Below are positions 1 to 64,000 of a stretch of DNA of 64,000 nucleotides, one piece after another. Under the pieces are notes generated by a model that did not search any database, had not been told where the DNA came from, and saw only the letters and a program-made list of their open reading frames with translations. The DNA is from Candidatus Uhrbacteria bacterium (GTDB lineage: Bacteria; Patescibacteriota; Patescibacteriia; 2-12-FULL-60-25): contig JACRQE010000002.1 in the NCBI GenBank assembly GCA_016222815.1, positions 186,001-250,000 on the forward strand, in the 5' to 3' direction. Positions within the stretch are counted from its first letter, which is position 1; every line of letters begins with the position of its first letter. A program made the position numbers and the translations under genes.

Positions 1-2
1 GC

Positions 3-143
3 ATATGCAGGAGAACCCCCAAGCCAAAGCCGGCCAAGAACGCCTGAAGCAGGCGTTCGAGTCCAAAAGCGAAAAGCCGGAGGCACTCGTCAGTGAGATG
101 CTGCGTCAGGGCGACGTCCAGGTGACGGATATCTTGAGTTGGA
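3..143. repeat. 141-bp perfect direct repeat, copy 1
   Basis: These 141 bases are identical to positions 1882-2022. The base before (c2 versus a1881) and the base after (a144 versus t2023) differ, so the match is exactly 141 bp. It covers the first 46 codons of a small ORF and the TTG start region of the following large gene. The downstream genes are only distantly related paralogues, so perfect identity here is unexpected. Confidence 0.97.
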
Positions 144-163
144 AAGCGAGGGCCGAGAACTGA
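5..163 (+). CDS. Small hydrophilic ORF (52 aa), cassette 1
   Basis: An ATG at 5 opens a 52-codon frame (MQENPQAKAGQERL...) ending in TGA at 161-163. The peptide is charged and probably helical, with no recognised family. Its last 25 nt overlap the TTG start of the next gene in another frame. The same peptide start recurs at 1884 in the second cassette, again just upstream of a large paralogue. It could be a real small gene, a coupling ORF, or the true N-terminus of the large protein reached by a frameshift; no convincing slippery site is visible. Confidence 0.4.
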   Translation: MQENPQAKAGQERLKQAFESKSEKPEALVSEMLRQGDVQVTDILSWKARAEN

Positions 164-1539
164 CCGCCGAGGAATTCAGCGAAAAGACGAATGAGCTTTT
201 CGGGAGCCAAGACTTCGACTTCGCCGCTTTCGATACGCTTTTGGCCGCCGCTGAACCATCGGCTGAATACCGCGAAACCCTGGATGAGGGACTCAAGAAG
301 AAGGTCGGGGTGAAGTTCTCGCGACTCCTGATGGAGAACAGGGAATACCGCGCAGGCCTGGCGGAGCTCAAAGGATCACTGACCGGCAAGCTGGAGGAAG
401 ACGGGCCGGAGATCCTGGCGGAGAAATCGCTCGAAAACCTGGTTTCCCTTCAGGAGATGCTCGGACCGGATGCCCGGAAGATGGTCGAGACCATCAACCT
501 CAGGTCGTATACCGACAAGCTCAAGCATCGCGAAACGACGAGCGCCCTGACCGTGAGATATCCGACATTCCACGAAGAGACCGGGGAGCTTATCGACGCC
601 GGCATCGACGTCAACATGTATTACGAGACGGAAGACGGCGCCGAGGCGATAATCAAGAGGCAGTTCCTGATAAGAGGAGACGCTTTTGCCCAGCCGGACG
701 AAAAACCTAAGAAAGTCGTGCACCACGAACTCATCAAACTGCCGGATTCGCTCAAACAATACGGCATTGCCGCGAATCTCACGAGCGAATCGCTCAAGCA
801 GTACGACGAAGCCGGTTGCGACGAGATAGTCCTGCATGCCGACATCGACATGGGCGGCTACACTTGGGCGACGTACGGATACGGCTGGGACGAAGCGGCC
901 GTCGGCCAGATGCACCTGGAGGACCAAGAGAAGAAAAAGGCGCTGAGCCAGTTCGACGAAAATAAGTTCAAAGAAAACCTCCTCAACAAGGAACCGAAAC
1001 TGACACCCCAAAAAATCAAGGAAAGGGTGTCGGCCGAACAGAGACGCTTGGTCGACAAGGCCGGCTATGAAGCCAGAAAACGGTTCGCGAAGATGTCCCC
1101 GCAGGAAAAACTCAAGACCCATCACGAACGCGTCAAGGAATTGGCGGCCAAAGGCTTGGAGAAATTCTCCAAAGCCTTGGCCGAAGCCGGGTTACCTGAA
1201 AGCGATCCCCAAGCCCAAGCGGCCATCCGGGAGTTCCAAGACGCCCTCGCCAATCCGGAAAGCATCACTCCGCAGACGCTGGCGGCCGTCGGCCGTGGCG
1301 GCCCCTTTCTCTACCAGGGGAAATCGAAGAAATGGTACACCAAAGAAAATTTCGAGGCGGCCGTGGCGGCCGGTACAGACAGCGAAAATCCGTCGCTCAA
1401 AGGCCCGACCCATGCCGGCAAAATATCCCTGACCAACGAGCATTGGTTCGGTCGCATCGAACTTAAGGCGAGCGGAGCGCAACAAGGCAAGAATCGGACC
1501 ATCCTGGAGAGGAAAATCAGCCGTTCAACCGAACAATAA
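139..1539 (+). CDS. GNAT-like large protein, cassette 1 (466 aa)
   Basis: No named family is recognised. Residues about 140-260 resemble a GNAT acyltransferase core. A strand with His195-His196 is followed by Q207-Y-G-I-A-A, which fits the acetyl-CoA-binding Q/R-x-x-G-x-G/A turn, then a helix, a strand, and GGYTWATYGYG at 239-249. The rest is charged and helical. A C-terminal segment with KKWYTKENFE and HAGK is conserved in the paralogue at 2018. The start is TTG 139, since a stop at 94-96 closes the frame and no ATG or GTG start follows. The next small gene begins 8 nt downstream. The fold call is inference; that the two large genes are paralogues is directly visible. Confidence 0.75.
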   Translation: MESEGRELTAEEFSEKTNELFGSQDFDFAAFDTLLAAAEPSAEYRETLDEGLKKKVGVKFSRLLMENREYRAGLAELKGSLTGKLEEDGPEILAEKSLENLVSLQEMLGPDARKMVETINLRSYTDKLKHRETTSALTVRYPTFHEETGELIDAGIDVNMYYETEDGAEAIIKRQFLIRGDAFAQPDEKPKKVVHHELIKLPDSLKQYGIAANLTSESLKQYDEAGCDEIVLHADIDMGGYTWATYGYGWDEAAVGQMHLEDQEKKKALSQFDENKFKENLLNKEPKLTPQKIKERVSAEQRRLVDKAGYEARKRFAKMSPQEKLKTHHERVKELAAKGLEKFSKALAEAGLPESDPQAQAAIREFQDALANPESITPQTLAAVGRGGPFLYQGKSKKWYTKENFEAAVAAGTDSENPSLKGPTHAGKISLTNEHWFGRIELKASGAQQGKNRTILERKISRSTEQ

Positions 1540-1547
1540 ATAAAAAT

Positions 1548-1862
1548 ATGGAACCTAAAGAAACCTACCCGTCAGGACAAGCCATGGAAGGAAGGAATAC
1601 GGACGACACAGGCAACGAAACGGACGCCGGATTCCACGAAATCGCCTGGAATACCTCGCCGGAGGCCAGCCGCAAAGATCTAGGAGCAATGGCGGAACAC
1701 ATCGTCGACCTGGCCGAAAGCCAGCTGGAAAGGGTCGCCGCAATCGATCCCCAGACCGCAATCAAAGGTTACGAACATTTGGTCGCCTCAAAGCAAGCGG
1801 ACGAGAACGTCACGCGCTGGATCAATCGCATCGCTGAGCTGAAGGACCAAAACAACGGCTAA
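1548..1862 (+). CDS. Small helical acidic protein, cassette 1 (104 aa)
   Basis: This 104-aa soluble protein has a polar N-terminus and a helical C-terminal half (FHEIAWNTSPEASRKDL onward, ending WINRIAELK). It is a paralogue of the product of 3573-3890, sharing FHE(I/V), DL, LAE.Q, AI.G and W..(R/E)I..LK. It lies 8 nt after the large gene, so the two are probably co-transcribed and may act as partners. No family is recognised. The repeated pairing with a large GNAT-like protein is the main clue to function. Confidence 0.7.
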   Translation: MEPKETYPSGQAMEGRNTDDTGNETDAGFHEIAWNTSPEASRKDLGAMAEHIVDLAESQLERVAAIDPQTAIKGYEHLVASKQADENVTRWINRIAELKDQNNG

Positions 1863-1881
1863 GCCGGACCGAACCGAAACA

Positions 1882-2022
1882 ATATGCAGGAGAACCCCCA
1901 AGCCAAAGCCGGCCAAGAACGCCTGAAGCAGGCGTTCGAGTCCAAAAGCGAAAAGCCGGAGGCACTCGTCAGTGAGATGCTGCGTCAGGGCGACGTCCAG
2001 GTGACGGATATCTTGAGTTGGA
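1882..2022. repeat. 141-bp perfect direct repeat, copy 2
   Basis: Identical to positions 3-143, at an offset of 1879. It contains the start of the second small ORF (ATG 1884) and the TTG start region of the second large gene (2018). One repeat therefore heads each of the two tandem cassettes. Confidence 0.97.
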
Positions 2023-2120
2023 TCAGGCGAAACGGACGACGGAGACCAGCGACGAGGACGTCGATGAAGGGTGGGACACGGCATCCACTGAAGAAGCAGA
2101 AAACCAAACCGAGAAGATAG
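1884..2120 (+). CDS. Small ORF (78 aa), cassette 2
   Basis: The first 46 residues are identical to the small ORF at 5-163 because they lie in the 141-bp repeat. After the repeat the frame runs into low-complexity basic sequence (RRPATRTSMKGG) that overlaps the large gene at 2018 in another frame. The overlapping tail is probably not a selected protein sequence. If the small ORF is real, only its shared N-terminal part is likely to matter. Confidence 0.3.
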   Translation: MQENPQAKAGQERLKQAFESKSEKPEALVSEMLRQGDVQVTDILSWIRRNGRRRPATRTSMKGGTRHPLKKQKTKPRR

Positions 2121-3571
2121 ACATCGGAGAAAGGATAAGCGGGCTCACTTTCGCCGAATTGGACGCGCAGGAATTATCCGAGTGGTTCGGCGGCAAGAGC
2201 CTAGAAGATGTAGCGCGCGAAGACATGATCGGCCAGATCGCACTTAAGGCCCGCGAAGCGATCGAGAACGCCGGCTTCGCGACGACCGATCTGGACAAGC
2301 TCGTCGAGCTGGCCGCCGTCGAAGGGCCGGGTGAAGCCATCAAGAAAGAGCTGGCTGACAGCGTTTCGGGCGTCGGCAAAAAATTCGCCGAAATACTCTT
2401 GACCGACAAGGCCTATCGCGAAAGCTTGAAGCAAACCACCGAGGTGCTTGAGGGGAGCTTGCCGGGCGGTGGTCCCAAGATCTGCGAAGCCCGCTCGCTC
2501 AGGAACCTGGTGGCCATGCACGAAATTTTCCGCAATGAATCGGGAGAGGGCAGCGCATTGCGCGACGTTCTGGGCGCCATGAACCTGACCCGCCATACTT
2601 CGGACCTCAAATACATTAAGAATCCCGACCCGATACTCAAGGTCGACACCCTCAGCATAGATGACGAGACGGGTGACTTGATGACGACTGTCGATGCCAA
2701 GCTGCATTTCGACGACCCGAGCGGATCCGGCAACCAGGTCTTCAGGAACTTCGAACTCAACGAGACGCGGGTCGACGGTAAATCCGCCAGGGAAAAGATA
2801 GTCCACCATGAGAGCTTCGTCCTTGCGGATCAGCTTCAAGGGTCGGGCTTGGCCGCCGAACTCCTGAACGACAGCTTCACCGAATACGAAAAAATGGGCG
2901 TCGACAGCGTGTCACTCAAGGCTAACGACACGGTGGGCGGGTACACTTGGGCGAGCAGCGGTTTCGGCTTCGACAAGGATAAGAATGCGCAACTCAGGCT
3001 GATCAACAAGAGGATCTCCGAAGCGGGCAAGAAGAAGGGCACAATCCTGAGTCCCGGCGAAATGATGGGCATCAGGATGGATGCCCAAAAAGAATTCGAA
3101 AGCACACCTGCGGAGGAAAAAAACGAACTCTACAAAGGCTTCGTCAAGAACCTGATCGATGACGCCAAGACGCTCTTCACCGCAAAACTGATGCAAAAGG
3201 ACATCGACCTGGACAGGCCGGAGGTCGCAGATATCTTGGCAGAGTTCGACGAACTGATAGATGAGTCCAAGACGCCCGACAAGCTCTTGACGATCACGCC
3301 ACAAGACATCGCACTGGTCGGTCGGGGGAAATTCACACTATATTCCGACGAGGAAAACAATTGGTACACCAAAGAGGAACTGGAGGAGGCGGAAAAGAAC
3401 GGGCTCGACCGAAAGAAGGCGGGAATACGGGAGAACCATGCAGGCAAACTCGGGTTGTTGGGCAGCGGCTGGTACGGAAAGGCCAACCGCGGCGCGCAAT
3501 TCGACACCGTGAGAACCAAAGCTAAACGGTCGGCAGAAGCCGCCAGAACCAAGCGCACGACAAAACAATGA
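2018..3571 (+). CDS. GNAT-like large protein, cassette 2 (517 aa)
   Basis: Paralogue of the protein at 139-1539 with an acidic N-terminal extension. Conserved features are His263-His264 in a predicted strand, the Q274-G-S-G-L-A turn fitting the GNAT CoA motif, GGYTWASSGFGFD, and a C-terminal region with NNWYTKEE and NHAGKLG. TTG 2018 is the start by analogy with the first copy, where an upstream stop closes the frame. The two proteins are clearly diverged over most of their length, unlike the perfect DNA repeat at their heads. No catalytic role can be assigned; a peptide or small-molecule acyltransferase is possible. Confidence 0.75.
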   Translation: MDQAKRTTETSDEDVDEGWDTASTEEAENQTEKIDIGERISGLTFAELDAQELSEWFGGKSLEDVAREDMIGQIALKAREAIENAGFATTDLDKLVELAAVEGPGEAIKKELADSVSGVGKKFAEILLTDKAYRESLKQTTEVLEGSLPGGGPKICEARSLRNLVAMHEIFRNESGEGSALRDVLGAMNLTRHTSDLKYIKNPDPILKVDTLSIDDETGDLMTTVDAKLHFDDPSGSGNQVFRNFELNETRVDGKSAREKIVHHESFVLADQLQGSGLAAELLNDSFTEYEKMGVDSVSLKANDTVGGYTWASSGFGFDKDKNAQLRLINKRISEAGKKKGTILSPGEMMGIRMDAQKEFESTPAEEKNELYKGFVKNLIDDAKTLFTAKLMQKDIDLDRPEVADILAEFDELIDESKTPDKLLTITPQDIALVGRGKFTLYSDEENNWYTKEELEEAEKNGLDRKKAGIRENHAGKLGLLGSGWYGKANRGAQFDTVRTKAKRSAEAARTKRTTKQ

Positions 3572-3572
3572 T

Positions 3573-3890
3573 ATGCAGAACAAATTCGAACAGAGCCAAC
3601 AACCCCCCAAAGAGATGACCAGCAAGGAAGGATGCAGCATGACCAAAGAGGGCGTCATAACCGGCGACAAACATTTCCACGAGGTCTCTATGGGAACGAC
3701 GCCGGAGATCGAACAGCAGGATCTTGACGCCATCTCGACCGAAACGGTCAGCCTGGCCGAGTGCCAAATCCGCGGCCTGGCTAAATCGGACCTGGAAGCG
3801 GCTATTCGGGGTTTTAAAGCCCTCATCCTCAGATATCCTGACCATCCGAACACAGCGTCATGGCGAGAAGAAATCGAACGGCTTAAATGA
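3573..3890 (+). CDS. Small helical protein, cassette 2 (105 aa)
   Basis: Paralogue of 1548-1862, with a similar polar N-terminus and a helical C-terminal half (FHEVSMGTTPE through WREEIERLK). It starts one nucleotide after the large gene's stop, which implies translational coupling. Two or three helix-turn-helix-like segments (LDAISTETVSLAEC, AAIRGFKALILRYPDHPNTASW) loosely resemble a TPR-type repeat, as in proteins that hold helical partners. That resemblance is weak. The cassette ends at a strong terminator 3 nt downstream. Confidence 0.7.
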   Translation: MQNKFEQSQQPPKEMTSKEGCSMTKEGVITGDKHFHEVSMGTTPEIEQQDLDAISTETVSLAECQIRGLAKSDLEAAIRGFKALILRYPDHPNTASWREEIERLK

Positions 3891-3892
3891 TA

Positions 3893-3926
3893 AAGCCCCG
3901 TTCCAGATCGGAACGGGGCTTTTTTT
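3893..3926 (+). terminator. Intrinsic terminator after tandem cassettes
   Basis: Stem GCCCCGTTCC (3895-3904), 5-nt loop, GGAACGGGGC (3910-3919), then seven T. It ends the cassette transcript and its last T abuts the stop codon of the convergent sirtuin gene. Confidence 0.93.
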
Positions 3927-4672
3927 CAGGCGAGGATCGCCGGGACGAGCGTGGCGGCCTGACCGCGCAGCTTGATGTGCGCCGGAACCGCGTCGTCATC
4001 CGGATTCACGTCGATGATGATGGCGCCGCGCTTTTTCGCATTGATGACGAACTCGGCGGCCGGCATGACGATTCCGCTCGTACCGACGACCAGAACCGCA
4101 TCGCAGGCAAGGCAAGTGAGATAAGCCATGGCCATGGGCTTGGTCGGCATGGCCTCTCCGAACCAGACGATGGCCGGCCGCTCCAACGCGCCGCAGCAGG
4201 GCGAGACCGGGAGTTGCCCATAGTTCAGTGACTTCTCTTCGCGCTCTTTGCCGCACCTGGTGCACTGGTTGCGCCAGAGCGACCCGTGGAGCCGAATCAC
4301 GTCCGGATGGCCGGCGGACTCGTGCAAACCGTCGACGTTCTGAGTGACAAGCTGGACATCCCGCGTCCAGCGGGCGATTTCCGTCCACTTGGCCAAGGCC
4401 ACATGCGCTGCGTTGGGCCGGCAATCGTTGACCGTCTGCCGACGCATGAGATACCAGTCCCAGACCAGCCGCGGGTCGCGTTTGAATGTCACGGGAGAAG
4501 CCAGCTCCTGGTAAGACTTGTTGCGCCAGTAGCCGCCTTCGCCGCGGAAGGTGGGGACGCCGCTTTCGGCCGAGATGCCGGCGCCGGTCAGGACCAGAAT
4601 GCGCCTGGCCGAGGCCAAGACGGAACGGGCTTCGACGATGGGATTTTGTTCTTGCATGGCTGCACAGCTCAT
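3926..4672 (-). CDS. Sir2 family NAD-dependent deacylase (sirtuin)
   Basis: 248 aa, usual length for bacterial CobB-type sirtuins. Sirtuins remove acyl groups from lysine using NAD. Visible motifs are GAGISAESGVPTFR (30-43, NAD binding), TQNVDGLH, the HGS segment carrying the catalytic His, and a late GTS. Tyr74 and Arg77 in WDWYLMRR match the Tyr-x-x-Arg pair that lets class III sirtuins (CobB, SIRT5) accept succinyl or malonyl lysine. The zinc site is CTRC plus an atypical adjacent Cys-Cys pair. GAGG lies 5 nt before ATG 4672, supporting that start; ATG 4657 is the alternative. It is divergent from tRNA-Leu. Confidence 0.95.
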   Translation of the reverse strand: MSCAAMQEQNPIVEARSVLASARRILVLTGAGISAESGVPTFRGEGGYWRNKSYQELASPVTFKRDPRLVWDWYLMRRQTVNDCRPNAAHVALAKWTEIARWTRDVQLVTQNVDGLHESAGHPDVIRLHGSLWRNQCTRCGKEREEKSLNYGQLPVSPCCGALERPAIVWFGEAMPTKPMAMAYLTCLACDAVLVVGTSGIVMPAAEFVINAKKRGAIIIDVNPDDDAVPAHIKLRGQAATLVPAILA

Positions 4673-4715
4673 AGCAACCTCGTTTCGGGTGAAAATGACG
4701 ATTGCTTAACTTCGC

Positions 4716-4762
4716 ACAAAATCGCCATTTTGTCAAGGCACGTCGCTCGCGAGCGACGTGCC
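4716..4762. promoter_or_regulatory. Two palindromes between divergent sirtuin and tRNA-Leu promoters
   Basis: An 18-bp inverted repeat (ACAAAAT-CGCC-ATTTTGT, 4716-4733) overlaps a minus-strand TTGACA (complement of 4731-4736) that could be the sirtuin -35. Directly next to it lies a perfect 26-bp palindrome (4737-4762; half-site GGCACGTCGCTCG). The palindrome sits between that -35 and the -35 of the tRNA-Leu promoter (4766-4771). Operator function is inferred; a repetitive palindromic element is the alternative. Confidence 0.6.
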
Positions 4763-4765
4763 AAG

Positions 4766-4794
4766 ATGACATTCTTTTCTTTTTCGGTTATGCT
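4766..4794 (+). promoter_or_regulatory. Promoter of tRNA-Leu and mazG-like gene
   Basis: ATGACA (4766-4771), 17-bp spacer, TATGCT (4789-4794). Transcription would start near 4801, about 28 nt before the tRNA 5' end. Confidence 0.75.
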
Positions 4795-4829
4795 CCAAGC
4801 CGTGAAATGGGGCGATACGTCCAGGTGGA

Positions 4830-4916
4830 GCCGCGGTGGCGGAATTGGTATACGCGCTGGCCTTAGAAGCCTGTGCCCGCAAGGGCTTGAGAGTTCGAGT
4901 CTCTCCCGCGGCACCA
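4830..4916 (+). tRNA. tRNA-Leu (anticodon UAG)
   Basis: 87 nt with encoded CCA. The acceptor arm GCCGCGG (4830-4836) pairs with CCGCGGC (4906-4912). The anticodon loop CTTAGAA (4862-4868) gives TAG at 4864-4866. A long variable arm GCCC-GCAA-GGGC marks a class II tRNA, and the T arm is GAGAG-TTCGAGT-CTCTC. One T-T mismatch lies in the anticodon stem. Confidence 0.96.
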
Positions 4917-4925
4917 TTTGGATAT

Positions 4926-5273
4926 ATGCCTGATTTGAAAGAAAATCCCTCCTTGCGGGACCTGCAGGAGTATGTGAAGAAAATGACGGCCGAGCGCGGG
5001 TTCGACCATGAGGGCGTGACCGAAAAGTTCGTGCTCATGATGGAGGAGGTCGGCGAGCTGGCCAAAGCCGTGCGCAAGACGCAGGGCATGCACTTGGACC
5101 AAAATTCGACGAAATACCGGACCGATCACGAAGCGGCCGATGTCTTTTTTTACCTTTTGGATATCTGCAACAAGCTCGGGATAGACCTAGAGATGGCGCT
5201 GCGCGACAAGGAAGAAATCAACAAGACGCGGAGCTGGTCAGCGGCGTTGACAGGCGGCAAAAGCAGTGATTAG
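4926..5273 (+). CDS. MazG-like nucleotide pyrophosphohydrolase
   Basis: 115 aa. The core EEVGELAKAVRK followed by HEAADVFFYLLDICNKLGID matches the E-x-x-E...E-x-x-D magnesium-binding helices of the all-alpha MazG superfamily, which hydrolyses NTPs to NMP and pyrophosphate, often as housecleaning. The start is ATG 4926; the longer frame runs back through the tRNA and is not credible. The gene begins only 9 nt after the tRNA-Leu CCA and has no good Shine-Dalgarno, so its mRNA probably arises by tRNA 3' processing. Confidence 0.9.
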   Translation: MPDLKENPSLRDLQEYVKKMTAERGFDHEGVTEKFVLMMEEVGELAKAVRKTQGMHLDQNSTKYRTDHEAADVFFYLLDICNKLGIDLEMALRDKEEINKTRSWSAALTGGKSSD

Positions 5274-5307
5274 CTAGGGCGGCAACTTTAACGAGGAGGG
5301 TGCCATC

Positions 5308-5808
5308 ATGGCCGAATCAGCCGAAGTGCAAGCGATCAAAGAGTTCTTTTTCGAAGCGGCGCTCGCGACCTATGCGGGCGACGGGCCCAAGATGCCGGAG
5401 GGGCAAACGCCACCGGGGTTCAAGGGGTACAAGTTCGGCCGCGACCGCTACCTGTACCAGGACATCTATTCCGCAGCCGGTTCGTACCACAACTTCGGCC
5501 AGACCGTGATCTGGATGGACGAAAAGCCGATCTGGTTCATGCAGTACCACGGCTTCTGCAACGACAAGCGTGCCAGCACGTTGGCCAAGCAGGCCATGCG
5601 CGCAGCCTACACGGAGAAGAAGTTCATCGGCGGGCGCGGGGTAAAGCGCCTGGTGGTCGGAGATCTCCATTACGGCTGCAACGGCATGATGTCGTTCGGC
5701 GACTTCAACGGCCAGGACTGGGTCTCGGAGATGAAGAACGGCCGCGATGCCATGCTCTTCTGGCATCGGTACCACGGCGGCCTGCTGACCAGACCGATTA
5801 CCGGGTGA
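5308..5808 (+). CDS. DUF5680-like protein (166 aa)
   Basis: Soluble 166-aa protein. An N-terminal FFFEAALATYAG segment, then YLYQDIY, then PIWFMQYHG resemble the DUF5680 family as I recall it; function is unknown in that family. GAGGAGGG lies about 7 nt before ATG 5308, so the start is secure. It follows the MazG-like gene by 34 nt and probably shares its transcript. The family call is from memory of motif order. Confidence 0.7.
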   Translation: MAESAEVQAIKEFFFEAALATYAGDGPKMPEGQTPPGFKGYKFGRDRYLYQDIYSAAGSYHNFGQTVIWMDEKPIWFMQYHGFCNDKRASTLAKQAMRAAYTEKKFIGGRGVKRLVVGDLHYGCNGMMSFGDFNGQDWVSEMKNGRDAMLFWHRYHGGLLTRPITG

Positions 5809-5840
5809 GAATCCGGACTAGATTTGCCGCCTAAAACCTC

Positions 5841-5872
5841 AAGCCGTCCCAACTTTTTTGGGGCGGCTTTCC
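5841..5872 (+). terminator. Intrinsic terminator
   Basis: Stem AAGCCGTCCCAA (5841-5852) with TTGGGGCGGCTT (5858-5869, one G-T pair), then a short T-rich tail. It ends the tRNA-Leu/mazG/DUF5680 unit. Confidence 0.85.
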
Positions 5873-5916
5873 ATTTTCTGGCTTCTTGGGCGCAAAACAA
5901 GTATCATATCAGCCAT

Positions 5917-7305
5917 ATGAAACGCATACTTTCCATCCTCCTCGGGCTGACGCTGTTCCCCATCTCGGGCATCGGCATAGCCCAAGCACAGCCATCGAAT
6001 TATCTGATAAAAGGCCCGGGCGACACGGTCTACTTCAACTCCAACGATGGCAAGCGCTATGTATTCCCGACCGAAGCGGTCTACAAAAGCTGGTATCCGG
6101 ATTTTTCATCGGTATCCCAAATCAGCGGCCCGGAACTGGCTGCTATCCCCCTGGCCGGAAACGTGACCATGCGTCCGGGATACTCGCTGGTGAAAATAAC
6201 GACTGACCCTAAAGTCTACGCGGTATCGCATTATGGCATCCTGCACTGGCTCAAGACCGAACAGATTGCCCAGGACCTTTACGGCACGAACTGGAATAGG
6301 CAGGTGGTGGACGTGCCGGATACTTACTTCACCGATTACGTCATAGGTTATCCGATTGAGAGTGCGTCCCAATACAACAAGTCGCTGGAGATGTCGGTCA
6401 GCAACCCGGGCGATAACATCCGGACTGCGGCCACAGCAATACCGACGCAACCGACAGCACCCTCGACGACCAATCCCAACCCGGCCCAAATCCTGATGGC
6501 GCTAAGCGACAGCAATGCGGTCATGAACGAGAGCGTGAACGTGTTCGTAGCCGTCAGCGAAAGCAGTTTGCCCATCAAGAAAATCGAGATCTGGTCGACC
6601 GATTCAGCTTCGGCCTTGAGCTCATGCGCCGATTCCTTGTCCTGCTCCCTAATCTACCACGTCAATTCAGCACCGCAGACCAAAATTTTCTTGGCCGTGG
6701 CATATGACAGCAACGGACAAAAGATAGAGATGGCGACAGCTGAACGCAAGACTTTGATTGTATCGGCGGCTTCTGACCAGGTGCAGATGAGCGTAACACC
6801 CCAAAGCATACCGTCGGGCAGCCGCTCGTCCTACTCAAGCATCTTCACGAACCACCAAACCGTGGCTGACCACGAGATATATGCACTCATACCCGGACAG
6901 ACCGTGCCTGTGCTTTGGAAGGATTGCGGAGCAACTTCGCAGTGCTCAAGCTCAAGCCCGTTCTACCGGACCACAAACCTTTATTCCGAAGTGACGATGG
7001 GCGGCCAGACGCTGGTCTCTCCGACAGTGACCTTGGAAGTGATGGGCGATGCGCCGAAACCGACGATCAAGGTTGCGGGTAAAGTCGGTTCAAACACTTC
7101 CTTGGACATCACGGCGCCGAGCGGCGAGACCATCGGCCAAACCTTGCTGAAAGAAGGGACGGACATCGATGACCCGACCGTAATCATGTGCCCCTACTCG
7201 ACTTGCTCGGTCACGATCCAAGCAGCCACACCGGCAAGCTATACGGCCTTCACCCTGGTCGGCGGTAAATACGAGAAGTCGAATACGGTGACGGTCACGC
7301 CTTAG
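5917..7305 (+). CDS. Secreted protein with shared repeat domain (462 aa)
   Basis: The start is ATG 5917, giving a clear signal peptide (MKRILSILLGLTLFPISG, cleavage after AQA). TATCAT lies 9 nt upstream and there is no Shine-Dalgarno. Residues about 28-145 are a domain found also in the products of 55115-56017 and 56124-57272: GKRYVFP, SWYPDF, LAAIPLAGNVTMRPG, TDPKVYAV, GILHWL, LYG..W. The remaining residues look like beta-sandwich (Ig-like) repeats with paired cysteines. It is probably exported and surface-located. Function is unknown. Confidence 0.85.
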   Translation: MKRILSILLGLTLFPISGIGIAQAQPSNYLIKGPGDTVYFNSNDGKRYVFPTEAVYKSWYPDFSSVSQISGPELAAIPLAGNVTMRPGYSLVKITTDPKVYAVSHYGILHWLKTEQIAQDLYGTNWNRQVVDVPDTYFTDYVIGYPIESASQYNKSLEMSVSNPGDNIRTAATAIPTQPTAPSTTNPNPAQILMALSDSNAVMNESVNVFVAVSESSLPIKKIEIWSTDSASALSSCADSLSCSLIYHVNSAPQTKIFLAVAYDSNGQKIEMATAERKTLIVSAASDQVQMSVTPQSIPSGSRSSYSSIFTNHQTVADHEIYALIPGQTVPVLWKDCGATSQCSSSSPFYRTTNLYSEVTMGGQTLVSPTVTLEVMGDAPKPTIKVAGKVGSNTSLDITAPSGETIGQTLLKEGTDIDDPTVIMCPYSTCSVTIQAATPASYTAFTLVGGKYEKSNTVTVTP

Positions 7306-7344
7306 GGGCGGGGTATCCCCGCCCAGGGCGCGGAAACCGCGCCC
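7306..7344. repeat. Twin GC-rich hairpins
   Basis: Two perfect 8-bp hairpins lie back to back directly after the stop codon: GGGCGGGG-TAT-CCCCGCCC (7306-7324) and GGGCGCGG-AAA-CCGCGCCC (7326-7344). Neither has a T tail. They may protect the mRNA 3' end or belong to a palindromic repeat family. Confidence 0.85.
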
Positions 7345-7364
7345 CGACGAATCACAATGTACAG

Positions 7365-7393
7365 AAAAGCGGGCCGATTCAGGGCCCGCTTTT
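7365..7393. terminator. Bidirectional terminator between convergent genes
   Basis: Stem AGCGGGCC (7368-7375) / GGCCCGCT (7383-7390), flanked by AAAA on the left and TTTT on the right, so it can work for both the secreted-protein gene and efp. Confidence 0.85.
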
Positions 7394-7408
7394 GATTCTC
7401 TTTGAATT

Positions 7409-7972
7409 TTACTTCGACCGTTCCACGTACTCTCCGGTATCCGTGTTGACCACGACCATGTCGCCTTCGTTCACGAATATCGGGACGTGGACGATGAAAC
7501 CGTTCTCTACTTTAGCTTCCTTAGTGACGTTGCCCGAAGCCGTGTCGCCTTTGACAGCCGGGGCGGTCTCCACGATCTTGAACGTCATCTTGCGCGGCAG
7601 TTGGAGCGCGATGGGCTGGCCTTCGTAGACCGTGAGCGTGACCTCCATCCCCTCTTTGAGGTACTTACCCTCTTCTCCGACGTCTTCGTCAGACATGGTG
7701 GCCTGTTCGTATGAAGCCGAATCCATGAAAGCATAACCTGTGGCGTCATGATACAGGTACTGCATGTTGCGGTATTCCATCTCGACGAGGTCCACGGATT
7801 CGGACATCTTGATGGTCTTTTCGAGGGTCTTGCCGGTCTTCACGTTCTTGACGCGGCAGCGCACGAAAGCAGCGCCTTTGCCCGGATTGACGTGCTGGAA
7901 CTCGGTCACGAGCCAAAGCTCACCGTTTTCGCGGATGACTACGCTTTTTTTGATGTCTGAGGGGGAACCCAT
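7409..7972 (-). CDS. efp: Elongation factor P
   Basis: 187 aa, normal EF-P length. EF-P binds between the P and E sites of the ribosome and relieves stalling at consecutive prolines. The N-terminal KOW-like domain contains HVNPGKGAAF, whose Lys32 corresponds to the lysine beta-lysylated by EpmA in other bacteria. The OB domains follow (KVENGFIVHVPIFVNEGDMVVVNTDTGEYVER). The gene carries its own terminator downstream. An epmA homologue lies 0.8 kb upstream on the same strand, separated by a hydroxylase-like gene, which suggests the modification occurs here. Confidence 0.97.
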   Translation of the reverse strand: MGSPSDIKKSVVIRENGELWLVTEFQHVNPGKGAAFVRCRVKNVKTGKTLEKTIKMSESVDLVEMEYRNMQYLYHDATGYAFMDSASYEQATMSDEDVGEEGKYLKEGMEVTLTVYEGQPIALQLPRKMTFKIVETAPAVKGDTASGNVTKEAKVENGFIVHVPIFVNEGDMVVVNTDTGEYVERSK

Positions 7973-8081
7973 AGGTATTGAGATGAAGTATCAGTGGCCA
8001 GAGTTTGCGCGAAAAACCTTTTTCCGTCAACCCCGATAACAAAAACAAAAAGTTACACGCGGGATGACGCGGGTCAAGCCG

Positions 8082-8732
8082 TCAGACCACATCGGCTCGC
8101 GGATGTTGTCGATCAAAATCGTCGAGGACAGAGGCGTAACGCCGTTCCGCGGCCATGAAACCTTTTTCGTTGAACTTTTCGGCACGATCGGCGAAGGTCC
8201 CGAAGACGCGGTCCAGGATGACGAAGGTGATGCCGAAGTTGTTTTTCATGCGGCCGTCGTCGCTCAATTCGGTGTGGTGGAGGAAGTGCCAGCCGCGGCG
8301 GCGCAGGAACCAAGCATCGAGCGGCGTCTTCTGGAGCCAGAAGCCGTCGATATGCATGGCGTCGTGGAGATAGTTGTAGAAAGCGTAGATGTAGGCGAAC
8401 GAAACGGCGACCAAAAGAAGAACGTACTGCCAAGGCACGGAGAGAATTGCGAGGAAAATGATGATGACGGCGTAGAGGACCAGGCCGGGGGCGATCCATT
8501 CGAGCCCCACGCCCAGGAATGACGGACGGTGCTTGACCGACAATCTGTATTCAGTCGCCAGCATGTCCATCTTAGGGCCGTAGATGCGCATGTGGTGGAT
8601 CATGTGGCTGCGGCTCAAGTAGTCGATCTTGCCGCTGTGGAGGAGACGGTGGAGCAGATAGCCGGCGAATTCAGCGGAGATTATGGCTATCAGAACCCAA
8701 AAGAGGGTGGTCATATCAGTCACATTAAACAT
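8082..8732 (-). CDS. Fatty acid hydroxylase / sterol desaturase family membrane protein
   Basis: 216 aa with three to four membrane segments. Histidine boxes typical of the di-iron family are visible: HRLLH (28-32), HMIHH (43-47), a central HDAMH, and HFLHH in RGWHFLHHTE. These coordinate two irons that oxygenate lipid substrates with O2. The substrate is unknown. It sits between efp and epmA, but no link to EF-P modification is established, although EpmC-type hydroxylation of EF-P exists in other bacteria through an unrelated family. Confidence 0.88.
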   Translation of the reverse strand: MFNVTDMTTLFWVLIAIISAEFAGYLLHRLLHSGKIDYLSRSHMIHHMRIYGPKMDMLATEYRLSVKHRPSFLGVGLEWIAPGLVLYAVIIIFLAILSVPWQYVLLLVAVSFAYIYAFYNYLHDAMHIDGFWLQKTPLDAWFLRRRGWHFLHHTELSDDGRMKNNFGITFVILDRVFGTFADRAEKFNEKGFMAAERRYASVLDDFDRQHPRADVV

Positions 8733-8753
8733 CCATCCGGCCGGATGGGCAAA

Positions 8754-9785
8754 TCAGGAGGAAAAGCGTTCGCGCGCCGAGGACGGGAGGATGTCGTTGA
8801 TGGAGTCCGAACCTGTCAGGAGCATGACCAGGCGCTCGACGCCGAAAGCGATGCCGGCGGCGTTGCCCATCTGGGGCAAAGCGGCGATGAATGTTTCGTC
8901 GATAGGCCAAGATTTTTTGCCGAGCGACTGACGGAGAAGCTGTTCTTCCTCAAAACGCTTATGCTGTTCCACCGGATCGGAAAGTTCGGCAAAACCGTTG
9001 GCGAGTTCGTAATCGCCGATGTAAAGCTCGACGCGGTCGGCCCAGCGTGGATCGTCGGAGGACTTTCGGGCCAGGGCGGACATGGAAGCGGGATAGCGAT
9101 GGAGAAAGGTCGGGACTTCTCCGAGCTTGGGTTCGATTTCGGACAGGAAAATCTTGAAATACAAATCGTCCCAGGTGTCATCATCGACGACAGACTGTCC
9201 CCTGTCACGGCAGACTTGCGCCATAGCTTCACGGTCTTCGAGCACAGGCGCGAGTTCGATGCCGCAATATTCGCGCCAAGCTTGTTCGACAGTGAGACGT
9301 CTCCAGCGCTCGTCGTCCTGAGCTTGTCGAAGGATCTTTTTGAAAGGTCCTTCGACTTCGGCCGTCTGACGACCTTCGTTCAGCACGACGAATTGTTCGA
9401 TAACCCATTTCACCATCTCTTCAGTGTCGCGCATCAGGTCTTCGAGACCGGAGTCGCGGCGGTACCATTCGAGCATGAGGAATTCCGGGTCGTGTGTGCC
9501 GTCCCAGGGTTCGTTGTTGCGGAAGCATGGGCCGAGGTCGTAGATCCTATCAAGACCAGTGGCCAGGATGCGCTTCATCATGTATTCCGGAGACGTGATG
9601 AGGGCGGCAGGATGGTGCGGACCGGATTCTTCGATGACCTCTGTCCAGAACGGTTCGAGATATGGTTCCTGGCCGGGGAGGCCGACGAGGCGCGGGGTGT
9701 GCATCTCGGTGAAACCGCGCTCGTCAAACCAACGGCGGATGAGCTTGATGACCGCGGAACGGGCTTTGAGCTTTTCGATATCCAT
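8754..9785 (-). CDS. epmA: EF-P beta-lysylation protein EpmA (LysRS-like ligase)
   Basis: 343 aa from ATG 9785; a TTG at 9812 would extend it into the upstream gene. It is a class II lysyl-tRNA synthetase catalytic core with no N-terminal anticodon-binding OB fold, which is the EpmA/PoxA/GenX architecture. Hallmarks are TSPEYMMKR, motif 2 FRNNEPWDGTHDPEFLMLEW, PTFLHRYPAS, ELANGFAELSDPVEQ, and motif 3 GIAFGVERLVMLL. EpmA attaches (R)-beta-lysine to EF-P. An insertion containing ILRQAQDDE, encoded by a repeat-like DNA element, interrupts the core at about residues 150-160. epmB is not in the window. Confidence 0.92.
   Translation of the reverse strand: MDIEKLKARSAVIKLIRRWFDERGFTEMHTPRLVGLPGQEPYLEPFWTEVIEESGPHHPAALITSPEYMMKRILATGLDRIYDLGPCFRNNEPWDGTHDPEFLMLEWYRRDSGLEDLMRDTEEMVKWVIEQFVVLNEGRQTAEVEGPFKKILRQAQDDERWRRLTVEQAWREYCGIELAPVLEDREAMAQVCRDRGQSVVDDDTWDDLYFKIFLSEIEPKLGEVPTFLHRYPASMSALARKSSDDPRWADRVELYIGDYELANGFAELSDPVEQHKRFEEEQLLRQSLGKKSWPIDETFIAALPQMGNAAGIAFGVERLVMLLTGSDSINDILPSSARERFSS
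9313..9356. repeat. Palindromic repeat element inside epmA
   Basis: The minus strand reads CCTTCGACAAGCTCAGGACG within 9313-9336. GTCGAAGGA (9326-9334) can pair with TCCTTCGAC (9348-9356). It is translated in frame as KKILRQAQDDE. A related core, CCTTCGACAGGCTCAGG, occurs at 38077-38093. Confidence 0.75.
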
Positions 9786-9789
9786 AATC

Positions 9790-10284
9790 TTACTGATTCT
9801 CGTAGGCTTCAACTTCTTTCAGGACTACAACCAATTCGATACCCGCTTGCTCGAAGAGCTTACGGGAATCTGAAGCGGCGTGGTATTGCTTGGCGCAGAC
9901 GACACGTTTGATGCCGGCATTGATCAGCGCCTTGGCGCAGGTGTGGCAGGGTTCGAATTTACCATAGACAGTCGCGCCGTCGATGGCGATGCCGTAACGC
10001 GCCGCATTGCAGATGGCGTTGATCTCAGCATGGGAAGTCCGCATGCAGTGCTGGCTGACGCTGTCGTCTTCGTGCGTGACTTTTTTCATCTGGTGCCCGA
10101 CCTCGTCGCAATGCGGGATGCCGATGGGAGAACCTACGTAGCCCGTGGCTAAAATACGCTTATCTTTGACCAAGAGGACGCCGATGCGGCCGCGGTCGCA
10201 AGTCCCTCGCTCGCCGACGGCCTTGGCGATATCCAGGAAATACTCATCCCAAGTCGGACGGACGTGTTTTTGTTCTTCGGTCAT
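9790..10284 (-). CDS. dCMP/CMP deaminase family protein
   Basis: 164 aa zinc deaminase. The catalytic motif TSHAEINAICNAA (His and Glu) and FEPCHTCAKALINAG (PCxxC) are intact, and the N-terminal RGTCDRGRIGVLLV matches dCMP deaminase/ComEB proteins that convert dCMP to dUMP. A second cysteine-bearing insert (PHCDEVGH...SQHCMRTSH) suggests an extra structural zinc, as in T4-type dCMP deaminases. The stop lies 4 nt before the epmA ATG, so the two are probably co-transcribed. Confidence 0.92.
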   Translation of the reverse strand: MTEEQKHVRPTWDEYFLDIAKAVGERGTCDRGRIGVLLVKDKRILATGYVGSPIGIPHCDEVGHQMKKVTHEDDSVSQHCMRTSHAEINAICNAARYGIAIDGATVYGKFEPCHTCAKALINAGIKRVVCAKQYHAASDSRKLFEQAGIELVVVLKEVEAYENQ

Positions 10285-10320
10285 ATGGATAGCATTTTAG
10301 ACACAAAGCGCCGGATAACG

Positions 10321-10353
10321 AAAGCCGCCCCGGCGGACACCGGAGCGGCTTTT
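10321..10353 (-). terminator. Terminator of rpsF-ssb-rpsR
   Basis: AAAGCCGC ... GCGGCTTT with an inner CCGG/CCGG extension. On the minus strand it is followed by a short T run (CTTTCGTT). It lies between the rpsR stop and the deaminase start. Confidence 0.8.
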
Positions 10354-10360
10354 CATTTTC

Positions 10361-10582
10361 TTATTGCACCAGGTATGGCAGGAGGGCCATGAACCGGGAG
10401 CGTTTGATGGCGTTCGAGAGCTTGCGTTGGTGCCACATGCAGACGCCGGAGCGTTTGCGGGGCACGATCTTGCCGAAGGACGACAAGTAGCGTTTCAACA
10501 CGTTGGTATCTTTGTAGTTGACGGCCGTGAGGTTCTGCTGGCAGAACGCGCACTGGCGGTCGACGGGTTTTTGACGTTGCAT
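10361..10582 (-). CDS. rpsR: 30S ribosomal protein S18
   Basis: 73 aa small-subunit protein. The conserved CAFC near residues 11-14, the core VNYKDTNVLKRYLSSFGKIVPRKRSGVCMWHQRKLSNAIKRSRFMALLPY and the usual length are diagnostic. It is the last gene of the canonical rpsF-ssb-rpsR operon, 6 nt after ssb. Confidence 0.98.
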   Translation of the reverse strand: MQRQKPVDRQCAFCQQNLTAVNYKDTNVLKRYLSSFGKIVPRKRSGVCMWHQRKLSNAIKRSRFMALLPYLVQ

Positions 10583-10588
10583 AGGGGT

Positions 10589-11026
10589 TTAAAACGGTAT
10601 GTCCTCGACGCGGATTTCCTGGTCACCTACTCCCTGGTCGATCTTCGACGGGGACGAGGGGGCTGGCGGCTGGCCTGCGGCAGGGGCGCCGCCGGCTCCG
10701 GCACGATCCAGGATGATCATGTTCTCGGCCACGATTTCGGTGCGCTGTTTCTTGGCGCCGTCCTGGGCTTCCCACTCACGGGTCTGGAGGCGGCCTTCGA
10801 CATAGACCTTGCGGCCTTTAGCCAAGTACTGCTGGCAGATGTCAGCCAGCTTGCCCCAGGCCACGATTGGGTGGTATTCGGTCCGTTCCTGTTTTTGGCC
10901 TTGGGAATCGGTCCATTGGGACGATGTAGCGACCGAGAAGTTGCACACGGACTGGCCGCTGGGCGTGGTCCGGCTTTCGGGATCCCGAGTCAGGTTCCCG
11001 ATGATCATCGCGCGATTGAGGTTCAT
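10589..11026 (-). CDS. ssb: Single-stranded DNA-binding protein
   Basis: 145 aa. OB fold with NLNRAMIIGNLTRDPE at the start, WTDSQGQKQERTEYHPIVAWGKLADIC and KGRKVYVEGRLQTREW; then a Gly/Pro/Ala-rich linker and an acidic tail ending VEDIPF, the partner-binding tip. It coats ssDNA during replication and repair. It lies between rpsF and rpsR as in most bacteria. Confidence 0.98.
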   Translation of the reverse strand: MNLNRAMIIGNLTRDPESRTTPSGQSVCNFSVATSSQWTDSQGQKQERTEYHPIVAWGKLADICQQYLAKGRKVYVEGRLQTREWEAQDGAKKQRTEIVAENMIILDRAGAGGAPAAGQPPAPSSPSKIDQGVGDQEIRVEDIPF

Positions 11027-11047
11027 ACCCTTGGGATGATAAGCGAA

Positions 11048-11587
11048 TTAGGCGTTGTCTTCCAGTGCGGTGTCGATCTTCTTCTCGAGTTCCTCGGCGG
11101 ACATTTCTTTGACCGCGGGTTCAGCGGCCTTCTCGCCTTCGAGAGCGGCGACACCGGACTTGATGTCGGCCTTAGTCTTGTCGTCGGACTGGGAATCGCG
11201 CGTGCGGCGTTGGCGTTCGTCGCGGGCTTCGAGCCGGGCATCGGAACTGATCTCCGTGAATTGGACCAGGTCGAACTTCTCGCTACCCACTTCGTCGGCG
11301 CGCACGATCAGGTGGCGCAGGACATCGGTCGTGATGCGCAGGTTCTCGTCGATCTTGGCCATGGCCTGCGTGTCGGCCAAGAAGCGCGCCATAATGTAGT
11401 GCCCGTGGCGCACGTTCTTAATTGGATAAGCGAGACGGAACTTGCCGAGGCGGGTCGTGGTGTTCACGGTCGCCCCGTATTTTTCGAGCATAGCCTTGAC
11501 GCGACCTTCGATCGCGGCCATCTCATCGTCGGTGAAGGACGCAGAGATGATGTACAAGAGCTCGTACTCGCGGGAAACTTGCTCCAT
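11048..11587 (-). CDS. rpsF: 30S ribosomal protein S6 with C-terminal extension
   Basis: 179 aa, longer than the typical 95-130. Residues 1-100 are classical S6 (REYELLYIISASFTDDEM, TTRLGKFRLAYPIKNVRHGHYIMARFLAD, VLRHLIVR). The last 70 or so residues are charged and low-complexity, ending in a helical acidic segment (MSAEELEKKIDTALEDNA). S6 binds S18 on the 30S platform; both genes are in this operon. Confidence 0.96.
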   Translation of the reverse strand: MEQVSREYELLYIISASFTDDEMAAIEGRVKAMLEKYGATVNTTTRLGKFRLAYPIKNVRHGHYIMARFLADTQAMAKIDENLRITTDVLRHLIVRADEVGSEKFDLVQFTEISSDARLEARDERQRRTRDSQSDDKTKADIKSGVAALEGEKAAEPAVKEMSAEELEKKIDTALEDNA

Positions 11588-11692
11588 AAATCATAGGATG
11601 TGTCCGTCGTATCAGCCGGCGGCTGACCTTCGGGCAGAACCCCGGAAAATCGGGATCCTTGGCCACCCATGGTTAGGTTTATTAGTGCTGGG

Positions 11693-11721
11693 AGCTTAAA
11701 GGAAAACGGTGAAATCGTCAA
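11693..11721 (-). promoter_or_regulatory. Promoter of rpsF-ssb-rpsR
   Basis: On the minus strand TTGACG (complement of 11716-11721), 17-bp spacer, TAAGCT (complement of 11693-11698). The predicted leader before rpsF is about 100 nt, long enough for autoregulation, though no S6/S18 binding structure could be identified by eye. Confidence 0.65.
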
Positions 11722-11744
11722 GAAATAGGGGTTTCCGCAATTTT

Positions 11745-11800
11745 AAACGCCCCTTTAGTCGAGGGGCGTTATTTCAGACTTTCCTTGCGGAAAGTAAGTT
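11745..11800. terminator. Terminator region with two hairpins
   Basis: AACGCCCCT (11746-11754) pairs with AGGGGCGTT (11762-11770), followed by ACTTTCC-TTGC-GGAAAGT. T runs flank the first hairpin on both sides only weakly. It probably ends the minus-strand coiled-coil gene before the rpsF promoter. Confidence 0.65.
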
Positions 11801-11850
11801 AGTCACATTGGAAGATCGGCGCCAGAGCGCGATAAGAAGTCTCAGTGGAG

Positions 11851-14292
11851 TCAGGTGCCGCCGGCAAGAGCCAGCGGTCTGTAGCCTTGCGGCGGAGGGA
11901 GCCCGAGCTCGGTGACGATGTAAGCGACCTTGTCGAGCGTCGCACGCCTGAAGTCAGTGCAGAGCTTTTCCCAATCCGAGGAATGGGAGCTGCTCTGCGG
12001 TCCGTCAGGAAACAAATCTTCGAGCCGGACTTCGACCCGGAGATTGACCAGGAGGTCGTGGAGCAACCACACCTTCTGGGGCGTATTCACCACGAGCCGG
12101 GTCGGAGCCGCCATCAGCGCGGACAGATGGCCGAAGAATGTTTCGGCGACGCCGGTGCGCGTATCAGGACTCGAGTACGGCACGGTCGGACGTGCTGGCG
12201 GAGTCACGATAGGCTGGATGACGGGGACTGGGGCAGGCGTCCGGAGCCTGACTCCTGTCAGCTCTTCGTCCAGCTCGCCAATCTTCGCGTTCGCCATCTC
12301 GAGGTCAGCGGATAGCTTCTGACGTTCACTTTCGAAGCGGCGGGAGTTAGCCCGGGCCTCGCCCAGTTCGTCAGCGAGCTTGGCGTTGGATGTCTTGTAC
12401 CTTGCCAGCTCTTCGTTGACGGCCTGGAGCTTGGCGTCCACTTCTTCGAGCTTAGAGCGGAGGGCATCGCGTTCGGCTATCGCTTCGGTCAGGTTCTGAC
12501 CAAGACGCTCGACTTCTTCGATGACCTCTGCGCCAGGCAGACCCTGCAGAGCAGCTTCGCGCTCGGCCACCTTGGTCTCACGTTCGACCAGACCGTCGAT
12601 CCAATCCTGGAACGAGGCCGTGCGCTCAGCGAAGTGCGTATCGTTTTCGGCCTTGAGCTGCGCCTCCCGCTGTTTGATGTGCGCTTCCGCGCCTTCGCGC
12701 ATGGCTTGGGCCTGGGTCCGCAAGGCGAGCGCTTCGCCCTTCACGCGGGCCGCGTCGTTGCGGTCACGCTGCGCTTCTTCGTAGAGAGGCACAGCGTTCA
12801 AGGCGAAGCCGTTCATCTGGAGGAACAGGTTGTCGAACTCGTTCCGCCAGTCGGTGGTGTTGGCCACCAGGACCTCGCGACGCCCATACAGATGGCGGAT
12901 ACGCGATTCCATGGCTTCGACCTCGACCCTGACTTCAGGGGCCCGGGGGTCGCCGGACGCGGCCAGATCTTCGAACTTCTGGCGCTTGGCCGTATACGGC
13001 TCGAGCAGCTCCGTGACTTCGTTGTCGACCTGGATGAGCTGGACGTCGTGCGGGGCAAGCAAGCCGTTGAGTTCGCCGATGCGGTCGCAGTTGCGATGGA
13101 TAGCACCGAGAGCCGAATTGGCGACTCCCAGCTCGTTGTTCTTAGCTTCGAGTTCGGCAGTCAACTTCTGGTTGGCTGCGACCTGGTTGTCCAGCGAAGC
13201 CTGGATCGTATCCTTGGCTTTTTCGGCCTCGGCCTTGGCGTTTTCGGCGCGCAACTTGGCATCGCGTGCATCACCGTTCTCGCGGGCGATCTCGTCGAAG
13301 TGCTGGCTGATGAGAGTCCAGATGTCGACCAGGGACGCGGTCTGCGGTACGGGCAGCAGTTCTTTCTTGGCGTAATCGAGCAGTCCGGAACGGATCTGGG
13401 TGAACTTCTTGTTCTGCTCGGCGGCTTCTTCCGTCGCGGCCGTGAGGAGCTCTCCCTGGGCCGTGAGCTTAGCGCCCATGCCTTCGAGCTGGTCCTTGAC
13501 CTGCTTTACGACCCGCTCTGAATTCTGCTGGATGACGTCGACCTGTTCTTTGACGATCTCCATCATCCTGAATACCAGACGGGTGTACAGGGAGATGAAG
13601 GTTATGCTGACGAGAGTCAAGAGGCTGATGAGCATCCAGCCCCAGTCGGGCATGCGCGTGACTTCGACCACGGTCGTGCCTGTTGATCCAGCAGCCGGAC
13701 TCTCGGATGCGCCAGCTGAAGCTGACGCAGGCGGAGGCGGAGGCGGGGTGATCGGCACAACAGCAGGCGGAGGCGGGGTGATGCCGCCAGCGCGCTTGAC
13801 GTTGGGATTGAGCTTGGCGGTGCTCTCATCCACGCATTCCTGCGTCTTGCATTCCTTGATGTCGTTCAGGATCTTCTGCTGTTCATTGAACGACAGATGG
13901 ACCCTGCCCGAGATCTTGATGGTCTGGCCGGGCAGGATGTAGACGTACTGGTCAGCCGCGTTGGGGCACGAAGCCCAGACGCTGTCGTCAGCCCGGTCCT
14001 CGGGCTTGTTGATGGTGCCCATGCGGTAACCGTCGCCGGGGCGATGGCACAGGGCGATGGTGCCCGTAGGATTATCCTTGCGGATAGCATACGGGGTGGT
14101 CTTCAACTGGGCCGCGAAGAGCGGCGTGTTGAGATTGATGTTGGGCGCGATCTTGACGCAAGTGCCCTTATCGCACTTGGGCAGGATCCAGTAGTCTCGG
14201 CCTTCGACCGGCGTGATGTCACCGGCCTGTGCCGGCGTGATCCAGCCGAGCACAAAGGCGAGCGGGAGGATCCACAACCAGAACTTACGCAT
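11851..14292 (-). CDS. Large membrane-anchored coiled-coil protein (813 aa)
   Basis: Signal peptide (MRKFWLWILPLAFVLGW...AQA). An extracytoplasmic domain of about 150 residues follows with CDKGTC and a CKTQEC pair, then a Pro-rich linker with PPPP runs (about 170-205) and one membrane segment (about 214-241). A long predicted coiled coil (about 245-685) follows, then a TPAPVPVIQP linker and a C-terminal globular domain of about 105 residues. The layout suggests an outside sensor or anchor joined to a long cytoplasmic rod. No family is recognised. GGAGG stands 6 nt before ATG 14292. It faces the Trm11-like gene divergently. Confidence 0.85.
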   Translation of the reverse strand: MRKFWLWILPLAFVLGWITPAQAGDITPVEGRDYWILPKCDKGTCVKIAPNINLNTPLFAAQLKTTPYAIRKDNPTGTIALCHRPGDGYRMGTINKPEDRADDSVWASCPNAADQYVYILPGQTIKISGRVHLSFNEQQKILNDIKECKTQECVDESTAKLNPNVKRAGGITPPPPAVVPITPPPPPPASASAGASESPAAGSTGTTVVEVTRMPDWGWMLISLLTLVSITFISLYTRLVFRMMEIVKEQVDVIQQNSERVVKQVKDQLEGMGAKLTAQGELLTAATEEAAEQNKKFTQIRSGLLDYAKKELLPVPQTASLVDIWTLISQHFDEIARENGDARDAKLRAENAKAEAEKAKDTIQASLDNQVAANQKLTAELEAKNNELGVANSALGAIHRNCDRIGELNGLLAPHDVQLIQVDNEVTELLEPYTAKRQKFEDLAASGDPRAPEVRVEVEAMESRIRHLYGRREVLVANTTDWRNEFDNLFLQMNGFALNAVPLYEEAQRDRNDAARVKGEALALRTQAQAMREGAEAHIKQREAQLKAENDTHFAERTASFQDWIDGLVERETKVAEREAALQGLPGAEVIEEVERLGQNLTEAIAERDALRSKLEEVDAKLQAVNEELARYKTSNAKLADELGEARANSRRFESERQKLSADLEMANAKIGELDEELTGVRLRTPAPVPVIQPIVTPPARPTVPYSSPDTRTGVAETFFGHLSALMAAPTRLVVNTPQKVWLLHDLLVNLRVEVRLEDLFPDGPQSSSHSSDWEKLCTDFRRATLDKVAYIVTELGLPPPQGYRPLALAGGT

Positions 14293-14463
14293 GACGTTCC
14301 TCCGTGAACCGGTAAAGAAGCAGGGCTGTTTCGAGTACTGCTCCGTGTGATCTTCCTGTTTTGAAAGTCCGAACCGTCCGTCAGCGCAGAATTGCGCTTA
14401 TTCCTGGGCATTTAGCCCGTCGGGCGGATGGGTTACATCATCATACAATAATCTCCGCGTCAA

Positions 14464-14492
14464 GTGACGAATCCGGTCAATCGTTGTAGCAT
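14464..14492 (+). promoter_or_regulatory. Leaderless-type promoter of the Trm11-like gene
   Basis: GTGACG (14464-14469), 17-bp spacer, TAGCAT (14487-14492), then 6 nt to ATG 14499. Transcription would start at or next to the start codon. Confidence 0.6.
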
Positions 14493-14498
14493 AGGGCA

Positions 14499-15674
14499 AT
14501 GAGACATTTTTTGGTTTTTGGGACACATCCGGCGCTTAGTTTAGCCGAATACCAGGCCTTAAAGGGCGGAAAAACCCGTTCTGCGGTCTGCGGAAACGCG
14601 TCCGTGACCGACGACCCGGACTGGGACGGGGCAGTTTTGATGAACATCCTGGGCGGTACGGTTAAACTAGGCGACATCGTTGGAGCGTCTTCGGTCAACA
14701 AGATTTCGGCCGAAGAAGTCGCGGATATGCTGGCCGAGCGGTTGGGCGACCAGCCTTTGGATTTTGGCTGGACGGCTTTCGGCGGTTCGCCTGCGGAGAG
14801 GAAGAAGCTGGACCGTTTGGCGTTGCCGTTCAAGAAGGAACTGAAGAGCCGCGGGATCGCTTCGCGCTGGGTCACGGGAAAAGGCGGCGACGAGATATCT
14901 CCTGCGGCGGTTGCTAAATTAAAGATGACGACAGAAGGGTTGGACGTCTGCCTTTTCGTTGAGGGGAATAAAGTCTGGGTTGGTTTCACGACCGACGTGC
15001 AGGATGCGGATGCCTGGAGCTTACGCGATTATGGGCGGCCGGGACGTTCGGGCAGGGCGGGAATGCTGCCCCCGAAATTAGCCCGGATAATGGTGAATTT
15101 GGCCTCAATCCGAGAAGGAGACACGGTCGCGGATCCGTTCTGCGGCAGCGGAACCATACTGATGGAAGCGGCATTGGCGACCAAGGCGAAAACGATAATC
15201 GGCAGCGACAACGAGGCGAAACAAATCGCAGACACGGACAAGAACGATGCCTGGCTGTTGAGGGAGAGGATTTTGCGTCCGGATGACGGCGAGCGCTTCA
15301 AGACTTTTTTGGCCGATGCTCGCGAACTCTCGAAACATCTGCCGCCCAAATCCGTGGACAGGATCGTGACCGAGGGCTATCTGGGTCCGCCGCTCACGGG
15401 AAAAGAGACGGTCGATGTCCTGAAAAAGAATGCGGAATACATCACCAAACTTTGGACCGACAGCTTACGCGATTGGCGAAGCGTCCTGAAACCGAAGGCT
15501 AAAATCGTCGGTATCTGGCCTGGGTTTTTGACTGAACATGGACATGTTTTTGTGAACCTGGAAAACCAATTGGAGGAGCTGGGCTATGAGCTGGAGAATT
15601 CCAAGACTCCGTTGATCTACAAACGTCCGGACCAGCACGTGTCGCGCAGGATAGTTATCCTGAATTTCGCCTGA
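14499..15674 (+). CDS. Trm11/RlmL-type RNA methyltransferase family protein
   Basis: 391 aa SAM-dependent methyltransferase. DPFCGSGTILMEAAL is the SAM-binding motif I of the Trm11/TrmG10/RlmL group, and GRAGMLPPKLARIMVNLA precedes it as in that family. The catalytic [N/D]-P-P-Y site is replaced by TEGYLGPPL, so the substrate base or chemistry may differ. The N-terminal 180 residues would hold the RNA-binding (THUMP-like) part, which is poorly conserved. It likely methylates a guanosine in tRNA or rRNA. The gene stands alone with its own near-leaderless promoter. Confidence 0.82.
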   Translation: MRHFLVFGTHPALSLAEYQALKGGKTRSAVCGNASVTDDPDWDGAVLMNILGGTVKLGDIVGASSVNKISAEEVADMLAERLGDQPLDFGWTAFGGSPAERKKLDRLALPFKKELKSRGIASRWVTGKGGDEISPAAVAKLKMTTEGLDVCLFVEGNKVWVGFTTDVQDADAWSLRDYGRPGRSGRAGMLPPKLARIMVNLASIREGDTVADPFCGSGTILMEAALATKAKTIIGSDNEAKQIADTDKNDAWLLRERILRPDDGERFKTFLADARELSKHLPPKSVDRIVTEGYLGPPLTGKETVDVLKKNAEYITKLWTDSLRDWRSVLKPKAKIVGIWPGFLTEHGHVFVNLENQLEELGYELENSKTPLIYKRPDQHVSRRIVILNFA

Positions 15675-15741
15675 AAACCAAGAAGGGCGTAATTTTAGGC
15701 AAAAACTTCGGTATAATTCTGTAGCCAAGGGGTGTCATGTA

Positions 15742-15792
15742 TTGACAAAACGCCCGTTTTTGGCTAGGGTTAGCCGTTGGCATGAGCCAACG
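15742..15792 (+). promoter_or_regulatory. Strong promoter and 5' UTR hairpin
   Basis: TTGACA (15742-15747), 17-bp spacer, TAGGGT (15765-15770). Immediately downstream a perfect 7-bp hairpin, CGTTGGC-ATGA-GCCAACG (15775-15792), would form the 5' end of the mRNA. Such hairpins often stabilise transcripts. Confidence 0.8.
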
Positions 15793-15824
15793 CAACCCAC
15801 GTTCATTCACAGAAAGGCACGACA

Positions 15825-17348
15825 TTGAGCAATACACCCAAGCCTGACTCCCACGACAGCGGTCAGGTGAGGAGCCTGACCCAGCGCCGCGCAGAGAAAG
15901 AAGGCACGTTCAGGCCGACCATCTATGACGTTAGCTACGTCAAAGGGGAAAGGATCACGTGCACCGATCAGTACGTCGCCTACTTGGTCAGAGCCGGCAG
16001 CGTCCGCGCCAAGAAGGAGATGGATACGCAGAGCGGCCGGAACCTGGTGACCGTCGACTTCATCGAGCAGGGCGAGCCGCTCCTGGTGAGCCGCTTCATC
16101 CCGAACGTCAAGGACGACCGGGAGATCCAGTTCTATGCCGAGACGGACTGCATCATCGGCGAGTTCCCCATACACTCGATAAGCGCGATGTTCGACGCCC
16201 GCGAATTCCTGCGCAGTTTCAGCCAGTCTTCGGCTGAACACACCCAAAGGCTTCGGGAAGCGCTGTTCAAGCAACTGGCGCGCAACCAGAAGCTGCTCGA
16301 AGAGAGCCGGAACCTCAACCTCGAGCTCGGAGAACTCCAGCGCACCACAGCCCAAAGGCAGAAGGAAGCTTCAGACGGCGTCGTGGACGAGATCATCGGA
16401 CTGCAACTGCAGATCGGCGAACTCCAGCGCGGACAGGATGAAGCCAAGAAGGCCCTGACCAAAGCCGAGCATGAAGTCGCACGCGCCAAGGCAGACCTCA
16501 AGGTCGTGCGGGAACGCGAGCGGAACGCCATCGCCAAAGCGCGCGAGGCATTCGACTACTTCCAGTCACTGGAGCAGAGGCAGCGCGAAGAATCCCTGCA
16601 GTTCCCGGACATGGTGAATCGCGTCCTGGCCCACTTCGACATCCCCCCGCTGGGCGTCGAGGACCTGATGTTCATCATCACCTCGGCCGCGTCGCGGGAT
16701 ACGGTGCGGCAGGAAGCTGGAAGCGTTGCACAACCGGCGACCGAAGACGAAGGTCTGAAACTCATCATAGGCGATTCAAACGAAGCGGCTCCGGTCATCC
16801 AAGTCGAGCCGACATGGGCTGACGGTGAGAGCTTCGACCTCGATGTCGCCGAAGATTCGGCAAGTCAGGAAGAAGCACCGACGGTCCCACGGCCGCGGAT
16901 GATGACCATCGGTTTCGAGGAAGAGACCCTAGCTGTGCGGCCTCCAGACAGCCAGTCCGGTTACTGCCTGATGGGCGACCAAATCGCGCAGGACGGAATC
17001 ATCCTGATTCCTGAAGAAGACGAAGGCGACAGGCACACGCCGACCGTACCGCCGCCTGACGCCATCCTGGCCAGGATAGAGACACAGGCTATGGCCAAAC
17101 CTAAGGTCAAGGCTGCTCCCCTTCCTTACACAGGCAGAGCGCCACGGCCCAACCCGCCGGCTCCGAAGCAGGAGCCTCCGCAGCCCCCACCGTCTGGGAG
17201 CTTCGGGATTGAAGAAGTGACGACGAGCAATATGGCCCCGGTCAGCTGTCCGACAGCGACAGAATGGGGCGTCCCTGACGAGCTCCTTTCCACCACGGCT
17301 ACCTGGGACGTACGGGATCCAAAAAATCCCAAGCCCATGAAGAAGTAG
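15825..17348 (+). CDS. cNMP-binding-like domain coiled-coil protein (507 aa)
   Basis: Starts at TTG 15825 with AAAGG 8 nt upstream. Residues about 25-125 look like a Crp-type cyclic-nucleotide-binding beta barrel (ERITCTDQYVAYLVRAGSVRAKK...FIEQGEPLLVSRFIP...CIIGEFPI). A coiled coil follows (about 130-250), then a long disordered Pro/Glu-rich tail (about 260-507). No helix-turn-helix is seen, so it is not an ordinary CRP/FNR regulator. It may be a scaffold responding to a ligand. It lies 1.5 kb from the large membrane coiled-coil gene. Confidence 0.75.
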   Translation: MSNTPKPDSHDSGQVRSLTQRRAEKEGTFRPTIYDVSYVKGERITCTDQYVAYLVRAGSVRAKKEMDTQSGRNLVTVDFIEQGEPLLVSRFIPNVKDDREIQFYAETDCIIGEFPIHSISAMFDAREFLRSFSQSSAEHTQRLREALFKQLARNQKLLEESRNLNLELGELQRTTAQRQKEASDGVVDEIIGLQLQIGELQRGQDEAKKALTKAEHEVARAKADLKVVRERERNAIAKAREAFDYFQSLEQRQREESLQFPDMVNRVLAHFDIPPLGVEDLMFIITSAASRDTVRQEAGSVAQPATEDEGLKLIIGDSNEAAPVIQVEPTWADGESFDLDVAEDSASQEEAPTVPRPRMMTIGFEEETLAVRPPDSQSGYCLMGDQIAQDGIILIPEEDEGDRHTPTVPPPDAILARIETQAMAKPKVKAAPLPYTGRAPRPNPPAPKQEPPQPPPSGSFGIEEVTTSNMAPVSCPTATEWGVPDELLSTTATWDVRDPKNPKPMKK

Positions 17349-17364
17349 CACTCTCTTAATACTC

Positions 17365-17419
17365 AACGCCCCGGTGGTCCACCACGCAGAACGTGGCACG
17401 GCCGGGGCGTTATTTTTTT
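17365..17419 (+). terminator. Long-stem intrinsic terminator
   Basis: AACGCCCCGG (17365-17374) pairs with CCGGGGCGTT (17402-17411), with an inner CCACG/CGTGG hairpin, followed by ATTTTTTTA. Confidence 0.92.
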
Positions 17420-17443
17420 ATCAAGGCGCGATGAATCACGCCC

Positions 17444-18103
17444 CTACAATCCGAAATATTTTTCTTTGTAGAAGCGGATAAGCTGTTCGACTTCGGGCAA
17501 GCATTCGGGATGGCCGACGCCGACCTTGAGTTTAGCCTGGAGTTTCTCGAGGGTGTCTGCACCGTCCAAGACCGCATGTTCGATATCCTTATCCGTGACG
17601 TTGGTCTCCGGGTCAATGATGCGGCCGCGCTCATCTTCGACTTTATCGAGACGGTTGTTGCGGCGGTACCAATCGTTGATGGCGGCACGAAGAGCCTTAT
17701 CGCCGAGGACGGAGCAATGGATTTTCCGAGACGGAAGACCGCCAAGCCGTTCCAGGATATCCTGGGGACGGAGCTTACGCGCCTCGTCGAGCGTCATGCC
17801 GCCGTTTTCCGTGACCATCACGGACATCATCGAAGTGGACGCGATGGCCGAACCGCAGCCGAACGTCTTCCATCTGCAATCAGAGATTTTTTCGGTGGCC
17901 GGATCTACTTTTATCCAGACTTTCATGGCGTCGCCGCAAGCCGGACTGCCGACCAGGCCCATGGCCGCATCGGCATAAGCCGCTTCATCCTGCATAAAAT
18001 TGCGCGGGTTGAAGAAGTGGTCTTTGACGACATCAGAATAGAACCAGCTTTGTTCGCCGGAGCGTGAAACGATGTCGCCATCAGAAGAAGATGTGTTTGT
18101 CAT
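17444..18103 (-). CDS. iscU: Iron-sulfur scaffold protein IscU/NifU-like
   Basis: 219 aa, longer than IscU (about 130). The scaffold domain has the three ligand cysteines Cys56 (GSPACGD), Cys83 (KTFGCGSAIAST) and Cys130 (RKIHCSVL), plus Asp58. The C-terminal 60 residues (VTDKDIEHAVLDGADTLEKL...GVGHPEC) resemble the Bfd-like [2Fe-2S] domain of NifU but keep only one of the four cysteines, so it is probably a degenerate structural remnant. It assembles clusters from sulfur delivered by IscS, encoded just upstream. Confidence 0.93.
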   Translation of the reverse strand: MTNTSSSDGDIVSRSGEQSWFYSDVVKDHFFNPRNFMQDEAAYADAAMGLVGSPACGDAMKVWIKVDPATEKISDCRWKTFGCGSAIASTSMMSVMVTENGGMTLDEARKLRPQDILERLGGLPSRKIHCSVLGDKALRAAINDWYRRNNRLDKVEDERGRIIDPETNVTDKDIEHAVLDGADTLEKLQAKLKVGVGHPECLPEVEQLIRFYKEKYFGL

Positions 18104-18110
18104 ATTTATC

Positions 18111-18159
18111 GTACCGCGTACTTTCGTATCACTTTCAAACGGTACGAAGCACGCGGTAC
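18111..18159. repeat. Imperfect long hairpin between iscS and iscU
   Basis: TACCGCGTACTTTCGTA (about 18112-18128) can pair with TACGAAGCACGCGGTA (about 18143-18158) with small bulges. The CGCGGTA core is repeated once more beyond it. It may be a repetitive palindrome or an mRNA processing/stability element inside the operon. Confidence 0.65.
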
Positions 18160-18167
18160 GCGGTACG

Positions 18168-19364
18168 TCATGTAAAATATTTCATATCCAAATTAACCGG
18201 GCTCATGTGGCGGAGTTTGGCGACGATATCCGGGATGGTTTTCAGGACGTAATCGATATCCGTAGATTTCGTCGAACGGCCGAGCGTGAAGCGGAGCGAG
18301 CCGTGGGCGGCCTCGTACGAGACGCCTATGGCCAGGATGACGTGCGATGGGTCGAGGGTCGAAGACGCACAAGCAGAACCGGTGGAACAGAAGATACCCT
18401 GGGCATCGAGATATAGGACCGCGGCTTCACCTTCGATGTCCATGAAAGAGACGTTGATGTTGTTGGGCAGGCGCTCGGTCGGATGGCCGTTCAGCCTCGT
18501 CTTCGGGATTTCGAGCAGACCGGCGATGAGCTTGTCGCGGAGCTTGGTGAGGCGGAGATTTTCTTTCTCCCTAGCTGCCTGGGCGAGTTCGAGAGCAGCG
18601 GCCAAACCGATGATGCCCGGGACATTCTCGGTCCCGGAACGCAATCCCCTCTCCTGGCCGCCGCCGCGGACCAACGGTTCGAGTTCCGCACCACGACGCA
18701 CGAATAGCAAGCCAACTCCTTTGGGGCCGTAGATTTTTGAACCATTGAGCGTCAACAAATCGACATGGAGTTTTTCGACGTCGAGATCGAGAGCGCCGGC
18801 TGCTTGGCAGGCATCGGAGTGGAAAAACGGGAAACGCGTCGCATTCGCCTTGCGCCACTTGAGGATAGCGCGTCCGATATCGGCAATGGGTTCGATGGTA
18901 CCGATTTCGTTGTTGGCGTACATGATGGAGACGAGGATGGTCTCGGGGCGCAAAGCTTTTTCGAGGTCTTTGGCATCAATGCGGCCGAACTTGTCGACCG
19001 GCAGGATGGTGAGTTCGATCTCCCCCATTTTTTGCAGATGTATGAGAGGTTCCAGGACGGCGTGATGTTCGACGGATGACGTTATCACATGACGGCCCCC
19101 TGCCTTGTTCGCACGGATTGCACCGACGACAACCAAGTTGTCGGATTCGGTGCCGCCGGAGCAGAAGATAATCTCATCCGAATGGGCGTTCAGTTGAACG
19201 GCGATGGATTTACGCGCCGCATCGACGGCTTCTTTGGCTTTCAACCCGGGGGAATGGAAAGACGAGGGGTTGGCGAAGACATCGGAAAAATACGGCTGCA
19301 TCTTGGCGAGCACCCTGGAGTCGAGCGGGGTCGTGGCCGCGTGGTCGAGATAAACGGATTTCAT
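18168..19364 (-). CDS. iscS: Cysteine desulfurase IscS
   Basis: 398 aa from ATG 19364 (MKSVYLDHAATTPLD, the typical N-terminus). PLP-dependent: SVEHHAVLEP, the HSDACQ aspartate, and the GSKIYGPKG lysine that binds PLP are present. The active-site cysteine lies in CSTGSACASS. It takes sulfur from cysteine and passes it to the IscU scaffold. The ATG overlaps the iscR stop (ATGA), implying coupled translation. Confidence 0.96.
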   Translation of the reverse strand: MKSVYLDHAATTPLDSRVLAKMQPYFSDVFANPSSFHSPGLKAKEAVDAARKSIAVQLNAHSDEIIFCSGGTESDNLVVVGAIRANKAGGRHVITSSVEHHAVLEPLIHLQKMGEIELTILPVDKFGRIDAKDLEKALRPETILVSIMYANNEIGTIEPIADIGRAILKWRKANATRFPFFHSDACQAAGALDLDVEKLHVDLLTLNGSKIYGPKGVGLLFVRRGAELEPLVRGGGQERGLRSGTENVPGIIGLAAALELAQAAREKENLRLTKLRDKLIAGLLEIPKTRLNGHPTERLPNNINVSFMDIEGEAAVLYLDAQGIFCSTGSACASSTLDPSHVILAIGVSYEAAHGSLRFTLGRSTKSTDIDYVLKTIPDIVAKLRHMSPVNLDMKYFT

Positions 19365-19777
19365 GTTTGTATGGTTTGGGCCAAAGTGGTCTTGCGCAAT
19401 GAAGTGCGGATAGCAGTCTGCAGAGCTCCCCAGGCGTTTTTGGATGAGCACTTGCCCGATACTGGACAGAGGTTCGCCTTGCCCTGGCACTCGACGAGTT
19501 CGATCGGGCCTTCGATGGCGATGAGGATGTCTTCGAGCGAAATCGAGGACGGTGTCCGCGCCAAACGATAGCCGCCGGCCGGTCCTTGCTTACCCGTGAT
19601 GAGCCCGGCTTTCTTGAGCGCACCTGCGATTTCTTCGAGATAGCCCTGGGAAAGATGCATGCGGTCGGCAATGTCCTGCAACGAAACAAAACTCCCCAGC
19701 TTGTGGCGTGAAGCTAAATCACCCATGAGGATTAGGGCGCCGTGATCGCGCGCCGAGATACGGAAGAAGCCTGGCAT
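19361..19777 (-). CDS. iscR: Rrf2-family Fe-S cluster regulator (IscR-like)
   Basis: 138 aa. Winged helix with FVSLQDIADRMHLSQGYLEEIAGALKKAGLITGKQGPAGGYRLAR, the classic Rrf2 DNA-binding segment. Three cysteines in ECQGKANLCPVSGKC (C-x6-C-x5-C) fit an Fe-S ligand set close to that of IscR. It is the first gene of iscR-iscS-iscU. A perfect palindrome lies between its promoter and start codon, so autoregulation by cluster status is likely. Confidence 0.93.
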   Translation of the reverse strand: MPGFFRISARDHGALILMGDLASRHKLGSFVSLQDIADRMHLSQGYLEEIAGALKKAGLITGKQGPAGGYRLARTPSSISLEDILIAIEGPIELVECQGKANLCPVSGKCSSKNAWGALQTAIRTSLRKTTLAQTIQT

Positions 19778-19780
19778 AAT

Positions 19781-19827
19781 TTCCTAGTAACTGACTAGGA
19801 ATATACCAGAAGCCCCCTAAATGTCAA
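19781..19827 (-). promoter_or_regulatory. isc promoter with overlapping Rrf2-type operator
   Basis: On the minus strand TTGACA (complement of 19822-19827), 16-bp spacer, TATATT (complement of 19800-19805). A perfect inverted repeat, TTCCTAGT-AACTG-ACTAGGAA (19781-19801), begins inside the -10 and ends 3 nt before the iscR start codon. Its proximal half supplies AGGA as ribosome-binding site. One operator thus spans the -10, the transcription start and the Shine-Dalgarno. Confidence 0.85.
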
Positions 19828-19828
19828 A

Positions 19829-19851
19829 GCCGACCTTTGCGGGGTCGGCTG
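19829..19851 (-). terminator. Terminator abutting the isc promoter
   Basis: AGCCGACC / GGTCGGCT hairpin, read on the minus strand after the gene ending at 19859, followed by TTTGACATTT. The first T residues of the tail are part of the isc -35 region. Confidence 0.75.
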
Positions 19852-19858
19852 GGAGAGC

Positions 19859-20506
19859 TCATTTGACGAGCCGGAGGGACTTGGATTGCACCGTCTCGTC
19901 CACGAGAGTCACTGTCTGGGCTTCGACATCCACCCTCGCCTTGAGCGGCGGATTGCGGTAACCGGCTGTTTCCTGCAGAACCGCATCAAACATAACCGAC
20001 TGTGGCTGTTCGATCGCTGGCTCGTGAAGCAGGCCGTTCTTCAGAGCAAAGCGTTCAAGGACGTCGAGGATGGAGAAAAGGTTGGAGTCGGGCAATGACG
20101 GCAGGCCATTCGCTTCACGGACACGTTTGACGCTTTCGAACAGACGCCCCTCACCGCAATCGTTGCAGAAATACCCCAGATTGCAGGGGTTGATTGCCGG
20201 ATTGCGTGATTGGACCTGATCAACGCTATTTTGGCAGCGTCGACAAAGTGCCACTCCTGATTGGGCTTTGATAAAGAGGTGGCGGATGTCCTCTGAGATA
20301 TATTCAATCCCGGGGTAGTGATGAAATCCCATGCCCAGGTCGGCCATCCGCTCCTTGAGGCTCAAGCGTGACCTAGGCGGCAACGCGAGGGAGACATCAT
20401 CTTCAGGTGGCTTGCGATTACGCAATTTCGCCGAAATCAGCAGATATACAAGCACGACGTTCACGACCAGGCTCGCAACTACGGCGGTCAATACCATCAC
20501 GTCCAT
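19859..20506 (-). CDS. Membrane-anchored zinc-ribbon-like protein (215 aa)
   Basis: One N-terminal membrane helix (VMVLTAVVASLVVNVVLVYLLISA), then a soluble cytoplasmic region. Cysteines occur as LCRRC and YFCNDC pairs about 20 residues apart, with a further Cys in NPCN, which fits a zinc ribbon. The C-terminal 60 residues are predicted beta-strands. A strong site (AAAGGAG) precedes ATG 20506. No family is recognised. Confidence 0.75.
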   Translation of the reverse strand: MDVMVLTAVVASLVVNVVLVYLLISAKLRNRKPPEDDVSLALPPRSRLSLKERMADLGMGFHHYPGIEYISEDIRHLFIKAQSGVALCRRCQNSVDQVQSRNPAINPCNLGYFCNDCGEGRLFESVKRVREANGLPSLPDSNLFSILDVLERFALKNGLLHEPAIEQPQSVMFDAVLQETAGYRNPPLKARVDVEAQTVTLVDETVQSKSLRLVK

Positions 20507-20591
20507 GCAATCTCCTTTCGAAGGTCCGATGTCGGAATATAGCCGATAAAAGCTACCAGGTCAAGACTGTCGCCACTGCTAAAGACGACAA

Positions 20592-20615
20592 AGCCGACCT
20601 TTATTAGGGTCGGCT
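20592..20615 (-). terminator. Intrinsic terminator (minus strand)
   Basis: AGCCGACC (20592-20599) pairs with GGTCGGCT (20608-20615). The minus-strand tail is TTTGTCGTCTTT. Nearly the same stem as at 19829-19851. Confidence 0.8.
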
Positions 20616-20646
20616 GGTGAGACGAGACTGCGGTCAGGACCGCAAA

Positions 20647-21114
20647 TCAGACGAGATCCTTGAGGCCGATCTCTTCGCAAGCGAAAGCGACGAAGAAGCG
20701 TCCGAGGTTGGCCGCGAAGTCGTACTTGTTCGGGTCGCCAAATTCTTCACGACGGAAGATGTGCGGGGCGTTGGCGAAGTCGTGGGTGGTCGAGGCGATA
20801 TCCTCGACCAGGTCGCGGATCGGGACCAGGACTTTACCGTCCTGGGCGTTGATGGCGCGGACGATCCGATGCACGAGCGCGACCGAGAAGCCGTTGTCGT
20901 GGAACGGTACCCAACAGAGGCCGAAGCGACGCATGACATCCTTGGCCTTGGCCGCCGAGAAGCCATGCGGATTGAACCGCGCTTCCGGCTGGATGAAGTC
21001 CCAACTACGGCGCTCGTCGCGCTTCCAGGACTGGTTCAGGAACTCGAGATAGTCGAGGGCCAGGAGCAGACAACTGATCGGGATCGTGATTTCAGGCTTG
21101 GACTGGTTGATCAA
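20647..21114 (-). CDS. Hypothetical protein (155 aa, TTG start)
   Basis: The start is TTG 21114 because GGAGG stands 6 nt upstream (GGAGGTGTACC-TTG); an upstream ATG in frame lacks a site. The soluble protein begins LINQSKPEITIPISCLLLALDYLEFLNQSW and has several Trp/Phe-rich segments (RRSWDFIQPEARFNPHGFSAAKAK). No family or catalytic motif is recognised. It stands as a single-gene unit closed by the terminator at 20592-20615. Confidence 0.7.
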   Translation of the reverse strand: MINQSKPEITIPISCLLLALDYLEFLNQSWKRDERRSWDFIQPEARFNPHGFSAAKAKDVMRRFGLCWVPFHDNGFSVALVHRIVRAINAQDGKVLVPIRDLVEDIASTTHDFANAPHIFRREEFGDPNKYDFAANLGRFFVAFACEEIGLKDLV

Positions 21115-21192
21115 GGTACACCTCCGTGACGGGAGACTAATAAATAGAAGAGGAAACGTCAATAGACCGCGATTAAATCATCTGACAGACGA

Positions 21193-21221
21193 TTGACAAA
21201 TAAGCCTCAATGACTTTAACA
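21193..21221 (+). promoter_or_regulatory. Candidate promoter of the 21261 gene
   Basis: TTGACA (21193-21198), 17-bp spacer, TTAACA (21216-21221). It overlaps an upstream in-frame ATG at 21210 and so argues for the ATG at 21261. Confidence 0.45.
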
Positions 21222-21260
21222 TGGCTTCGTATACCAGCACCTTTAAAAAGCGAGATAGCT

Positions 21261-22040
21261 ATGTTCAATGCCGCCTCATGCATCTGGGATTTCGAAAAAC
21301 AACAACCGCAAACCCGAGGTTTTTTACGCGAAAATTCAAGACAAATCCTCTGGATTTTCTCGGAAACCGTGAGGGAGCTATACGCATCCGGTGAGGAGCA
21401 GCTCGCATCCGCCCTGGTGCACTGCATGTTCGAGGAATTCAATGAAGCATCCGCCGATGAGGAACTGGAAAAGCAAAATATGGCTTGGCTCAAGAAATAC
21501 GACAAACGGTCAGACAAAAGCGAGCTTAAACGGCCTTCCAGCGCAATAGGATTTGCTGCTACCGTCAGCTCTGCAACACGCACCTTCTTCGGGATCTGCC
21601 TGAACTCGAGTGCGGAACTTTTATGCGACGGACATGCCCACTCCCCAGGCTTGGACGTAGTGGAATCGATCATTCTCGACAGATGCATGGCTTGCAGGCC
21701 GTTGAAATACGATCCTGATCCCTTGTTCGGGATTCCTCTTTTCGCAAGAGACACGTATAGGACCTGTGCAAAAATAGGTTTCACGGACGGCAGTGAATTC
21801 CATCATACGATGCTCTTGAGAGGCGTCTTCAAATTCGCGACCATCACCGGCATACAGACCGTCGACATACCTGATCTCCGCATCCAAAATCTTTCTGGGA
21901 AGTTGGAGATTACAGGCATCCCCAAAAAGAAACACGTTATCATGGCCGAACAGGCACTCAGCATCATGAAGCGGTATCGTGAGTATATCGACGCGGCAAT
22001 CGGCGACCGAAGGAAGAAGGCAGCACTAGGCGGACCGTAG
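21261..22040 (+). CDS. Hypothetical protein (259 aa)
   Basis: Soluble protein of unknown family. The N-terminal half is helical and acidic (SRQILWIFSETVRELYASGEEQLASALVHCMFEEFNEASADEE has the look of an alpha bundle; this line names only its character). It contains several Cys and His residues (RCMACRPL, CDGHAHSPG) and a C-terminal basic helix (MKRYREYIDAAIGDRRKK). ATG 21210 would add 17 residues but overlaps the probable promoter. The terminator is at 22121-22149. Confidence 0.65.
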   Translation: MFNAASCIWDFEKQQPQTRGFLRENSRQILWIFSETVRELYASGEEQLASALVHCMFEEFNEASADEELEKQNMAWLKKYDKRSDKSELKRPSSAIGFAATVSSATRTFFGICLNSSAELLCDGHAHSPGLDVVESIILDRCMACRPLKYDPDPLFGIPLFARDTYRTCAKIGFTDGSEFHHTMLLRGVFKFATITGIQTVDIPDLRIQNLSGKLEITGIPKKKHVIMAEQALSIMKRYREYIDAAIGDRRKKAALGGP

Positions 22041-22120
22041 CTGACCCTTGAGCCAGGAATCAGCAGGTCATAGCGTAAAACAACCTCTTCATGCTGGAAA
22101 CATATTGCGGAGGGCTCGAG

Positions 22121-22149
22121 TAAGCGCCAGGACTTGGCGCTTATTTTTG
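22121..22149 (+). terminator. Intrinsic terminator
   Basis: TAAGCGCCA (22121-22129), a 5-nt loop, TGGCGCTTA (22135-22143), then TTTTTG. Confidence 0.9.
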
Positions 22150-22623
22150 TATAGGCAAACATCCCGAAATATGGGATGTTTGCGTCAAAACAACTATCAT
22201 TTTTAAGTCGGAATATCCGAGGATAGCGCCTATCTCCGGCATGACGAACATGCTGACCACGAGCGGAATGACGAGGATGAATGACGCGATGAGGCCTTTT
22301 CGATCCACATATCCGCCGTGGGCAAGATGTGAAACCTCTTCTTTCGGCGCTCCGTGCTCTGTATGGGACATGCCGTGCTCCATATGCATCGCATGTTCCG
22401 ACGCGACTTGTTTTTCCAGAACCGCTTCGTAACCATTATCTTCGATGGCTTTCGCGAGCTTAGTCTCGTCGACCTGCGTTTCATCGTACTCAACCGTAGC
22501 GCGCTCGGTGGCGAAATTCACGTTGGCGGATGATACGCCGGCAGTATGCTACAGAACCTTTTCTGTCGTGACAGCGCAGGATGCGCAATGCATTCCCCGG
22601 ATGGGGATGATGATTTTTTTCAT
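22141..22623 (-). pseudogene. Remnant of a copper-type P1B ATPase (CopA-like)
   Basis: Reading from ATG 22623 the frame gives MKKIIIPIRGMHCASCAVTTE, a normal HMA metal-binding start, then a TAG stop at codon 25 (22549-22551), then HTAGVSSANVNFATERATVEYD in the same frame. After the HMA domain come a Met/His-rich linker (HAMHMEHGMSHTEHG), one membrane helix, and an abrupt end. The A, P and N domains of the ATPase are missing. It is thus broken twice. It directly follows the HMA-SafE-cupredoxin gene. Confidence 0.88.
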
Positions 22624-22624
22624 A

Positions 22625-23947
22625 TCAGTCGATTACGTTGAATGAGCCGCGGACCATGCCCATGCCGCAGGAGAAGGCAATTTGGCCGGTGCGGGATGGA
22701 GTGAAGGTGAAGGTATTGATTCCCGAGTCGAGGTTTTTTGAGATTCCGAGCTCGCGCGAGACGATCGAGCCGGTGCAACCGCCGGCTTGGGTGCCATCTA
22801 CTTCCCAGCGGACCGGAACGCCTTTTTTGACCGTCAGGTTGGACGGCTCGTAACCGTACGAAGTGACTTTCATGCTTACGACCTGCTCTTTGGCGTCCGA
22901 GCTGACGACGGTCGAGGAAGAACCGGATGTGTCGGCAGACGGAACCGCAAGGGATACGCCGAATAAGCTCATACCCGACTGGATTTGGCCGATGGCGAAG
23001 AAGAACATGGCGGCGCCTATGATGACGCGCAGCATCCCTTGTTTGAGGCTTACTTTTGTGGCGAAAGAGGTGACGCCGACCAGTACCGGCAAAGTGCCCA
23101 AGGCGAATGCCGTGAGCAGTAGGAACCCGTTGAGCGCCGAACCGGAGGCCAGAGCCAAGGCCTGGGCTGTTTGGGTGAAACCGCACGGCAGGACGAAGGT
23201 CACGGCGCCGACCAGGAAGGGCGTTACGCCTCCGGGACGTTTTTTGATCTTGTCCGCGAATTTGTGGAGGGAGGATGGGAGAGCGAGACCGAGCTTTGCT
23301 AGAGACGGCGTGAGGTCCATCAGGTTCAAGGCGACAGCCAGGAAACCTATACCGAGGATCAGCGCCAGCACGGCATACCAACCCGGAGAGGCGGCGGGCA
23401 AGGCTCCGCCGAGCGCACCAAGGACAAGTCCGCCGAGCATAAAGGCGGTCAAGCGGCCAAGGTGCATCAGGACGGTCTTGCGGCGAGAGGCTGTCTCGGC
23501 GCTGTAGGCCAGCATGAAGCCGCCGGTCGTGGCCAGGCAGGATGAGATGGACGCGACGAGACCTAAGACGAACAACGCGCCGAACGAAGCACCGGCAGTG
23601 ACCGAAGGCAGGTAGGAGTGGATCGGCGACCAGAGGAATACACCGACAAGGCCGACGACGACCAGGGCGATGAGCGCGCGGCGCAAGCGGTTGAAGAACG
23701 GCTCACCGGACGACGGCAACCTGCAGCCTAACGGATACAGGACATAACCATGGGCGGAAAGCTGTCTGTTCAGGAGATCCAGGTCGGGTTCATGCGCATC
23801 GTCGCGCAGACGGACGGCGACCCGGCCTTGTTTGAGGGAGACTTCGGTCTCGATGACGCCGGACACGTCCTGCAGGACATCGGCAATCAGTTTTTCGCAT
23901 GACTTGCAATGCATGCCTGTCACCTGCCAAATAATTACTCTAGGCAT
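22625..23947 (-). CDS. HMA-SafE-cupredoxin copper handling fusion
   Basis: 440 aa in three parts. Residues 1-70 are a heavy-metal-associated domain (VTGMHCKSCE, Cys14/Cys17). The middle 260 or so residues are a multi-helix DsbD/CcdA/SafE-type membrane core with a conserved LPCGFTQ segment. The last 100 residues are a cupredoxin-like domain (YEPSNLTVKKGVPVRWEVD...FSCGMGM) with Cys and Met copper ligands. Such fusions occur in copper loci and are thought to move or oxidise copper across the membrane. Its partner CopA is broken here. Confidence 0.88.
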   Translation of the reverse strand: MPRVIIWQVTGMHCKSCEKLIADVLQDVSGVIETEVSLKQGRVAVRLRDDAHEPDLDLLNRQLSAHGYVLYPLGCRLPSSGEPFFNRLRRALIALVVVGLVGVFLWSPIHSYLPSVTAGASFGALFVLGLVASISSCLATTGGFMLAYSAETASRRKTVLMHLGRLTAFMLGGLVLGALGGALPAASPGWYAVLALILGIGFLAVALNLMDLTPSLAKLGLALPSSLHKFADKIKKRPGGVTPFLVGAVTFVLPCGFTQTAQALALASGSALNGFLLLTAFALGTLPVLVGVTSFATKVSLKQGMLRVIIGAAMFFFAIGQIQSGMSLFGVSLAVPSADTSGSSSTVVSSDAKEQVVSMKVTSYGYEPSNLTVKKGVPVRWEVDGTQAGGCTGSIVSRELGISKNLDSGINTFTFTPSRTGQIAFSCGMGMVRGSFNVID

Positions 23948-24002
23948 ATTTTGACGAAGAGGGTTAGGTTAATTCTTTTGATCGGCAAAAACCGACCCGC
24001 CC

Positions 24003-24347
24003 TCACTCCCTCTTGTTGGAGCTTCTGGTTTCAAATTTCGTTCGAGACGGAGCGTAAACGTCTTGTGTGAGCGTCAAAGAATCCGCTGCGAGAACGGAGA
24101 ACGCGGGTTCCAGAAAACCGTTCCCGACTGCCGGACCAGTGACAATCTCGACCGGTGCGCGGTCATCGGCGTGGCGGGAATCAGGAGCAGACCAGCAACA
24201 GGGCATGGCGGCACCCTGATGTTGCGGCACGGAGAACTCCAGCATGTCGTGCGGCACGACAGCAGCCTGCGCTTCAGCCGCCGGCATAGGACAAAACGGG
24301 CTGAAGATCAGACCTACAAACAGGAGAATGATGGAGAGGCGCCGCAT
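24003..24347 (-). CDS. Small exported protein of the copper locus (114 aa)
   Basis: The start is ATG 24347, giving a signal peptide (MRRLSIILLFVGLIFSPFCP). The mature part has Met, His and a CC pair (PHDMLEFSVPQHQGAAMPCCW), a plausible weak metal-binding composition. It lies 55 nt upstream of the HMA-SafE-cupredoxin gene on the same strand. The family is not recognised; a role in copper handling is inferred from position only. Confidence 0.65.
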   Translation of the reverse strand: MRRLSIILLFVGLIFSPFCPMPAAEAQAAVVPHDMLEFSVPQHQGAAMPCCWSAPDSRHADDRAPVEIVTGPAVGNGFLEPAFSVLAADSLTLTQDVYAPSRTKFETRSSNKRE

Positions 24348-24422
24348 GTCCGTTATTGAGAGAGTATGCAGAAACCAACGCCTACCGTCAAACAAGGACT
24401 GTCGGTCAGGACGCGGTTTAGC

Positions 24423-24428
24423 TATACT
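24423..24428 (+). promoter_or_regulatory. -10 element of a leaderless promoter
   Basis: TATACT ends 6 nt before ATG 24435, and no Shine-Dalgarno is present. No good -35 is visible. Confidence 0.5.
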
Positions 24429-24434
24429 TGACCC

Positions 24435-25541
24435 ATGAAACATCTACGAAAGATGATTACGTTGGCTGCCGTGGTTTTTTTAGGCGCCGGTTGCATGACT
24501 TTGCCGACCAGCCCTAAGACCGCGACGACCTTCTCCAACCCGACACTCACCGCACCGACACCTGCACGGTTAGGATTCGGCCAGCTGCCAAAAATCCAGA
24601 TCCCGCCAGGCCGGGCAAAGGTGACGCTGGCCAAAGAACTGCCCAACCTCCCGCCGGAGATTACGGTCTTACGCCTGCGCCAAGGCACGCCGGACGATAC
24701 CCAATTGCGCAACTTGACCAACGCTTTAAGCATCCCGGCGCAGATGTTGGGAAATTTTCCGCAAGCCACGGAGATGAACCTGGAGTGGAAGGACGGCCAA
24801 GGATTCAAATGGAATTATCGCGCATCCGAGAGGACGCTTGAGTTCAAGAATGCGGCGACATCGGGACCGCTGACCCTGTCGGACCTGAGACCGTACGAAG
24901 ATACCATGGCCACGGCCGACACCTTCATTTTTGCCCGCGGACTCCGAGGCATGTATTACCGCCAAGGTTTGGTGCGGCCGGATTGGTATAGCTGGTGGAC
25001 CGATGCCGTGAAGCGCAGGCTGTGCATGGACAGGGATACGGTCAATACGGTCCGCGCCTTGGCCGCGTCGAACGCGCTCGTGTCGGGAACCTTGCCGCAA
25101 CTCGTAGCCAATTCCGGCGGCACCTGCGTGAAACCCGAGTTCCCCTCGAGACAAGCCATCGCCTATCGCGCCTTGATAGACGAACAGGACGTTGTCCGCG
25201 CGGACGGCAGTTATCTGGACGGAGCGGAACTCGTGGTCGACACGTCGCAGGGCATAGTCACCGAAGGACGGCTCAACCTGTATTATGATCCGGAACGGTC
25301 GGATTATCCGGCTTTGAGTAAGGAAAAAATTACGGCCCTCCTTTCGACGGGCGGACTATCCGGAGCCACGGGAGACATGACGCTGACGGAATTCGATTTC
25401 GTGTTGCTGCGGCTCGACGATCAGAGCGTGACGCCTTCAGACGTCTACCTGATACCGAGCATCCTGGGGCATGGCACGCGGACGCTGCCTGACGGATCTT
25501 CGGCACCGTTCAAGATCGTGGCGCCTCTTTTGGCGCAATGA
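24435..25541 (+). CDS. Lipoprotein of unknown function (368 aa)
   Basis: The N-terminus MKHLRKMITLAAVVFLGAGC is a lipoprotein signal with lipobox LGAGC. The mature part begins with a Pro/Thr-rich linker, then a mixed alpha/beta domain with WYSWWTDAVKRR and two cysteines about 40 residues apart. No family is recognised. Its stop overlaps the next gene's start (ATGA, 25538-25541), so it is coupled to a polytopic membrane protein. Confidence 0.82.
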   Translation: MKHLRKMITLAAVVFLGAGCMTLPTSPKTATTFSNPTLTAPTPARLGFGQLPKIQIPPGRAKVTLAKELPNLPPEITVLRLRQGTPDDTQLRNLTNALSIPAQMLGNFPQATEMNLEWKDGQGFKWNYRASERTLEFKNAATSGPLTLSDLRPYEDTMATADTFIFARGLRGMYYRQGLVRPDWYSWWTDAVKRRLCMDRDTVNTVRALAASNALVSGTLPQLVANSGGTCVKPEFPSRQAIAYRALIDEQDVVRADGSYLDGAELVVDTSQGIVTEGRLNLYYDPERSDYPALSKEKITALLSTGGLSGATGDMTLTEFDFVLLRLDDQSVTPSDVYLIPSILGHGTRTLPDGSSAPFKIVAPLLAQ

Positions 25542-27133
25542 AGATGAAAGACTGGGTCGGAAAAAACCGTTTCCCGATTTTACTCGGCATCGGGTTAGTC
25601 ATTTTCGAGATGATTTTTTTCGGCCTGCTGTGGCTGTCCGCGCCGAACGGCCAACAGTGGCTGGGCGACAGCATCTCGAACTCAAGCGACTTGGCGGTTT
25701 ACCTTTCCTATCTCAAACAGGGCAGCCAGGGGCACATGCTTCTCGGCAACCTGTACGCCACAGAACCGCACGCATTGCGTTTTGATCCATATTGGTCGGT
25801 ACTCGGCCTATTGGCCAGAAGCGGAATGGACGCGAGACTCCTGCACGAGATTTCACGCTGGCTGGCCAGCGTCTTGCTGGTATTCGTGCTTTACGTGGCC
25901 GCGAAAGACCTGACACGATCGGAAAAACATGCGCGCTGGACGACAGTGCTCAGCCTGTTGGGTCTGAATGCCGGGTGGCTGTATACGATTTGGATATATT
26001 TTTTCGGCGTGTGGCGCTGGAAAACCGAAACCGCCGCCGATGTCTCGACCGAATTCTCGGCTTTCTACATCCTGCTCGGCGGTTCGCACATGATCCTGTC
26101 CCTCGCACTCCTGATATGCGGACTGCGCTGGTCATGGCAAGCCATATCGCAATCTTCAATGCGCCAAGCATGGAAGGCCGCTTTGGTAAGCGCGTATCTT
26201 TTTTCCTTCCATCCATATTTCATAGCGCTCTTCGGGATTTATTTCCTGATTGCCCTCCACCAACACCGCAAGACGCTTGGGATGAAAAACATCGTTCGAT
26301 TCTCTGCCGTGCTAAGCACATCATTAATCCCCGCCTTCATCATCTACGCGCCACTGGTATTCGACAAAGTTTTCGCCACCCATCATCTTGAGGACAACCA
26401 GCTCGGCCTATCGCCCGCCCTATCGTGGGTCGCCACGCTTTTGCCGACCGCCATCGCGTTGGCGTGGAGATGGAAGAAGCGCATAGCTTTCAGGAATGAA
26501 GAGCGCTGGATTTTAGCTTGGATCGGAGCTTCGGTTTTTTGCCTACTGCTTCCGTTGCCTTGGAAAAGGAAGGTTACCGAAGGTTGGAGCGTGGCTCTCC
26601 TGTATTTAGGTTTGCCGTTGTGGCTGACGATCGGGGACTGGGCGGCGAGCAGGAGACCGAAATTCATGGCCTGGATTATGTCCGGGTTGATGTTTGTCGC
26701 AGCATCTTTCGGCGCTTTCCATCTTGTCACGACCCAACTGTCCTGGATCAAGGCGCCAGAATGGAAAATCTATTTCTACAGACCGGAGAGCGTATTCGCG
26801 GCATGGCGATATCTGGAGAACAAGGATGGCCGGGCGATCATAACGGCGGATAACTTCTGGATAAACTGCTGGACACCGCCGTATACAGGCAAGACGACTT
26901 GGGTGGGACACGACCATGAATCGCCGGACTTCAAGAATAAATACGGACTTTGGCAACGCCTAACCGAAACACGTGACGGAAAGGAAGCACAGGACATCCT
27001 GGAGCAGGCAGGCGTCACGGATCTGATGATCACCTCGGAAGATTCGCTAGACAGATTCACCGAGCTTTTGCCCAAAGACGAATGGAGACCGGTATTCACC
27101 CAAGACCAGGTCACGGTCCTGGAGCGCGATTGA
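25538..27133 (+). CDS. Polytopic membrane protein, possible GT-C glycosyltransferase (531 aa)
   Basis: About ten predicted membrane helices followed by a soluble C-terminal domain (from about residue 410). The first extracytoplasmic loop contains SNSSDLAVYLSYLKQG and a run of acidic and aromatic residues, as in GT-C family lipid-linked sugar transferases (GT39/83-like). That family call rests on topology and is not certain. It is translationally coupled to the preceding lipoprotein gene, so the two may act together at the membrane. Confidence 0.7.
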   Translation: MKMKDWVGKNRFPILLGIGLVIFEMIFFGLLWLSAPNGQQWLGDSISNSSDLAVYLSYLKQGSQGHMLLGNLYATEPHALRFDPYWSVLGLLARSGMDARLLHEISRWLASVLLVFVLYVAAKDLTRSEKHARWTTVLSLLGLNAGWLYTIWIYFFGVWRWKTETAADVSTEFSAFYILLGGSHMILSLALLICGLRWSWQAISQSSMRQAWKAALVSAYLFSFHPYFIALFGIYFLIALHQHRKTLGMKNIVRFSAVLSTSLIPAFIIYAPLVFDKVFATHHLEDNQLGLSPALSWVATLLPTAIALAWRWKKRIAFRNEERWILAWIGASVFCLLLPLPWKRKVTEGWSVALLYLGLPLWLTIGDWAASRRPKFMAWIMSGLMFVAASFGAFHLVTTQLSWIKAPEWKIYFYRPESVFAAWRYLENKDGRAIITADNFWINCWTPPYTGKTTWVGHDHESPDFKNKYGLWQRLTETRDGKEAQDILEQAGVTDLMITSEDSLDRFTELLPKDEWRPVFTQDQVTVLERD

Positions 27134-27162
27134 CGGGTTTCAACAATCGGAAAACCGCGTGC

Positions 27163-27168
27163 TATGCT
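27163..27168 (+). promoter_or_regulatory. -10 element of gpsA
   Basis: TATGCT ends 10 nt before ATG 27179. The leader would be only about 3 nt and has no Shine-Dalgarno. Confidence 0.5.
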
Positions 27169-27178
27169 TGGGTTCGAT

Positions 27179-28174
27179 ATGACTAAATCATATGCAGTTT
27201 TAGGAGCAGGCAACGTCGGGACAGCCCTGGCGCTGGTGTTGGCCGAGCACGGGACGCCGGTCAGGATCTATTCGATCGAGCCTGATGTCATGCAAGACAT
27301 CAACCGCAACCACCGCAATTCCAAATACCTGGAGGGCGTGGCTCTGCCCAACAACGTCACGGCGCTGGCTGACTTGGGAAAGGCTTTAGGCGATTCCCGG
27401 TTCGTGATATTGGCCGTGCCGAGCTTCGCGCTCAAGCAGGTCGTGGCCGAGGCACTCCCCCATCTCAAGGCCGGGACAATCCTGGGATGCATAACCAAAG
27501 GCTTGGATGAAAAGACGCTCAAACCTATGGGCGCCGAAGTCATTGCATCATTGCCGGAGGCGATAAGGAAAAATTTTTGCCTGATCGGCGGTCCGGCGGT
27601 GGCGAATGAAATCGCGCGGCGAAAACCATCGGCCGTGGTGGTGGCCAGCGAAAACCTAGCAGCGGCGCGGAAGCTGGCCGGTGAATTCCAGGGTGACGTA
27701 TTCAAGGCGGGCACGAGCAGCGACGTCAAAGGCGTGGGATATGCCATGGCGCTCAAGAACGCCTACGCCATCGCGCTGGGGCTGACGCAGGGACTCGGAC
27801 ATCCGATGAATACGCAGGCGCTGGTCATGACCGAAGCGATAGCCGAGATGGGGCGGTTCCTCAAAGCCTGCGGAGCGGAGCCGGAAACGGCCATGTCACT
27901 GGCCGGTTTGGGCGACCTGCTCGTGACCGGACTCTCGGCGCATGGCCGTAACCGGACATATGGGGAAAAACTGGCGAAGGCCAGAACCAAGGATCCACAA
28001 AAGCTAGGATTGACCACAGTCGAGGGTATCAAGGCTGCGCCGGTCATGCGCAAACTCGCCAAACAGCATAAGCTAAAGACGCCGCTCCTGGATGCCGTAC
28101 TGGCGTGCCTGGCGGCCGAGAAGGATTTCGCAAAACCATTCGTGGACTATCTAAGAATCCTAAGATTGAAATAA
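27179..28174 (+). CDS. gpsA: Glycerol-3-phosphate dehydrogenase [NAD(P)+]
   Basis: 331 aa, typical. It reduces dihydroxyacetone phosphate to sn-glycerol-3-phosphate, the phospholipid backbone. The Rossmann motif GAGNVGTALA is at the N-terminus, then TKGLDEKTL, GGPAVANEIARRKPSAVVVAS, the catalytic-lysine segment KNAYAIALGLTQGLG and GLGDLLVTGLSAHGRNRTYGEKL. ATG 27179 gives the canonical start; the frame extends five codons further but across the -10. It is followed 2 nt later by the host-attachment-like gene. Confidence 0.96.
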   Translation: MTKSYAVLGAGNVGTALALVLAEHGTPVRIYSIEPDVMQDINRNHRNSKYLEGVALPNNVTALADLGKALGDSRFVILAVPSFALKQVVAEALPHLKAGTILGCITKGLDEKTLKPMGAEVIASLPEAIRKNFCLIGGPAVANEIARRKPSAVVVASENLAAARKLAGEFQGDVFKAGTSSDVKGVGYAMALKNAYAIALGLTQGLGHPMNTQALVMTEAIAEMGRFLKACGAEPETAMSLAGLGDLLVTGLSAHGRNRTYGEKLAKARTKDPQKLGLTTVEGIKAAPVMRKLAKQHKLKTPLLDAVLACLAAEKDFAKPFVDYLRILRLK

Positions 28175-28175
28175 T

Positions 28176-28610
28176 ATGCAACTCCCACAAGAACTGCAGA
28201 AATTCCCGGTCGCGACCCTGATTGTCACCGCAGACAGCATGCAGGCGAAGATTTATCTGATTGGAGGCGACGCTTTGGACGAAGTCGCAAGCCTGGCAGT
28301 ACCCCGAGAGAAAAGCCAAGATAACGAAGGTTCGTTCGCTTCCGCGGACGGATCGCGGGTGGCCGGCCCGGTGGATGAGGATGATACGCCGCGATTCGAT
28401 TCGTTCGTGCGGCAGCTGGCCAGGCAAACCATAGATCTGACCCGCCGGCATAAGGTCGAGCAATTGGATTGCGTCATGCCGGCCGAAGTCGAACACGCGC
28501 TCGCGGACCAGTTGCCGAGCGATGTGGGGACACTGATAAAGCGCCGCTTACATAAAGACCTGATGAAACAAGCGCCGGTCGAGATGATCAGACACCTGCT
28601 GGAAGCGTAA
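28176..28610 (+). CDS. Host attachment protein-like (144 aa)
   Basis: Resembles the 'protein required for attachment to host cells' family. An N-terminal strand region (TLIVTADSMQAKIYLI), an acidic mid-section, then DSFVRQLARQTIDLTRRHKVEQLDCVMPAEVEHALADQLP and LIKRRLHKDLMKQAPVEMIRHLLEA. The family has a release-factor/ribosomal-L7Ae-like fold, and its biochemical role is unclear despite the name. The gene follows gpsA by 2 nt and is closed by a strong terminator. Confidence 0.78.
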   Translation: MQLPQELQKFPVATLIVTADSMQAKIYLIGGDALDEVASLAVPREKSQDNEGSFASADGSRVAGPVDEDDTPRFDSFVRQLARQTIDLTRRHKVEQLDCVMPAEVEHALADQLPSDVGTLIKRRLHKDLMKQAPVEMIRHLLEA

Positions 28611-28625
28611 ATAGATCTTGTGACG

Positions 28626-28658
28626 AAACCGCCGAGGATTGACACCTCGGCGGTTTTA
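28626..28658 (+). terminator. Intrinsic terminator after gpsA operon
   Basis: AACCGCCGAGG (28627-28637) pairs with CCTCGGCGGTT (28645-28655), then TTT. Confidence 0.93.
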
Positions 28659-28703
28659 TGGTTAATTCACTAATCGACCTTTGAACTAACCAAGGAAAAA
28701 GTC

Positions 28704-29021
28704 ATGCGAGATGAAGACTTGCTAAGGGAACACGTCAGGCAGATGGCCGACTATGAAGGGCATCCGGCTGCATTGCACCCAGGCTGTACGGCGATCTTCC
28801 AGAAGAGGTCCGCCACCCTTTTCTTCACGGCCAGGGTCGGGTACCTGCCGAGCGGCAATCGGTTTTTCTTCTCGGACGGGGACGACAAGTTCGCGCTTTT
28901 CACGAAAATCTCAAGGGAGGCGGACTGCCGACCGTTCATGGACATCGTCAGCGAAACTCTTGGCCTGGGCTATAGGTTTGAGGGCGAGGATGCCGACAAC
29001 GTCTTCTTCGTCCTGACCTGA
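28704..29021 (+). CDS. Hypothetical protein (105 aa)
   Basis: Small soluble alpha/beta protein, starting MRDEDLLREHVRQMADYEG and containing GNRFFFSDGDDKFALFTKIS. AAGGA lies about 8 nt before ATG 28704. No family is recognised. It has its own terminator 7 nt after the stop. Confidence 0.7.
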   Translation: MRDEDLLREHVRQMADYEGHPAALHPGCTAIFQKRSATLFFTARVGYLPSGNRFFFSDGDDKFALFTKISREADCRPFMDIVSETLGLGYRFEGEDADNVFFVLT

Positions 29022-29027
29022 ACACAT

Positions 29028-29057
29028 GACCCGATCGCGTTCTGCGGTCGGGTCTTT
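29028..29057 (+). terminator. Intrinsic terminator
   Basis: GACCCGA (29028-29034) pairs with TCGGGTC (29048-29054), then TTTG. Confidence 0.8.
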
Positions 29058-29099
29058 GCGATTCCTGAAACTTGCGGCGCTGAAATACGGTCACGTAAT

Positions 29100-30065
29100 T
29101 CAGTGACAGCTCGCCATTTGCTCAACGGCCCAAATCCCATTGATATAGCTAGTTGTATTCTTATCGTCGTCCAAATAGTCAGAAGAAATACCATGGTCGA
29201 GCAGGGTGAAGTACGGCACCGCTTTTTGTGCGTCAAAGAATCCGGCCAAAGCGACCAACGCCACACCATTGTCAATGAAATCGTCTTTGGCTCTAGCGAA
29301 GAATACTTGATTAAGATCCTTTAGTTCGGAGATCGTAATTTCATCATTTTTCAAAGCTTGTCCTGCAGGCAAATAGTGACTCATATCGGATGAGACGATG
29401 ACGATTGTCCGGTCGTCGATAAGCGAGGAGAGCTCTTCACCGAAGGAGCGTGCGAGGCCGCGGTCCATGGTTCCTTGCATTGCGATGCCGACAATCTTGG
29501 CGTCAGGAAATTCGTGTTTGATGAACGGAGCCAGGGTACCGATACCGTGTTCGGCTTCGAACATGATACCGTCCTCCAAAGCAACGGAAGTGGAAGAGAC
29601 CAGAGAGGCGACAAATGGTCGGTCTGATTCCAGGATCCCGTCAGGCGTCGCGTAATCGCGGTCGTGGACAGAGATGGGGCCGCGACCGGAGAAAAAATGG
29701 TCGGGAGACAGGATGATGATGCGCTTGGCATCAGGTGAGGATGCCTTGAGGTCGGTGAAAAAACGGGCGATGAGGTCGGCGGCCAGAAAGTGATGATTGA
29801 CCACACCGGCCACGACCTTTCCGCTGACGTACGTGACGTCGTGGGTGGAGGACCAGACCGAGGAGAAGCGCTTGGTGTCGATGAAGAACGCCGTATCAAT
29901 CGGATTGCGTGTACGGTTGATTCGAGGGGCAGAGAGTGACTGGAGGTTGTCCGGATCAGCCACTCCGCGATCCGTGGATGGCGTGCGAAGTGAAAACACG
30001 ATTCCGAAAGCGGCGGCCGCTAGGGCCGTCGCTATGACGATCGGTAAGATTAACTTGCGTTTCAT
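29100..30065 (-). CDS. MEMO family protein with membrane anchor
   Basis: 321 aa from ATG 30065. An N-terminal hydrophobic helix (MKRKLILPIVIATALAAAAF) anchors or exports it. The body is the MEMO/AmmeMemoRadiSam-B fold: VAGVVNHHFLAADLIARFF, IIILSPDHFFSGRGPISV, EAEHGIGTLAPFIKHEFP and IVIVSSDMSHYLP are its hallmark segments. The fold is related to extradiol dioxygenases and binds a metal through His residues. Its start overlaps the stop of the alpha-2-macroglobulin gene (ATGA), so it is the third member of a coupled operon. The radical-SAM and AMMECR1 partners of the usual trio are not nearby. Confidence 0.9.
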   Translation of the reverse strand: MKRKLILPIVIATALAAAAFGIVFSLRTPSTDRGVADPDNLQSLSAPRINRTRNPIDTAFFIDTKRFSSVWSSTHDVTYVSGKVVAGVVNHHFLAADLIARFFTDLKASSPDAKRIIILSPDHFFSGRGPISVHDRDYATPDGILESDRPFVASLVSSTSVALEDGIMFEAEHGIGTLAPFIKHEFPDAKIVGIAMQGTMDRGLARSFGEELSSLIDDRTIVIVSSDMSHYLPAGQALKNDEITISELKDLNQVFFARAKDDFIDNGVALVALAGFFDAQKAVPYFTLLDHGISSDYLDDDKNTTSYINGIWAVEQMASCH

Positions 30066-33000
30066 TTTATGCTGACTGGCTGGCTTTGGCTTAAAGCCGA
30101 GACCGAAGGCGCTTCGGTGCTCTGCATGATGGCCGGCTCGGCCAGGTAGGTGCCGCGAGCCACGACCCTGGCGCGATATTTGATCTTTTCCGTCGAACCA
30201 TCCTGCTTGCCAGGGTTGCAGGTCACGAAGCTGACGGAATTGTCGGTGATATCCGTGGGATACCAGAGGTTGCCGAAGTCGCCTGACCAGCCGAAATAGA
30301 CGGTGACCATAGGCGCCAAACCGGCTGGCAGATTGTCGCGCACTGTGTAACAACCGCTCTGCGCAAGCTTGTCCCATTTAAGGTCCAAATTCACCTGGAT
30401 GACATCGCTTTCCTTGAAGGCGGCGGAACTTTCGCTTCCCACGGCCTGGTAGGTCCGCGCGATTTGGATATCCGGGTTGGCAGTCGGCAAGCCAGGCACG
30501 CTGCGATAGAACACGGCCACGGCCGGTCCGTCAACTTTGGTTACGTGGAAGGACCTGGCTTCGTCGGCCGTGAGGACCAGGGTATAGCCCCAGCTTTCCT
30601 TGAGGGTAATCGTCTTTTCCGGCGAACCTCCCAGGGTGTAGCCGAACGAGACGTCGCTGCCCAAAGCGGCCGGCACTACGCGATTGAGGTAAGCGACACG
30701 GTCCAGATCGGTCATCGTATCCTGGGTCCAGTTCTTCTCGAGCCAGGCGTCGAGCTTGGGTGCGGCCGGGTGGAAGATATCGGCTGCCACGAGCGCAGCT
30801 TCAGCTGTAGCTTCGGTGACCGAACGCTTGTCGTCCGCTATGCGGACCGAAAGCAAACCATCTTCTTCTTTGGCCTGGGCCAACAGGTTGTCGAGCAAGA
30901 CCTTGGCACCCTGTTTATCGCCGATAGCGTTGAGGCCGCGCATGACCCCGAGTTTCTCGCGCCAGGACAGGTCGGGCAGGACAGCCATGTCTTGGAGCTG
31001 TTGGAGGACAGGAGCGCCTAAAGCGGCAAGACCAGACAAAGCGCGGATCTGTTCTTCGCGGGTCACGCCATCCTTTTGGAGATAGCCGATAAGATACTGT
31101 TCGAGCCCCTGGCGGTCGAAAAGGTCGGGTGCGACCGCGGCGACTTTGGAGGTCAGTTCAGCGTCGTCAGAGGCGTAAGGCAGGATGGCGATGCCGCCAT
31201 CAGGCCTCTGGTATTTGGTCAGCGGCTCTGACTGGTCTTCCACGGACTCACCGAAATAATCCTTGAGCAGTGCCTTGGCCAGGCGTGCGGCCAAACGGGA
31301 TTCGAAGCGCTGCGACCAGTTCCACGTCAGTTGGCGCACACGGTCAAGATACTGGGCGCGGGTCTTGGGCAAGAACCGGAGTTCGACTTCACGCGAATCC
31401 CCTATGTCGGGCAAGGCGACGCCAGGACCTAAATCGACCTGGGCTAAATCATTGCGCAAGAAATGCGAGGCGGCGACGTTGATCTTTTTCTCGAGCGCAT
31501 CCGTGCCGTTCGCACCTTTGACCCTGATTACCATGGCGTGGTTCCCGGCGGGCAATGTATCGACCGCGACATAGGCGGCTTGGCCGACAGTGCCTTTGAC
31601 CGATTCGTTCTTGAGTCCGAGCGTCGGGGCGTCGATGGAGAAGTCCACGCTTTCGCCGGTCTTGAGTCCGGTACCGTAAGCCCGCAGTTTCATGACCGGT
31701 TTGTCGGCCGTGAGGAGATTGGACGGAACCGTCACCTCGACGAATACCGGTTTGGTGACGCGGATTTGGGTGCGACCCACGCCGGCATACAACCCGGGCG
31801 TGGCGGCCACGGCCGTAGCGCGCCAGCTGGTCAGGTTGTCGGGAAGGTCGAAGGTTACATCAGCCTGTCCGTTATCATCAGCCGTGACCATGGCGAAACC
31901 GGCGGTATCCTTGAAATCGCGACGGACCTGCTCTCCCCCGCCCCCGCCGCGTTCGGCTCCGCCCAAGGCGGCAGCTTCGAGCTTGTTCTCATATTGAGAT
32001 ATGCGGTCGAATATTACGCCATCGCTGACCCAAGAATAGATGTCGCCAAGAGGATTCTCCTCAATCGAATTCTGGGCCGCGGCGAACACGGCTTCATCGA
32101 CCAAGGCCAGATCGATGCGCGCACCTTTGGCCGGCGAGCCGTCTTTGGTCTTGAGCGAGACGTGGAGCTTGGCTTTGCCCTGCGGCGCGTACACTTCCTG
32201 GTCTGGCGTGATGTTGACCGTGAGTTCGCGGCTGGCCGCATCGAACGACGCGGTGAAGTCGCGCATGACGAATCCGTTCTTGACGAAGGTGATGCCGCGG
32301 ACCGTCGTATTCGGGAGACTATCCTCATCGAAGACGAAACTGTAGGTGGATTTTTGTCCCACAGCCAATTCCTTGATGCCCAGATGGCTGCGGACGAAGA
32401 GGTAGACCGGGGTATCGGCGGTGGGCATGGGATCGCTGCCTTTGAACAAACCGACGCCGACCGTTTCGCCGGCCGCGTAATCGCTCTTTTGCGGGTCGTC
32501 CCTAAGCGGTTTCAAGGAGATCTCTTCGTCGCTACCGGGAGCGGAATCCGAGTAGTCCCACCAGCCGGCACTGAAGTAAGTGGTGGCGAAATCACGAAGG
32601 CCGTTCTCATCCTTGGTTTCGGCCACGAGCTGATACGAGACCGTGGTCGAGGTCATGGTGAACCGCAGGCTCGCCTTGCCGGATTCGTCGGTCGTCACAT
32701 TGATGTCCGAGACATCACGCTCCCTGAGTTCGTAGCGGTAGATGGGATAAGAGGTCTTTTGGACGTAGTCATAACCCGTTTCTTGGAAGACTTGGACCCA
32801 GCTCCGTTCGCGGATCTTGCCCGTGATTTTGGCGTTGCGCTGGGCTTCGCCCAAGACGTTGGAACCGGAGTTCCCGACATTGGTGAGGTCGACTTTGCGG
32901 GCGATGAACTCTATGTCGACCTGCCTATCCTTGATCTTACGGGTCACGTCGAGCGAGACGTGCGAACGCCAGACGCTGACGGTTTCGGCGGCTTCGACCT

Positions 33001-35398
33001 GGGCTTCCTCGGCATCGGTCGGGCGCACCGTGATCCAGCTCGTGCGCGTCGAATTGCAATAGGCGTAACGGGCATAGGCATCGCAGTTATCGGCAGATGT
33101 CTTGATGGTGAACGTGGCGCGGCCGTCGTCGTCGGTCTTGAGGTCAAGGCTGTCATTGGTGACGCCGCTGGAATTGAGGGAGAGGTTCAGATTAGAAACC
33201 GGAGCGCCGCTATAGAACTTGGCGCGGACTTCGCCAGAGATATCGTCACCGGCGAAAATCTGTTTCTTGCTGACCACGACTTCGAGCGTGTAGGCGGGTT
33301 TGACGAAATCCCGGATCTCGAAGTTCCGTGAAGCGATAGTCTGGCCGTCGCGCTTGAGGTTGATGCGATAAGTACCGGCTTGCATGGTTTTCCAGGACAA
33401 ATCAGTCTGGAAGAAACCCTGGTCATCGGTCTTGAGGTCGATGCGCTGGTAGATCTTGGGCGTGCCGGTGAAGAAATCGAAGTAATATCCGCCACGAGCA
33501 AGCTCGAGGGTGAGGTTGCCGGAGACGGGCTGTTTGCTGACGCGGTCGCGGGCCATGCCGTAGGCCTTGAGCCCATCGGTGGTGCGGTACAGCGGGCGGT
33601 CTGGATAGAGGAAAGAGACGGTCTGGTCGTTCATGTTCCCGACCTGAATGTATCGGTCGAAATAATCGTATGGCTGGTACTGCTTCTGGACGCGGATGAG
33701 GGACGAGAGCTGGCCAGTGCCCAAGGTGACGATGGCGGAAGTGGCGTAGTCGCTCGAGGTGGCGGTGAGAACTTGGGGCGTAGGTAACTTAGCGATACCG
33801 TCACTGCCGGTCTTGGCCTGGGCGTCATCGGATGAGACGGGCAGGTCGGTGAGAGGACGGCGCGTTTCGGCGTTGACCGCCCAAACAGCCAGATTGGTTT
33901 TGTCGGCGATGGAGTATGAGACTAGGTTAGTGGACGAAAAGAATGTCCACGACGGATCAGCGCCGGCGGTTTCGAACTTGAGCAGGTAGTGGCCGGCCGT
34001 CAAACCGCCAGGCAAACGGATGTTGTAACCGTAGTAGCTGTTCTGCTCGATGTTCCCTGAAACGGTAAAGGATTTGCCCGTGGTGTATTTGGCGTAAAGC
34101 TCGTCTTTGGACAGGGTGACGATGGCGAAATCCGGGATCTTGGAACGTTCGACCAGATATTGCCTAGCCTGGTCGAGCTCCAGTGCGTATCCGGTGATTG
34201 TGACGGGCGTGCTCGTGGCCTCGCCGTTCCAATACACGGGAATCAATGCGTCGTGGCCAGGTAGTTCATCATTCATATCCTGGGTCGGAGAGAGGTAGGG
34301 TTTCCGGCCGGGCTCCTCACCAGGCTTGGGCTTGGCCATGGTCTCAAAACTGATGACAAAGTCTTCGGCCAACCTGTTATCAGTATCTTTGACATTTAGG
34401 CCTTTCTTCAACGTCACGGTATAAACCTGGCCGTACTGCAGGGGCTGGAGAGGGACGAAAGTCAAACTGCGGCCATGGACCTCAAAGCGACCGGCGGTCG
34501 CTGGTTCGATGACGAAGAAAGGCGTGGGGTCGGTCCAGCCGTCGAACGACATGCCGAATTCGATGCCCGTGTTGATGGGGACGGAGGAAGACCTGTCGGC
34601 TGGGACCGATGTCATGACACGGAATACGCTCTTGGTCTGCACCGCCCAGGCGAAATCGTGGGCAGTCAGCGTACCATCAGCTTTCTTGACCGCGGTATCG
34701 ATGACGACGCGATAGACTTTTCCCGGAGTCAACACGACATCCGGAGTGACATTAAATATACCCTTGCTTGTTTCCACGACTTTGACATTGCCGGGTTTGA
34801 CGGCATCCGGATCGTCGGCGGCGGGCACGATACGGAGATGTTGGACGAGCTCGGCGGTCGTGACCGGAACGGTGGATGAGACCATGAAGCCGGTGGCGAT
34901 GTCGACGCCCGTGCGGTCTTTCTCCAAGGCAATGACACTGAAGGCGTCGGCGGCGTGGGCTTCGGGGATGATCAGGCGCGCGATCGCAGTCCCGGTCAGT
35001 GCCACAGACTGGGGGCCTACGTTATCCATGGGGGGCTTGAAGACCAGGACAGCCAAGACAACGGCGATGGCAACCGTGGCCAACCCGCCGGTCCAGACAA
35101 ACCAGTTTTTGGTATCGAAGATGCTCCGAATAGAGCCCGTGCCCCGAACTTCTTGTTTCGCACTTGGCGCATCTGCGCCGGAAGCCTGGATTCTCTTGCC
35201 GTTCACCATTGACATAAGGTTGGCTCGCTGTTTGGCCGCGACTTCCTTATCCAAATGGACTTCGTCGGCGACAGCTTCGCGCTTTAAGGATTCAGCTGTC
35301 TGCATCAACGGAGAAAGCGCCGGATCATGACAATCGGCTGCCGGGTGCTTGAGGGCCTGATCCAGGTTTTGGGCGTTTTGGTCTTGGTTCATGGTCAT
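30062..35398 (-). CDS. Membrane-anchored alpha-2-macroglobulin family protein (1778 aa)
   Basis: A cytoplasmic N-terminal segment of about 95 residues, one membrane helix (WFVWTGGLATVAIAVVLAVLVF, about 97-119), then a giant extracytoplasmic part. It has repeated MG-type sandwiches (KPAYTLEVVVSKKQIFAGDDI), a Gly-rich bait-like loop ending GGGGGEQVRRDF, the A2M segment LPDNLTSWRATAVAATPGLY, and a helical thioester-type domain. The thioester motif (normally CxEQ) is replaced by WNWSQ, so it cannot form the covalent trap. The start overlaps the sigma-factor stop. The cytoplasmic part may act as anti-sigma; that is inference. Confidence 0.9.
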   Translation of the reverse strand: MTMNQDQNAQNLDQALKHPAADCHDPALSPLMQTAESLKREAVADEVHLDKEVAAKQRANLMSMVNGKRIQASGADAPSAKQEVRGTGSIRSIFDTKNWFVWTGGLATVAIAVVLAVLVFKPPMDNVGPQSVALTGTAIARLIIPEAHAADAFSVIALEKDRTGVDIATGFMVSSTVPVTTAELVQHLRIVPAADDPDAVKPGNVKVVETSKGIFNVTPDVVLTPGKVYRVVIDTAVKKADGTLTAHDFAWAVQTKSVFRVMTSVPADRSSSVPINTGIEFGMSFDGWTDPTPFFVIEPATAGRFEVHGRSLTFVPLQPLQYGQVYTVTLKKGLNVKDTDNRLAEDFVISFETMAKPKPGEEPGRKPYLSPTQDMNDELPGHDALIPVYWNGEATSTPVTITGYALELDQARQYLVERSKIPDFAIVTLSKDELYAKYTTGKSFTVSGNIEQNSYYGYNIRLPGGLTAGHYLLKFETAGADPSWTFFSSTNLVSYSIADKTNLAVWAVNAETRRPLTDLPVSSDDAQAKTGSDGIAKLPTPQVLTATSSDYATSAIVTLGTGQLSSLIRVQKQYQPYDYFDRYIQVGNMNDQTVSFLYPDRPLYRTTDGLKAYGMARDRVSKQPVSGNLTLELARGGYYFDFFTGTPKIYQRIDLKTDDQGFFQTDLSWKTMQAGTYRINLKRDGQTIASRNFEIRDFVKPAYTLEVVVSKKQIFAGDDISGEVRAKFYSGAPVSNLNLSLNSSGVTNDSLDLKTDDDGRATFTIKTSADNCDAYARYAYCNSTRTSWITVRPTDAEEAQVEAAETVSVWRSHVSLDVTRKIKDRQVDIEFIARKVDLTNVGNSGSNVLGEAQRNAKITGKIRERSWVQVFQETGYDYVQKTSYPIYRYELRERDVSDINVTTDESGKASLRFTMTSTTVSYQLVAETKDENGLRDFATTYFSAGWWDYSDSAPGSDEEISLKPLRDDPQKSDYAAGETVGVGLFKGSDPMPTADTPVYLFVRSHLGIKELAVGQKSTYSFVFDEDSLPNTTVRGITFVKNGFVMRDFTASFDAASRELTVNITPDQEVYAPQGKAKLHVSLKTKDGSPAKGARIDLALVDEAVFAAAQNSIEENPLGDIYSWVSDGVIFDRISQYENKLEAAALGGAERGGGGGEQVRRDFKDTAGFAMVTADDNGQADVTFDLPDNLTSWRATAVAATPGLYAGVGRTQIRVTKPVFVEVTVPSNLLTADKPVMKLRAYGTGLKTGESVDFSIDAPTLGLKNESVKGTVGQAAYVAVDTLPAGNHAMVIRVKGANGTDALEKKINVAASHFLRNDLAQVDLGPGVALPDIGDSREVELRFLPKTRAQYLDRVRQLTWNWSQRFESRLAARLAKALLKDYFGESVEDQSEPLTKYQRPDGGIAILPYASDDAELTSKVAAVAPDLFDRQGLEQYLIGYLQKDGVTREEQIRALSGLAALGAPVLQQLQDMAVLPDLSWREKLGVMRGLNAIGDKQGAKVLLDNLLAQAKEEDGLLSVRIADDKRSVTEATAEAALVAADIFHPAAPKLDAWLEKNWTQDTMTDLDRVAYLNRVVPAALGSDVSFGYTLGGSPEKTITLKESWGYTLVLTADEARSFHVTKVDGPAVAVFYRSVPGLPTANPDIQIARTYQAVGSESSAAFKESDVIQVNLDLKWDKLAQSGCYTVRDNLPAGLAPMVTVYFGWSGDFGNLWYPTDITDNSVSFVTCNPGKQDGSTEKIKYRARVVARGTYLAEPAIMQSTEAPSVSALSQSQPVSIK

Positions 35399-35967
35399 AC
35401 TTGTGGGTTGGCTACGAGCTTTTGGCGGAGTCTACCCAGGGCGCGATAGACGAGGACGGATGCGTGGTTGGGCGAGATGTCGAGCTGGGCCGCGATCTCT
35501 GCCGTTTCGAGTTGGGCGAAGAATTTCAGGTCCAGTATCTCTTGGTCGCGGTCGGACAGTTCTTTCAGGATTTCACGCAGCTTCTCTCCCTCTATCTTCA
35601 GCTCCGCGGTCCAAGCCGGATCATCGGCAGAGGGCGGGTCCCAGACGTCGGTATCGAGTTGGGTGTCCTTGCGCGTCGAGGCTTTGCGGAAGTGGTCGGT
35701 CAGGGCGTTGGATGCGACTTGGTAAAGCCAGGCCGAGAGCGGAGCGTTCTTCCATTCGAGGGAGGGCAGCGACTCCAGCAGTTTCATGAAAGTGTGTGAC
35801 ACCAAATCCTCGGCCGTCTCTTTATGGCTGCAACGTTTCAGCAGGAAGCCGTAGAGACGGTCGGCATACAGATCGTAGACTTCACCAACGACCGAAGGAT
35901 CGTCTTTGAGCCTAAGAAACAGTTCGTGGTCCTGTTCCAGGGTGCGTAAATGGGTTTCTGTTGGCAT
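35395..35967 (-). CDS. ECF-type sigma-70 family factor
   Basis: 190 aa with region 2 (VYDLYADRLYGFLLKRCSHKETAEDLVSHTFMKLLESLP...AWLYQVASNALTDHFRK) and region 4 (ILKELSDRDQEILDLKFFAQLETAEIAAQLDISPNHASVLVYRALGRL). There is no region 3, as in extracytoplasmic-function sigma factors that redirect RNA polymerase after an envelope signal. Its stop overlaps the start of the membrane A2M gene by 4 nt. The usual separate anti-sigma gene is absent. Confidence 0.95.
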   Translation of the reverse strand: MPTETHLRTLEQDHELFLRLKDDPSVVGEVYDLYADRLYGFLLKRCSHKETAEDLVSHTFMKLLESLPSLEWKNAPLSAWLYQVASNALTDHFRKASTRKDTQLDTDVWDPPSADDPAWTAELKIEGEKLREILKELSDRDQEILDLKFFAQLETAEIAAQLDISPNHASVLVYRALGRLRQKLVANPQV

Positions 35968-36002
35968 GTGTTTAAACGGATTTTCTGAGATTCAATGACG
36001 AC

Positions 36003-36031
36003 AGTATACCTTGCCTGAAAAAGCAGTTAAA
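36003..36031 (-). promoter_or_regulatory. Candidate promoter of the sigma/A2M/MEMO operon
   Basis: On the minus strand TTTAAC (complement of 36026-36031), 17-bp spacer, TATACT (complement of 36003-36008). The leader before ATG 35967 would be about 30 nt. Confidence 0.45.
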
Positions 36032-36180
36032 TAGCTTGAAATCATGTGCTGCAGGCACGATTCCCGGCAGAGTGCTAAACTGGAAGCAAACCCGAACCAG
36101 GAGGTGTACCAAAGCTCTTTTCCGTTCTTTCACATGGGCCCATAAACCACAACCTGACCTGCAACCGAAAGGAGGAGGCT

Positions 36181-36393
36181 ATGCAGACCAACGGACGTAA
36201 AGAGGTGATTCTGGTAGCGGAAAGTACGGAAAGGCCGCCGGTGGAGGATATCTATCGGCAAGTCGACGAGTTGGGCGAGGGCTGGAGGATAATCTCGGCC
36301 GTCACCACCTCGGAAACCGTCAACGGTAAGGCGCCGATAAGCGGGAGAATATATCGACGCTTCATCATGACAGCGGTGGTCGGACGCAGTTGA
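36181..36393 (+). CDS. Small hypothetical protein (70 aa)
   Basis: GGAGGAGG stands just before ATG 36181, so translation is well supported. The product (MQTNGRKEVILVAESTERPP...GWRIISAVTTSETVNGKAP) looks like a small beta-rich fold with the LGEGWRIISAVT pattern common in short DUF4177-like domains. That resemblance is loose. It is divergent from the sigma-factor operon. Confidence 0.65.
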   Translation: MQTNGRKEVILVAESTERPPVEDIYRQVDELGEGWRIISAVTTSETVNGKAPISGRIYRRFIMTAVVGRS

Positions 36394-36443
36394 TTCCGGC
36401 CACCTACGGAGACCTGAATGCAGATCACGAGATTGGGCCTAGC

Positions 36444-36471
36444 GCGCAAGTTACCCTCTTGGAACTTGCGC
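36444..36471. other. Hairpin between convergent genes
   Basis: GCGCAAGTT (36444-36452) pairs with AACTTGCGC (36463-36471). There is no T tail on either side. It may be a weak or factor-assisted terminator for the small gene at 36181 and the convergent gene ending at 36518. Confidence 0.5.
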
Positions 36472-36517
36472 CTGTCCCCGGTGGCGGCGCACGACGGCGC
36501 TTCCAGGGACAGGATAA

Positions 36518-37177
36518 TCAGATGGCATCGAGGCTGTGCGCTTGGGCGATGTCCGCTTTAGTCAAACCACGGCCGTCGCGCGTCAGGACAAAAACGCTGA
36601 CCGTACGGCCGGACAATCTTATATCTGGATAGTGGCGCATGTTCTCGGCCAGGCGCCCGATTTGGTTCACGAAATTCAAGGCTTGAGAAAAATCCGCGAA
36701 CTCATAGGATTTAACCAGAGCATGTTTTTCGACATGCCAACCGGGAAGTTTCTCGAGAGCGGTTGATATCTCGTGCGGACTCAAAGTCGGACGAGCAGTC
36801 AGATGACCGGCCAAGACGCTGCCGAATGAAAAGGCGAAGCCGCCCATGAAAACGATAATGAGGGGCTCGATGAGGATATATGAGATTATCCAATCGCCGA
36901 AGACGATGGGCGCGAGATACAGACCGATGACGCCATAGGACAAGACCCATATCACGGCCCAAATAATCATGACATTCGACTTCCACCAGGTGAAAAAAAT
37001 CTCGTATCCGATGGCGATAAGGAACAGGGTGCACATCAGGAGAAAGACGGCGGGGCGATCCATGCCGTAGAGGGACTTGCCGAAAGTCATGGCAAAAGCC
37101 AAGCCGTAAAAATACAGGATGGTCAGGATCAAAACGAATTCCTTGAGGTTAGAAAGATAGGCGGCGACGGGAGACAT
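36518..37177 (-). CDS. Membrane protein fused to a pterin-4a-carbinolamine dehydratase-like domain
   Basis: 219 aa. Residues 1-125 contain four membrane helices (FVLILTILYFYGLAFAMTF; PAVFLLMCTLFLIAIGYEIFF; MIIWAVIWVLSYGVIGLYL; then LIIVFMGGFAFSFG). Residues 130-219 are a PCD/PhhB domain: LEKLPGWHVEKHALVKSYEF, FSQALNFVNQIGRLAENM, RHYPDI, SVFVLTRDGRGLTKADIAQA. The catalytic HHP of PCD enzymes is HYP here. The domain may dehydrate pterins weakly or serve as a binding or dimerisation module, as in DCoH. Such a membrane fusion is unusual. Confidence 0.82.
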   Translation of the reverse strand: MSPVAAYLSNLKEFVLILTILYFYGLAFAMTFGKSLYGMDRPAVFLLMCTLFLIAIGYEIFFTWWKSNVMIIWAVIWVLSYGVIGLYLAPIVFGDWIISYILIEPLIIVFMGGFAFSFGSVLAGHLTARPTLSPHEISTALEKLPGWHVEKHALVKSYEFADFSQALNFVNQIGRLAENMRHYPDIRLSGRTVSVFVLTRDGRGLTKADIAQAHSLDAI

Positions 37178-37210
37178 GGCTGTATGATGGGCGGAAAGTG
37201 GTTAAAGGTC

Positions 37211-37245
37211 AAAAAAAGCAGGGGCGAACAATCAAGCGCCCCTGC
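37211..37245 (-). terminator. Terminator of the stomatin gene
   Basis: GCAGGGGCG (37218-37226) pairs with CGCCCCTGC (37237-37245). Read on the minus strand it is followed by seven T. Confidence 0.93.
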
Positions 37246-37268
37246 TGATTCAATGTCATCGAATATCT

Positions 37269-38015
37269 CTAACTCTTCGGCTGGTTCCAACGATCGAAGG
37301 CACGCAGGATCTCGACCGGCAGGGCAAAGACAAGTGTATTTGATTCGTCGCTCGAGACGTCGTTGATGGTGTTGAGGGTGCGCAGATGCAGGGCGCCGGG
37401 AGAGGAGGCGAGTATCTCGGCGGCTTTGCGCAAGTTGTCGGCGGCGATGACTTCGCCCTCGGAGTTGATGATGACGGCACGCTTTTCACGTTCGGCTTCG
37501 GCCTGTTTGCCGATGGTGCGCTTCATCTCTTCGGGCAAAGCGATATCCTTGAGTTCGCAACCCAAGACCTCGACACCCCAGCTCGAGGTATGCGTGGAGA
37601 TGAGTTCCTTGATGCGGGCCGAAGCCTGGTCGCGTTCGGAAAGAAGCTCGTCGAGCGAGAGTTCACCGGCGATGTTGCGCATAGTGGTCTGCGCCAATTG
37701 TGAGACGGCATTCCACACGTTCTCGACGTCAATCACGGATTTGCCGGCATCGGCGATGCGGTAGTAGATGACCGCGTTGATCTTGCACGAGACGTTGTCC
37801 TTGGTGATGGCGTCCTGGTACGGGACTTCGACCGCCTTGGTGCGGATGTCCACTTTGCGCATGGACTGGATCACGGGTATGACCAAACGCCAACCTGGAT
37901 TGACCAACGAGGTGAACTTGCCGAGCGTGAACCTGACGCCACGCTCGTATTGGTTGACCTGGCGGATGGAGATGAGCAGGACAACCAAGACGAAGAAAAT
38001 AATGGGGGTGTACAT
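37269..38015 (-). CDS. SPFH/Band 7 protein (slipin/stomatin-like)
   Basis: 248 aa. One N-terminal membrane helix (PIIFFVLVVLLISI), then the SPFH domain (VNQYERGVRFTLGKFTSLVNPGWRLVIP, RTKAVEVPYQDAITKDNVSCKINAVIYYRI) and a coiled coil with EEMKRTIGKQAEAEREKRAVIINSEGE, diagnostic for slipins. These form oligomers organising membrane domains. The usual NfeD partner gene is not adjacent. It forms a single-gene unit with its own terminator. Confidence 0.95.
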   Translation of the reverse strand: MYTPIIFFVLVVLLISIRQVNQYERGVRFTLGKFTSLVNPGWRLVIPVIQSMRKVDIRTKAVEVPYQDAITKDNVSCKINAVIYYRIADAGKSVIDVENVWNAVSQLAQTTMRNIAGELSLDELLSERDQASARIKELISTHTSSWGVEVLGCELKDIALPEEMKRTIGKQAEAEREKRAVIINSEGEVIAADNLRKAAEILASSPGALHLRTLNTINDVSSDESNTLVFALPVEILRAFDRWNQPKS

Positions 38016-38076
38016 AGAAAGCGCAGATTTAAGCTTATTTCCCGAGTTTATCGAGGGATTTCCGCTTATTGGTAGG

Positions 38077-38093
38077 CCTTCGACAGGCTCAGG
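38077..38093. repeat. Dispersed repeat core CCTTCGACAGGCTCAGG
   Basis: Intergenic copy of a 17-bp core that also lies in the epmA insertion (9313-9336, complement; one difference). Only two copies were found by eye. Confidence 0.6.
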
Positions 38094-38145
38094 CGATATT
38101 TATGAGGACATGGAAACACGGACAGGGATATATGGCAATATCGAA

Positions 38146-38172
38146 AACGCCCGGCTGGTGAAGCGGGGCGTT
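38146..38172 (-). terminator. Terminator of the HAD-yvcK operon
   Basis: AACGCCC (38146-38152) pairs with GGGCGTT (38166-38172). The minus-strand tail is TTTTC. Confidence 0.8.
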
Positions 38173-38179
38173 AAGAAGG

Positions 38180-38812
38180 TTAGCGGCCGAGGAGCTTGGC
38201 GATATCCTCGGCTGAAGATGCGACATCCCAGCGAATGTGATCGCCGGGGAAGAGACGCGGCTTGAATTGCGGCCAGGCTACCCGGATGACTTTGGCCCAC
38301 GGGGCTTTTTGGCAAACATCTTCGAGATGCGACAACGAGTCATCCAGGAACCAGCTCTCGTCCTCGGGATCGAACCGGGCGATGACTTCACCTTTGGACC
38401 CGTCATTCCAGACGTAGTGCGCATCGGCGAAGACGCTGGCCAGGCCTTCGAGACCGGCGAACTTGGCTTGCTGATACGGCGGGTAGCCGAAGGTCAGCAG
38501 GTGGAGTTCGGAGTTGTCGCGGAGTTTGCAGAGCAGGTCATGGACGCCGGGCAGAAGATACTTGGTTCCGTACGACAGGTGGAAGCGCAGCTCATTGGCA
38601 CGTTCCTGGACTTTCCCTTCCGGATGACCTAGAAGCCGAAGATGACCTTCGAGCGAGTAGCCCGCATCGTTCAGCTGGTCGAAACCGGCGTCGATGGCAC
38701 AGCGCGAATAGCCGAGACGTTCGAGGTCGTTGCGCAGATTCTCCATCAGCGCGGCCGTGTCGTAGAGAGTGAAGTCCAAGTCGAAGAAAATGCGGCGGGT
38801 CTTTTGGCTCAT
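38180..38812 (-). CDS. HAD superfamily hydrolase
   Basis: 210 aa. Motif I FFDLDFTLYDT provides the Asp nucleophile and acid/base Asp. A helical cap follows, then motif II at HLLTFGYP, and the acidic motif IV at SWFLDDSLSHLEDV. It is a phosphatase of unknown substrate; the size and cap fit nucleotidase or sugar phosphatase types. Its start overlaps the yvcK stop (ATGA). Confidence 0.88.
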   Translation of the reverse strand: MSQKTRRIFFDLDFTLYDTAALMENLRNDLERLGYSRCAIDAGFDQLNDAGYSLEGHLRLLGHPEGKVQERANELRFHLSYGTKYLLPGVHDLLCKLRDNSELHLLTFGYPPYQQAKFAGLEGLASVFADAHYVWNDGSKGEVIARFDPEDESWFLDDSLSHLEDVCQKAPWAKVIRVAWPQFKPRLFPGDHIRWDVASSAEDIAKLLGR

Positions 38813-39846
38813 GCATTCCTCCCAAGAGCATCAGTGGTCCGGTCCGGTGAGATGGACTCAAGGATTGCGGTTGCAAGCTTAGCCGGATCATGGCGCAGGA
38901 CGCTGCGTTTGAGCTTGTCGCCCGCGACTTTCTTGGACATGCGGTCGGAGATGAGGGGCGCCCGAAAGATGCGGCGCGTATCATGGCCCAAATCGTCGAC
39001 CACGAGCTGATCCTCGGCTTCCTCGTAAGCTTTGAGAACTTCAGGAGGGGGCTCGGACGTGTTGACGATAATGCGGTCGAGTTTGGCCGGTCCGATATAC
39101 TCCTCGACCACGCGACAGAAATCCGAAGCCTTGAATCCGTCGGTCTGGCCATGCTTGGTAACCAAGTTGGTGACCAGGATGCGCGTGGCCCGGCTCTCGC
39201 AGATGGCATCCACGATGCCGCCGACCAAGATGACGGGGATCAGGCTGGTGAACAGGTCGCCCGGACCCATGACGATGGCGTCGGCTTTGCGGATGGCGTC
39301 GATGGCGTCGGGGTTGGCCTCGATCTCCGGGTCGATGAAGCACCTGTCGATGGGAGCGCGCTTCACCGTGGTCTCGTCGATCGCATGTTCGCCGTTGATG
39401 ACTTCACCGGTCACCAGGCGGGCGAAGAGTTGGGTAGCCTGCTCCGAAACCGGAATGACCTGACCGCGTTCGCGCAAGATGTTGTGCGCCTGACGGACGG
39501 CTTCGAGAGGATGCTTACAAACCTTCTCGAGCACGGTCAGGAACAGATTGCCGAAGTTATGGCCGGACAGCGAGCCTTCGCTGAAGCGATAGTTGAACAT
39601 GCGGCGCAGGATCTCGTCGCCGTCGGAAAGCGCGACCAAGCACTGCCTGATATCGCCGGGCGGCAGGACGCCGAGTTCGGACCGAAGGATACCTGTAGAT
39701 CCGCCATCGTCGGACGTGGAGACCACGGCCGAGATGTCGAGCTCATGGTATTTGAGCCCGGTCAGGACGGTGAAGGTGCCGGTGCCGCCGCCGAGGACGA
39801 CGATGCGGAGCCTAGCGGGCGCGACAGTCACAGGAAGTTCCGCCAA
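38809..39846 (-). CDS. yvcK: YvcK/CofD family gluconeogenesis factor
   Basis: 345 aa, normal. The nucleotide-sugar-binding Rossmann part is visible as VVLGGGTGTFTVLTGLK, STSDDGGSTGILRSELGVLP, PPGDIRQCLVALS, SGHNFGNLFL and MGPGDLFTSLIPVILV. YvcK proteins bind UDP-sugars and affect cell-wall precursor flow and cell shape. The start is TTG 39846, with GGAGG 7 nt upstream. It is followed by the overlapping HAD gene. Confidence 0.95.
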   Translation of the reverse strand: MAELPVTVAPARLRIVVLGGGTGTFTVLTGLKYHELDISAVVSTSDDGGSTGILRSELGVLPPGDIRQCLVALSDGDEILRRMFNYRFSEGSLSGHNFGNLFLTVLEKVCKHPLEAVRQAHNILRERGQVIPVSEQATQLFARLVTGEVINGEHAIDETTVKRAPIDRCFIDPEIEANPDAIDAIRKADAIVMGPGDLFTSLIPVILVGGIVDAICESRATRILVTNLVTKHGQTDGFKASDFCRVVEEYIGPAKLDRIIVNTSEPPPEVLKAYEEAEDQLVVDDLGHDTRRIFRAPLISDRMSKKVAGDKLKRSVLRHDPAKLATAILESISPDRTTDALGRNA

Positions 39847-39905
39847 AATATACCTCCATGAACGTGTAAAGGACTATCCAACCTAAACAAAAATTGACCG
39901 TCCGG

Positions 39906-40427
39906 TCAAGGATTCGTGGTGCGAAGCAAAGCGGCGGCGGCTTTTTTGCCGATATTGAGGCGGTCGTCGCCGAGCAAAGCGAAGACCGTGATGACGAACC
40001 AATTGTTTTTCGAAACAAGGTTAAGTTGGTTTTGCGTATCGCCGACCCAGAAAGCGCCAGTGCCGTAGCCTTGAAGATCAATCGTCGAAAAACCGGAAGA
40101 CTGGGCTGCGGTTTTGGAATCGTTGAAGATTTGGAGAGCTTCGGATGCGGTACTGGATTGGCGCAGGAGGATATTGATGCTCCGCGCTTCATCGGATGAG
40201 AGCTGGCAGGTCGAGACGAAACCGTTTCCCGAGGCTACCGCTGGACCGGGTTCGATTTCGACCTTTCCACCCAGGACATCGGAAGCAGATGCTGCGTCGA
40301 TAAAATCGCAGACGTTCAGCTGTTTGACGGTGGTCGGAGGCGGAGATGCGGGAGACGGTTTAGCGCAACCGGCAGCCAGGAGTGACGTCAGGCTGGCGAA
40401 GAGGACGATGCGGGAGAAAATGGACAT
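39906..40427 (-). CDS. Small lipoprotein (173 aa)
   Basis: The start is ATG 40427 with a lipoprotein signal MSIFSRIVLFASLTSLLAAGC. The mature domain has two cysteines (NVCDFIDAASASDVLGG and STCQLSSDEARS) and resembles DUF3558-like lipoproteins in pattern (C..I..ASA..VLGG). That call is tentative. TATACT lies 12 nt before the start, so the leader is very short. Function is unknown. Confidence 0.75.
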   Translation of the reverse strand: MSIFSRIVLFASLTSLLAAGCAKPSPASPPPTTVKQLNVCDFIDAASASDVLGGKVEIEPGPAVASGNGFVSTCQLSSDEARSINILLRQSSTASEALQIFNDSKTAAQSSGFSTIDLQGYGTGAFWVGDTQNQLNLVSKNNWFVITVFALLGDDRLNIGKKAAAALLRTTNP

Positions 40428-40467
40428 AGATACATTTGGAGTATATCGGCATTGGCCGGAACGCAAA

Positions 40468-40494
40468 AGCCGCCGCGACGAATGTCGGGCGGCT
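40468..40494 (-). terminator. Terminator next to the lipoprotein promoter
   Basis: AGCCGCC / GGCGGCT with an inner GCGAC-gaat-GTCG stem. The minus-strand tail is TTTTG. It ends the 40508-41332 gene and overlaps the upstream region of the lipoprotein gene. Confidence 0.85.
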
Positions 40495-40507
40495 GTGAGA
40501 GCGGATA

Positions 40508-41332
40508 TCAGACGACGAGCTTGAGCGGAGCCTTGGGGATGGAAGGCGCGGTTTCGGACGATTTCCGATGGCGTCCTTCGATAACGTCCTTCCAGGTAGA
40601 CTCGAAAGGTTCATCCATGGAACGCGGGTCGAACCAGAAAGCATAGCCGGACCAGAAACCGAACGACCTCTCGAGGTCACCCTCCTTATCGACCCTCCAG
40701 GGCTCGGGCCGACACAGCCAGCCGATGACCATATCCTGCAGAAAGTAACAGGGTGTCGGCGAAGGGTGCGGCGAAGGACGCGCGTAGACCGAGACGACGG
40801 AAACGAGCTGATTCGGCCTGGCCCGGACGATGCGCGAAGGCCGATTGAAACCGGTGCGGAAGGCGAAAAGGCATGAATCCGTATAGCCGACGAGAGGTGC
40901 AGGAACCACCGGCGAATACCCTACCGGCCTCCCCAAATCGATCCTATCCCTGAACATGGATTCGTCGGTCGGAAGGCGGAGTTTCTCGACGACATCCTCC
41001 AGCAAGCCGAAGAGTTCCGGGGCGACGCTGAATTTGGCCAGGACGTCGCGGTCCAGGAAGAGATGGCCACCGCACTCGGCGATTTCGATCAGCAGACGAG
41101 GCTCCAAGCTCCTGACGAGCAGGGCGCCATGGATTGGATCTTCGGGCATGGTGTCCGCTATCACGTTGCAAAGCCACCTTTCCCCAGGCAGAGGTCCTCG
41201 CCGATTCCAGAGACCTTGTTTGCCGCGGAGGAAAACGATTTTGCTGCGGCCAAGGGGGTCTTTGGCGACACGACCTTTGACGACTCCATCCTGTTCGAAG
41301 AAACGGACTTCGACGATATCTGGATTCTCCAT
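40508..41332 (-). CDS. Hypothetical protein (274 aa)
   Basis: The start is ATG 41332 with CGGAG 8-9 nt upstream; a longer frame to 41428 crosses a promoter-like TTGACC-17-TAGCTT. The N-terminal 80 residues look like an OB/S1-type beta barrel (VRFFEQDGVVKGRVAKDPLGRSKIVFL...ERWLCNVIAD), reminiscent of TRAM domains. The rest is unlike known families and Trp/Pro-rich near the C-terminus. No catalytic motif is visible. Confidence 0.7.
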   Translation of the reverse strand: MENPDIVEVRFFEQDGVVKGRVAKDPLGRSKIVFLRGKQGLWNRRGPLPGERWLCNVIADTMPEDPIHGALLVRSLEPRLLIEIAECGGHLFLDRDVLAKFSVAPELFGLLEDVVEKLRLPTDESMFRDRIDLGRPVGYSPVVPAPLVGYTDSCLFAFRTGFNRPSRIVRARPNQLVSVVSVYARPSPHPSPTPCYFLQDMVIGWLCRPEPWRVDKEGDLERSFGFWSGYAFWFDPRSMDEPFESTWKDVIEGRHRKSSETAPSIPKAPLKLVV

Positions 41333-41384
41333 GCTGGATTCTCCGATCCTAGGTTGCAAGGGGCGTTCCCCGAAGGGATGGATG

Positions 41385-41413
41385 AAGCTAACACGGAACT
41401 GCTTCACGGTCAA
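41385..41413 (-). promoter_or_regulatory. Promoter of the 40508-41332 gene
   Basis: On the minus strand TTGACC (complement of 41408-41413), 17-bp spacer, TAGCTT (complement of 41385-41390). Confidence 0.6.
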
Positions 41414-41469
41414 GACAAAAATCGTCACGTCCTGGTCCGAGGATTCCAGGATATTTCGGGTTAAAGAAA

Positions 41470-41493
41470 GCGAGCGGATATCGATCCGCTCGC
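41470..41493 (-). terminator. Intrinsic terminator
   Basis: GCGAGCGGAT / ATCCGCTCGC perfect 10-bp stem with a 4-nt loop. The minus-strand tail is TTTCTTTAA. It ends the 41519-41944 gene. Confidence 0.88.
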
Positions 41494-41518
41494 GGCTGCA
41501 ATGATGTGAGAACCGTCT

Positions 41519-41944
41519 TCAGCGCCAAGTCCCTTTGCATCTCGGGTAGCTCATACAACCCCAGAACTGATCACCGGTCCGGCTGTTCGTCCGGCGTTTC
41601 ATAGGCCCGCCACAGGAAGGGCAACGGGGCGCAGCGGGTTTCTTGGCCGGGTCAAGCGGCGAGCCCCACAGACCATTTTCCTTGAGCAGGGCCGCATACT
41701 CCTCGGCCGAGATTTCCGTGGTTCCATACTCGGAGTGTGCGTTCGGGATCTTGTCCAAACCGGGCGGCGGCTTGACGGGTTCGGTCCATCTGAAGCTGGC
41801 TTTGAAGTACTTGCCGTCGCGCTTGCCGACAAGTTCGTGGTAGGTCTTGTTCGTGTCGTGTCTGTGGTGACCGGGGAAAAAGTCCTTCTTGACGATGACG
41901 ATTTCCGTGATACCCAGCGCCGCATATTCGGACAAAAATATCAT
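41519..41944 (-). CDS. Protein with topoisomerase-type zinc finger (141 aa)
   Basis: The C-terminal 35 residues (CPSCGGPMKRRTNSRTGDQ then FWGCMSYPRCKGT) are a four-Cys zf-C4_Topoisom finger as at the end of bacterial topoisomerase I. The N-terminal 100 residues are a separate domain without a known match, containing HHRHDTNKTYHELVGKRDGKYFKASFRW. Stand-alone fingers of this type often bind DNA. AGGAG precedes ATG 41944. Confidence 0.82.
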   Translation of the reverse strand: MIFLSEYAALGITEIVIVKKDFFPGHHRHDTNKTYHELVGKRDGKYFKASFRWTEPVKPPPGLDKIPNAHSEYGTTEISAEEYAALLKENGLWGSPLDPAKKPAAPRCPSCGGPMKRRTNSRTGDQFWGCMSYPRCKGTWR

Positions 41945-42045
41945 GTGAGGCTCCTGGTAAGTGCTGGAATAGCCTTAACATATCAGAACCAATCAATCAA
42001 GACCTATGCCTTGGTGCAGATTTAGCGTTTGAGTCTGGACAAAAT

Positions 42046-42051
42046 TACAAT
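42046..42051 (+). promoter_or_regulatory. -10 element of the glycosyltransferase pair
   Basis: TACAAT ends 8 nt before ATG 42060; no Shine-Dalgarno is present. This is a near-leaderless arrangement. Confidence 0.5.
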
Positions 42052-42059
42052 TTTTGGAT

Positions 42060-43271
42060 ATGGTGGCTCACGTGAGAATCGTGAGCAATGAAAGCATTTT
42101 CAATCTCCCTCAGCAGAAAAAGAAAGCGCATGGCGGCACGGCGATATTCGCCCGGAGCTTCTCGAGCTACGTCACCCGAAACGACCATGAGTGGATCGGC
42201 TTGATTGAACGTAACACAAAAGGGAGAAAGACTTATCTTAAAAAAGCGTGTTTCGATGAGTCGCGTCTTTTTTACTATATCTTTTTTCCAAGCTCACGCT
42301 ACAGAGAAATCATCAACGCGAAGAAGCCGCTAGACGCAAAAAAGCTACTGTCTAAAGAAATCGGTAGGACTGAAAAATTTTTTAAGGAAGTGCGGCCAGA
42401 TATCGTATTCCTGAACGGTTTTTCTTTGACCGCATGGATTATGCTCATGGCAGCTAAAGAAATGCGTATCCCCGCGGTCATCCAGCACGCCGGCATCTGG
42501 CAAGTGGAGATGGAAGTCCACAAACGCGTACACCCGCCCACGGCACGGAAGATTTTCCTCGAGATGGAACGCGATACTGCGCGCTACGCGGCGTTACACA
42601 TCTTTCTCAACGAATACAGCCAAGGTGTATTTGAGCGGAAAGTGATGACGATACCGGATGGACGATCAACCATCATCCCCTTGCCATATCAGGCTGAAAT
42701 GCTCCAGCATATCCGACATCATCGAATAAGCGGCGCAAAACAGAAGCCCAATATCGGGAATGTCGCACGTTGGGATTTGATAAAGGATTACACAGCTTAC
42801 CTGAACGTCGCTAAAGCGGCGCATGCGGACGGACTGCCGTGGGAATTCCACAGCGTAATGATCATCCCTGACACGCGTTTCAAACGGCGGCTCAAGGCAC
42901 AATACAGGAAGCATATCCAAGTGCTTGCGCCCATGGGACGGAAGGAGCTGGCCAGATTCTATTCACAGATGGACATGCTGATCCTACCATCGAAGTTCGA
43001 CGTCTCGCCGAATGTGGTGATGGAAGCGGTTTTGGCCGGCAAACCGACGTTGATATCGCCCAGCGTGGGTTGGGTCTCGGAATACAAAGCGTGCGGCATG
43101 GATGATTGGATAATCGATTTCAAAGATCCGAAAAAAGTCGTCGCGAGGATGAAGAAGCTATCAGGCAAACCTCGACCGAAGCGGTTCCGCACGTATATCC
43201 TTAAGAAGCATTCTCCGAAATCGGTCTTCAAGAAATATCTAGAATCATTCGAACAAGTCCAAGCCATATGA
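42060..43271 (+). CDS. GT4-like glycosyltransferase
   Basis: 403 aa. GT-B type: an N-terminal half with HGGTAIFARSFSSYV, VRPDIVFLNGFSLTAW and IPAVIQHAGIW, and a C-terminal half with GNVARWDLIKDYTAYLNVAKAA, LAPMGRKELARFYSQMDMLILPSKFDVSPNVVMEAVLAGKPTLIS. The last stretch is the donor-binding E-x7-E-like region (S-x-N-V-V-M-E-A). It probably adds a sugar to a surface glycan. It is coupled to a second GT by an ATGA overlap. Confidence 0.9.
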   Translation: MVAHVRIVSNESIFNLPQQKKKAHGGTAIFARSFSSYVTRNDHEWIGLIERNTKGRKTYLKKACFDESRLFYYIFFPSSRYREIINAKKPLDAKKLLSKEIGRTEKFFKEVRPDIVFLNGFSLTAWIMLMAAKEMRIPAVIQHAGIWQVEMEVHKRVHPPTARKIFLEMERDTARYAALHIFLNEYSQGVFERKVMTIPDGRSTIIPLPYQAEMLQHIRHHRISGAKQKPNIGNVARWDLIKDYTAYLNVAKAAHADGLPWEFHSVMIIPDTRFKRRLKAQYRKHIQVLAPMGRKELARFYSQMDMLILPSKFDVSPNVVMEAVLAGKPTLISPSVGWVSEYKACGMDDWIIDFKDPKKVVARMKKLSGKPRPKRFRTYILKKHSPKSVFKKYLESFEQVQAI

Positions 43272-44332
43272 AAATCGCTCAACTCGTCTCCAGTCTCCAC
43301 CCCGTGGGACCACGTTCCAACCACGCCATCTATTCGCATGTCAGCGCACTAGCCGACACCTTCTCGGATCTAGGTCACGAGACACACCTGTATGCTTCAG
43401 GCGATTCCAAGACCAAGGCCGAATTGCATAGCGTTATTGCGTCGGCGCATGAAATGAAAAACTTGCCACCGGACATCCAGCACTATTACATCCATACTCT
43501 AATCAGCCAGTGCTACGAGGACGCCAAGTCATTCGACATCGTGCATAGCCACTTTTCGCTGTTGAGCGCCTTCTACGCCAACCTTACGCAAACCCCGTCC
43601 ATAATCTCAGTCCATAGTCCGATACGCGACGAGATCAAGCCGTTCCTCTTACGTTACAAGAACCTTAATTACGTGTCGTTTACGTATGCACAGAGGCGCC
43701 AAATGCCGGAACTGAATTGGGTGGCCAACATCTACCACGGCGTAGACACCGAGTTGTTTGCCTTCAACAAATTCCCAGAGGATTATTTCCTTTATTTAGG
43801 TCGCGTGACCGAAGACAAGGGCGTCCATATCGCCATCGAAGCGGCGAAGGCTGCGGGCGTGAACCTGGTGATAGTCGGACGCAGCTATCCGACCGAAGGC
43901 TATTGGCACCAATACATTGAACCGGAAATCAACGGCAAGACAGTGCGTTATGTGGGCGAGGCTGACTTGGAACAAAAAATCGAATGGTTCAGGAATGCTA
44001 AGGCCCTACTCTTCCCAATTGCGCAACGCGACGAACCGTTCGGACTCGTATTGATCGAGGCGATGTCGTGCGGCACGCCTGTCATTGCCTGGAACAATGG
44101 CTCGGTGCCGGAAGTGGTAAAGGATAAAGAAACGGGCTATATCGTGGACAGCGTGGCAGGCATGGTCAAAGCCATCAAAGCCATAGAAAAGATAAGCCGG
44201 AATGTAACACGCTTACGAGCCGAAACATTCTTCAGCCAAAAAAAGATGACTTCGGGCTACCTGAAAGTCTACGAAAGGATGATTGCGAAAGACAAAAAGA
44301 CTAAAATCAAAAATGCTGCGAAGAAAAAATAG
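43268..44332 (+). CDS. GT4 family glycosyltransferase
   Basis: 354 aa. N-terminal MKIAQLVSSLHPVGPRSNHAIYSHVSALADTFSDLGHETHLYASGD, then DIVHSHFSLLSAFYA, YHGVDTELF, FLYLGRVTEDKGVHIAIEAAK and RDEPFGLVLIEAMSCGTPVIAWNNGSVPEVV, the donor-site EPFGLVLIEAM. The resemblance to GT4 mannosyl- or glucosyltransferases is strong, although the sugar is unknown. The tail is Lys-rich (KKTKIKNAAKKK). Terminator is at 44326-44349. Confidence 0.95.
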   Translation: MKIAQLVSSLHPVGPRSNHAIYSHVSALADTFSDLGHETHLYASGDSKTKAELHSVIASAHEMKNLPPDIQHYYIHTLISQCYEDAKSFDIVHSHFSLLSAFYANLTQTPSIISVHSPIRDEIKPFLLRYKNLNYVSFTYAQRRQMPELNWVANIYHGVDTELFAFNKFPEDYFLYLGRVTEDKGVHIAIEAAKAAGVNLVIVGRSYPTEGYWHQYIEPEINGKTVRYVGEADLEQKIEWFRNAKALLFPIAQRDEPFGLVLIEAMSCGTPVIAWNNGSVPEVVKDKETGYIVDSVAGMVKAIKAIEKISRNVTRLRAETFFSQKKMTSGYLKVYERMIAKDKKTKIKNAAKKK

Positions 44333-44349
44333 CCCGAGGGGCTATTTTT
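44326..44349. terminator. Bidirectional terminator
   Basis: AAAATAGCCC-GAG-GGGCTATTTT. Its left side overlaps the last codons of the GT gene. It can also serve the convergent arfB gene. Confidence 0.9.
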
Positions 44350-44381
44350 CTTTTTGAGAAGAAACTTGAGCATCATTCAGC

Positions 44382-44831
44382 TCACCATTCCTCGCGGCGA
44401 TCCATCTTTTTGCGGCCGATGCGCTTCTTTTCCTCCAATCTTCGTTCTTTGGATGACCTGGTGGGTCGGGTCGGGATACGTTCGGCTTGGGGGGTCAGGA
44501 CTTCGATGATGAGGCGCTCGAGCAAATCTTCGACAGCTGTGCGGTTCTGGAACTGCGATCGCTGGGCATCCGAATCGAGATACAGCTCCCCTGCTTTATT
44601 GATGCGATTGGCTAGCTTTGCTTTAATGATTTTCTTCTCCTCGTCAGTGAATGAGGTCGAGGCGTCCACGTTCCAGCGCAATATGGCTTTGCTCGAGGTT
44701 TTGTTCACCTTTTGGCCGCCAGGACCGGAAGAACGCGCGAATTCAATGGTGATTTCGGATGCAGGGACGCGCCGCGGCGGATCAGATGATTCGACCGACG
44801 GTTTGGATAGGCCTTCGAAGGGATTTTTCAT
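44382..44831 (-). CDS. arfB: Alternative ribosome-rescue factor ArfB-like (GGQ protein)
   Basis: 149 aa, a release-factor catalytic domain without codon-recognition domain. ITIEFARSSGPGGQKVNKTSSKAILRW carries the GGQ that triggers peptidyl-tRNA hydrolysis. The Lys/Arg-rich tail (RSSKERRLEEKKRIGRKKMDRREEW) matches the ArfB/YaeJ C-terminal helix that enters an empty mRNA channel. It frees stalled ribosomes. It lies 12 nt after recQ on the same strand. Confidence 0.93.
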   Translation of the reverse strand: MKNPFEGLSKPSVESSDPPRRVPASEITIEFARSSGPGGQKVNKTSSKAILRWNVDASTSFTDEEKKIIKAKLANRINKAGELYLDSDAQRSQFQNRTAVEDLLERLIIEVLTPQAERIPTRPTRSSKERRLEEKKRIGRKKMDRREEW

Positions 44832-44843
44832 GGAAGGATTATA

Positions 44844-46673
44844 TCATCCCCCGTTCCTTCCCGCTTTGATGAGGATGCGCGCGAGACGCAATTCGTCATA
44901 GCCATAGGATTCGCCGAGGATGGCCCGGACCGGGGTAATCATGCCGCTGCCGGATTTGCGGAAGGCGGCGGCGATGGTCCTAAGCCTTTCGTCGGACGGG
45001 AATTTGATTTGCGAGACATCCAGCTCCATGCCGCGCTGTTGGGCTTCTTCGAGATGCTGGAGAACGGTGCCGACCGTAAGCTTGCGCAAGAGAGCGATCT
45101 GCTCCAAAGACTTCTTGTTCTGGAAAAGCTGGACTGTGGTAAAGACGGTTTCGGAAATTGCGCGCTTGGGTTTGGGCGTGGAGCGGAAGACTGTGGTCGT
45201 GGGTACGTGCTCCTCAATGCCTTTTGATTCGGCGTATTCGCAGATTACCCGTAAAAACTTTCCGCCGTATTGCGCCAACTTCTCTTTGCCGACACCGAAG
45301 ACATTCGAGAGGCTTTCGAGGCTTTGCGGGAAATTACGCGCCATTTCCTGGAGGGTCTTGTCGCCGAAGATGACATAGGGCGGGACACCGCGCTGTTCGG
45401 CAAGGGAACGACGGAGAGCGCGGAGCTGGTCGAAGAGTTCGCCGTCGAAATCGGTCGGCTCCCCGGCTTTGGCCAAGCGTTTTTCGGGACGCGGTGAGCA
45501 GATGTCACAAGCGCCGCAATTGTCCTCGGTCCATTCCTCACCGAAGTAGGTCAGAAGATATTCGCGGCGACAGGAACGGAGTTCGGCGTAGGTGGAAATT
45601 TCTTGCAATTGACGACGGGCGCGCGATTTTTCGGCTTCGTCGGACATTTCGCGGATGAAATATTCGTGCTTGAAACGGTCGCCTGCGGAGTAGAACAGCA
45701 AACAATCGCTGGGCAATCCATCGCGGCCGGCGCGGCCAGTCTCTTGATAATAGCCCTCGACGGATTTCGGGAGATCCATATGGACCACCAGGCGGACATC
45801 GGGTTTATCGATGCCCATACCGAAGGCGATGGTGGCCGTGATGACCGGGACTTTGTCGCGGATGAATTTTTCCTGGACGCGGGAACGTTCTTCGGAGGAT
45901 AGGCCGGCGTGGTAGGCAGATGCGCTGACACCGTTGGCGCGCAGGTCGGCTGCGACCTTCTCGGTACCTTTGCGCGAGAAGCAATAGACGATTACGGCCT
46001 GGCCAGGGCGTTCGCGGATTTCTCCGAGGAGTTGGTCGAAAGCGCGTTTCTTCGGGTTGACGCGGTAGGTCAGGTTGGCGCGGTTGAAACTGGATTGGAA
46101 AATCTTACCGCTGCCGAGTTTGAGCTGGGCCACGATATCGTCGCGGACGCGGATGTTGGCCGTGGCCGTCAACGCCATGATGGGCGCGGTCGGGGAAATG
46201 CCGCGCAGGACATTCAAGTTCCGGTAATCGGGGCGGAAATCGTGTCCCCACTCGGAGATGCAGTGCGCTTCGTCGATGGCAAAGAGGCTGATCTTCAGGG
46301 TCTGGAGAAAACGCAGCACAGACGGCATAGCCAGACGTTCCGGTGCGAGATACAGAAGCTTGAGTTTGCCGCGCGTTGCTTCGCTTTCGACGCTCGCGAT
46401 CTCGTCGGGCTTCAAACTGCTGTTGATGAACGCGGCTGGAATACCGTTAGAGCGCAAAGCATCGACCTGATCCTTCATGAGGGCGATGAGAGGAGAGATG
46501 ACGACCGTGAGGCCGGAGAACTTCAACGCTGGGAGCTGATAGCAGAGTGATTTACCGCCGCCGGTGGGCATCAAAACTAAACAGTCTTTCCCGTCCACGC
46601 AGTGCTGGATAATCTCGGCCTGGAAGGGACGGAAAGCCTCAAATCCAAAATGTTTTTTCAAAAGCTCAAGCAT
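44844..46673 (-). CDS. recQ: ATP-dependent DNA helicase RecQ
   Basis: 609 aa from ATG 46673. Helicase motifs include FRPFQAEII, MPTGGGKSLCYQLP (Walker A), IDEAHCISEWGHDFRPDY (Walker B and the aromatic-rich loop) and YYQETGRAGRDG (motif VI). A zinc-binding part (CRREYLLTYFGEEW...CGACDIC) is followed by an HRDC domain (LFDQLRALRRSLAEQRGVPPYVIFGD) and a winged-helix-like tail. It unwinds DNA 3' to 5' in recombination and repair. The promoter-proximal DNA is repeated at 47431-47487. Confidence 0.96.
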   Translation of the reverse strand: MLELLKKHFGFEAFRPFQAEIIQHCVDGKDCLVLMPTGGGKSLCYQLPALKFSGLTVVISPLIALMKDQVDALRSNGIPAAFINSSLKPDEIASVESEATRGKLKLLYLAPERLAMPSVLRFLQTLKISLFAIDEAHCISEWGHDFRPDYRNLNVLRGISPTAPIMALTATANIRVRDDIVAQLKLGSGKIFQSSFNRANLTYRVNPKKRAFDQLLGEIRERPGQAVIVYCFSRKGTEKVAADLRANGVSASAYHAGLSSEERSRVQEKFIRDKVPVITATIAFGMGIDKPDVRLVVHMDLPKSVEGYYQETGRAGRDGLPSDCLLFYSAGDRFKHEYFIREMSDEAEKSRARRQLQEISTYAELRSCRREYLLTYFGEEWTEDNCGACDICSPRPEKRLAKAGEPTDFDGELFDQLRALRRSLAEQRGVPPYVIFGDKTLQEMARNFPQSLESLSNVFGVGKEKLAQYGGKFLRVICEYAESKGIEEHVPTTTVFRSTPKPKRAISETVFTTVQLFQNKKSLEQIALLRKLTVGTVLQHLEEAQQRGMELDVSQIKFPSDERLRTIAAAFRKSGSGMITPVRAILGESYGYDELRLARILIKAGRNGG

Positions 46674-46683
46674 GGGAGTGTTT

Positions 46684-46740
46684 ATACCACAGCTCCCACG
46701 ATTTGAAGATGGGGTCAAGAGGTCTCGACAGTGTGGACAA
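46684..46740. repeat. 57-bp direct repeat, copy 1 (upstream of recQ)
   Basis: 50 of 57 bases match 47431-47487, with only one mismatch in the first 37. On the minus strand it ends in TGGTATAA, an extended -10 for recQ, 10-15 nt before ATG 46673. The repeats flank the toxin-antitoxin pair. Confidence 0.9.
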
Positions 46741-46791
46741 ACGAATTACACAGCTAATTTAAAAGCTGCTTGGATTTTACATGGAGACGGG

Positions 46792-47121
46792 TCATTTGAG
46801 GCCGAAAATCTTTTTGAGTCTGGAATCCACGTCTTTCATCAAGGCCGGTTCGAGCCTGCCTAGTTCGCCTAAAACTATCTTTTTTTGGAGCGTAGCGATC
46901 TTGTCCATCTTGATTACCGAGTCAGCCTTAAGACCGTTTGCCGTCGTGGCTTTGAGCCTGATTTCATTAGTACCCAATTTCGGACGTTTAACCGATGAAA
47001 TAAACGAAACGATGCAATCCTCGCCGTTCTTCTGTTCGTACAAAACCAAGCACGGACGGACTTTATTGCCGGATAAGTCCGTGAATGGGAAAGGCACAAG
47101 GACGATTACACCTTTAGACAT
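46792..47121 (-). CDS. PemK/MazF family mRNA interferase toxin
   Basis: 109 aa. N-terminal GVIVLVPFPFTDLSGNKVRPCLVL is the signature of PemK/MazF RNases (Arg and Thr catalytic pair in this region), followed by DCIVSFISSV and the C-terminal DVDSRLKKIFGLK helix. It would cleave mRNA when free of antitoxin. Its start overlaps the antitoxin ORF by 8 nt, as in type II TA operons. Confidence 0.92.
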   Translation of the reverse strand: MSKGVIVLVPFPFTDLSGNKVRPCLVLYEQKNGEDCIVSFISSVKRPKLGTNEIRLKATTANGLKADSVIKMDKIATLQKKIVLGELGRLEPALMKDVDSRLKKIFGLK

Positions 47122-47365
47122 AACGCTTCTTTAAGTCTACCAAGGAATACAGCTCCGGCTCTTCGTTCAAAAAATCAAAACTCTTAGAAAGAGCGTTAAT
47201 GTTCGTGATGTTGTTGAGATCTTTGTTGTAGTTGCTCGGGAACTGGATGATCAGGGCATCGATGGAGTTTCGTCGGCCGATGCCGAAGACTTCGCCGTGC
47301 ATTTTCACGCGATCGATGATGCGGCTGATATTCTTCCGGGCATTGGTGGTAGTCACGACTTTCAT
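47114..47365 (-). CDS. Antitoxin of the PemK pair (Phd/YefM-like)
   Basis: 83 aa from ATG 47365 (MKVVTTTNARKNISRIIDRVKMHGEVFGIGRRNSIDALII). The N-terminal half has the Phd/YefM pattern of a small DNA-binding dimer; the C-terminal half (LNEEPELYSLVDLKKRYV) would wrap the toxin. An upstream frame extension is hydrophobic and lies across the promoter, so it is not used here. Confidence 0.85.
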   Translation of the reverse strand: MKVVTTTNARKNISRIIDRVKMHGEVFGIGRRNSIDALIIQFPSNYNKDLNNITNINALSKSFDFLNEEPELYSLVDLKKRYV

Positions 47366-47430
47366 AATGTACAAAATGTACATCAAAGCGATCAGAAACG
47401 CAATCATCGAAAATTCTAATGGCGACATAC

Positions 47431-47487
47431 ATACCACAGCTCCCATGATTTGAAGATGGGGTCAAGACGTCTACAGGGTGTGGAAAA
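47431..47487. repeat. 57-bp direct repeat, copy 2 (upstream of the antitoxin)
   Basis: Second copy of the recQ upstream segment (offset 747 from 46684). On the minus strand it places TGGTATGTA before the antitoxin gene. The TA pair plus one repeat thus forms a 747-bp unit. Confidence 0.9.
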
Positions 47488-47491
47488 CATA

Positions 47492-47517
47492 ACGCCCGGC
47501 GGGAGTACCGTCGGGCG
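47492..47517 (-). terminator. Terminator of the CDP-alcohol transferase gene
   Basis: CGCCCG / CGGGCG outer stem with an inner CGG/CCG, minus-strand tail TTATGTTTT. Confidence 0.75.
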
Positions 47518-47524
47518 GAAAGCA

Positions 47525-48499
47525 TCAGAGCACGTCCTGATGCTTGAAGAACGAGTTGGCCCAGACCATGAAGCGGTTGGGCGGAAGGTGGCGCGAGACT
47601 ACGCTGGCGGCGCCGAGGACCGCAGCCACGGCAAAGACGCAGTCGGGCAGAGGCAACAACGCAATCCAGCCAAGCCGGCCGAAATCGTGGGCGTGATCGG
47701 AAAAGGGCGACAAGGCGACCCAGTAAAGCAGAAATGGCAGGCAGAATTCGAGGCCTAGGTTCTGGACCAGGGATTTGACCTTGCCTACCCATGAGGCCTT
47801 GGTCTCCTGGTCTGCGAACTTCTTCTTGCGGGCGACCGTCTGTTCATCGTCCGTGTCGAGGATCTCATTCGCCAGGCTCCTGTTGATTTCCGCTCCCAGG
47901 CGCGAACTCCAGGACAAGAAACAGGGGTAGCGGAAGAGGTGGACCAGGGTGGTGAAAGGTTCGCGCAGGAACGTGCCGATGACATCGAACGCCACAATCG
48001 CGACGACGGTCCAGGGATTGACTATGCCGCGGTGGGCGAGGATGCACAGGAACGGCAGGACCGTGGCCTTGTCGACCAAGGGATCGAGCCACTTGCCTAT
48101 CCAGCGATTCAGCTTGGAACGGACCAGTCCGCGTTCGGCGCGCAACTTGTTGGCTTTACCGTCCAATACGTCCCAGATGGCCGAGGACACGATGAGCAGG
48201 TGGCCGGCGTACACGCTCCAACGGAAGAAGGCATAAGCACCAACCCAAAACAAGACAAGGTGGCCAATGGTGATGAAGTTGGCTTCGATGCGCGCCAGCA
48301 GGTCTTGCGGGAAGGCCAGCCAGGCGAGCGTGACAGCCAGGCCTCCGGCGATGCAGACGATGGCCTTGAACTGCCAGATGTCCGATGTGCGCAGGAAGGT
48401 TTCCGCCCACGGAGTCGCGATGATGGCCGGAATGGCCAGTAGCCTCGCTGCGACCAGAAGCAGAGGCCGCAGACGGGAAAGTCTCTTGTCTTTTTCCAT
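47525..48499 (-). CDS. CDP-alcohol phosphatidyltransferase family protein
   Basis: 324 aa with about seven membrane helices. The CDP-alcohol motif is present as DVLDGKANKLRAERG...GKWLDPLVDK, with the Asp residues that bind Mg and the CDP-diacylglycerol phosphate. It is longer than PgsA (about 180), with a soluble charged loop (NEILDTDDEQTVARKKKF) in the middle. It would join a head-group alcohol to a lipid; the head group is unknown. Confidence 0.85.
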   Translation of the reverse strand: MEKDKRLSRLRPLLLVAARLLAIPAIIATPWAETFLRTSDIWQFKAIVCIAGGLAVTLAWLAFPQDLLARIEANFITIGHLVLFWVGAYAFFRWSVYAGHLLIVSSAIWDVLDGKANKLRAERGLVRSKLNRWIGKWLDPLVDKATVLPFLCILAHRGIVNPWTVVAIVAFDVIGTFLREPFTTLVHLFRYPCFLSWSSRLGAEINRSLANEILDTDDEQTVARKKKFADQETKASWVGKVKSLVQNLGLEFCLPFLLYWVALSPFSDHAHDFGRLGWIALLPLPDCVFAVAAVLGAASVVSRHLPPNRFMVWANSFFKHQDVL

Positions 48500-48591
48500 C
48501 CATGCCCCCGTTCCAGAGGTTTAACCACAAAAAGAACTACCTTGTGTTACCAGAAGAAACAAAAAAAATCAACCCGTCACCTCACGCCTGG

Positions 48592-49548
48592 TCAAAACGC
48601 CTTGGCCGTAAAAATCAGGTTGTTGGAATAAGTGCCGCTGATGCCGCGCTCGGGCATCATTATCCTTAAATAGATAGGGAGTGACACGATACTGTAATCG
48701 ACTAATTGCTTAGCCAAAGTCATAGGCAAAGCCACTTCGCTGGTGGTCAGAATCGGCGCACCAGCTCCCCAGGCGAATCCTTTGGTGAAGGAGATGTGGA
48801 CCTGACTGGAAGACACCTGGCTGAAGCCGGGAAGGTTCGATTTCAGATCCGAGTCCGCACGGACCGCACCCAGGACATCGCGGTTTCCGACGTTAGATAA
48901 ACTAATCATAGCCTCATTCGAGACGGCGCCCAAATCCACCGTGCCGAAAGAGAAGGTCGAGGTCGATGCTTCGATGGCAGCCAGGCTGTTGACCTCGAAA
49001 TTCGTGACAGAGGTATAGCGTTTAAGGCCGGAATCGATGGCCGTGGCTTCGGCGAACCAATACTGGTTTTCGTATTGGCTGCCGGCATCGGTCGGCTCGA
49101 CGTAATATTTAATGTCCAGACCGGCTTCGAATGAAGCGTAGGAGCTTTTGCCGCAAGCGATGAGCGACTCGGTGGAAGTGCCGTAGCAATTATTGAAATT
49201 CTCTTGGCACAGATTGCCGACGCCGGAACGGTAGACCTTGATTTCAACCCGCCGTATGTCGACACAGCCGTTGGGATCAAAAACTTTACCGCGGACAAAC
49301 AAAGTCTTATAGCCTCCTTCGTTAGGCGTGAAACCGGTCTTGGAGATATCGCCGAGGCCGCGTTTGTCGGAGACAATCAGATTCTCGGCGGTCGGTGAAG
49401 CGTTGGTCGCGGCCGTAGAGGTCGTCGTCAAGGTGATGTCGGCGCGGGTCTTGACCGACACCAAAGAGACCAGGGCTACGAAAGCAATGGCCGTGAACAG
49501 GATACCGACAGCGGCGTAAACCGCACCCAGGGACGCTTGACTCCGCAT
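48592..49548 (-). CDS. Membrane-anchored extracytoplasmic protein (318 aa)
   Basis: One N-terminal helix (SLGAVYAAVGILFTAIAFVALVSLVSV) then beta-rich exported sequence with three or four cysteines (NLCQENFNNCYG, LIACGKSSY). The last 130 residues have the pattern of an Ig-like or DUF11-type sandwich (FGTVDLGAVSNEAMISLSNVGN). It may be a surface or pilus-like subunit. TATATT lies about 21 nt upstream of ATG 49548 and no Shine-Dalgarno is seen. No family is assigned. Confidence 0.75.
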   Translation of the reverse strand: MRSQASLGAVYAAVGILFTAIAFVALVSLVSVKTRADITLTTTSTAATNASPTAENLIVSDKRGLGDISKTGFTPNEGGYKTLFVRGKVFDPNGCVDIRRVEIKVYRSGVGNLCQENFNNCYGTSTESLIACGKSSYASFEAGLDIKYYVEPTDAGSQYENQYWFAEATAIDSGLKRYTSVTNFEVNSLAAIEASTSTFSFGTVDLGAVSNEAMISLSNVGNRDVLGAVRADSDLKSNLPGFSQVSSSQVHISFTKGFAWGAGAPILTTSEVALPMTLAKQLVDYSIVSLPIYLRIMMPERGISGTYSNNLIFTAKAF

Positions 49549-49596
49549 AATGCAAGAAGAAACACCCAGAATATACCATAAATGCAGACGTCCCGA

Positions 49597-49625
49597 CTGA
49601 CCAACGCTGGGCAGGATGCTACACT
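49597..49625 (+). promoter_or_regulatory. Leaderless-type promoter of acpS
   Basis: CTGACC (49597-49602), 17-bp spacer, TACACT (49620-49625), then 6 nt to ATG 49632. An in-frame ATG at 49626 directly follows the -10 and could not be on the mRNA. Confidence 0.65.
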
Positions 49626-49631
49626 ATGCCA

Positions 49632-49964
49632 ATGCCGTTAAAAATAGGGTGCGATTTGGTGCATATCCCGAGCTTCGCGGAACGAATACAGCTTGGCGGC
49701 GAGGGATTCCTATCCAAGGTGTTTTCGCCGAGCGAATCCGAGGGTGCGACGGTCGAGCGGCTGGCAGGGACATTCGCGGCCAAGGAAGCAGCGTGCAAAG
49801 CGCTGTCCATTCCGGCCGGCAATTGGCTTTCGATCACGGTACGACGGGACGAGTCGGGCGCACCCCATCTAGATATCTCGCACCCAGACGTCCGGACCGA
49901 AGAACTCGCGGTCAGCATTTCACATGACGGCGAGTATGCCATGGCTGTCGTCGCAACCACATGA
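49632..49964 (+). CDS. acpS: Holo-[acyl-carrier-protein] synthase
   Basis: 110 aa from ATG 49632. AcpS moves phosphopantetheine from CoA to an ACP serine. MPLKIGCDLVHIPSFAERI carries the Mg-binding Asp; LAGTFAAKEAACKALSIP matches the family's F-A-A-K-E-A-x-x-K-A-L signature; AVSISHDGEYAMAVV is the C-terminal signature. It overlaps by 4 nt the next gene, which encodes an ACP domain: the probable substrate. Confidence 0.95.
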   Translation: MPLKIGCDLVHIPSFAERIQLGGEGFLSKVFSPSESEGATVERLAGTFAAKEAACKALSIPAGNWLSITVRRDESGAPHLDISHPDVRTEELAVSISHDGEYAMAVVATT

Positions 49965-52441
49965 ATCTCAACGATTTCCTGCAACGATCCGTAAAAGCGT
50001 ACGGTCCGAACCTGGCCATCGAGATGCGTCCGCGCTATCGGACTTTGCGCTGGACGTACGACGATTTGAGCTCGAAAGTCGCGGCTTTGGCCCTGGAGCT
50101 TGAACGGCAAGGCGTCGACCCCGGAGACCGGGTCATGCTGTATGGCATAAACTCCCCGCACTGGATCGCGGGTTTCTTCGCGATCTTGGCGCGCGGTGCC
50201 GTGGTCGTGCCGCTTAATCCGCAAAGCACGCCCAGTCAACTCGAAGGCATAATGGCTTCGTGCGAACCGAAATTGCTTCTGAAATCGCGGCGAATCCCGT
50301 GGCCAGCAAAACCTTTGCCTACTCTGGATATCCAGAATGTGACGGAGGCGGAAATTATTGCCGACGCAACGAGGAGTTTCAGGCCGGTCGCGGTGGAGGA
50401 TGATGCACTGGCCGAAATCGTCTACACATCGGGCACGACCGGCGCACCAAAAGGCGTAATGCTTTCACACGCCAACCTCGTCTCGAACTTGAATGCGCTT
50501 TCGAAAGCCATCCCGCTCAAAGGAACGGACCATCTGGTGAGCATCATCCCGCTGTTCCACATGTACGGGCAAATGACGAGCATGCTGTATCCGCTCAAGA
50601 ACGGTGCAGCCGTGACTTACCTGCCGTCTTTGAGCTCCAAACTCATCCTCGAGACATTCCGGCATACGCAAGCGACGCATCTTTCGGCGGTGCCGGATTT
50701 TTTGAAGGCCATTATGGCGCGACTGGAAGAGAAGCTGGAGAAGAAGGGATTGCACTGGTTGATGCGTTCAGAGATTTTGGCCGCTTTGCCCATGCCGGCG
50801 CGACGCGCGATTTTCGCGCCTATCAGGAACAAGATTTCACGGACTTTGAAGATCATTTCGAGCGGCGGAGCGCCCCTGGATCCGGATCTGGAGAAGAAGT
50901 GGCGTTTGTTGGGCTTCGAGCTCCTGCAGGGATACGGCCTGACCGAGACCAGCCCGATCATCGCGATGAACACGCCGCGCGAACACCGGCCCGGGACCGT
51001 GGGCAAACCCCTGCCCGGTATCCGCACCAAAATTTCGGCCGAAGGAGAGTTGCTGGTGCGCGGACCGAACGTGATGGGCGGATATTTCCGCGACGAGGAG
51101 CGGACCAAAGCCGCGTTCAGCGATGGTTGGTTCAAGACCGATGACGGCGCCGTTTTCGACAAGCACGGCTTCCTCTCGATTTTCGGCCGACGCAAATACA
51201 TGATCGTGGGCGGGAGCGGAGAGAAGGTTTTCCCGGAAGATATCGAGGAAGTCTTGAACCGCTTGCCGGGCGTGAAAGACAGCGCGGTCGTGGGCGTGAA
51301 AAAAGACGGACGAACCGTCATCCATGCCGTGCTACTTGGAGACGAAATAAACCTGGACCAAACCGTGGCTGTCGCAAATGAACAACTGGCGCGCCATCAG
51401 AGGATAATGGCCGCTTCGCTCTGGCCAGATGCGGACTTTCCGCGTTCGGCGACACGCAAGGTAAAGAAAGAGGAAATCATCAACTGGCTGAAGGACCAGA
51501 CCGCGGGGACAGGTGCGGAGCCGGCGGAGAAGGGGGCGGCGACGCCGCTCATTCGCCTGCTGGCGCAGGTCACTAAACGTGAGCTCAAGACGATCGGGGA
51601 AAGGACGCGGATCGTGCCGGACCTGCATCTGGATTCGCTGTTGCGCATCGAACTGGTCGGGCAGATCGAAGAAGAGTTCGGCGTAGAGATTGAAGAGAAG
51701 TCCATCACGCAGACCACGACCGTGGAAGAACTTGAACGGATGATCGTAGTCCAGAACGGCAAGCCGCCGGTTATAGCGAAATACCCGTTGTGGTCGAACC
51801 GCGCTTTCTGGCGATACGTCCGACCGTTGATCCAATCGATAATGCTGTTTTGGTGGTTGAAGATGTGGGTACCGGTGAGGGTTGAGGGCGAAGAAAATCT
51901 GAACGGATTAAACGGACCTGTAATTTTCATGCCCAACCACCGAAGCTACATCGATCCAGCCATCCTGCTCCAAGCTTTGCCGGCGAAAATCAGACGCGAC
52001 TTGTCCATCGCGGCCGGCGTCGTAGTGCTGTATAAAAAATTCAAACCATTCGCCTGGCTGACCGACCTGGTCTTCAACTCATATCCGTTCCCGACCGAGA
52101 AAGACGAGAACATCAAACCTGGGCTGGAGTACACCGGCTACCTGCTGGATAACGGATGCCATGTGATGATATTCCCGGAGGGAGAGGTCTTGCGCTCCAA
52201 CCAGACCATGAACCACCTTAAAGCCGGCGCCGGAGTCATGGCCTGCGAGATGCAAGCCACGGTCGTGCCCATGGCCATCGTGGGTGTGGAAAAGCTGATG
52301 AAGCCGGGGCAAATAATCCCCCGCCGGCGCGCTCCAGTCACGGTGCGCATCGGTAAACCTCTCCATTTCAACTATACGGATTCATATTCCGAAGCGACGC
52401 AGAAGATTGAGACGGCGATGCGGGATTTGATTGAGGGATAA
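49961..52441 (+). CDS. Trifunctional acyl-AMP ligase / ACP / PlsC acyltransferase
   Basis: 826 aa. Residues about 10-500 are an AMP-forming acyl ligase (YTSGTTGAPKGVMLSHANLV, GYGLTETSPI, WFKTDDGAVFDKHGFLSIFGR, and the late lysine in PRSATRKVKKEEI). Residues about 525-600 are an ACP with the phosphopantetheine serine in DLHLDSLLRIEL. Residues about 625-826 are a PlsC-type acyltransferase with NHRSYID (H-x4-D) and FPEGEVLRS. It could activate free fatty acids, hold them on its own ACP and esterify them to a lipid. It resembles Aas but with a fused ACP. acpS is coupled upstream. Confidence 0.93.
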   Translation: MNLNDFLQRSVKAYGPNLAIEMRPRYRTLRWTYDDLSSKVAALALELERQGVDPGDRVMLYGINSPHWIAGFFAILARGAVVVPLNPQSTPSQLEGIMASCEPKLLLKSRRIPWPAKPLPTLDIQNVTEAEIIADATRSFRPVAVEDDALAEIVYTSGTTGAPKGVMLSHANLVSNLNALSKAIPLKGTDHLVSIIPLFHMYGQMTSMLYPLKNGAAVTYLPSLSSKLILETFRHTQATHLSAVPDFLKAIMARLEEKLEKKGLHWLMRSEILAALPMPARRAIFAPIRNKISRTLKIISSGGAPLDPDLEKKWRLLGFELLQGYGLTETSPIIAMNTPREHRPGTVGKPLPGIRTKISAEGELLVRGPNVMGGYFRDEERTKAAFSDGWFKTDDGAVFDKHGFLSIFGRRKYMIVGGSGEKVFPEDIEEVLNRLPGVKDSAVVGVKKDGRTVIHAVLLGDEINLDQTVAVANEQLARHQRIMAASLWPDADFPRSATRKVKKEEIINWLKDQTAGTGAEPAEKGAATPLIRLLAQVTKRELKTIGERTRIVPDLHLDSLLRIELVGQIEEEFGVEIEEKSITQTTTVEELERMIVVQNGKPPVIAKYPLWSNRAFWRYVRPLIQSIMLFWWLKMWVPVRVEGEENLNGLNGPVIFMPNHRSYIDPAILLQALPAKIRRDLSIAAGVVVLYKKFKPFAWLTDLVFNSYPFPTEKDENIKPGLEYTGYLLDNGCHVMIFPEGEVLRSNQTMNHLKAGAGVMACEMQATVVPMAIVGVEKLMKPGQIIPRRRAPVTVRIGKPLHFNYTDSYSEATQKIETAMRDLIEG

Positions 52442-52487
52442 CGAAGAGCCTCCTCCCGGATTCACCGAGAGGAGGCACGAAGCGCCG

Positions 52488-53414
52488 TCAGAGCGTGACG
52501 AAGCTGAAGGATGGGCCGAGTTTGATATCGAGCGCATCACTAGCTTGCTCGTAGATTTCTCCGTCGAGCGAGTAGAGCCTATTGCCAGGGCTCGTGATAC
52601 GCATCTTGTCGGCGCAAATCGAGGTACGTTGCGGCGAACTGGCCTGACGGACGAACGAGTCCAGGATGGCACCGGACAGAACCGCGGAAGGCTGGCAGTC
52701 GAAAGTGACGCATTGGAAGTGGCGCGCTCCGGACCCGGTCTGCCGGAACATGCGTTGGCCGTAAGCCATGCGTTCCAGGGTGGAACAGATGACCGAGAGC
52801 GACGGCTTATCGTATCTGACCCGACCATCGGTCTCGATGACCGTGCGCTCGGCCTTGGTCAGACGCCAATAGTCGGAAGATGGGTCCGACTTGGTACGCC
52901 AGAGGTCTGCGAGCAGGCGCAGGCTTTCGAGCGGCGTACCTTTGTTCCGATAGAAGTACTCGAGGAAGCGGCCGGTCGAACCGTTGGCGAACTGGAAACC
53001 GCAACGGTCCCCGATGAGCAGAGTGCGGCGCGCGACCCGCCGGAGAACCGGGCCGTCCAAAGCGGCCAACAGCCTTTCGAGCAGGACTTTGGGCGAACCG
53101 CGGACGCCGAGGTTGTTGGCCAGGACGTTGAAGTTACCACCGCGGAGCGGAATGATATCGGGTATCTTGTCCGCGGGCCAGAAGCGAAGCGCACCCGTCA
53201 GGACGCGGCCGATCGTCCCGTCACCGCCGTTCACGGCGATGACCTGGACGCCGCAGCGCGAGAATTCGAGCAAAGCGGAGTCGAGCTCGTCGGCTGTCCG
53301 GGTGACGAAGAGGAGGCCGCTGCGTGAGACCAGCCTCTCGAGATCGATGGACAGCCTGGGCTGTTTTTTGTTTAGCGTCGAAAGAGGCGCAGAGACGATT
53401 CCGATCCTGACCAT
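52488..53414 (-). CDS. Diacylglycerol/lipid kinase family protein
   Basis: 308 aa from ATG 53414 (GAGG 5 nt upstream; ATG 53417 is adjacent). The ATP-binding loop is VNGGDGTIGRVLTG, followed by DIIPLRGGNFNVLANNLG, the DAGK_cat pattern GGTGN-like with NF-N. The C-terminal beta domain ends CADKMRITSPGNRLYSLDGEIYE, as in YegS/DgkB-like lipid kinases. The substrate may be diacylglycerol, ceramide or another lipid. It is convergent with the acyl-activating gene. Confidence 0.88.
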   Translation of the reverse strand: MVRIGIVSAPLSTLNKKQPRLSIDLERLVSRSGLLFVTRTADELDSALLEFSRCGVQVIAVNGGDGTIGRVLTGALRFWPADKIPDIIPLRGGNFNVLANNLGVRGSPKVLLERLLAALDGPVLRRVARRTLLIGDRCGFQFANGSTGRFLEYFYRNKGTPLESLRLLADLWRTKSDPSSDYWRLTKAERTVIETDGRVRYDKPSLSVICSTLERMAYGQRMFRQTGSGARHFQCVTFDCQPSAVLSGAILDSFVRQASSPQRTSICADKMRITSPGNRLYSLDGEIYEQASDALDIKLGPSFSFVTL

Positions 53415-53498
53415 CATTACCTCGCGGGAAAGAGCGGGACGAAACGCAGAGATATTGCCACCGTGTGGACTTACGGTCAAACCTCGGACAAAAACAAA

Positions 53499-53524
53499 AA
53501 TCCCCCGACCGAGCCGAGGGATTC
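53499..53524 (-). terminator. Terminator of the small Cys-rich membrane gene
   Basis: AATCCC ... GGGATT stem with a Cys-free GC loop region; the minus-strand tail is TTTTTGTTTTTG. Confidence 0.82.
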
Positions 53525-53543
53525 TTCAGATCTTTTCCGCCAG

Positions 53544-53765
53544 TTATTTTTGGCAGCAACACCTGCACATGCTGCCGAAGGTTTTCTGTAAGCCGATGAT
53601 GATGAGCAGGACCGGCCACGCCAAATCGACGGACGAGGCGCTCAAATAACCCACGGCCTTAAAGAGGAAAAGCACGCCGATGAAGGTTATCAGAACCGGG
53701 ACCACCTTGTGGTGAGGGCACTTGCATCCGCCCATCTCGCACTTGTCTGAACCAAATAAATGCAT
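53544..53765 (-). CDS. Small Cys-rich two-helix membrane protein (73 aa)
   Basis: From ATG 53765 (MHLFGSDKCEMGGCKCPHHK...). An N-terminal CEMGGCKCPHH metal-binding-like motif, two membrane helices (VVPVLITFIGVLFLFKAVGYL; LAWPVLLIIIGLQKTFG) and a C-terminal CRCCC. The longer frame to 53807 overlaps the TATACT -10. No family is recognised. Confidence 0.75.
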   Translation of the reverse strand: MHLFGSDKCEMGGCKCPHHKVVPVLITFIGVLFLFKAVGYLSASSVDLAWPVLLIIIGLQKTFGSMCRCCCQK

Positions 53766-53838
53766 AAGTTTGGAAAAGAATGAATTATGGTTGGAGTATA
53801 GCGGCATTCGGAAAAACGGTAAATTAAATCGTCAAAAT

Positions 53839-54027
53839 CTAGCGAGCTGGACAGGGAGCGAACTCGCAATTCGGTCCGGTACGACCGACATAGCTTCCGT
53901 CAGGGCATTGTTTGGCTTCCTCGGTGCAAGCGACCGGGTAAGGCCGAGGCTGGACGGAAACCGCCGGAGAACATCCGGCTCCACAGGTAATCAGAAGGAG
54001 GAGAAGCGGCAATAAACCATGTTTTAT
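53839..54027 (-). CDS. Small Cys-rich lipoprotein (62 aa, possibly ATA start)
   Basis: A signal and lipobox (KHGLLPLLLLLITCGAGC) precede a mature part PVACTEEAKQCPDGSYVG then RTGPNCEFAPCPAR with five cysteines, a pattern seen in small secreted CPR proteins. No ATG, GTG or CTG start fits. An ATA at 54027 lies exactly 6 nt after TATACT (complement of 54034-54039), the same spacing as in other leaderless genes here. TTG 54012 is the conventional alternative but leaves no charged n-region. A sequencing error (ATG read as ATA) is also possible. Confidence 0.7.
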   Translation of the reverse strand: MKHGLLPLLLLLITCGAGCSPAVSVQPRPYPVACTEEAKQCPDGSYVGRTGPNCEFAPCPAR

Positions 54028-54033
54028 ACAGGG

Positions 54034-54098
54034 AGTATAACTTGAATCCCAAGATATCCGCCATGATGCGTTCCGTTCAACGCGGAGGGTGGTAAACT
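54034..54098. promoter_or_regulatory. Back-to-back -10 elements
   Basis: Minus-strand TATACT (complement of 54034-54039) serves the small lipoprotein; plus-strand TAAACT (54093-54098) ends 8 nt before ATG 54107. Both imply very short leaders. No clear -35 was seen. Confidence 0.5.
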
Positions 54099-54106
54099 AC
54101 CGGTAC

Positions 54107-55054
54107 ATGCGCAAACCGCTCCGGATCATCATCAAGCTTTCTGTCGCAGTTCTCCTCATCGGCGGAGCCGTCTACTATTTTGGTTTCGTGGATTCCGGAA
54201 TTTGGAGGAATTTCCTGTCTCGCCTTTTCCCGTGTAGCCAACCCATCACCTATTCCATTGGGAACTTCGATACACGCTTCGATATCAGCAAAGCGGATTT
54301 CATTAAAGATTTGGCGGAAGCGGAGAGCGTCTGGGAAAAACCAATCGGCCGCCAGCTTTTCACTTATGTAGAGCAGGGTGGCGCACTCACCATCAACTTG
54401 ATATACGACATGCGGCAAGAGTCGACCGTCAAACTCCAACGTCTAGGCATAGTCATCCACGACGACCAAGCAAGTTACGACAGCCTGAAAGCGAAGTTCA
54501 CGACTTTGTCCGCAACATACAGGCAAAGGAAAGCAGCTTTGGATTCTTCCGTCGCTTCATTTGAAAACAAGAAAAAGAAATTCGAACAAGAAGTCGCGAG
54601 ATGGAATGCCAAAGGCGGTGCTCCGCCGCCAGAATACAAGAGGTTGAAGCAGGAACAAGACGACCTCAACGCACAGGCGGAAAAGATTTATGCCGAAGAG
54701 ACGAGCCTTAACCTGCTGGTCGATACACTCAACTCGATGGTCGCGGTGCTGAACCGTCTGGCCAAATCACTCAACCAAAATATCGTCGATTTCAATGGGA
54801 CCGGGCTTGTGGGAACCGGCGAGTTCGAGGAAGGAGAATATGTTTTGGACAATAAGATCAATGAAATAAACGTTTACCAGTTCGACGACCAGACATCGCT
54901 TATCCGGCTCCTGGCCCATGAATTAGGCCACGCGCTAAGATTGCCGCACGTCGAGGACACCCAAGCGATCATGTATCGCCTGAACAACGGTACGAATGAA
55001 AAACTGACACCAGACGACCTGGAGCTCCTGAAAACACAATGCGGGATTAAGTGA
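54107..55054 (+). CDS. Membrane-anchored matrixin-like metalloprotease (315 aa)
   Basis: From ATG 54107. N-terminal helix (IIIKLSVAVLLIGGAVYYFGFV) then an exported domain with a long coiled coil (about 120-225). The C-terminal zinc site HELGHALRLPHVED has the extended HExxHxxxxxH of metzincins, followed by the Met-turn IMYRLN. The family is M10-like. The coiled coil inserted before the active site is unusual for M10 enzymes. It could process surface proteins. Confidence 0.9.
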   Translation: MRKPLRIIIKLSVAVLLIGGAVYYFGFVDSGIWRNFLSRLFPCSQPITYSIGNFDTRFDISKADFIKDLAEAESVWEKPIGRQLFTYVEQGGALTINLIYDMRQESTVKLQRLGIVIHDDQASYDSLKAKFTTLSATYRQRKAALDSSVASFENKKKKFEQEVARWNAKGGAPPPEYKRLKQEQDDLNAQAEKIYAEETSLNLLVDTLNSMVAVLNRLAKSLNQNIVDFNGTGLVGTGEFEEGEYVLDNKINEINVYQFDDQTSLIRLLAHELGHALRLPHVEDTQAIMYRLNNGTNEKLTPDDLELLKTQCGIK

Positions 55055-55056
55055 CA

Positions 55057-55088
55057 AAAATCCGACCCTTTGACGGGTCGGATTTTGT
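55057..55088. terminator. Bidirectional terminator
   Basis: AAAATCCGACCC (55057-55068) pairs with GGGTCGGATTTT (55075-55086). T-rich on both outer sides; it lies between convergent genes. Confidence 0.93.
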
Positions 55089-55114
55089 TTCAGGTTGTAG
55101 AGTATCTCCCCTTA

Positions 55115-56017
55115 TTAATCGAAGGTGGCGGCTTGGGACGACTCGAGTGCCGGAGAGTAGTCCACAGCCGGAGTGATATCCGAACCGTATCTGTAGTCGA
55201 CGAAGAATGCATCCGGGATATCATCTATCTTGGTGTTCCAGTCATCACCGTAGAGGGTTTTAGCCATGCTTTCAGTCGAGACCCAGCGAAGCACCCCATC
55301 TTGCGCGACCGCGTAGACCTTATCGACCGTCTGGAACTTGACCATACGCACGCCCGGACGATATGTCACGTTCTTGCCCAGAGGAAATGAGGCGAGCTTT
55401 TCGGGCGTGACCGTCTCGACGGCGTCGAAGTTTTCGTACCAGGTGAAAAAGACTTTGCTGTTCTGATAGGCATGACGCTTTCCGTCGGCACCGATGTAGT
55501 ACACGGCCTTGCAGGGATCGTCGGCGGCGGCTCCTTCGGGGCATGCAAGCTTCATGAGCTTGCGCGCATCGGGAGGAAGTTGAGACGCGGTGCTTGTGGA
55601 AGGCGACTGCGTTTGCGTTTGGGAAGACGACGGTTGAGAAGGCGACAGAGGCGAAGAGTTGATGATCGCCCCTTGGACCCAAATGGCGACATTCGGACCG
55701 CTGACTATCCCGCCGGAGTTGTCTTTGCAGTAGACGAAGGCGATGCGCGAACCGCCGGCGCTGAAGGTATAGCTCTTGCTCGCCGTATTGCCGGAAACCG
55801 ACATCTCGCCGACATCCTCAAGGTCGACGTTCAGCTTGCAATAGTTAATGCCAGCCGGGCTCACAACGCTGGCCGTGAATGTCACCGGGACCCCGACCGT
55901 GGCGTTGGCCGGCGAGACCGCGCTGACGGTCATGGCGGCAGACGCCGAATGAACGAGGAACAGAGAAGAAACGAAAAACATGAAGAGTGGGACAGATAGC
56001 TTGGTTGAAGTACGCAT
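55115..56017 (-). CDS. Secreted protein with Ig-like region and shared repeat domain (300 aa)
   Basis: From ATG 56017, signal peptide MRTSTKLSVPLFMFFVSSLF, cleavage near SASA. An Ig-like domain follows (MTVSAVSPANATVGVPVTFTASVV), then a Ser/Gln-rich linker. The C-terminal 110 residues are the shared domain: VYYIGADGKRHAYQNSKVFFTWYENF, LASFPLGKNVTYRPGVRMVKFQTVDKVYAV, GVLRWVSTESMAKTLYGDDW, FFVDYRYG. It is convergent to the metalloprotease gene and divergent from the serine protease gene carrying the same domain. Confidence 0.88.
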   Translation of the reverse strand: MRTSTKLSVPLFMFFVSSLFLVHSASAAMTVSAVSPANATVGVPVTFTASVVSPAGINYCKLNVDLEDVGEMSVSGNTASKSYTFSAGGSRIAFVYCKDNSGGIVSGPNVAIWVQGAIINSSPLSPSQPSSSQTQTQSPSTSTASQLPPDARKLMKLACPEGAAADDPCKAVYYIGADGKRHAYQNSKVFFTWYENFDAVETVTPEKLASFPLGKNVTYRPGVRMVKFQTVDKVYAVAQDGVLRWVSTESMAKTLYGDDWNTKIDDIPDAFFVDYRYGSDITPAVDYSPALESSQAATFD

Positions 56018-56123
56018 AATGTATATACGATAGACCAAAAGGCATCGGCACTCAACTTCAATGATGGAGCGGATAGATAAATGCGAAATAAGGTACTATC
56101 ATACCCACATCAGCACTGCTCAT

Positions 56124-57272
56124 ATGCGAAACCACAGACTTTCAGTTTGGACTGCGTTGACGGCGCTGTCCATGATTGCAACACCAAGCTATGCAGCAGA
56201 ACTTCCTTTTGAGGTACGGCAAGCATCGGTCATCGTCCAATGCGGAGACAAGCAGGGTTCCGGGGTGGTCATCAACGGATCAGACGGTTATGTGCTCACG
56301 AACGCTCACGTGCTGCTGAACGAGACGACGAACCAGCCTGACCCATGCACGCTTGGCTTCGTGAGCGATCAGACATACACCCCAAATAGCTTCTACAGAG
56401 CTGAAAGCGTCAAATACGTCTACGACGAAGCGAACAACCGCGACTTCGCAATCCTCAAGATAGGACGACGCATTAAAGGAAGCCCTCTTTCGACATTTCC
56501 TTACTTGATGACGGATGAGTTCTCCGAACTCGGTGACCCGCTCACCTTAATCACCTATCCTCGCGAGACGGCGGGCAGCCAATTCGTTTCGACCGGTACG
56601 ATAGACATCCTTGACCAGGGGACGATCCGGACGGACGCGTTCATCGGACATGGTTCATCAGGAGGCCCCGGCGTAGATGCACGGAACCATCTGATCGGAA
56701 TAGCCCGAGGGGTCGTGTATGCAGTCGGTGCATCCAACGAAGCAACCGACAAACCTATAAATTACCAACTGGTCGATATCCGAAACGTCATAACCTGGCT
56801 TGATACGTCAGGGACTAACGCCGCAGACTCCTTTATCACCCATGCCGACCCTGCACGATATCAAGCGTGGCAAGCTTATGTCGTCCCTACGGATTTAAGC
56901 TGCCAACTGCTGGCCAAAAGCTTGCTGTCTTCGACAGTCTACTGCCTGAAGAGCGATCATACCCGCGCCGTTTTTCCGAATGACGCTACTTTCATCTCTT
57001 GGTTCCCCGATTTCAACGCGGTCACGACACTTTCCGTCCAGGACCTAGCTACCTACCAGCTGACTTCCAATGTCACGCTGAAGACCGGCTCGCTCGTGAA
57101 GATCAACACCGACCCGAAAGTCTATTTGGTCGCCGACTCACTGGGTACGTTGCGCTGGATACAATCCGAGACGCGCGTGCGCGAACTATTCGGCGACGGC
57201 TGGGCGGGTTTCGTAAAAGATATACCGGTTGAATTTTTCCCAAATTACCATATTGGCGACCCACTCCCGTAG
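56124..57272 (+). CDS. Secreted trypsin-like serine protease with shared C-terminal domain (382 aa)
   Basis: From ATG 56124, signal peptide MRNHRLSVWTALTALSMIA. A chymotrypsin-fold protease: SGVVINGSDGYVLTNAHVLL (His), NRDFAILKIG (Asp) and FIGHGSSGGPGVDARNHLIGIA (Ser). The C-terminal 110 residues are the domain shared with 5917-7305 and 55115-56017 (CLKSDHTRAVFPNDATFISWFPDF, LKTGSLVKINTDPKVYLVADSLGTLRW, LFGDGW). The domain may anchor the protease to the cell surface or to a glycan. Confidence 0.92.
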   Translation: MRNHRLSVWTALTALSMIATPSYAAELPFEVRQASVIVQCGDKQGSGVVINGSDGYVLTNAHVLLNETTNQPDPCTLGFVSDQTYTPNSFYRAESVKYVYDEANNRDFAILKIGRRIKGSPLSTFPYLMTDEFSELGDPLTLITYPRETAGSQFVSTGTIDILDQGTIRTDAFIGHGSSGGPGVDARNHLIGIARGVVYAVGASNEATDKPINYQLVDIRNVITWLDTSGTNAADSFITHADPARYQAWQAYVVPTDLSCQLLAKSLLSSTVYCLKSDHTRAVFPNDATFISWFPDFNAVTTLSVQDLATYQLTSNVTLKTGSLVKINTDPKVYLVADSLGTLRWIQSETRVRELFGDGWAGFVKDIPVEFFPNYHIGDPLP

Positions 57273-57396
57273 CGGATACGGCCAATCAATCCACTTCCAT
57301 CCGGGGGCTCATAACGGAGTCAATGGCAAAATTTTTCGTGTATACAATTATTTACCATCAAAGTGCGTGCCAAAATTATCCTTAAAGAGTCCTCGT

Positions 57397-57690
57397 CTAT
57401 TTGATGAATATCATTACCAGTATTCCCAAAGAAGCGAAGGCGTTGAGCGAGGATGAGATGACGAGCGGCGGAGAATGGCGGTGGATGCCGTAGGCTAGCC
57501 AGATACAACTGGTTGATGAAATCAAAATAAACGTAAATGGCGAAAGCCCGCTCGACGTCCCACCGCAGACGAGAGTAAAAAGTTGCGGGAAAAGCGCGAT
57601 GGCTGAAATACAGCTGTTCACCTCAGCCAAATAGTCGATAAAATGTCTATGTTTGCCGTTATCGAATAGACGATGAAAATAAGACAACAT
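57397..57690 (-). CDS. SemiSWEET-like PQ-loop membrane protein (97 aa)
   Basis: Three membrane helices with a PQ-loop: ISAIALFPQLFTLVCGGTSSGLS, then FTFILISSTSCIWLAYGIHRHSPPLVISSSLNAFASLGILV. This is the SemiSWEET plan, in which a dimer moves sugars by facilitated diffusion. N-terminal residues 1-25 are an extra charged stretch. It lies in a quiet region near glycosyltransferase remains. Confidence 0.85.
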   Translation of the reverse strand: MLSYFHRLFDNGKHRHFIDYLAEVNSCISAIALFPQLFTLVCGGTSSGLSPFTFILISSTSCIWLAYGIHRHSPPLVISSSLNAFASLGILVMIFIK

Positions 57691-57694
57691 ATAT

Positions 57695-57931
57695 CTACTT
57701 CTGAAATTTCTTCAGGGTTGCTTCGTAAACAACTATCAATCGTTTTCTGATGTTCTTTGAACTATACCCGAAAGCCGTTTCACGGGCCAGTGAAGCCAGA
57801 TGCTGAAGTTCTTCGACCGGGAAACTTAAAATGTACTCGATCGCCTTTTTGCCTCTGGACTGCGAGTTGACCAAAAAACCGTTTTTGATCATCTCGGGCG
57901 CTATGCCCCCTGGGTAAGTCACCGAGTTCAA
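57695..57931 (-). pseudogene. C-terminal fragment of a GT4 glycosyltransferase
   Basis: The 78-aa frame reads GGIAPEMIKNGFLVNSQSRGKKAIEYILSFPVEELQHLASLARETAFGYSSKNIRKRLIVVYE, fitting the end of a GT4 enzyme (GG-x-P-E...NGFLV, then S-x-x-x-I...vY). The N-terminal donor and acceptor domains are absent and the frame begins at a TTG just before the GGxPE motif. It is therefore probably a decayed remnant, though an independently used small protein cannot be excluded. Confidence 0.65.
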
Positions 57932-57981
57932 TCTTCAAAGCAACTCGGACTAACATTTACCAAAAAAGGTCATCAAACTCC

Positions 57982-58803
57982 TCAAACGCATCGAATCGGC
58001 AAATCGAACATCGTTTGCAGGATGTCAGGCGGAAAAACGTTCGGTTGGAGGAAGATATGTGCCGTGGGACCTACTTCGTGATATTTTTTCGCCATTTTTT
58101 TATCCTGAAGGAAGGATACGAGCCGTACCACGTCCTGCGTCAGGCAGGTTTTGATGACTTTCGGATTGACGAAGAAGTCGGTCATGGCCTCGAGGAAATG
58201 CTCGATATCCATTTGCCCGCGGAACTGGTTGAGATAACGCCAAACCGAGATTATGGGTTCGACCTTATCCAGCATGATGAAGAATTTTGTTTCGTACAGA
58301 TTGTGGTCATCCAGACATTCGAGCGTAGACACGAAATCATCTTTCAAGGATCCGGAAAGGCTTTCGGCGATCAGGCTATTAGCGACTTTCTCCTGGGAGA
58401 TCTTTTCTTCAACCGTCATATGGTTGTCCGCGGCCAATCCCTTATCCGTGAAGTCTGGAACATCGCCCGTAAGGGCTTCGGCCAGATCGTGGAAGGCGGC
58501 CATCTTCGCAAGGAGGTTGCTGTCCACATCCGCGTTAAGCGCAGACTTAAAGACGTCTGCGAGGACGGACAGCGTCCTTATGTGATCCAACAAAGACTGC
58601 TTGGGTACATTCAGATGATATTTGTCTATGCGGACCGCTTTACCCGTCCTAGGCAGGCTCTGGATTTTTCCAAGCAGAGGGACGGCTTCGATAGACGAAA
58701 AACGCACTTCAGTCTGCGAGAGCGTCCCCATGATCTCATCTACCCGAACTACCGAAGGGAAGGTGATGGAAACCGAGTCCGGCGTCAGGTACTCATGTTG
58801 CAT
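57982..58803 (-). CDS. HD-domain hydrolase, YfbR-like (273 aa)
   Basis: From ATG 58803; a TTG at 58839 is the longer alternative. The HD signature is LLDHIRTLSVLADVF (first His), KMAAFHDLAEALTGDVPDF (His-Asp), and later the lone Asp in VSTLECLDDHN. YfbR-type enzymes dephosphorylate deoxynucleotides. The extended N-terminus (about 60 residues) and C-terminal tail are unlike YfbR, so the exact substrate is unsure. Confidence 0.8.
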   Translation of the reverse strand: MQHEYLTPDSVSITFPSVVRVDEIMGTLSQTEVRFSSIEAVPLLGKIQSLPRTGKAVRIDKYHLNVPKQSLLDHIRTLSVLADVFKSALNADVDSNLLAKMAAFHDLAEALTGDVPDFTDKGLAADNHMTVEEKISQEKVANSLIAESLSGSLKDDFVSTLECLDDHNLYETKFFIMLDKVEPIISVWRYLNQFRGQMDIEHFLEAMTDFFVNPKVIKTCLTQDVVRLVSFLQDKKMAKKYHEVGPTAHIFLQPNVFPPDILQTMFDLPIRCV

Positions 58804-58866
58804 ACGGTCATTCAATGCCCCGCGGACGCAAAAGTCCAATCAACATAAAGAAGCGGCGGGTGAGAT

Positions 58867-59235
58867 TCAACCAGCACGGAATAATCCGTATTTGCCGATC
58901 AACCCGATATAGATCAAGGCGAGGATGATAAATGCGGCTAAACCCAATCCGATTGCCTTGTGCGGACCGATTTTTGGAGCCAAAATCGCGATTATCAGCA
59001 TATATGGGACCCAAGAGACCATGGTACCTAAGAGCACCAGCCAGGAATGTTGCGATACGGCGACTCCTCCCTTGGTTTCCCCGATGAAGATATAGGCTAC
59101 GAGCGTGAACACTGGCATGAGCGCTGCAAAACCGGAGAGCAGGCGCGAATTACTGTTTTCCAGGGCGACGATAAATGTAGTGACTATTCCGCCGGTAACA
59201 AAGTAGATAGCGTATTCCTTCAGAGGGGTCAGCAT
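58867..59235 (-). CDS. Four-helix membrane protein, DUF3147/GlpM-like (122 aa)
   Basis: Four hydrophobic segments, beginning PLKEYAIYFVTGGIVTTFIVALENS and FAALMPVFTLVAYIFIG. The pattern fits DUF3147/GlpM-like proteins, a tentative call. TATACT lies 9 nt before ATG 59235 and there is no Shine-Dalgarno. Function unknown. Confidence 0.7.
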   Translation of the reverse strand: MLTPLKEYAIYFVTGGIVTTFIVALENSNSRLLSGFAALMPVFTLVAYIFIGETKGGVAVSQHSWLVLLGTMVSWVPYMLIIAILAPKIGPHKAIGLGLAAFIILALIYIGLIGKYGLFRAG

Positions 59236-59354
59236 ATTGATAGGAGTATAACAGAATCAGGGTCGCCTGTTATTTAAGCTGTTTTTAAGGGCTATTATTC
59301 TGGCCTTGTTGAGCGTTTTTGGCTCAACACAGCTATAAATTCAACATCAACCCA

Positions 59355-59383
59355 TTGACAAAATGACCGAAATATGATTAAAT
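59355..59383 (+). promoter_or_regulatory. Promoter of the lytic transglycosylase gene
   Basis: TTGACA (59355-59360), 17-bp spacer, TTAAAT (59378-59383). The start would be near 59390. Confidence 0.65.
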
Positions 59384-59432
59384 GGTTCGTCATGGTCCGT
59401 AAATGAGTTTTAAACGGATCAGGACGACCATT

Positions 59433-60053
59433 ATGAACATACTCAAGAACACCCACAAACTGACGATAAGCCAACGCAAAGCCTTTGCGGTCATTATGTT
59501 GGCCCTTGTCATAACCAACTCCCAGGTTTCGGCTGCCCAGGCTGCCGACCCGGTTACACCCATCGACCAACAGGTCGTCACCCAGACCGAAACCGTGGAA
59601 TCCCCGGTGGAGCTGATCCCTACCAAAACCGATGCGGAGACCGTCCCGGAGATTAAACCTACGGTCCAGGATGTTTTGCTCAAAGTATGTGAAGCGAAGG
59701 GCTACGGCCAAGACTGTGCCAAGACTCTCTTGGGCATGCTTTGGAACGAGTCTTCGAACCGTTCAACGGTAATCGGCGATAACGGCAAGGCACGTGGTTA
59801 CTTCCAGATCCACTATAAACTCCACAAGATCTCGATCGCTTGCGCTGAAGACCTCGTGTGTTCGGCCAACTGGACGATCGATTATCTGGAAAGGAACAGC
59901 TACCCGCGTTACGTGAGCTACGCCGTGCAGTGCCATAATAGCTGTAACGTGAATAATGGTTATGCTGCTAAGGCGCTCCGCAACGGAAACAACTTTTGGA
60001 ACAAACCCCTTGAAATCAAACAAGCCGCTCCCATAGTGCTTGCCGCAATCTAA
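59433..60053 (+). CDS. Secreted lytic-transglycosylase-like protein (206 aa)
   Basis: From ATG 59433 (AGGA 8 nt upstream); ATG 59403 is in frame and would lengthen the n-region. Signal peptide ending VSAAQAA, then a Pro/Thr-rich linker, then an SLT/lysozyme-like domain: LLGMLWNESSNRSTVIGDNGKARGYFQIHYKLHKI with Glu in WNESS as the catalytic acid, and DYLERNSYPRYVSYAVQCHNS. It would cut peptidoglycan. It ends at a strong terminator. Confidence 0.87.
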   Translation: MNILKNTHKLTISQRKAFAVIMLALVITNSQVSAAQAADPVTPIDQQVVTQTETVESPVELIPTKTDAETVPEIKPTVQDVLLKVCEAKGYGQDCAKTLLGMLWNESSNRSTVIGDNGKARGYFQIHYKLHKISIACAEDLVCSANWTIDYLERNSYPRYVSYAVQCHNSCNVNNGYAAKALRNGNNFWNKPLEIKQAAPIVLAAI

Positions 60054-60067
60054 CGCCGGCATTATCC

Positions 60068-60097
60068 AAAAATCCCTCGATTGTTCGAGGGATTTTT
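60068..60097 (+). terminator. Intrinsic terminator
   Basis: Perfect 13-bp stem AAAAATCCCTCGA / TCGAGGGATTTTT with loop TTGT. Confidence 0.95.
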
Positions 60098-60270
60098 GGT
60101 GGGGTCATCTCTTAAAAACCATTCACACCACGACCTAGAAGAAACTGCCTCCCAAAAACAACATTCCCAATTCGTAATATTCTGGCAACATTCTTCGCGT
60201 CAAATATTTTGACTCGATGCGCTTGGTTCGCTTATGCGAAATGCCCATAGTGACCGAGAAACACACAAAC

Positions 60271-60738
60271 CTACATTGTCGCGGAAATTCCTGGGCCGAT
60301 GTCCAGACCTTCGACCGATTCTTTCATCTGTCTAAAAATCTCGCGCGTTTGCCTCAGCAAGGAAAGTTCAACCTCAAGATTATCGTCATGGAAAATCCCG
60401 TTTTCATCATTGACATCGGAAATATCAAAGACACGCATATCTGCAAGCGAGGGAACAGATGCCCGTACCTCATCCGCAATCGAATCATCCATACAGATTA
60501 CGATATCCTGACTTGCCAATTCGCTCCAATCCGTCTTGCGCCATGTCGGAAAAACAAACGAACCAAGGCTCTCCTTGGTCGCGATCCATTGCCCATACCA
60601 AGTGATGTGGCCATTCAGACAGAGGTCCGCCTCGAGACCGCTCGAACTTATCAGATGATTGGGAAATCTACGCCGCATGAGGGCTTCAGCCAACCGGCTG
60701 CGGAACGTATTGCCTCGACAAACGAATTGGATTTTCAT
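60271..60738 (-). CDS. Low-molecular-weight phosphotyrosine phosphatase-like protein
   Basis: 155 aa. The P-loop is FVCRGNTFRSRLAEAL at residues 5-20 (C-x5-R with Cys7), followed by the general-acid region near DDSIADEV/DISD. The family includes LMW-PTP and arsenate reductases. Overlaps the HIT gene by 4 nt, so both come from one mRNA. Confidence 0.9.
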   Translation of the reverse strand: MKIQFVCRGNTFRSRLAEALMRRRFPNHLISSSGLEADLCLNGHITWYGQWIATKESLGSFVFPTWRKTDWSELASQDIVICMDDSIADEVRASVPSLADMRVFDISDVNDENGIFHDDNLEVELSLLRQTREIFRQMKESVEGLDIGPGISATM

Positions 60739-61178
60739 ATATCCAGAAGTTTTTGATAGATCCGCACAAGACCATTCAGTTTCCGTTCCGTCATGACGGG
60801 ACGTTCTGCGGAAGCATGTTCCTTGTCCGTCACGACCACATCCGGAATCACATGTACATGTACATGTTGGACTGACTTTCCGCTATCCTTTCCTTGCCGA
60901 ACCAGGATGGAATAAGCCTTGTGGCCGCGCTTCTTCAGAAGAGACACGGCTCGCATGACGAGCTTGCGCGTCCCTTGTGACTCAGCCTGAGTCAGGGACT
61001 CGACGCTGGTGACATGCCTAAGCGGCACAACCATAAGATGGTCCTTTACGTACGGCGCACGATTGACCATCAAGGCAGCTTTGTTGGCCTGATATATGAC
61101 TTGATGGCAATCCGGATCATTGAGCCGCTTGGGACAAAACGGACAAGACCGAACCTTCATGAGATCTTCGTATCGCAT
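60735..61178 (-). CDS. HIT family hydrolase
   Basis: 147 aa. The histidine triad is QHVHVHVIP. An N-terminal zinc-binding CPFCPKR pair is present, as in several HIT hydrolases. These enzymes cleave nucleoside phosphoramidates or dinucleotide polyphosphates. ATG 61178 gives the full protein; a second ATG at codon 7 is possible. It is coupled to the downstream LMW phosphatase. Confidence 0.93.
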   Translation of the reverse strand: MRYEDLMKVRSCPFCPKRLNDPDCHQVIYQANKAALMVNRAPYVKDHLMVVPLRHVTSVESLTQAESQGTRKLVMRAVSLLKKRGHKAYSILVRQGKDSGKSVQHVHVHVIPDVVVTDKEHASAERPVMTERKLNGLVRIYQKLLDI

Positions 61179-61304
61179 GGCACGATTCTACCTGAGTGAC
61201 CTTGATTTGGACAGTTAATAAGGGCTTTTAGGGTCGAAACTAAAATTAGAACCCTTTTGGATTCTAATTTCGGTGGGGTCACATTGTCGAGGTTGTCCGA
61301 ACTG

Positions 61305-61907
61305 TTATCTCTCTATCTCATCCAATAATTCCGGTAACTGGGGGATGAGAAATGAAAAGTGGCCCAGACCATCCAGCATGACAACTTTTGCATCCAAGAT
61401 CTCATTATAGAGCTCGACCGACTTTAGAATAGCTTCGTGGTCGTTTGAAACAAATATAACAACCTGTTTTTGAATTTGAGATTTTATGTTTGGCCTAATC
61501 TCATATGAATAGAACTCGTCCTCTAGCGGCAACTTTTCTCGATCCAAATCATCTAAGATTCGTTTTGATCCTGGTGCGACCAAAATGATCTTCCTCACCT
61601 TCTTGCCCGTCTCACCTAACCAGCGGAGCAAAACGTAACCGCCTGCACTCAAACCGACAAGAATCGACTCTTCATTTACTTCAATCTTATCAAGCATCTC
61701 TTTCCATTCTTCATATGACGCTTTCCATGCATCCGCAATAATAGGACATATGACGGAATATCCTTTTTCTTCGAGACGCTTTTTCGTCCAGCCCATCCAG
61801 TTTCCTTCATTATTTGGATCACACAAAGGAATATCAGCGATCAACTCTCCATTGATCCGTTCAGGCCAGCGGCCATGAAGAAGGATGACTTGATTTTTCT
61901 GCTCCAT
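61305..61907 (-). CDS. Alpha/beta hydrolase, RBBP9/YdeN-like (200 aa)
   Basis: From ATG 61907 (MEQKNQVILLHG). The nucleophile elbow is VGLSAGGYVLLRW (G-x-S-x-G), and the late His is in GLGHFS. The Asp in SNDHEAI supports the triad. The size and order match the RBBP9/YdeN serine hydrolases. The substrate is unknown. A longer frame to 61991 is basic and lies across AT-rich upstream DNA. Confidence 0.87.
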   Translation of the reverse strand: MEQKNQVILLHGRWPERINGELIADIPLCDPNNEGNWMGWTKKRLEEKGYSVICPIIADAWKASYEEWKEMLDKIEVNEESILVGLSAGGYVLLRWLGETGKKVRKIILVAPGSKRILDDLDREKLPLEDEFYSYEIRPNIKSQIQKQVVIFVSNDHEAILKSVELYNEILDAKVVMLDGLGHFSFLIPQLPELLDEIER

Positions 61908-62000
61908 ATCTGATCGAGATGATATCAATCGGACTAGCTTCCTGCTATAAGGTGGGAGATAGGGTGGTGTCAACGTAAGGGGCTGCGCCACGGGGCCACG

Positions 62001-62029
62001 TAAAAACTCTCGTTGTGCGAGAGTTTTTA
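62001..62029 (-). terminator. Terminator of tRNA-His
   Basis: TAAAAACTCTCG (62001-62012) pairs perfectly with CGAGAGTTTTTA (62018-62029). On the minus strand it lies directly after the tRNA-His CCA. Confidence 0.93.
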
Positions 62030-62031
62030 CG

Positions 62032-62107
62032 TGGGGTGGCTAATGGGATTCGAACCCATGAAAACGGGACCACAACCCGTTGTGATAACCACTTCACCAT
62101 AGCCACC
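62032..62107 (-). tRNA. tRNA-His (anticodon GUG)
   Basis: 76 nt including the His-specific extra G at the 5' end (62107), the acceptor GTGGCTA / TAGCCAC, the discriminator C (62035) and CCA (62034-62032). The anticodon loop holds GTG, read on the minus strand as TTGTGG; the T arm is normal. Confidence 0.96.
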
Positions 62108-62166
62108 ATGATATTCAATTGCTGCGTATTTATACCGCATTTAACCGGCCTTGGCAAGACCCTAGG

Positions 62167-62376
62167 TCATTCCCTCCCCCAATCGATGTTGTTCCAAAAC
62201 CTTTCATACAATAAATACAGCAAGGTCCTGGTGACGGTCGAAAAGGTGACGACCCAAATCGTCACATCGAGCCTGTGCGTGACGAAGTAGACCACGGCAG
62301 AATCGGACATGAGGACGAAGAACCGATAAGCCAAGGTTTTGACCAACGAGCGGTTAAATCGTTCGCGTTGCGCCAT
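62167..62376 (-). CDS. DUF2061 membrane protein (69 aa)
   Basis: Two membrane helices; NRSLVKTLAYRFFVLMSDSAVVYFVTHRLD and the ending LLYLLYERFWNNIDWG match DUF2061. Function is unknown. It sits between tRNA-His and tRNA-Arg on the minus strand. Confidence 0.85.
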   Translation of the reverse strand: MAQRERFNRSLVKTLAYRFFVLMSDSAVVYFVTHRLDVTIWVVTFSTVTRTLLYLLYERFWNNIDWGRE

Positions 62377-62413
62377 ACGTATACAGTGTACCAGACTTAG
62401 GCAGGAATCCCGA

Positions 62414-62442
62414 TTGACCCAACCCCTTTAATCCTATATATT
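62414..62442 (+). promoter_or_regulatory. Strong promoter of the tRNA-Arg region
   Basis: TTGACC (62414-62419), 17-bp spacer, TATATT (62437-62442). The start would be near 62449, about 7 nt before the interrupted tRNA copy. The intact tRNA-Arg at 62839 has no comparable promoter of its own. Confidence 0.8.
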
Positions 62443-62455
62443 CGCCCTGCCACCT

Positions 62456-62579
62456 GTCCCTGTAGCACAATGGATAGCCCGGTCATCCGACCGGGCAGGT
62501 GCGCCAGCCTTCTAAGCTGGTCATGATGGTTCGCCAGGTCATCCGACCTGGCGCCCGGTCGGATGACCGGGCGATTCCA
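62456..62579 (+). pseudogene. Interrupted tRNA-Arg copy with hairpin inserts
   Basis: Without its inserts this matches the intact tRNA-Arg from its first base up to ATTCCA in the T arm. Insert 1 (62478-62499, 22 nt) enlarges the D loop. Insert 2 (62534-62573, 40 nt) enlarges the T loop. The inserts form three hairpins with shared arms: CCCGGTC-atcc-GACCGGG, CCAGGTC-atcc-GACCTGG, and GCCCGGTC-ggat-GACCGGGC. The 3' acceptor strand and CCA are missing; at 62583 the next ORF begins. It is not a functional tRNA. Confidence 0.9.
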
Positions 62580-62582
62580 CCT

Positions 62583-62834
62583 ATGATGTATTTTGTCTAC
62601 GTCCTAAGATTAAATAATGGCGATTTGTATAAGGGGTATACGGAAGATATCGAGAGACGGCTAAAAGAGCATGAGCGCGGAATTGTCGATTCAACACGGC
62701 CATTCAGGCCGTTAAAACCAGTCTTGATAGAAAAATACTTCAATCAGTCTGATGCGATGAGACGTGAACGATTCCTCAAAACAACGGAAGGACGAAGATT
62801 GCTTCATCAGCAATTGAGAGATACGCTTTCATAA
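62583..62834 (+). CDS. GIY-YIG nuclease domain protein (83 aa)
   Basis: From ATG 62583 (a second ATG follows). MMYFVYVLRLNNGDLYKGYTEDIERRLKEHERG is a compact GIY-YIG domain (Y-x-Y/VY, YKGYT, R-x-x-x-H), followed by the Glu-containing EKYFNQSDAMRRERFLKTTEG. It resembles short UvrC-N/YhbQ-type proteins, which cut DNA in repair or mobility. The ORF lies between a broken and an intact copy of tRNA-Arg and starts 4 nt after the broken copy. There is no Shine-Dalgarno. Confidence 0.9.
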   Translation: MMYFVYVLRLNNGDLYKGYTEDIERRLKEHERGIVDSTRPFRPLKPVLIEKYFNQSDAMRRERFLKTTEGRRLLHQQLRDTLS

Positions 62835-62838
62835 TTAA

Positions 62839-62913
62839 GTCCCTGTAGCACAATGGATAGTGCGCCAGCCTTCTAAGCTGGTCATGATGGTTCGATTCCA
62901 TCCGGGGACACCA
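62839..62913 (+). tRNA. tRNA-Arg (anticodon UCU)
   Basis: 75 nt with encoded CCA. The acceptor GTCCCTG (62839-62845) pairs with CGGGGAC (62903-62909). The anticodon stem is CCAGC / GCTGG with loop CTTCTAA, anticodon TCT at 62872-62874. The T arm is GATGG-TTCGATT-CCATC. It follows the GIY-YIG stop by 4 nt. Confidence 0.96.
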
Positions 62914-62979
62914 TGCCAGAACCTCGCGCAAGCGGGGTTTTGCTTTTTCCCGGTCGGTTTAACTATACTGGAAAGGTAC

Positions 62980-63714
62980 ATGCTGATAGCCCATCTATCC
63001 GACCTGCACCTGGGGAAGTCCGACAAACATCGGGATGCCGCCTTCGCGCTGCACAGGGCAATCCTGGCCAATAAAGTAGACCGCACGATAGTCACGGGCG
63101 ACATCACCGAACATGGGCTGGAAGAGGAATTCGCCTTGTTCAAAAAGATATTCAACGATTCCCTTGAACCAGACAGGATGACAATCGTACCGGGGAACCA
63201 CGATCGCCTGAACGACGAGGTGGCGAAAAACATGATGGAAAGCAAGGTCTTAGTCACCCGCCTTCCCGGTTTCATGCTTATCGCGATAGACTCGACCGGA
63301 CCACATAACCGATGGAGGCACGCGGGCCACGGTAAGATCGACGAAAGCATAATCAACAAGACCCTGGGCTTCATCGACCGGGTGGCGTCATCAGATTTCG
63401 TGATTGTCGCGCTCCACCATCATCTGCTCCCCTTGCCAGAGGACCTGTGGGTGGAAAAAATATCGGACTGGCTCCGGTTGCCTTTCGCTGCGGAACTCAA
63501 ATTGGGGAAAACGTTATTAGACAAGCTCAAAGGGCGTTGTGACTTGGTCCTGCATGGACATCGCCATGCGCCGATGGAGAAGACAGCCATCGAACAGTAC
63601 CGGAGCCTGGGCATATACAACGCCGGTTCATCAACAAAGCTGGGACGGTTCAGGATATTCGATATCCGGGACGGGAGACTCATCGAACCACCGAAGTGGG
63701 TGGAGGCGATGTAA
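62980..63714 (+). CDS. Calcineurin-like metallophosphoesterase
   Basis: 244 aa from ATG 62980 (TATACT 10 nt upstream, GGAAAGG between). Motifs: HLSDLHLG (metal-binding Asp/His), VTGDITEHG, VPGNHDRL, VALHHHLLP and VLHGHRH, all five blocks of the family. It would hydrolyse phosphoesters, perhaps cyclic nucleotides (class III PDE-like size). It closes before the rfbC gene. Confidence 0.93.
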   Translation: MLIAHLSDLHLGKSDKHRDAAFALHRAILANKVDRTIVTGDITEHGLEEEFALFKKIFNDSLEPDRMTIVPGNHDRLNDEVAKNMMESKVLVTRLPGFMLIAIDSTGPHNRWRHAGHGKIDESIINKTLGFIDRVASSDFVIVALHHHLLPLPEDLWVEKISDWLRLPFAAELKLGKTLLDKLKGRCDLVLHGHRHAPMEKTAIEQYRSLGIYNAGSSTKLGRFRIFDIRDGRLIEPPKWVEAM

Positions 63715-63766
63715 CGACACGACCCGTATTGCAACCCCAATTTTTGGGGTATACGATGGGGCGGAT

Positions 63767-64000
63767 ATGAAAATCACGCAAACGAAACTGCCAGGCGTGC
63801 TCATCCTCGAACCAAGGAAATTCTCGGATGACCGGGGGTATTTTTTTGAAGCCTTCAAGAAGCAGGAACTTGCCGATGCGGGCATCACCTGTGAGTTCGT
63901 GCAGGACAACCAATCTGTCTCGAAACGCGGCGTCATCCGGGGATTGCATTACCAAAGGAAACCCCGAGCCCAGGCCAAGCTGGTCAGGGTCGTTAGAGGA
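63767..64000 (+). CDS. rfbC: dTDP-4-dehydrorhamnose 3,5-epimerase (partial)
   Basis: The first 78 codons are in the window; the rest lies beyond the right end. MKITQTKLPGVLILEPRKFSDDRGYFFEAF then QDNQSVSKRGVIRGLHYQ are the RmlC start and its active-site HYQ segment. RmlC makes dTDP-4-keto-L-rhamnose, so a rhamnose (rml) cluster probably continues outside. TACGAT lies 9 nt before the ATG. Confidence 0.93.
   Translation, partial: MKITQTKLPGVLILEPRKFSDDRGYFFEAFKKQELADAGITCEFVQDNQSVSKRGVIRGLHYQRKPRAQAKLVRVVRG

What the first reader, a model, noticed from the sequence alone, without database searches (positions are those of the whole stretch)
29100..36031. ECF sigma / membrane alpha-2-macroglobulin / MEMO operon
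Seen: three genes each overlap by ATGA, so their synthesis is tightly coupled. The sigma factor has no separate anti-sigma gene. The A2M protein has a 95-residue cytoplasmic part, one membrane helix, and a large outer part. Inference: the A2M's cytoplasmic segment holds the sigma factor, and outer damage or protease cleavage of the bait loop releases it. MEMO proteins bind metals and may modify the signal. This would be an A2M used as a receptor, not as a trap.
Basis: partly seen in the sequence, partly recalled or inferred. Interest (0 to 1): 0.78.

Follow-up and report, generated by a model that had tools for sequence, protein, structure and literature searches.

The report
Surface macroglobulin acting as anti-sigma receptor
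In these tiny bacteria a large cell-surface protein of the alpha-2-macroglobulin family appears to carry on its inner end the domain that holds a gene-switching sigma factor, so an immune-type protein family seems to have become a surface sensor that controls envelope genes.

Summary
The operon is real: an ECF sigma factor (35395-35967), a single-pass alpha-2-macroglobulin (A2M, 30062-35398) and an extracytoplasmic MEMO protein (29100-30065), all on the minus strand, joined by two ATGA overlaps. Among 41 genomes of its family (Candidatus Uhrbacteria), the A2M and this sigma occur in exactly the same 28, adjacent wherever contigs allow. Across other Patescibacteria and Clostridia, all 38 sigma-linked A2Ms in the tree set carry a cytoplasmic N-terminus of about 60-120 residues. 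Only 3 of 59 A2Ms without the sigma do, and none of those three resembles it. On the A2M tree the domain follows the sigma in 7.6 of 8 independent contrasts and never opposes it (p about 0.008). An ECF promoter precedes the sigma gene in 35 of 45 loci (0.4 in shuffles). In nine related genomes it also recurs before a beta-propeller gene and a VanW gene. Bait-loop cleavage is not: the thioester is absent and the bait is short, glycine-rich and conserved. MEMO goes with A2M, not with sigma. A conserved AxA site after the membrane helix suggests RsiV-like signal-peptidase cleavage, untested. Structure prediction did not resolve docking.

The parts
35975..35999 (-). ECF-type promoter GTCAT-N16-CGTT, 7 nt before the sigma ATG (autoregulation; transcript likely leaderless)
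   Evidence: motif GT[ACT]A[CTG]-N15-17-CGTT upstream of sigma in 35 of 45 sigma-linked loci vs mean 0.39 in shuffles; window position
36003..36008 (-). TATACT, housekeeping sigma-70-like -10 box just upstream (basal expression); seen at the same place in many family loci
   Evidence: read from sequence; inference
35395..35967 (-). ECF sigma factor, 190 aa, nearest to the BldN type
   Evidence: Pfam and NCBIfam; best PDB hit 6DXO, the BldN chain of the RsbN-BldN complex
35174..35398 (-). A2M residues 1-75: predicted cytoplasmic helical anti-sigma domain
   Evidence: co-inheritance with sigma; helices in the AF2 model of a family homologue; no match in Pfam or PDB
35036..35104 (-). A2M residues 99-121: single transmembrane helix
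   Evidence: hydropathy and alignment
34952..34969 (-). A2M residues 144-149 IPEAHA followed by A-D: conserved AxA, candidate site-1 (signal peptidase-type) cleavage site
   Evidence: invariant P145, A149, D151, F153; AxA in 35/38 sigma-linked vs 14/59 others, not phylogenetically independent
30065..34948 (-). A2M ectodomain: Big_5, MG, bait-region and A2M domains; no thioester
   Evidence: Pfam; no CxEQ
30062..35398 (-). whole A2M gene, 1778 aa
29100..30065 (-). MEMO-family protein, 321 aa, N-terminal signal anchor, conserved His/Asp/Glu (H91, H92, D122, H123, E172, H173, D227, H230)

Best explanation
A one-component surface sensing system. The A2M is a membrane-spanning anti-sigma factor: its cytoplasmic N-terminal helices sequester the ECF sigma made from the same mRNA, and its large thioester-less macroglobulin ectodomain, probably with the extracytoplasmic MEMO protein, is the sensor. 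A change in the ectodomain (binding, damage or proteolysis outside) is inferred to expose a conserved AxA site just outside the membrane helix to a signal-peptidase-type site-1 protease. A site-2 (M50) protease then cuts the helix and the sigma is freed. The sigma transcribes its own operon (positive feedback) and envelope genes such as those for VanW and a secreted beta-propeller protein. Strongly supported: operon, co-inheritance of sigma and N-terminal domain, promoter upstream of the sigma. Supported but weaker: envelope regulon. Inferred: physical sequestration, cleavage route, signal, role of MEMO.
For: (1) Same 28 of 41 family genomes carry A2M and this sigma; the other 13 have neither; patchy within three genera. 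(2) Adjacent, overlapping or within a few bases wherever the contig allows; MEMO next. (3) In the loci, 36/36 detected sigma-linked A2Ms have 60-123 residues before the helix. After correction of three loci, 38/38 with sigma vs 3/59 without in the tree set, Fisher 8e-24; independent contrasts 7.6 of 8 concordant, 0 discordant, p 0.008. (4) Patescibacterial A2M-linked sigmas form one clade (98/85) apart from the other ECFs of these genomes. (5) Promoter 35/45 vs 0.39 by shuffle. (6) The same promoter recurs before Beta_propel genes in 5 and VanW genes in 4 of 9 genomes of a related genus; a GTAAT-N16-CGTT variant precedes VanW in the window's own genome. (7) AxA after the helix in 35/38. (8) An M50 protease is encoded. 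(9) Precedent: RsiV is cut by signal peptidase behind membrane amphipathic helices, then by RasP (PMC6066255).
Against: No direct evidence of binding. AlphaFold2 on a read-through single chain gave confident sigma-2 and sigma-4 but pTM 0.38 and a lower-confidence N-terminal domain; another alignment gave pTM 0.27. The N-terminal domain matches no known anti-sigma family. The AxA association is not independent of phylogeny (p 0.375). Regulon sites are few, and in the window's own genome the bare pattern is mostly inside genes. The beta-propeller gene also lies next to a second ECF operon, so its promoter could be shared.
Confidence: 0.78

Rival explanations
1. The A2M is only an effector (a surface shield or protease-binding protein) induced by an autoregulated sigma; its N-terminus is just an anchor, and the sigma is controlled elsewhere or by transcription alone.
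For: The promoter predicts that A2M and MEMO are induced by the sigma. A2M-MEMO pairs exist without any sigma. No binding shown.
Against: The N-terminal domain appears and disappears with the sigma across phyla. Sigma-free A2Ms manage with short signal anchors. No other anti-sigma gene in the operon.
Confidence: 0.1
2. The AxA site is ordinary maturation: signal peptidase normally releases the ectodomain, so the system reports on secretion or folding of the A2M rather than on an outside ligand.
For: In Clostridia and another uhrbacterial family AxA sits about 9-12 residues after the helix, normal signal-peptide spacing; some sigma-free relatives keep AxA.
Against: In the window's family 23-30 residues separate helix and AxA, as if cleavage were held back; constitutive cleavage would keep the sigma free.
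Confidence: 0.2
3. Bait-loop trigger: an outside protease cuts the bait, the A2M changes shape, and the sigma is freed.
For: A bait-region domain is present.
Against: The bait segment is short, Gly-rich and conserved (GGGAEKGGGGG) in relatives with and without sigma, unlike a hypervariable bait, and the thioester is absent.
Confidence: 0.15

Closest known systems
RsiV / sigma-V (Bacillus subtilis, Clostridioides difficile)
   Same: Single-pass anti-sigma that is itself the receptor; signal-peptidase site-1 cut outside the helix, then site-2 protease (PMC6066255, PMC9044953); ECF sigma next door
   Different: RsiV ectodomain is small and binds lysozyme; no DUF4179 found on the window's A2M; here a roughly 1600-residue A2M plus MEMO
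RsgI / sigma-I (Clostridium thermocellum)
   Same: Short cytoplasmic anti-sigma domain, one helix, large outer sensor; RseP cuts the helix (PMC12203970)
   Different: Different sigma type and anti-sigma domain; outer parts recognise polysaccharides (own knowledge)
BldN / RsbN (Streptomyces), class III anti-sigma
   Same: BldN is the nearest solved sigma (6DXO); the class III domain is a short three-helix one (PMC7406223); BldN-like promoter form (own knowledge)
   Different: Below the BldN equivalog cut-off (124.9 vs 206 bits); RsbN has no A2M ectodomain (own knowledge)
Bacterial A2M ECAM/YfhM and SaA2M
   Same: Same fold family, membrane-anchored
   Different: ECAM has a CLEQ thioester and is thought to act as a protease trap, its gene often beside pbp1C (PMC4498604); here no thioester and a cytoplasmic domain
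AmmeMemoRadiSam protein B / MEMO
   Same: Same family (TIGR04336 93.9 bits vs cut-off 26)
   Different: Extracytoplasmic and paired with A2M; AMMECR1 and radical-SAM partners are not next to it in the operon

Membership tests
ECF sigma factor | sigma-70 regions 2 and 4 only, about 190 aa | tested here: met
   both over Pfam cut-off
BldN equivalog (TIGR02952) | score over the equivalog cut-off of 206 bits | tested here: not met
   124.9 bits; named as nearest, not filed as member
Membrane anti-sigma factor | encoded beside its sigma and co-inherited with it | tested here: met
Membrane anti-sigma factor | cytoplasmic helical domain before a transmembrane helix | tested here: met
   helices predicted only
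Membrane anti-sigma factor | binds and inhibits the sigma | tested here: inconclusive
   AF2 pTM 0.27 and 0.38
Class I / II / III anti-sigma domain | match to a described anti-sigma domain | tested here: not met
   no Pfam or PDB match; such domains diverge fast, so no class is assigned
RsiV family | DUF4179 / DUF3298 domains | tested here: not met
   absent from the A2M
Alpha-2-macroglobulin family | A2M and bait-region domains | tested here: met
   PF00207 47 bits, PF07703 27 bits
Covalent protease-trapping A2M | CxEQ thioester | tested here: not met
   absent in all 16 family proteins and in 105 of 106 relatives scanned
MEMO family | Memo profile and conserved His/Asp/Glu residues | tested here: met

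The most novel reading that the evidence does not exclude
Alpha-2-macroglobulins were converted several times, in at least two bacterial phyla, into transmembrane anti-sigma receptors by gain of a sigma-plus-anti-sigma module, giving a widespread and undescribed surface-damage or proteolysis sensor that controls an envelope regulon.
Probability: 0.6. Interest if true: 0.82.

Novelty: new variant of a known kind. Interest (0 to 1): 0.72.

Why it matters
Membrane anti-sigma receptors are a known kind, but I found no report of an A2M in that role. It would give bacterial A2Ms a second job, sensing rather than trapping, offer a reason why this group lacks the thioester, and give a testable handle on how Patescibacteria perceive their surroundings at the surface. 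The link reaches Clostridia, where more tractable hosts exist. The conserved A2M-MEMO pair also gives MEMO proteins, whose function is poorly understood, an extracytoplasmic partner.

Tried and rejected
Structure prediction of sigma with the A2M N-terminus as a read-through chain (L077, TAG read as Q): docking inconclusive. DUF5667 as the identity of the N-terminus: rejected; in these genomes DUF5667 follows a short N-terminus and a hydrophobic stretch in other anti-sigmas, and P0001 has no Pfam hit. The AxA site as an independent correlate of sigma: not upheld. Regulon from the window's genome alone: the bare pattern is too unspecific. Apparent exceptions L120, L204 and L119 turned out to have a missed, a frameshifted and a more distant sigma gene. 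Literature searches joining A2M with anti-sigma or ECF found nothing relevant; A2M with MEMO likewise; only papers under open licences were searchable.

Full report
The observation. Both joins are ATGA overlaps, so translation is probably coupled. The A2M has about 98 residues, then one hydrophobic helix, then an ectodomain with Big_5, MG, bait-region and A2M domains.

Conservation in the family. The window lies in a 1.3 Mb, 98% complete genome. Relatives are named Candidatus Uhrbacteria or Patescibacteria. In the 41 genomes of its family the A2M profile and the sigma profile hit the same 28 genomes: the sigma scores better than 1e-80 in those, and no other ECF gene in any of the 41 genomes scores better than 4e-33. 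Both genes are patchy in three genera. Every locus whose contig reaches far enough has sigma directly before and MEMO directly after the A2M.

Beyond the family. A scan of named genomes and a class-wide scan gave about 120 loci, most of them outside the family. MEMO follows A2M in most, with or without a sigma. Where a sigma lies just upstream, the A2M has 60-123 residues before its helix (36 of 36). Where none does, the helix is usually near the start, as a signal anchor. Three apparent exceptions were resolved: L120 has an ECF gene my profile missed, L204 a frameshifted one, and L119 one 1.4 kb upstream with the domain ahead of the start I had chosen. With these corrected, in a tree set of 97 A2Ms, 38 of 38 with sigma have the domain against 3 of 59 without. 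The three (L115, L131, L195) do not resemble it. Sigma state changes at least 11 times on the A2M tree, 8 of them forced by well-supported branches. In independent contrasts the domain goes with the sigma in 7.6 of 8 and never against it, p 0.008. The tree is a quick one; the contrast test uses only its well-supported branches. This is the strongest evidence that the cytoplasmic part belongs to the sigma.

The sigma. Its nearest described relatives are BldN-type, but it is well below the BldN equivalog cut-off. Patescibacterial A2M-linked sigmas form a clade (98/85) apart from the DUF5667-linked ECFs of the same genomes; the clostridial ones, apart from one long branch, form another (99/88).

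Promoter. A GT[CA]A[TC]-N16-CGTT type motif stands before the sigma in 35 of 45 sigma-linked loci, against 0.39 expected from shuffles. In the family CGTT ends about 7 bases before the ATG, so the transcript is probably leaderless. A housekeeping-like TATACT box often stands just upstream. Hence basal expression plus autoregulation.

Regulon. In nine genomes of a related genus the strict promoter also stands before a secreted Beta_propel gene in five and a VanW gene in four, with different spacers, and before several lipoproteins, one PdaC/DUF3298-like, and an EPSP-synthase (MurA-like) gene. In the window's genome a GTAAT variant precedes VanW. The beta-propeller gene sits beside a second ECF operon that lacks this motif itself, so assignment to the A2M-linked sigma is likely but not certain.

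Mechanism. The ectodomain lacks the CxEQ thioester in all family proteins tested and in nearly all relatives. The bait segment is short, Gly-rich and conserved in relatives with and without sigma. So covalent trapping is out, and the bait trigger is unsupported. Just outside the helix is a conserved IPEAxA-D-A-F stretch (invariant P145, A149, D151, F153), a plausible signal-peptidase site. AxA is present in 35 of 38 sigma-linked and 14 of 59 other A2Ms, but this is not independent of descent. In the window's family 23-30 residues lie between helix and site; in some other lineages 9-12. RsiV offers a precedent: membrane-lying amphipathic helices shield its signal-peptidase site until lysozyme binds (PMC6066255). 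An M50 site-2 protease is encoded in the genome. The cleavage route is inference.

Structure. Two AlphaFold2 runs on a sigma-A2M read-through chain from L077 gave confident sigma-2 and sigma-4 and helices in the A2M N-terminus, but no confident docking. The Foldseek hits are to ECF sigmas, including those in the RsbN-BldN, RseA, RsiW, RskA and CnrY complexes, which reflects the sigma part.

MEMO. It has a lipobox or signal anchor and conserved His, Asp and Glu residues, so it acts outside the cytoplasm, most likely on or with the A2M ectodomain. Its role is inferred from position only.

Verdict. It is a new variant of a known kind: a membrane anti-sigma receptor with an A2M as the sensor.

Noticed in passing
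L081-L150, L171-L214: A2M and MEMO form a conserved gene pair in Clostridia, Chloroflexota and many Patescibacteria even without the sigma; I found no description of the pair.
   Followed up: partly
L295-L299: A second ECF operon with a downstream secreted beta-propeller gene whose promoter matches that of the A2M-linked sigma.
   Followed up: partly
L204 upstream of the A2M: The sigma gene is broken into frames (frameshift or assembly error) while the A2M keeps its anti-sigma-like domain.
   Followed up: partly
L195 A2M N-terminus: An A2M with a different N-terminal extension of about 90 residues and no sigma nearby.
   Followed up: no
window 36518-37177(-): A pterin-4a-carbinolamine dehydratase domain fused behind a hydrophobic, probably membrane, N-terminal part.
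   Followed up: no
window 28176-28610(+): A Host_attach / baeRF-like protein beside the operon on the other strand.
   Followed up: no
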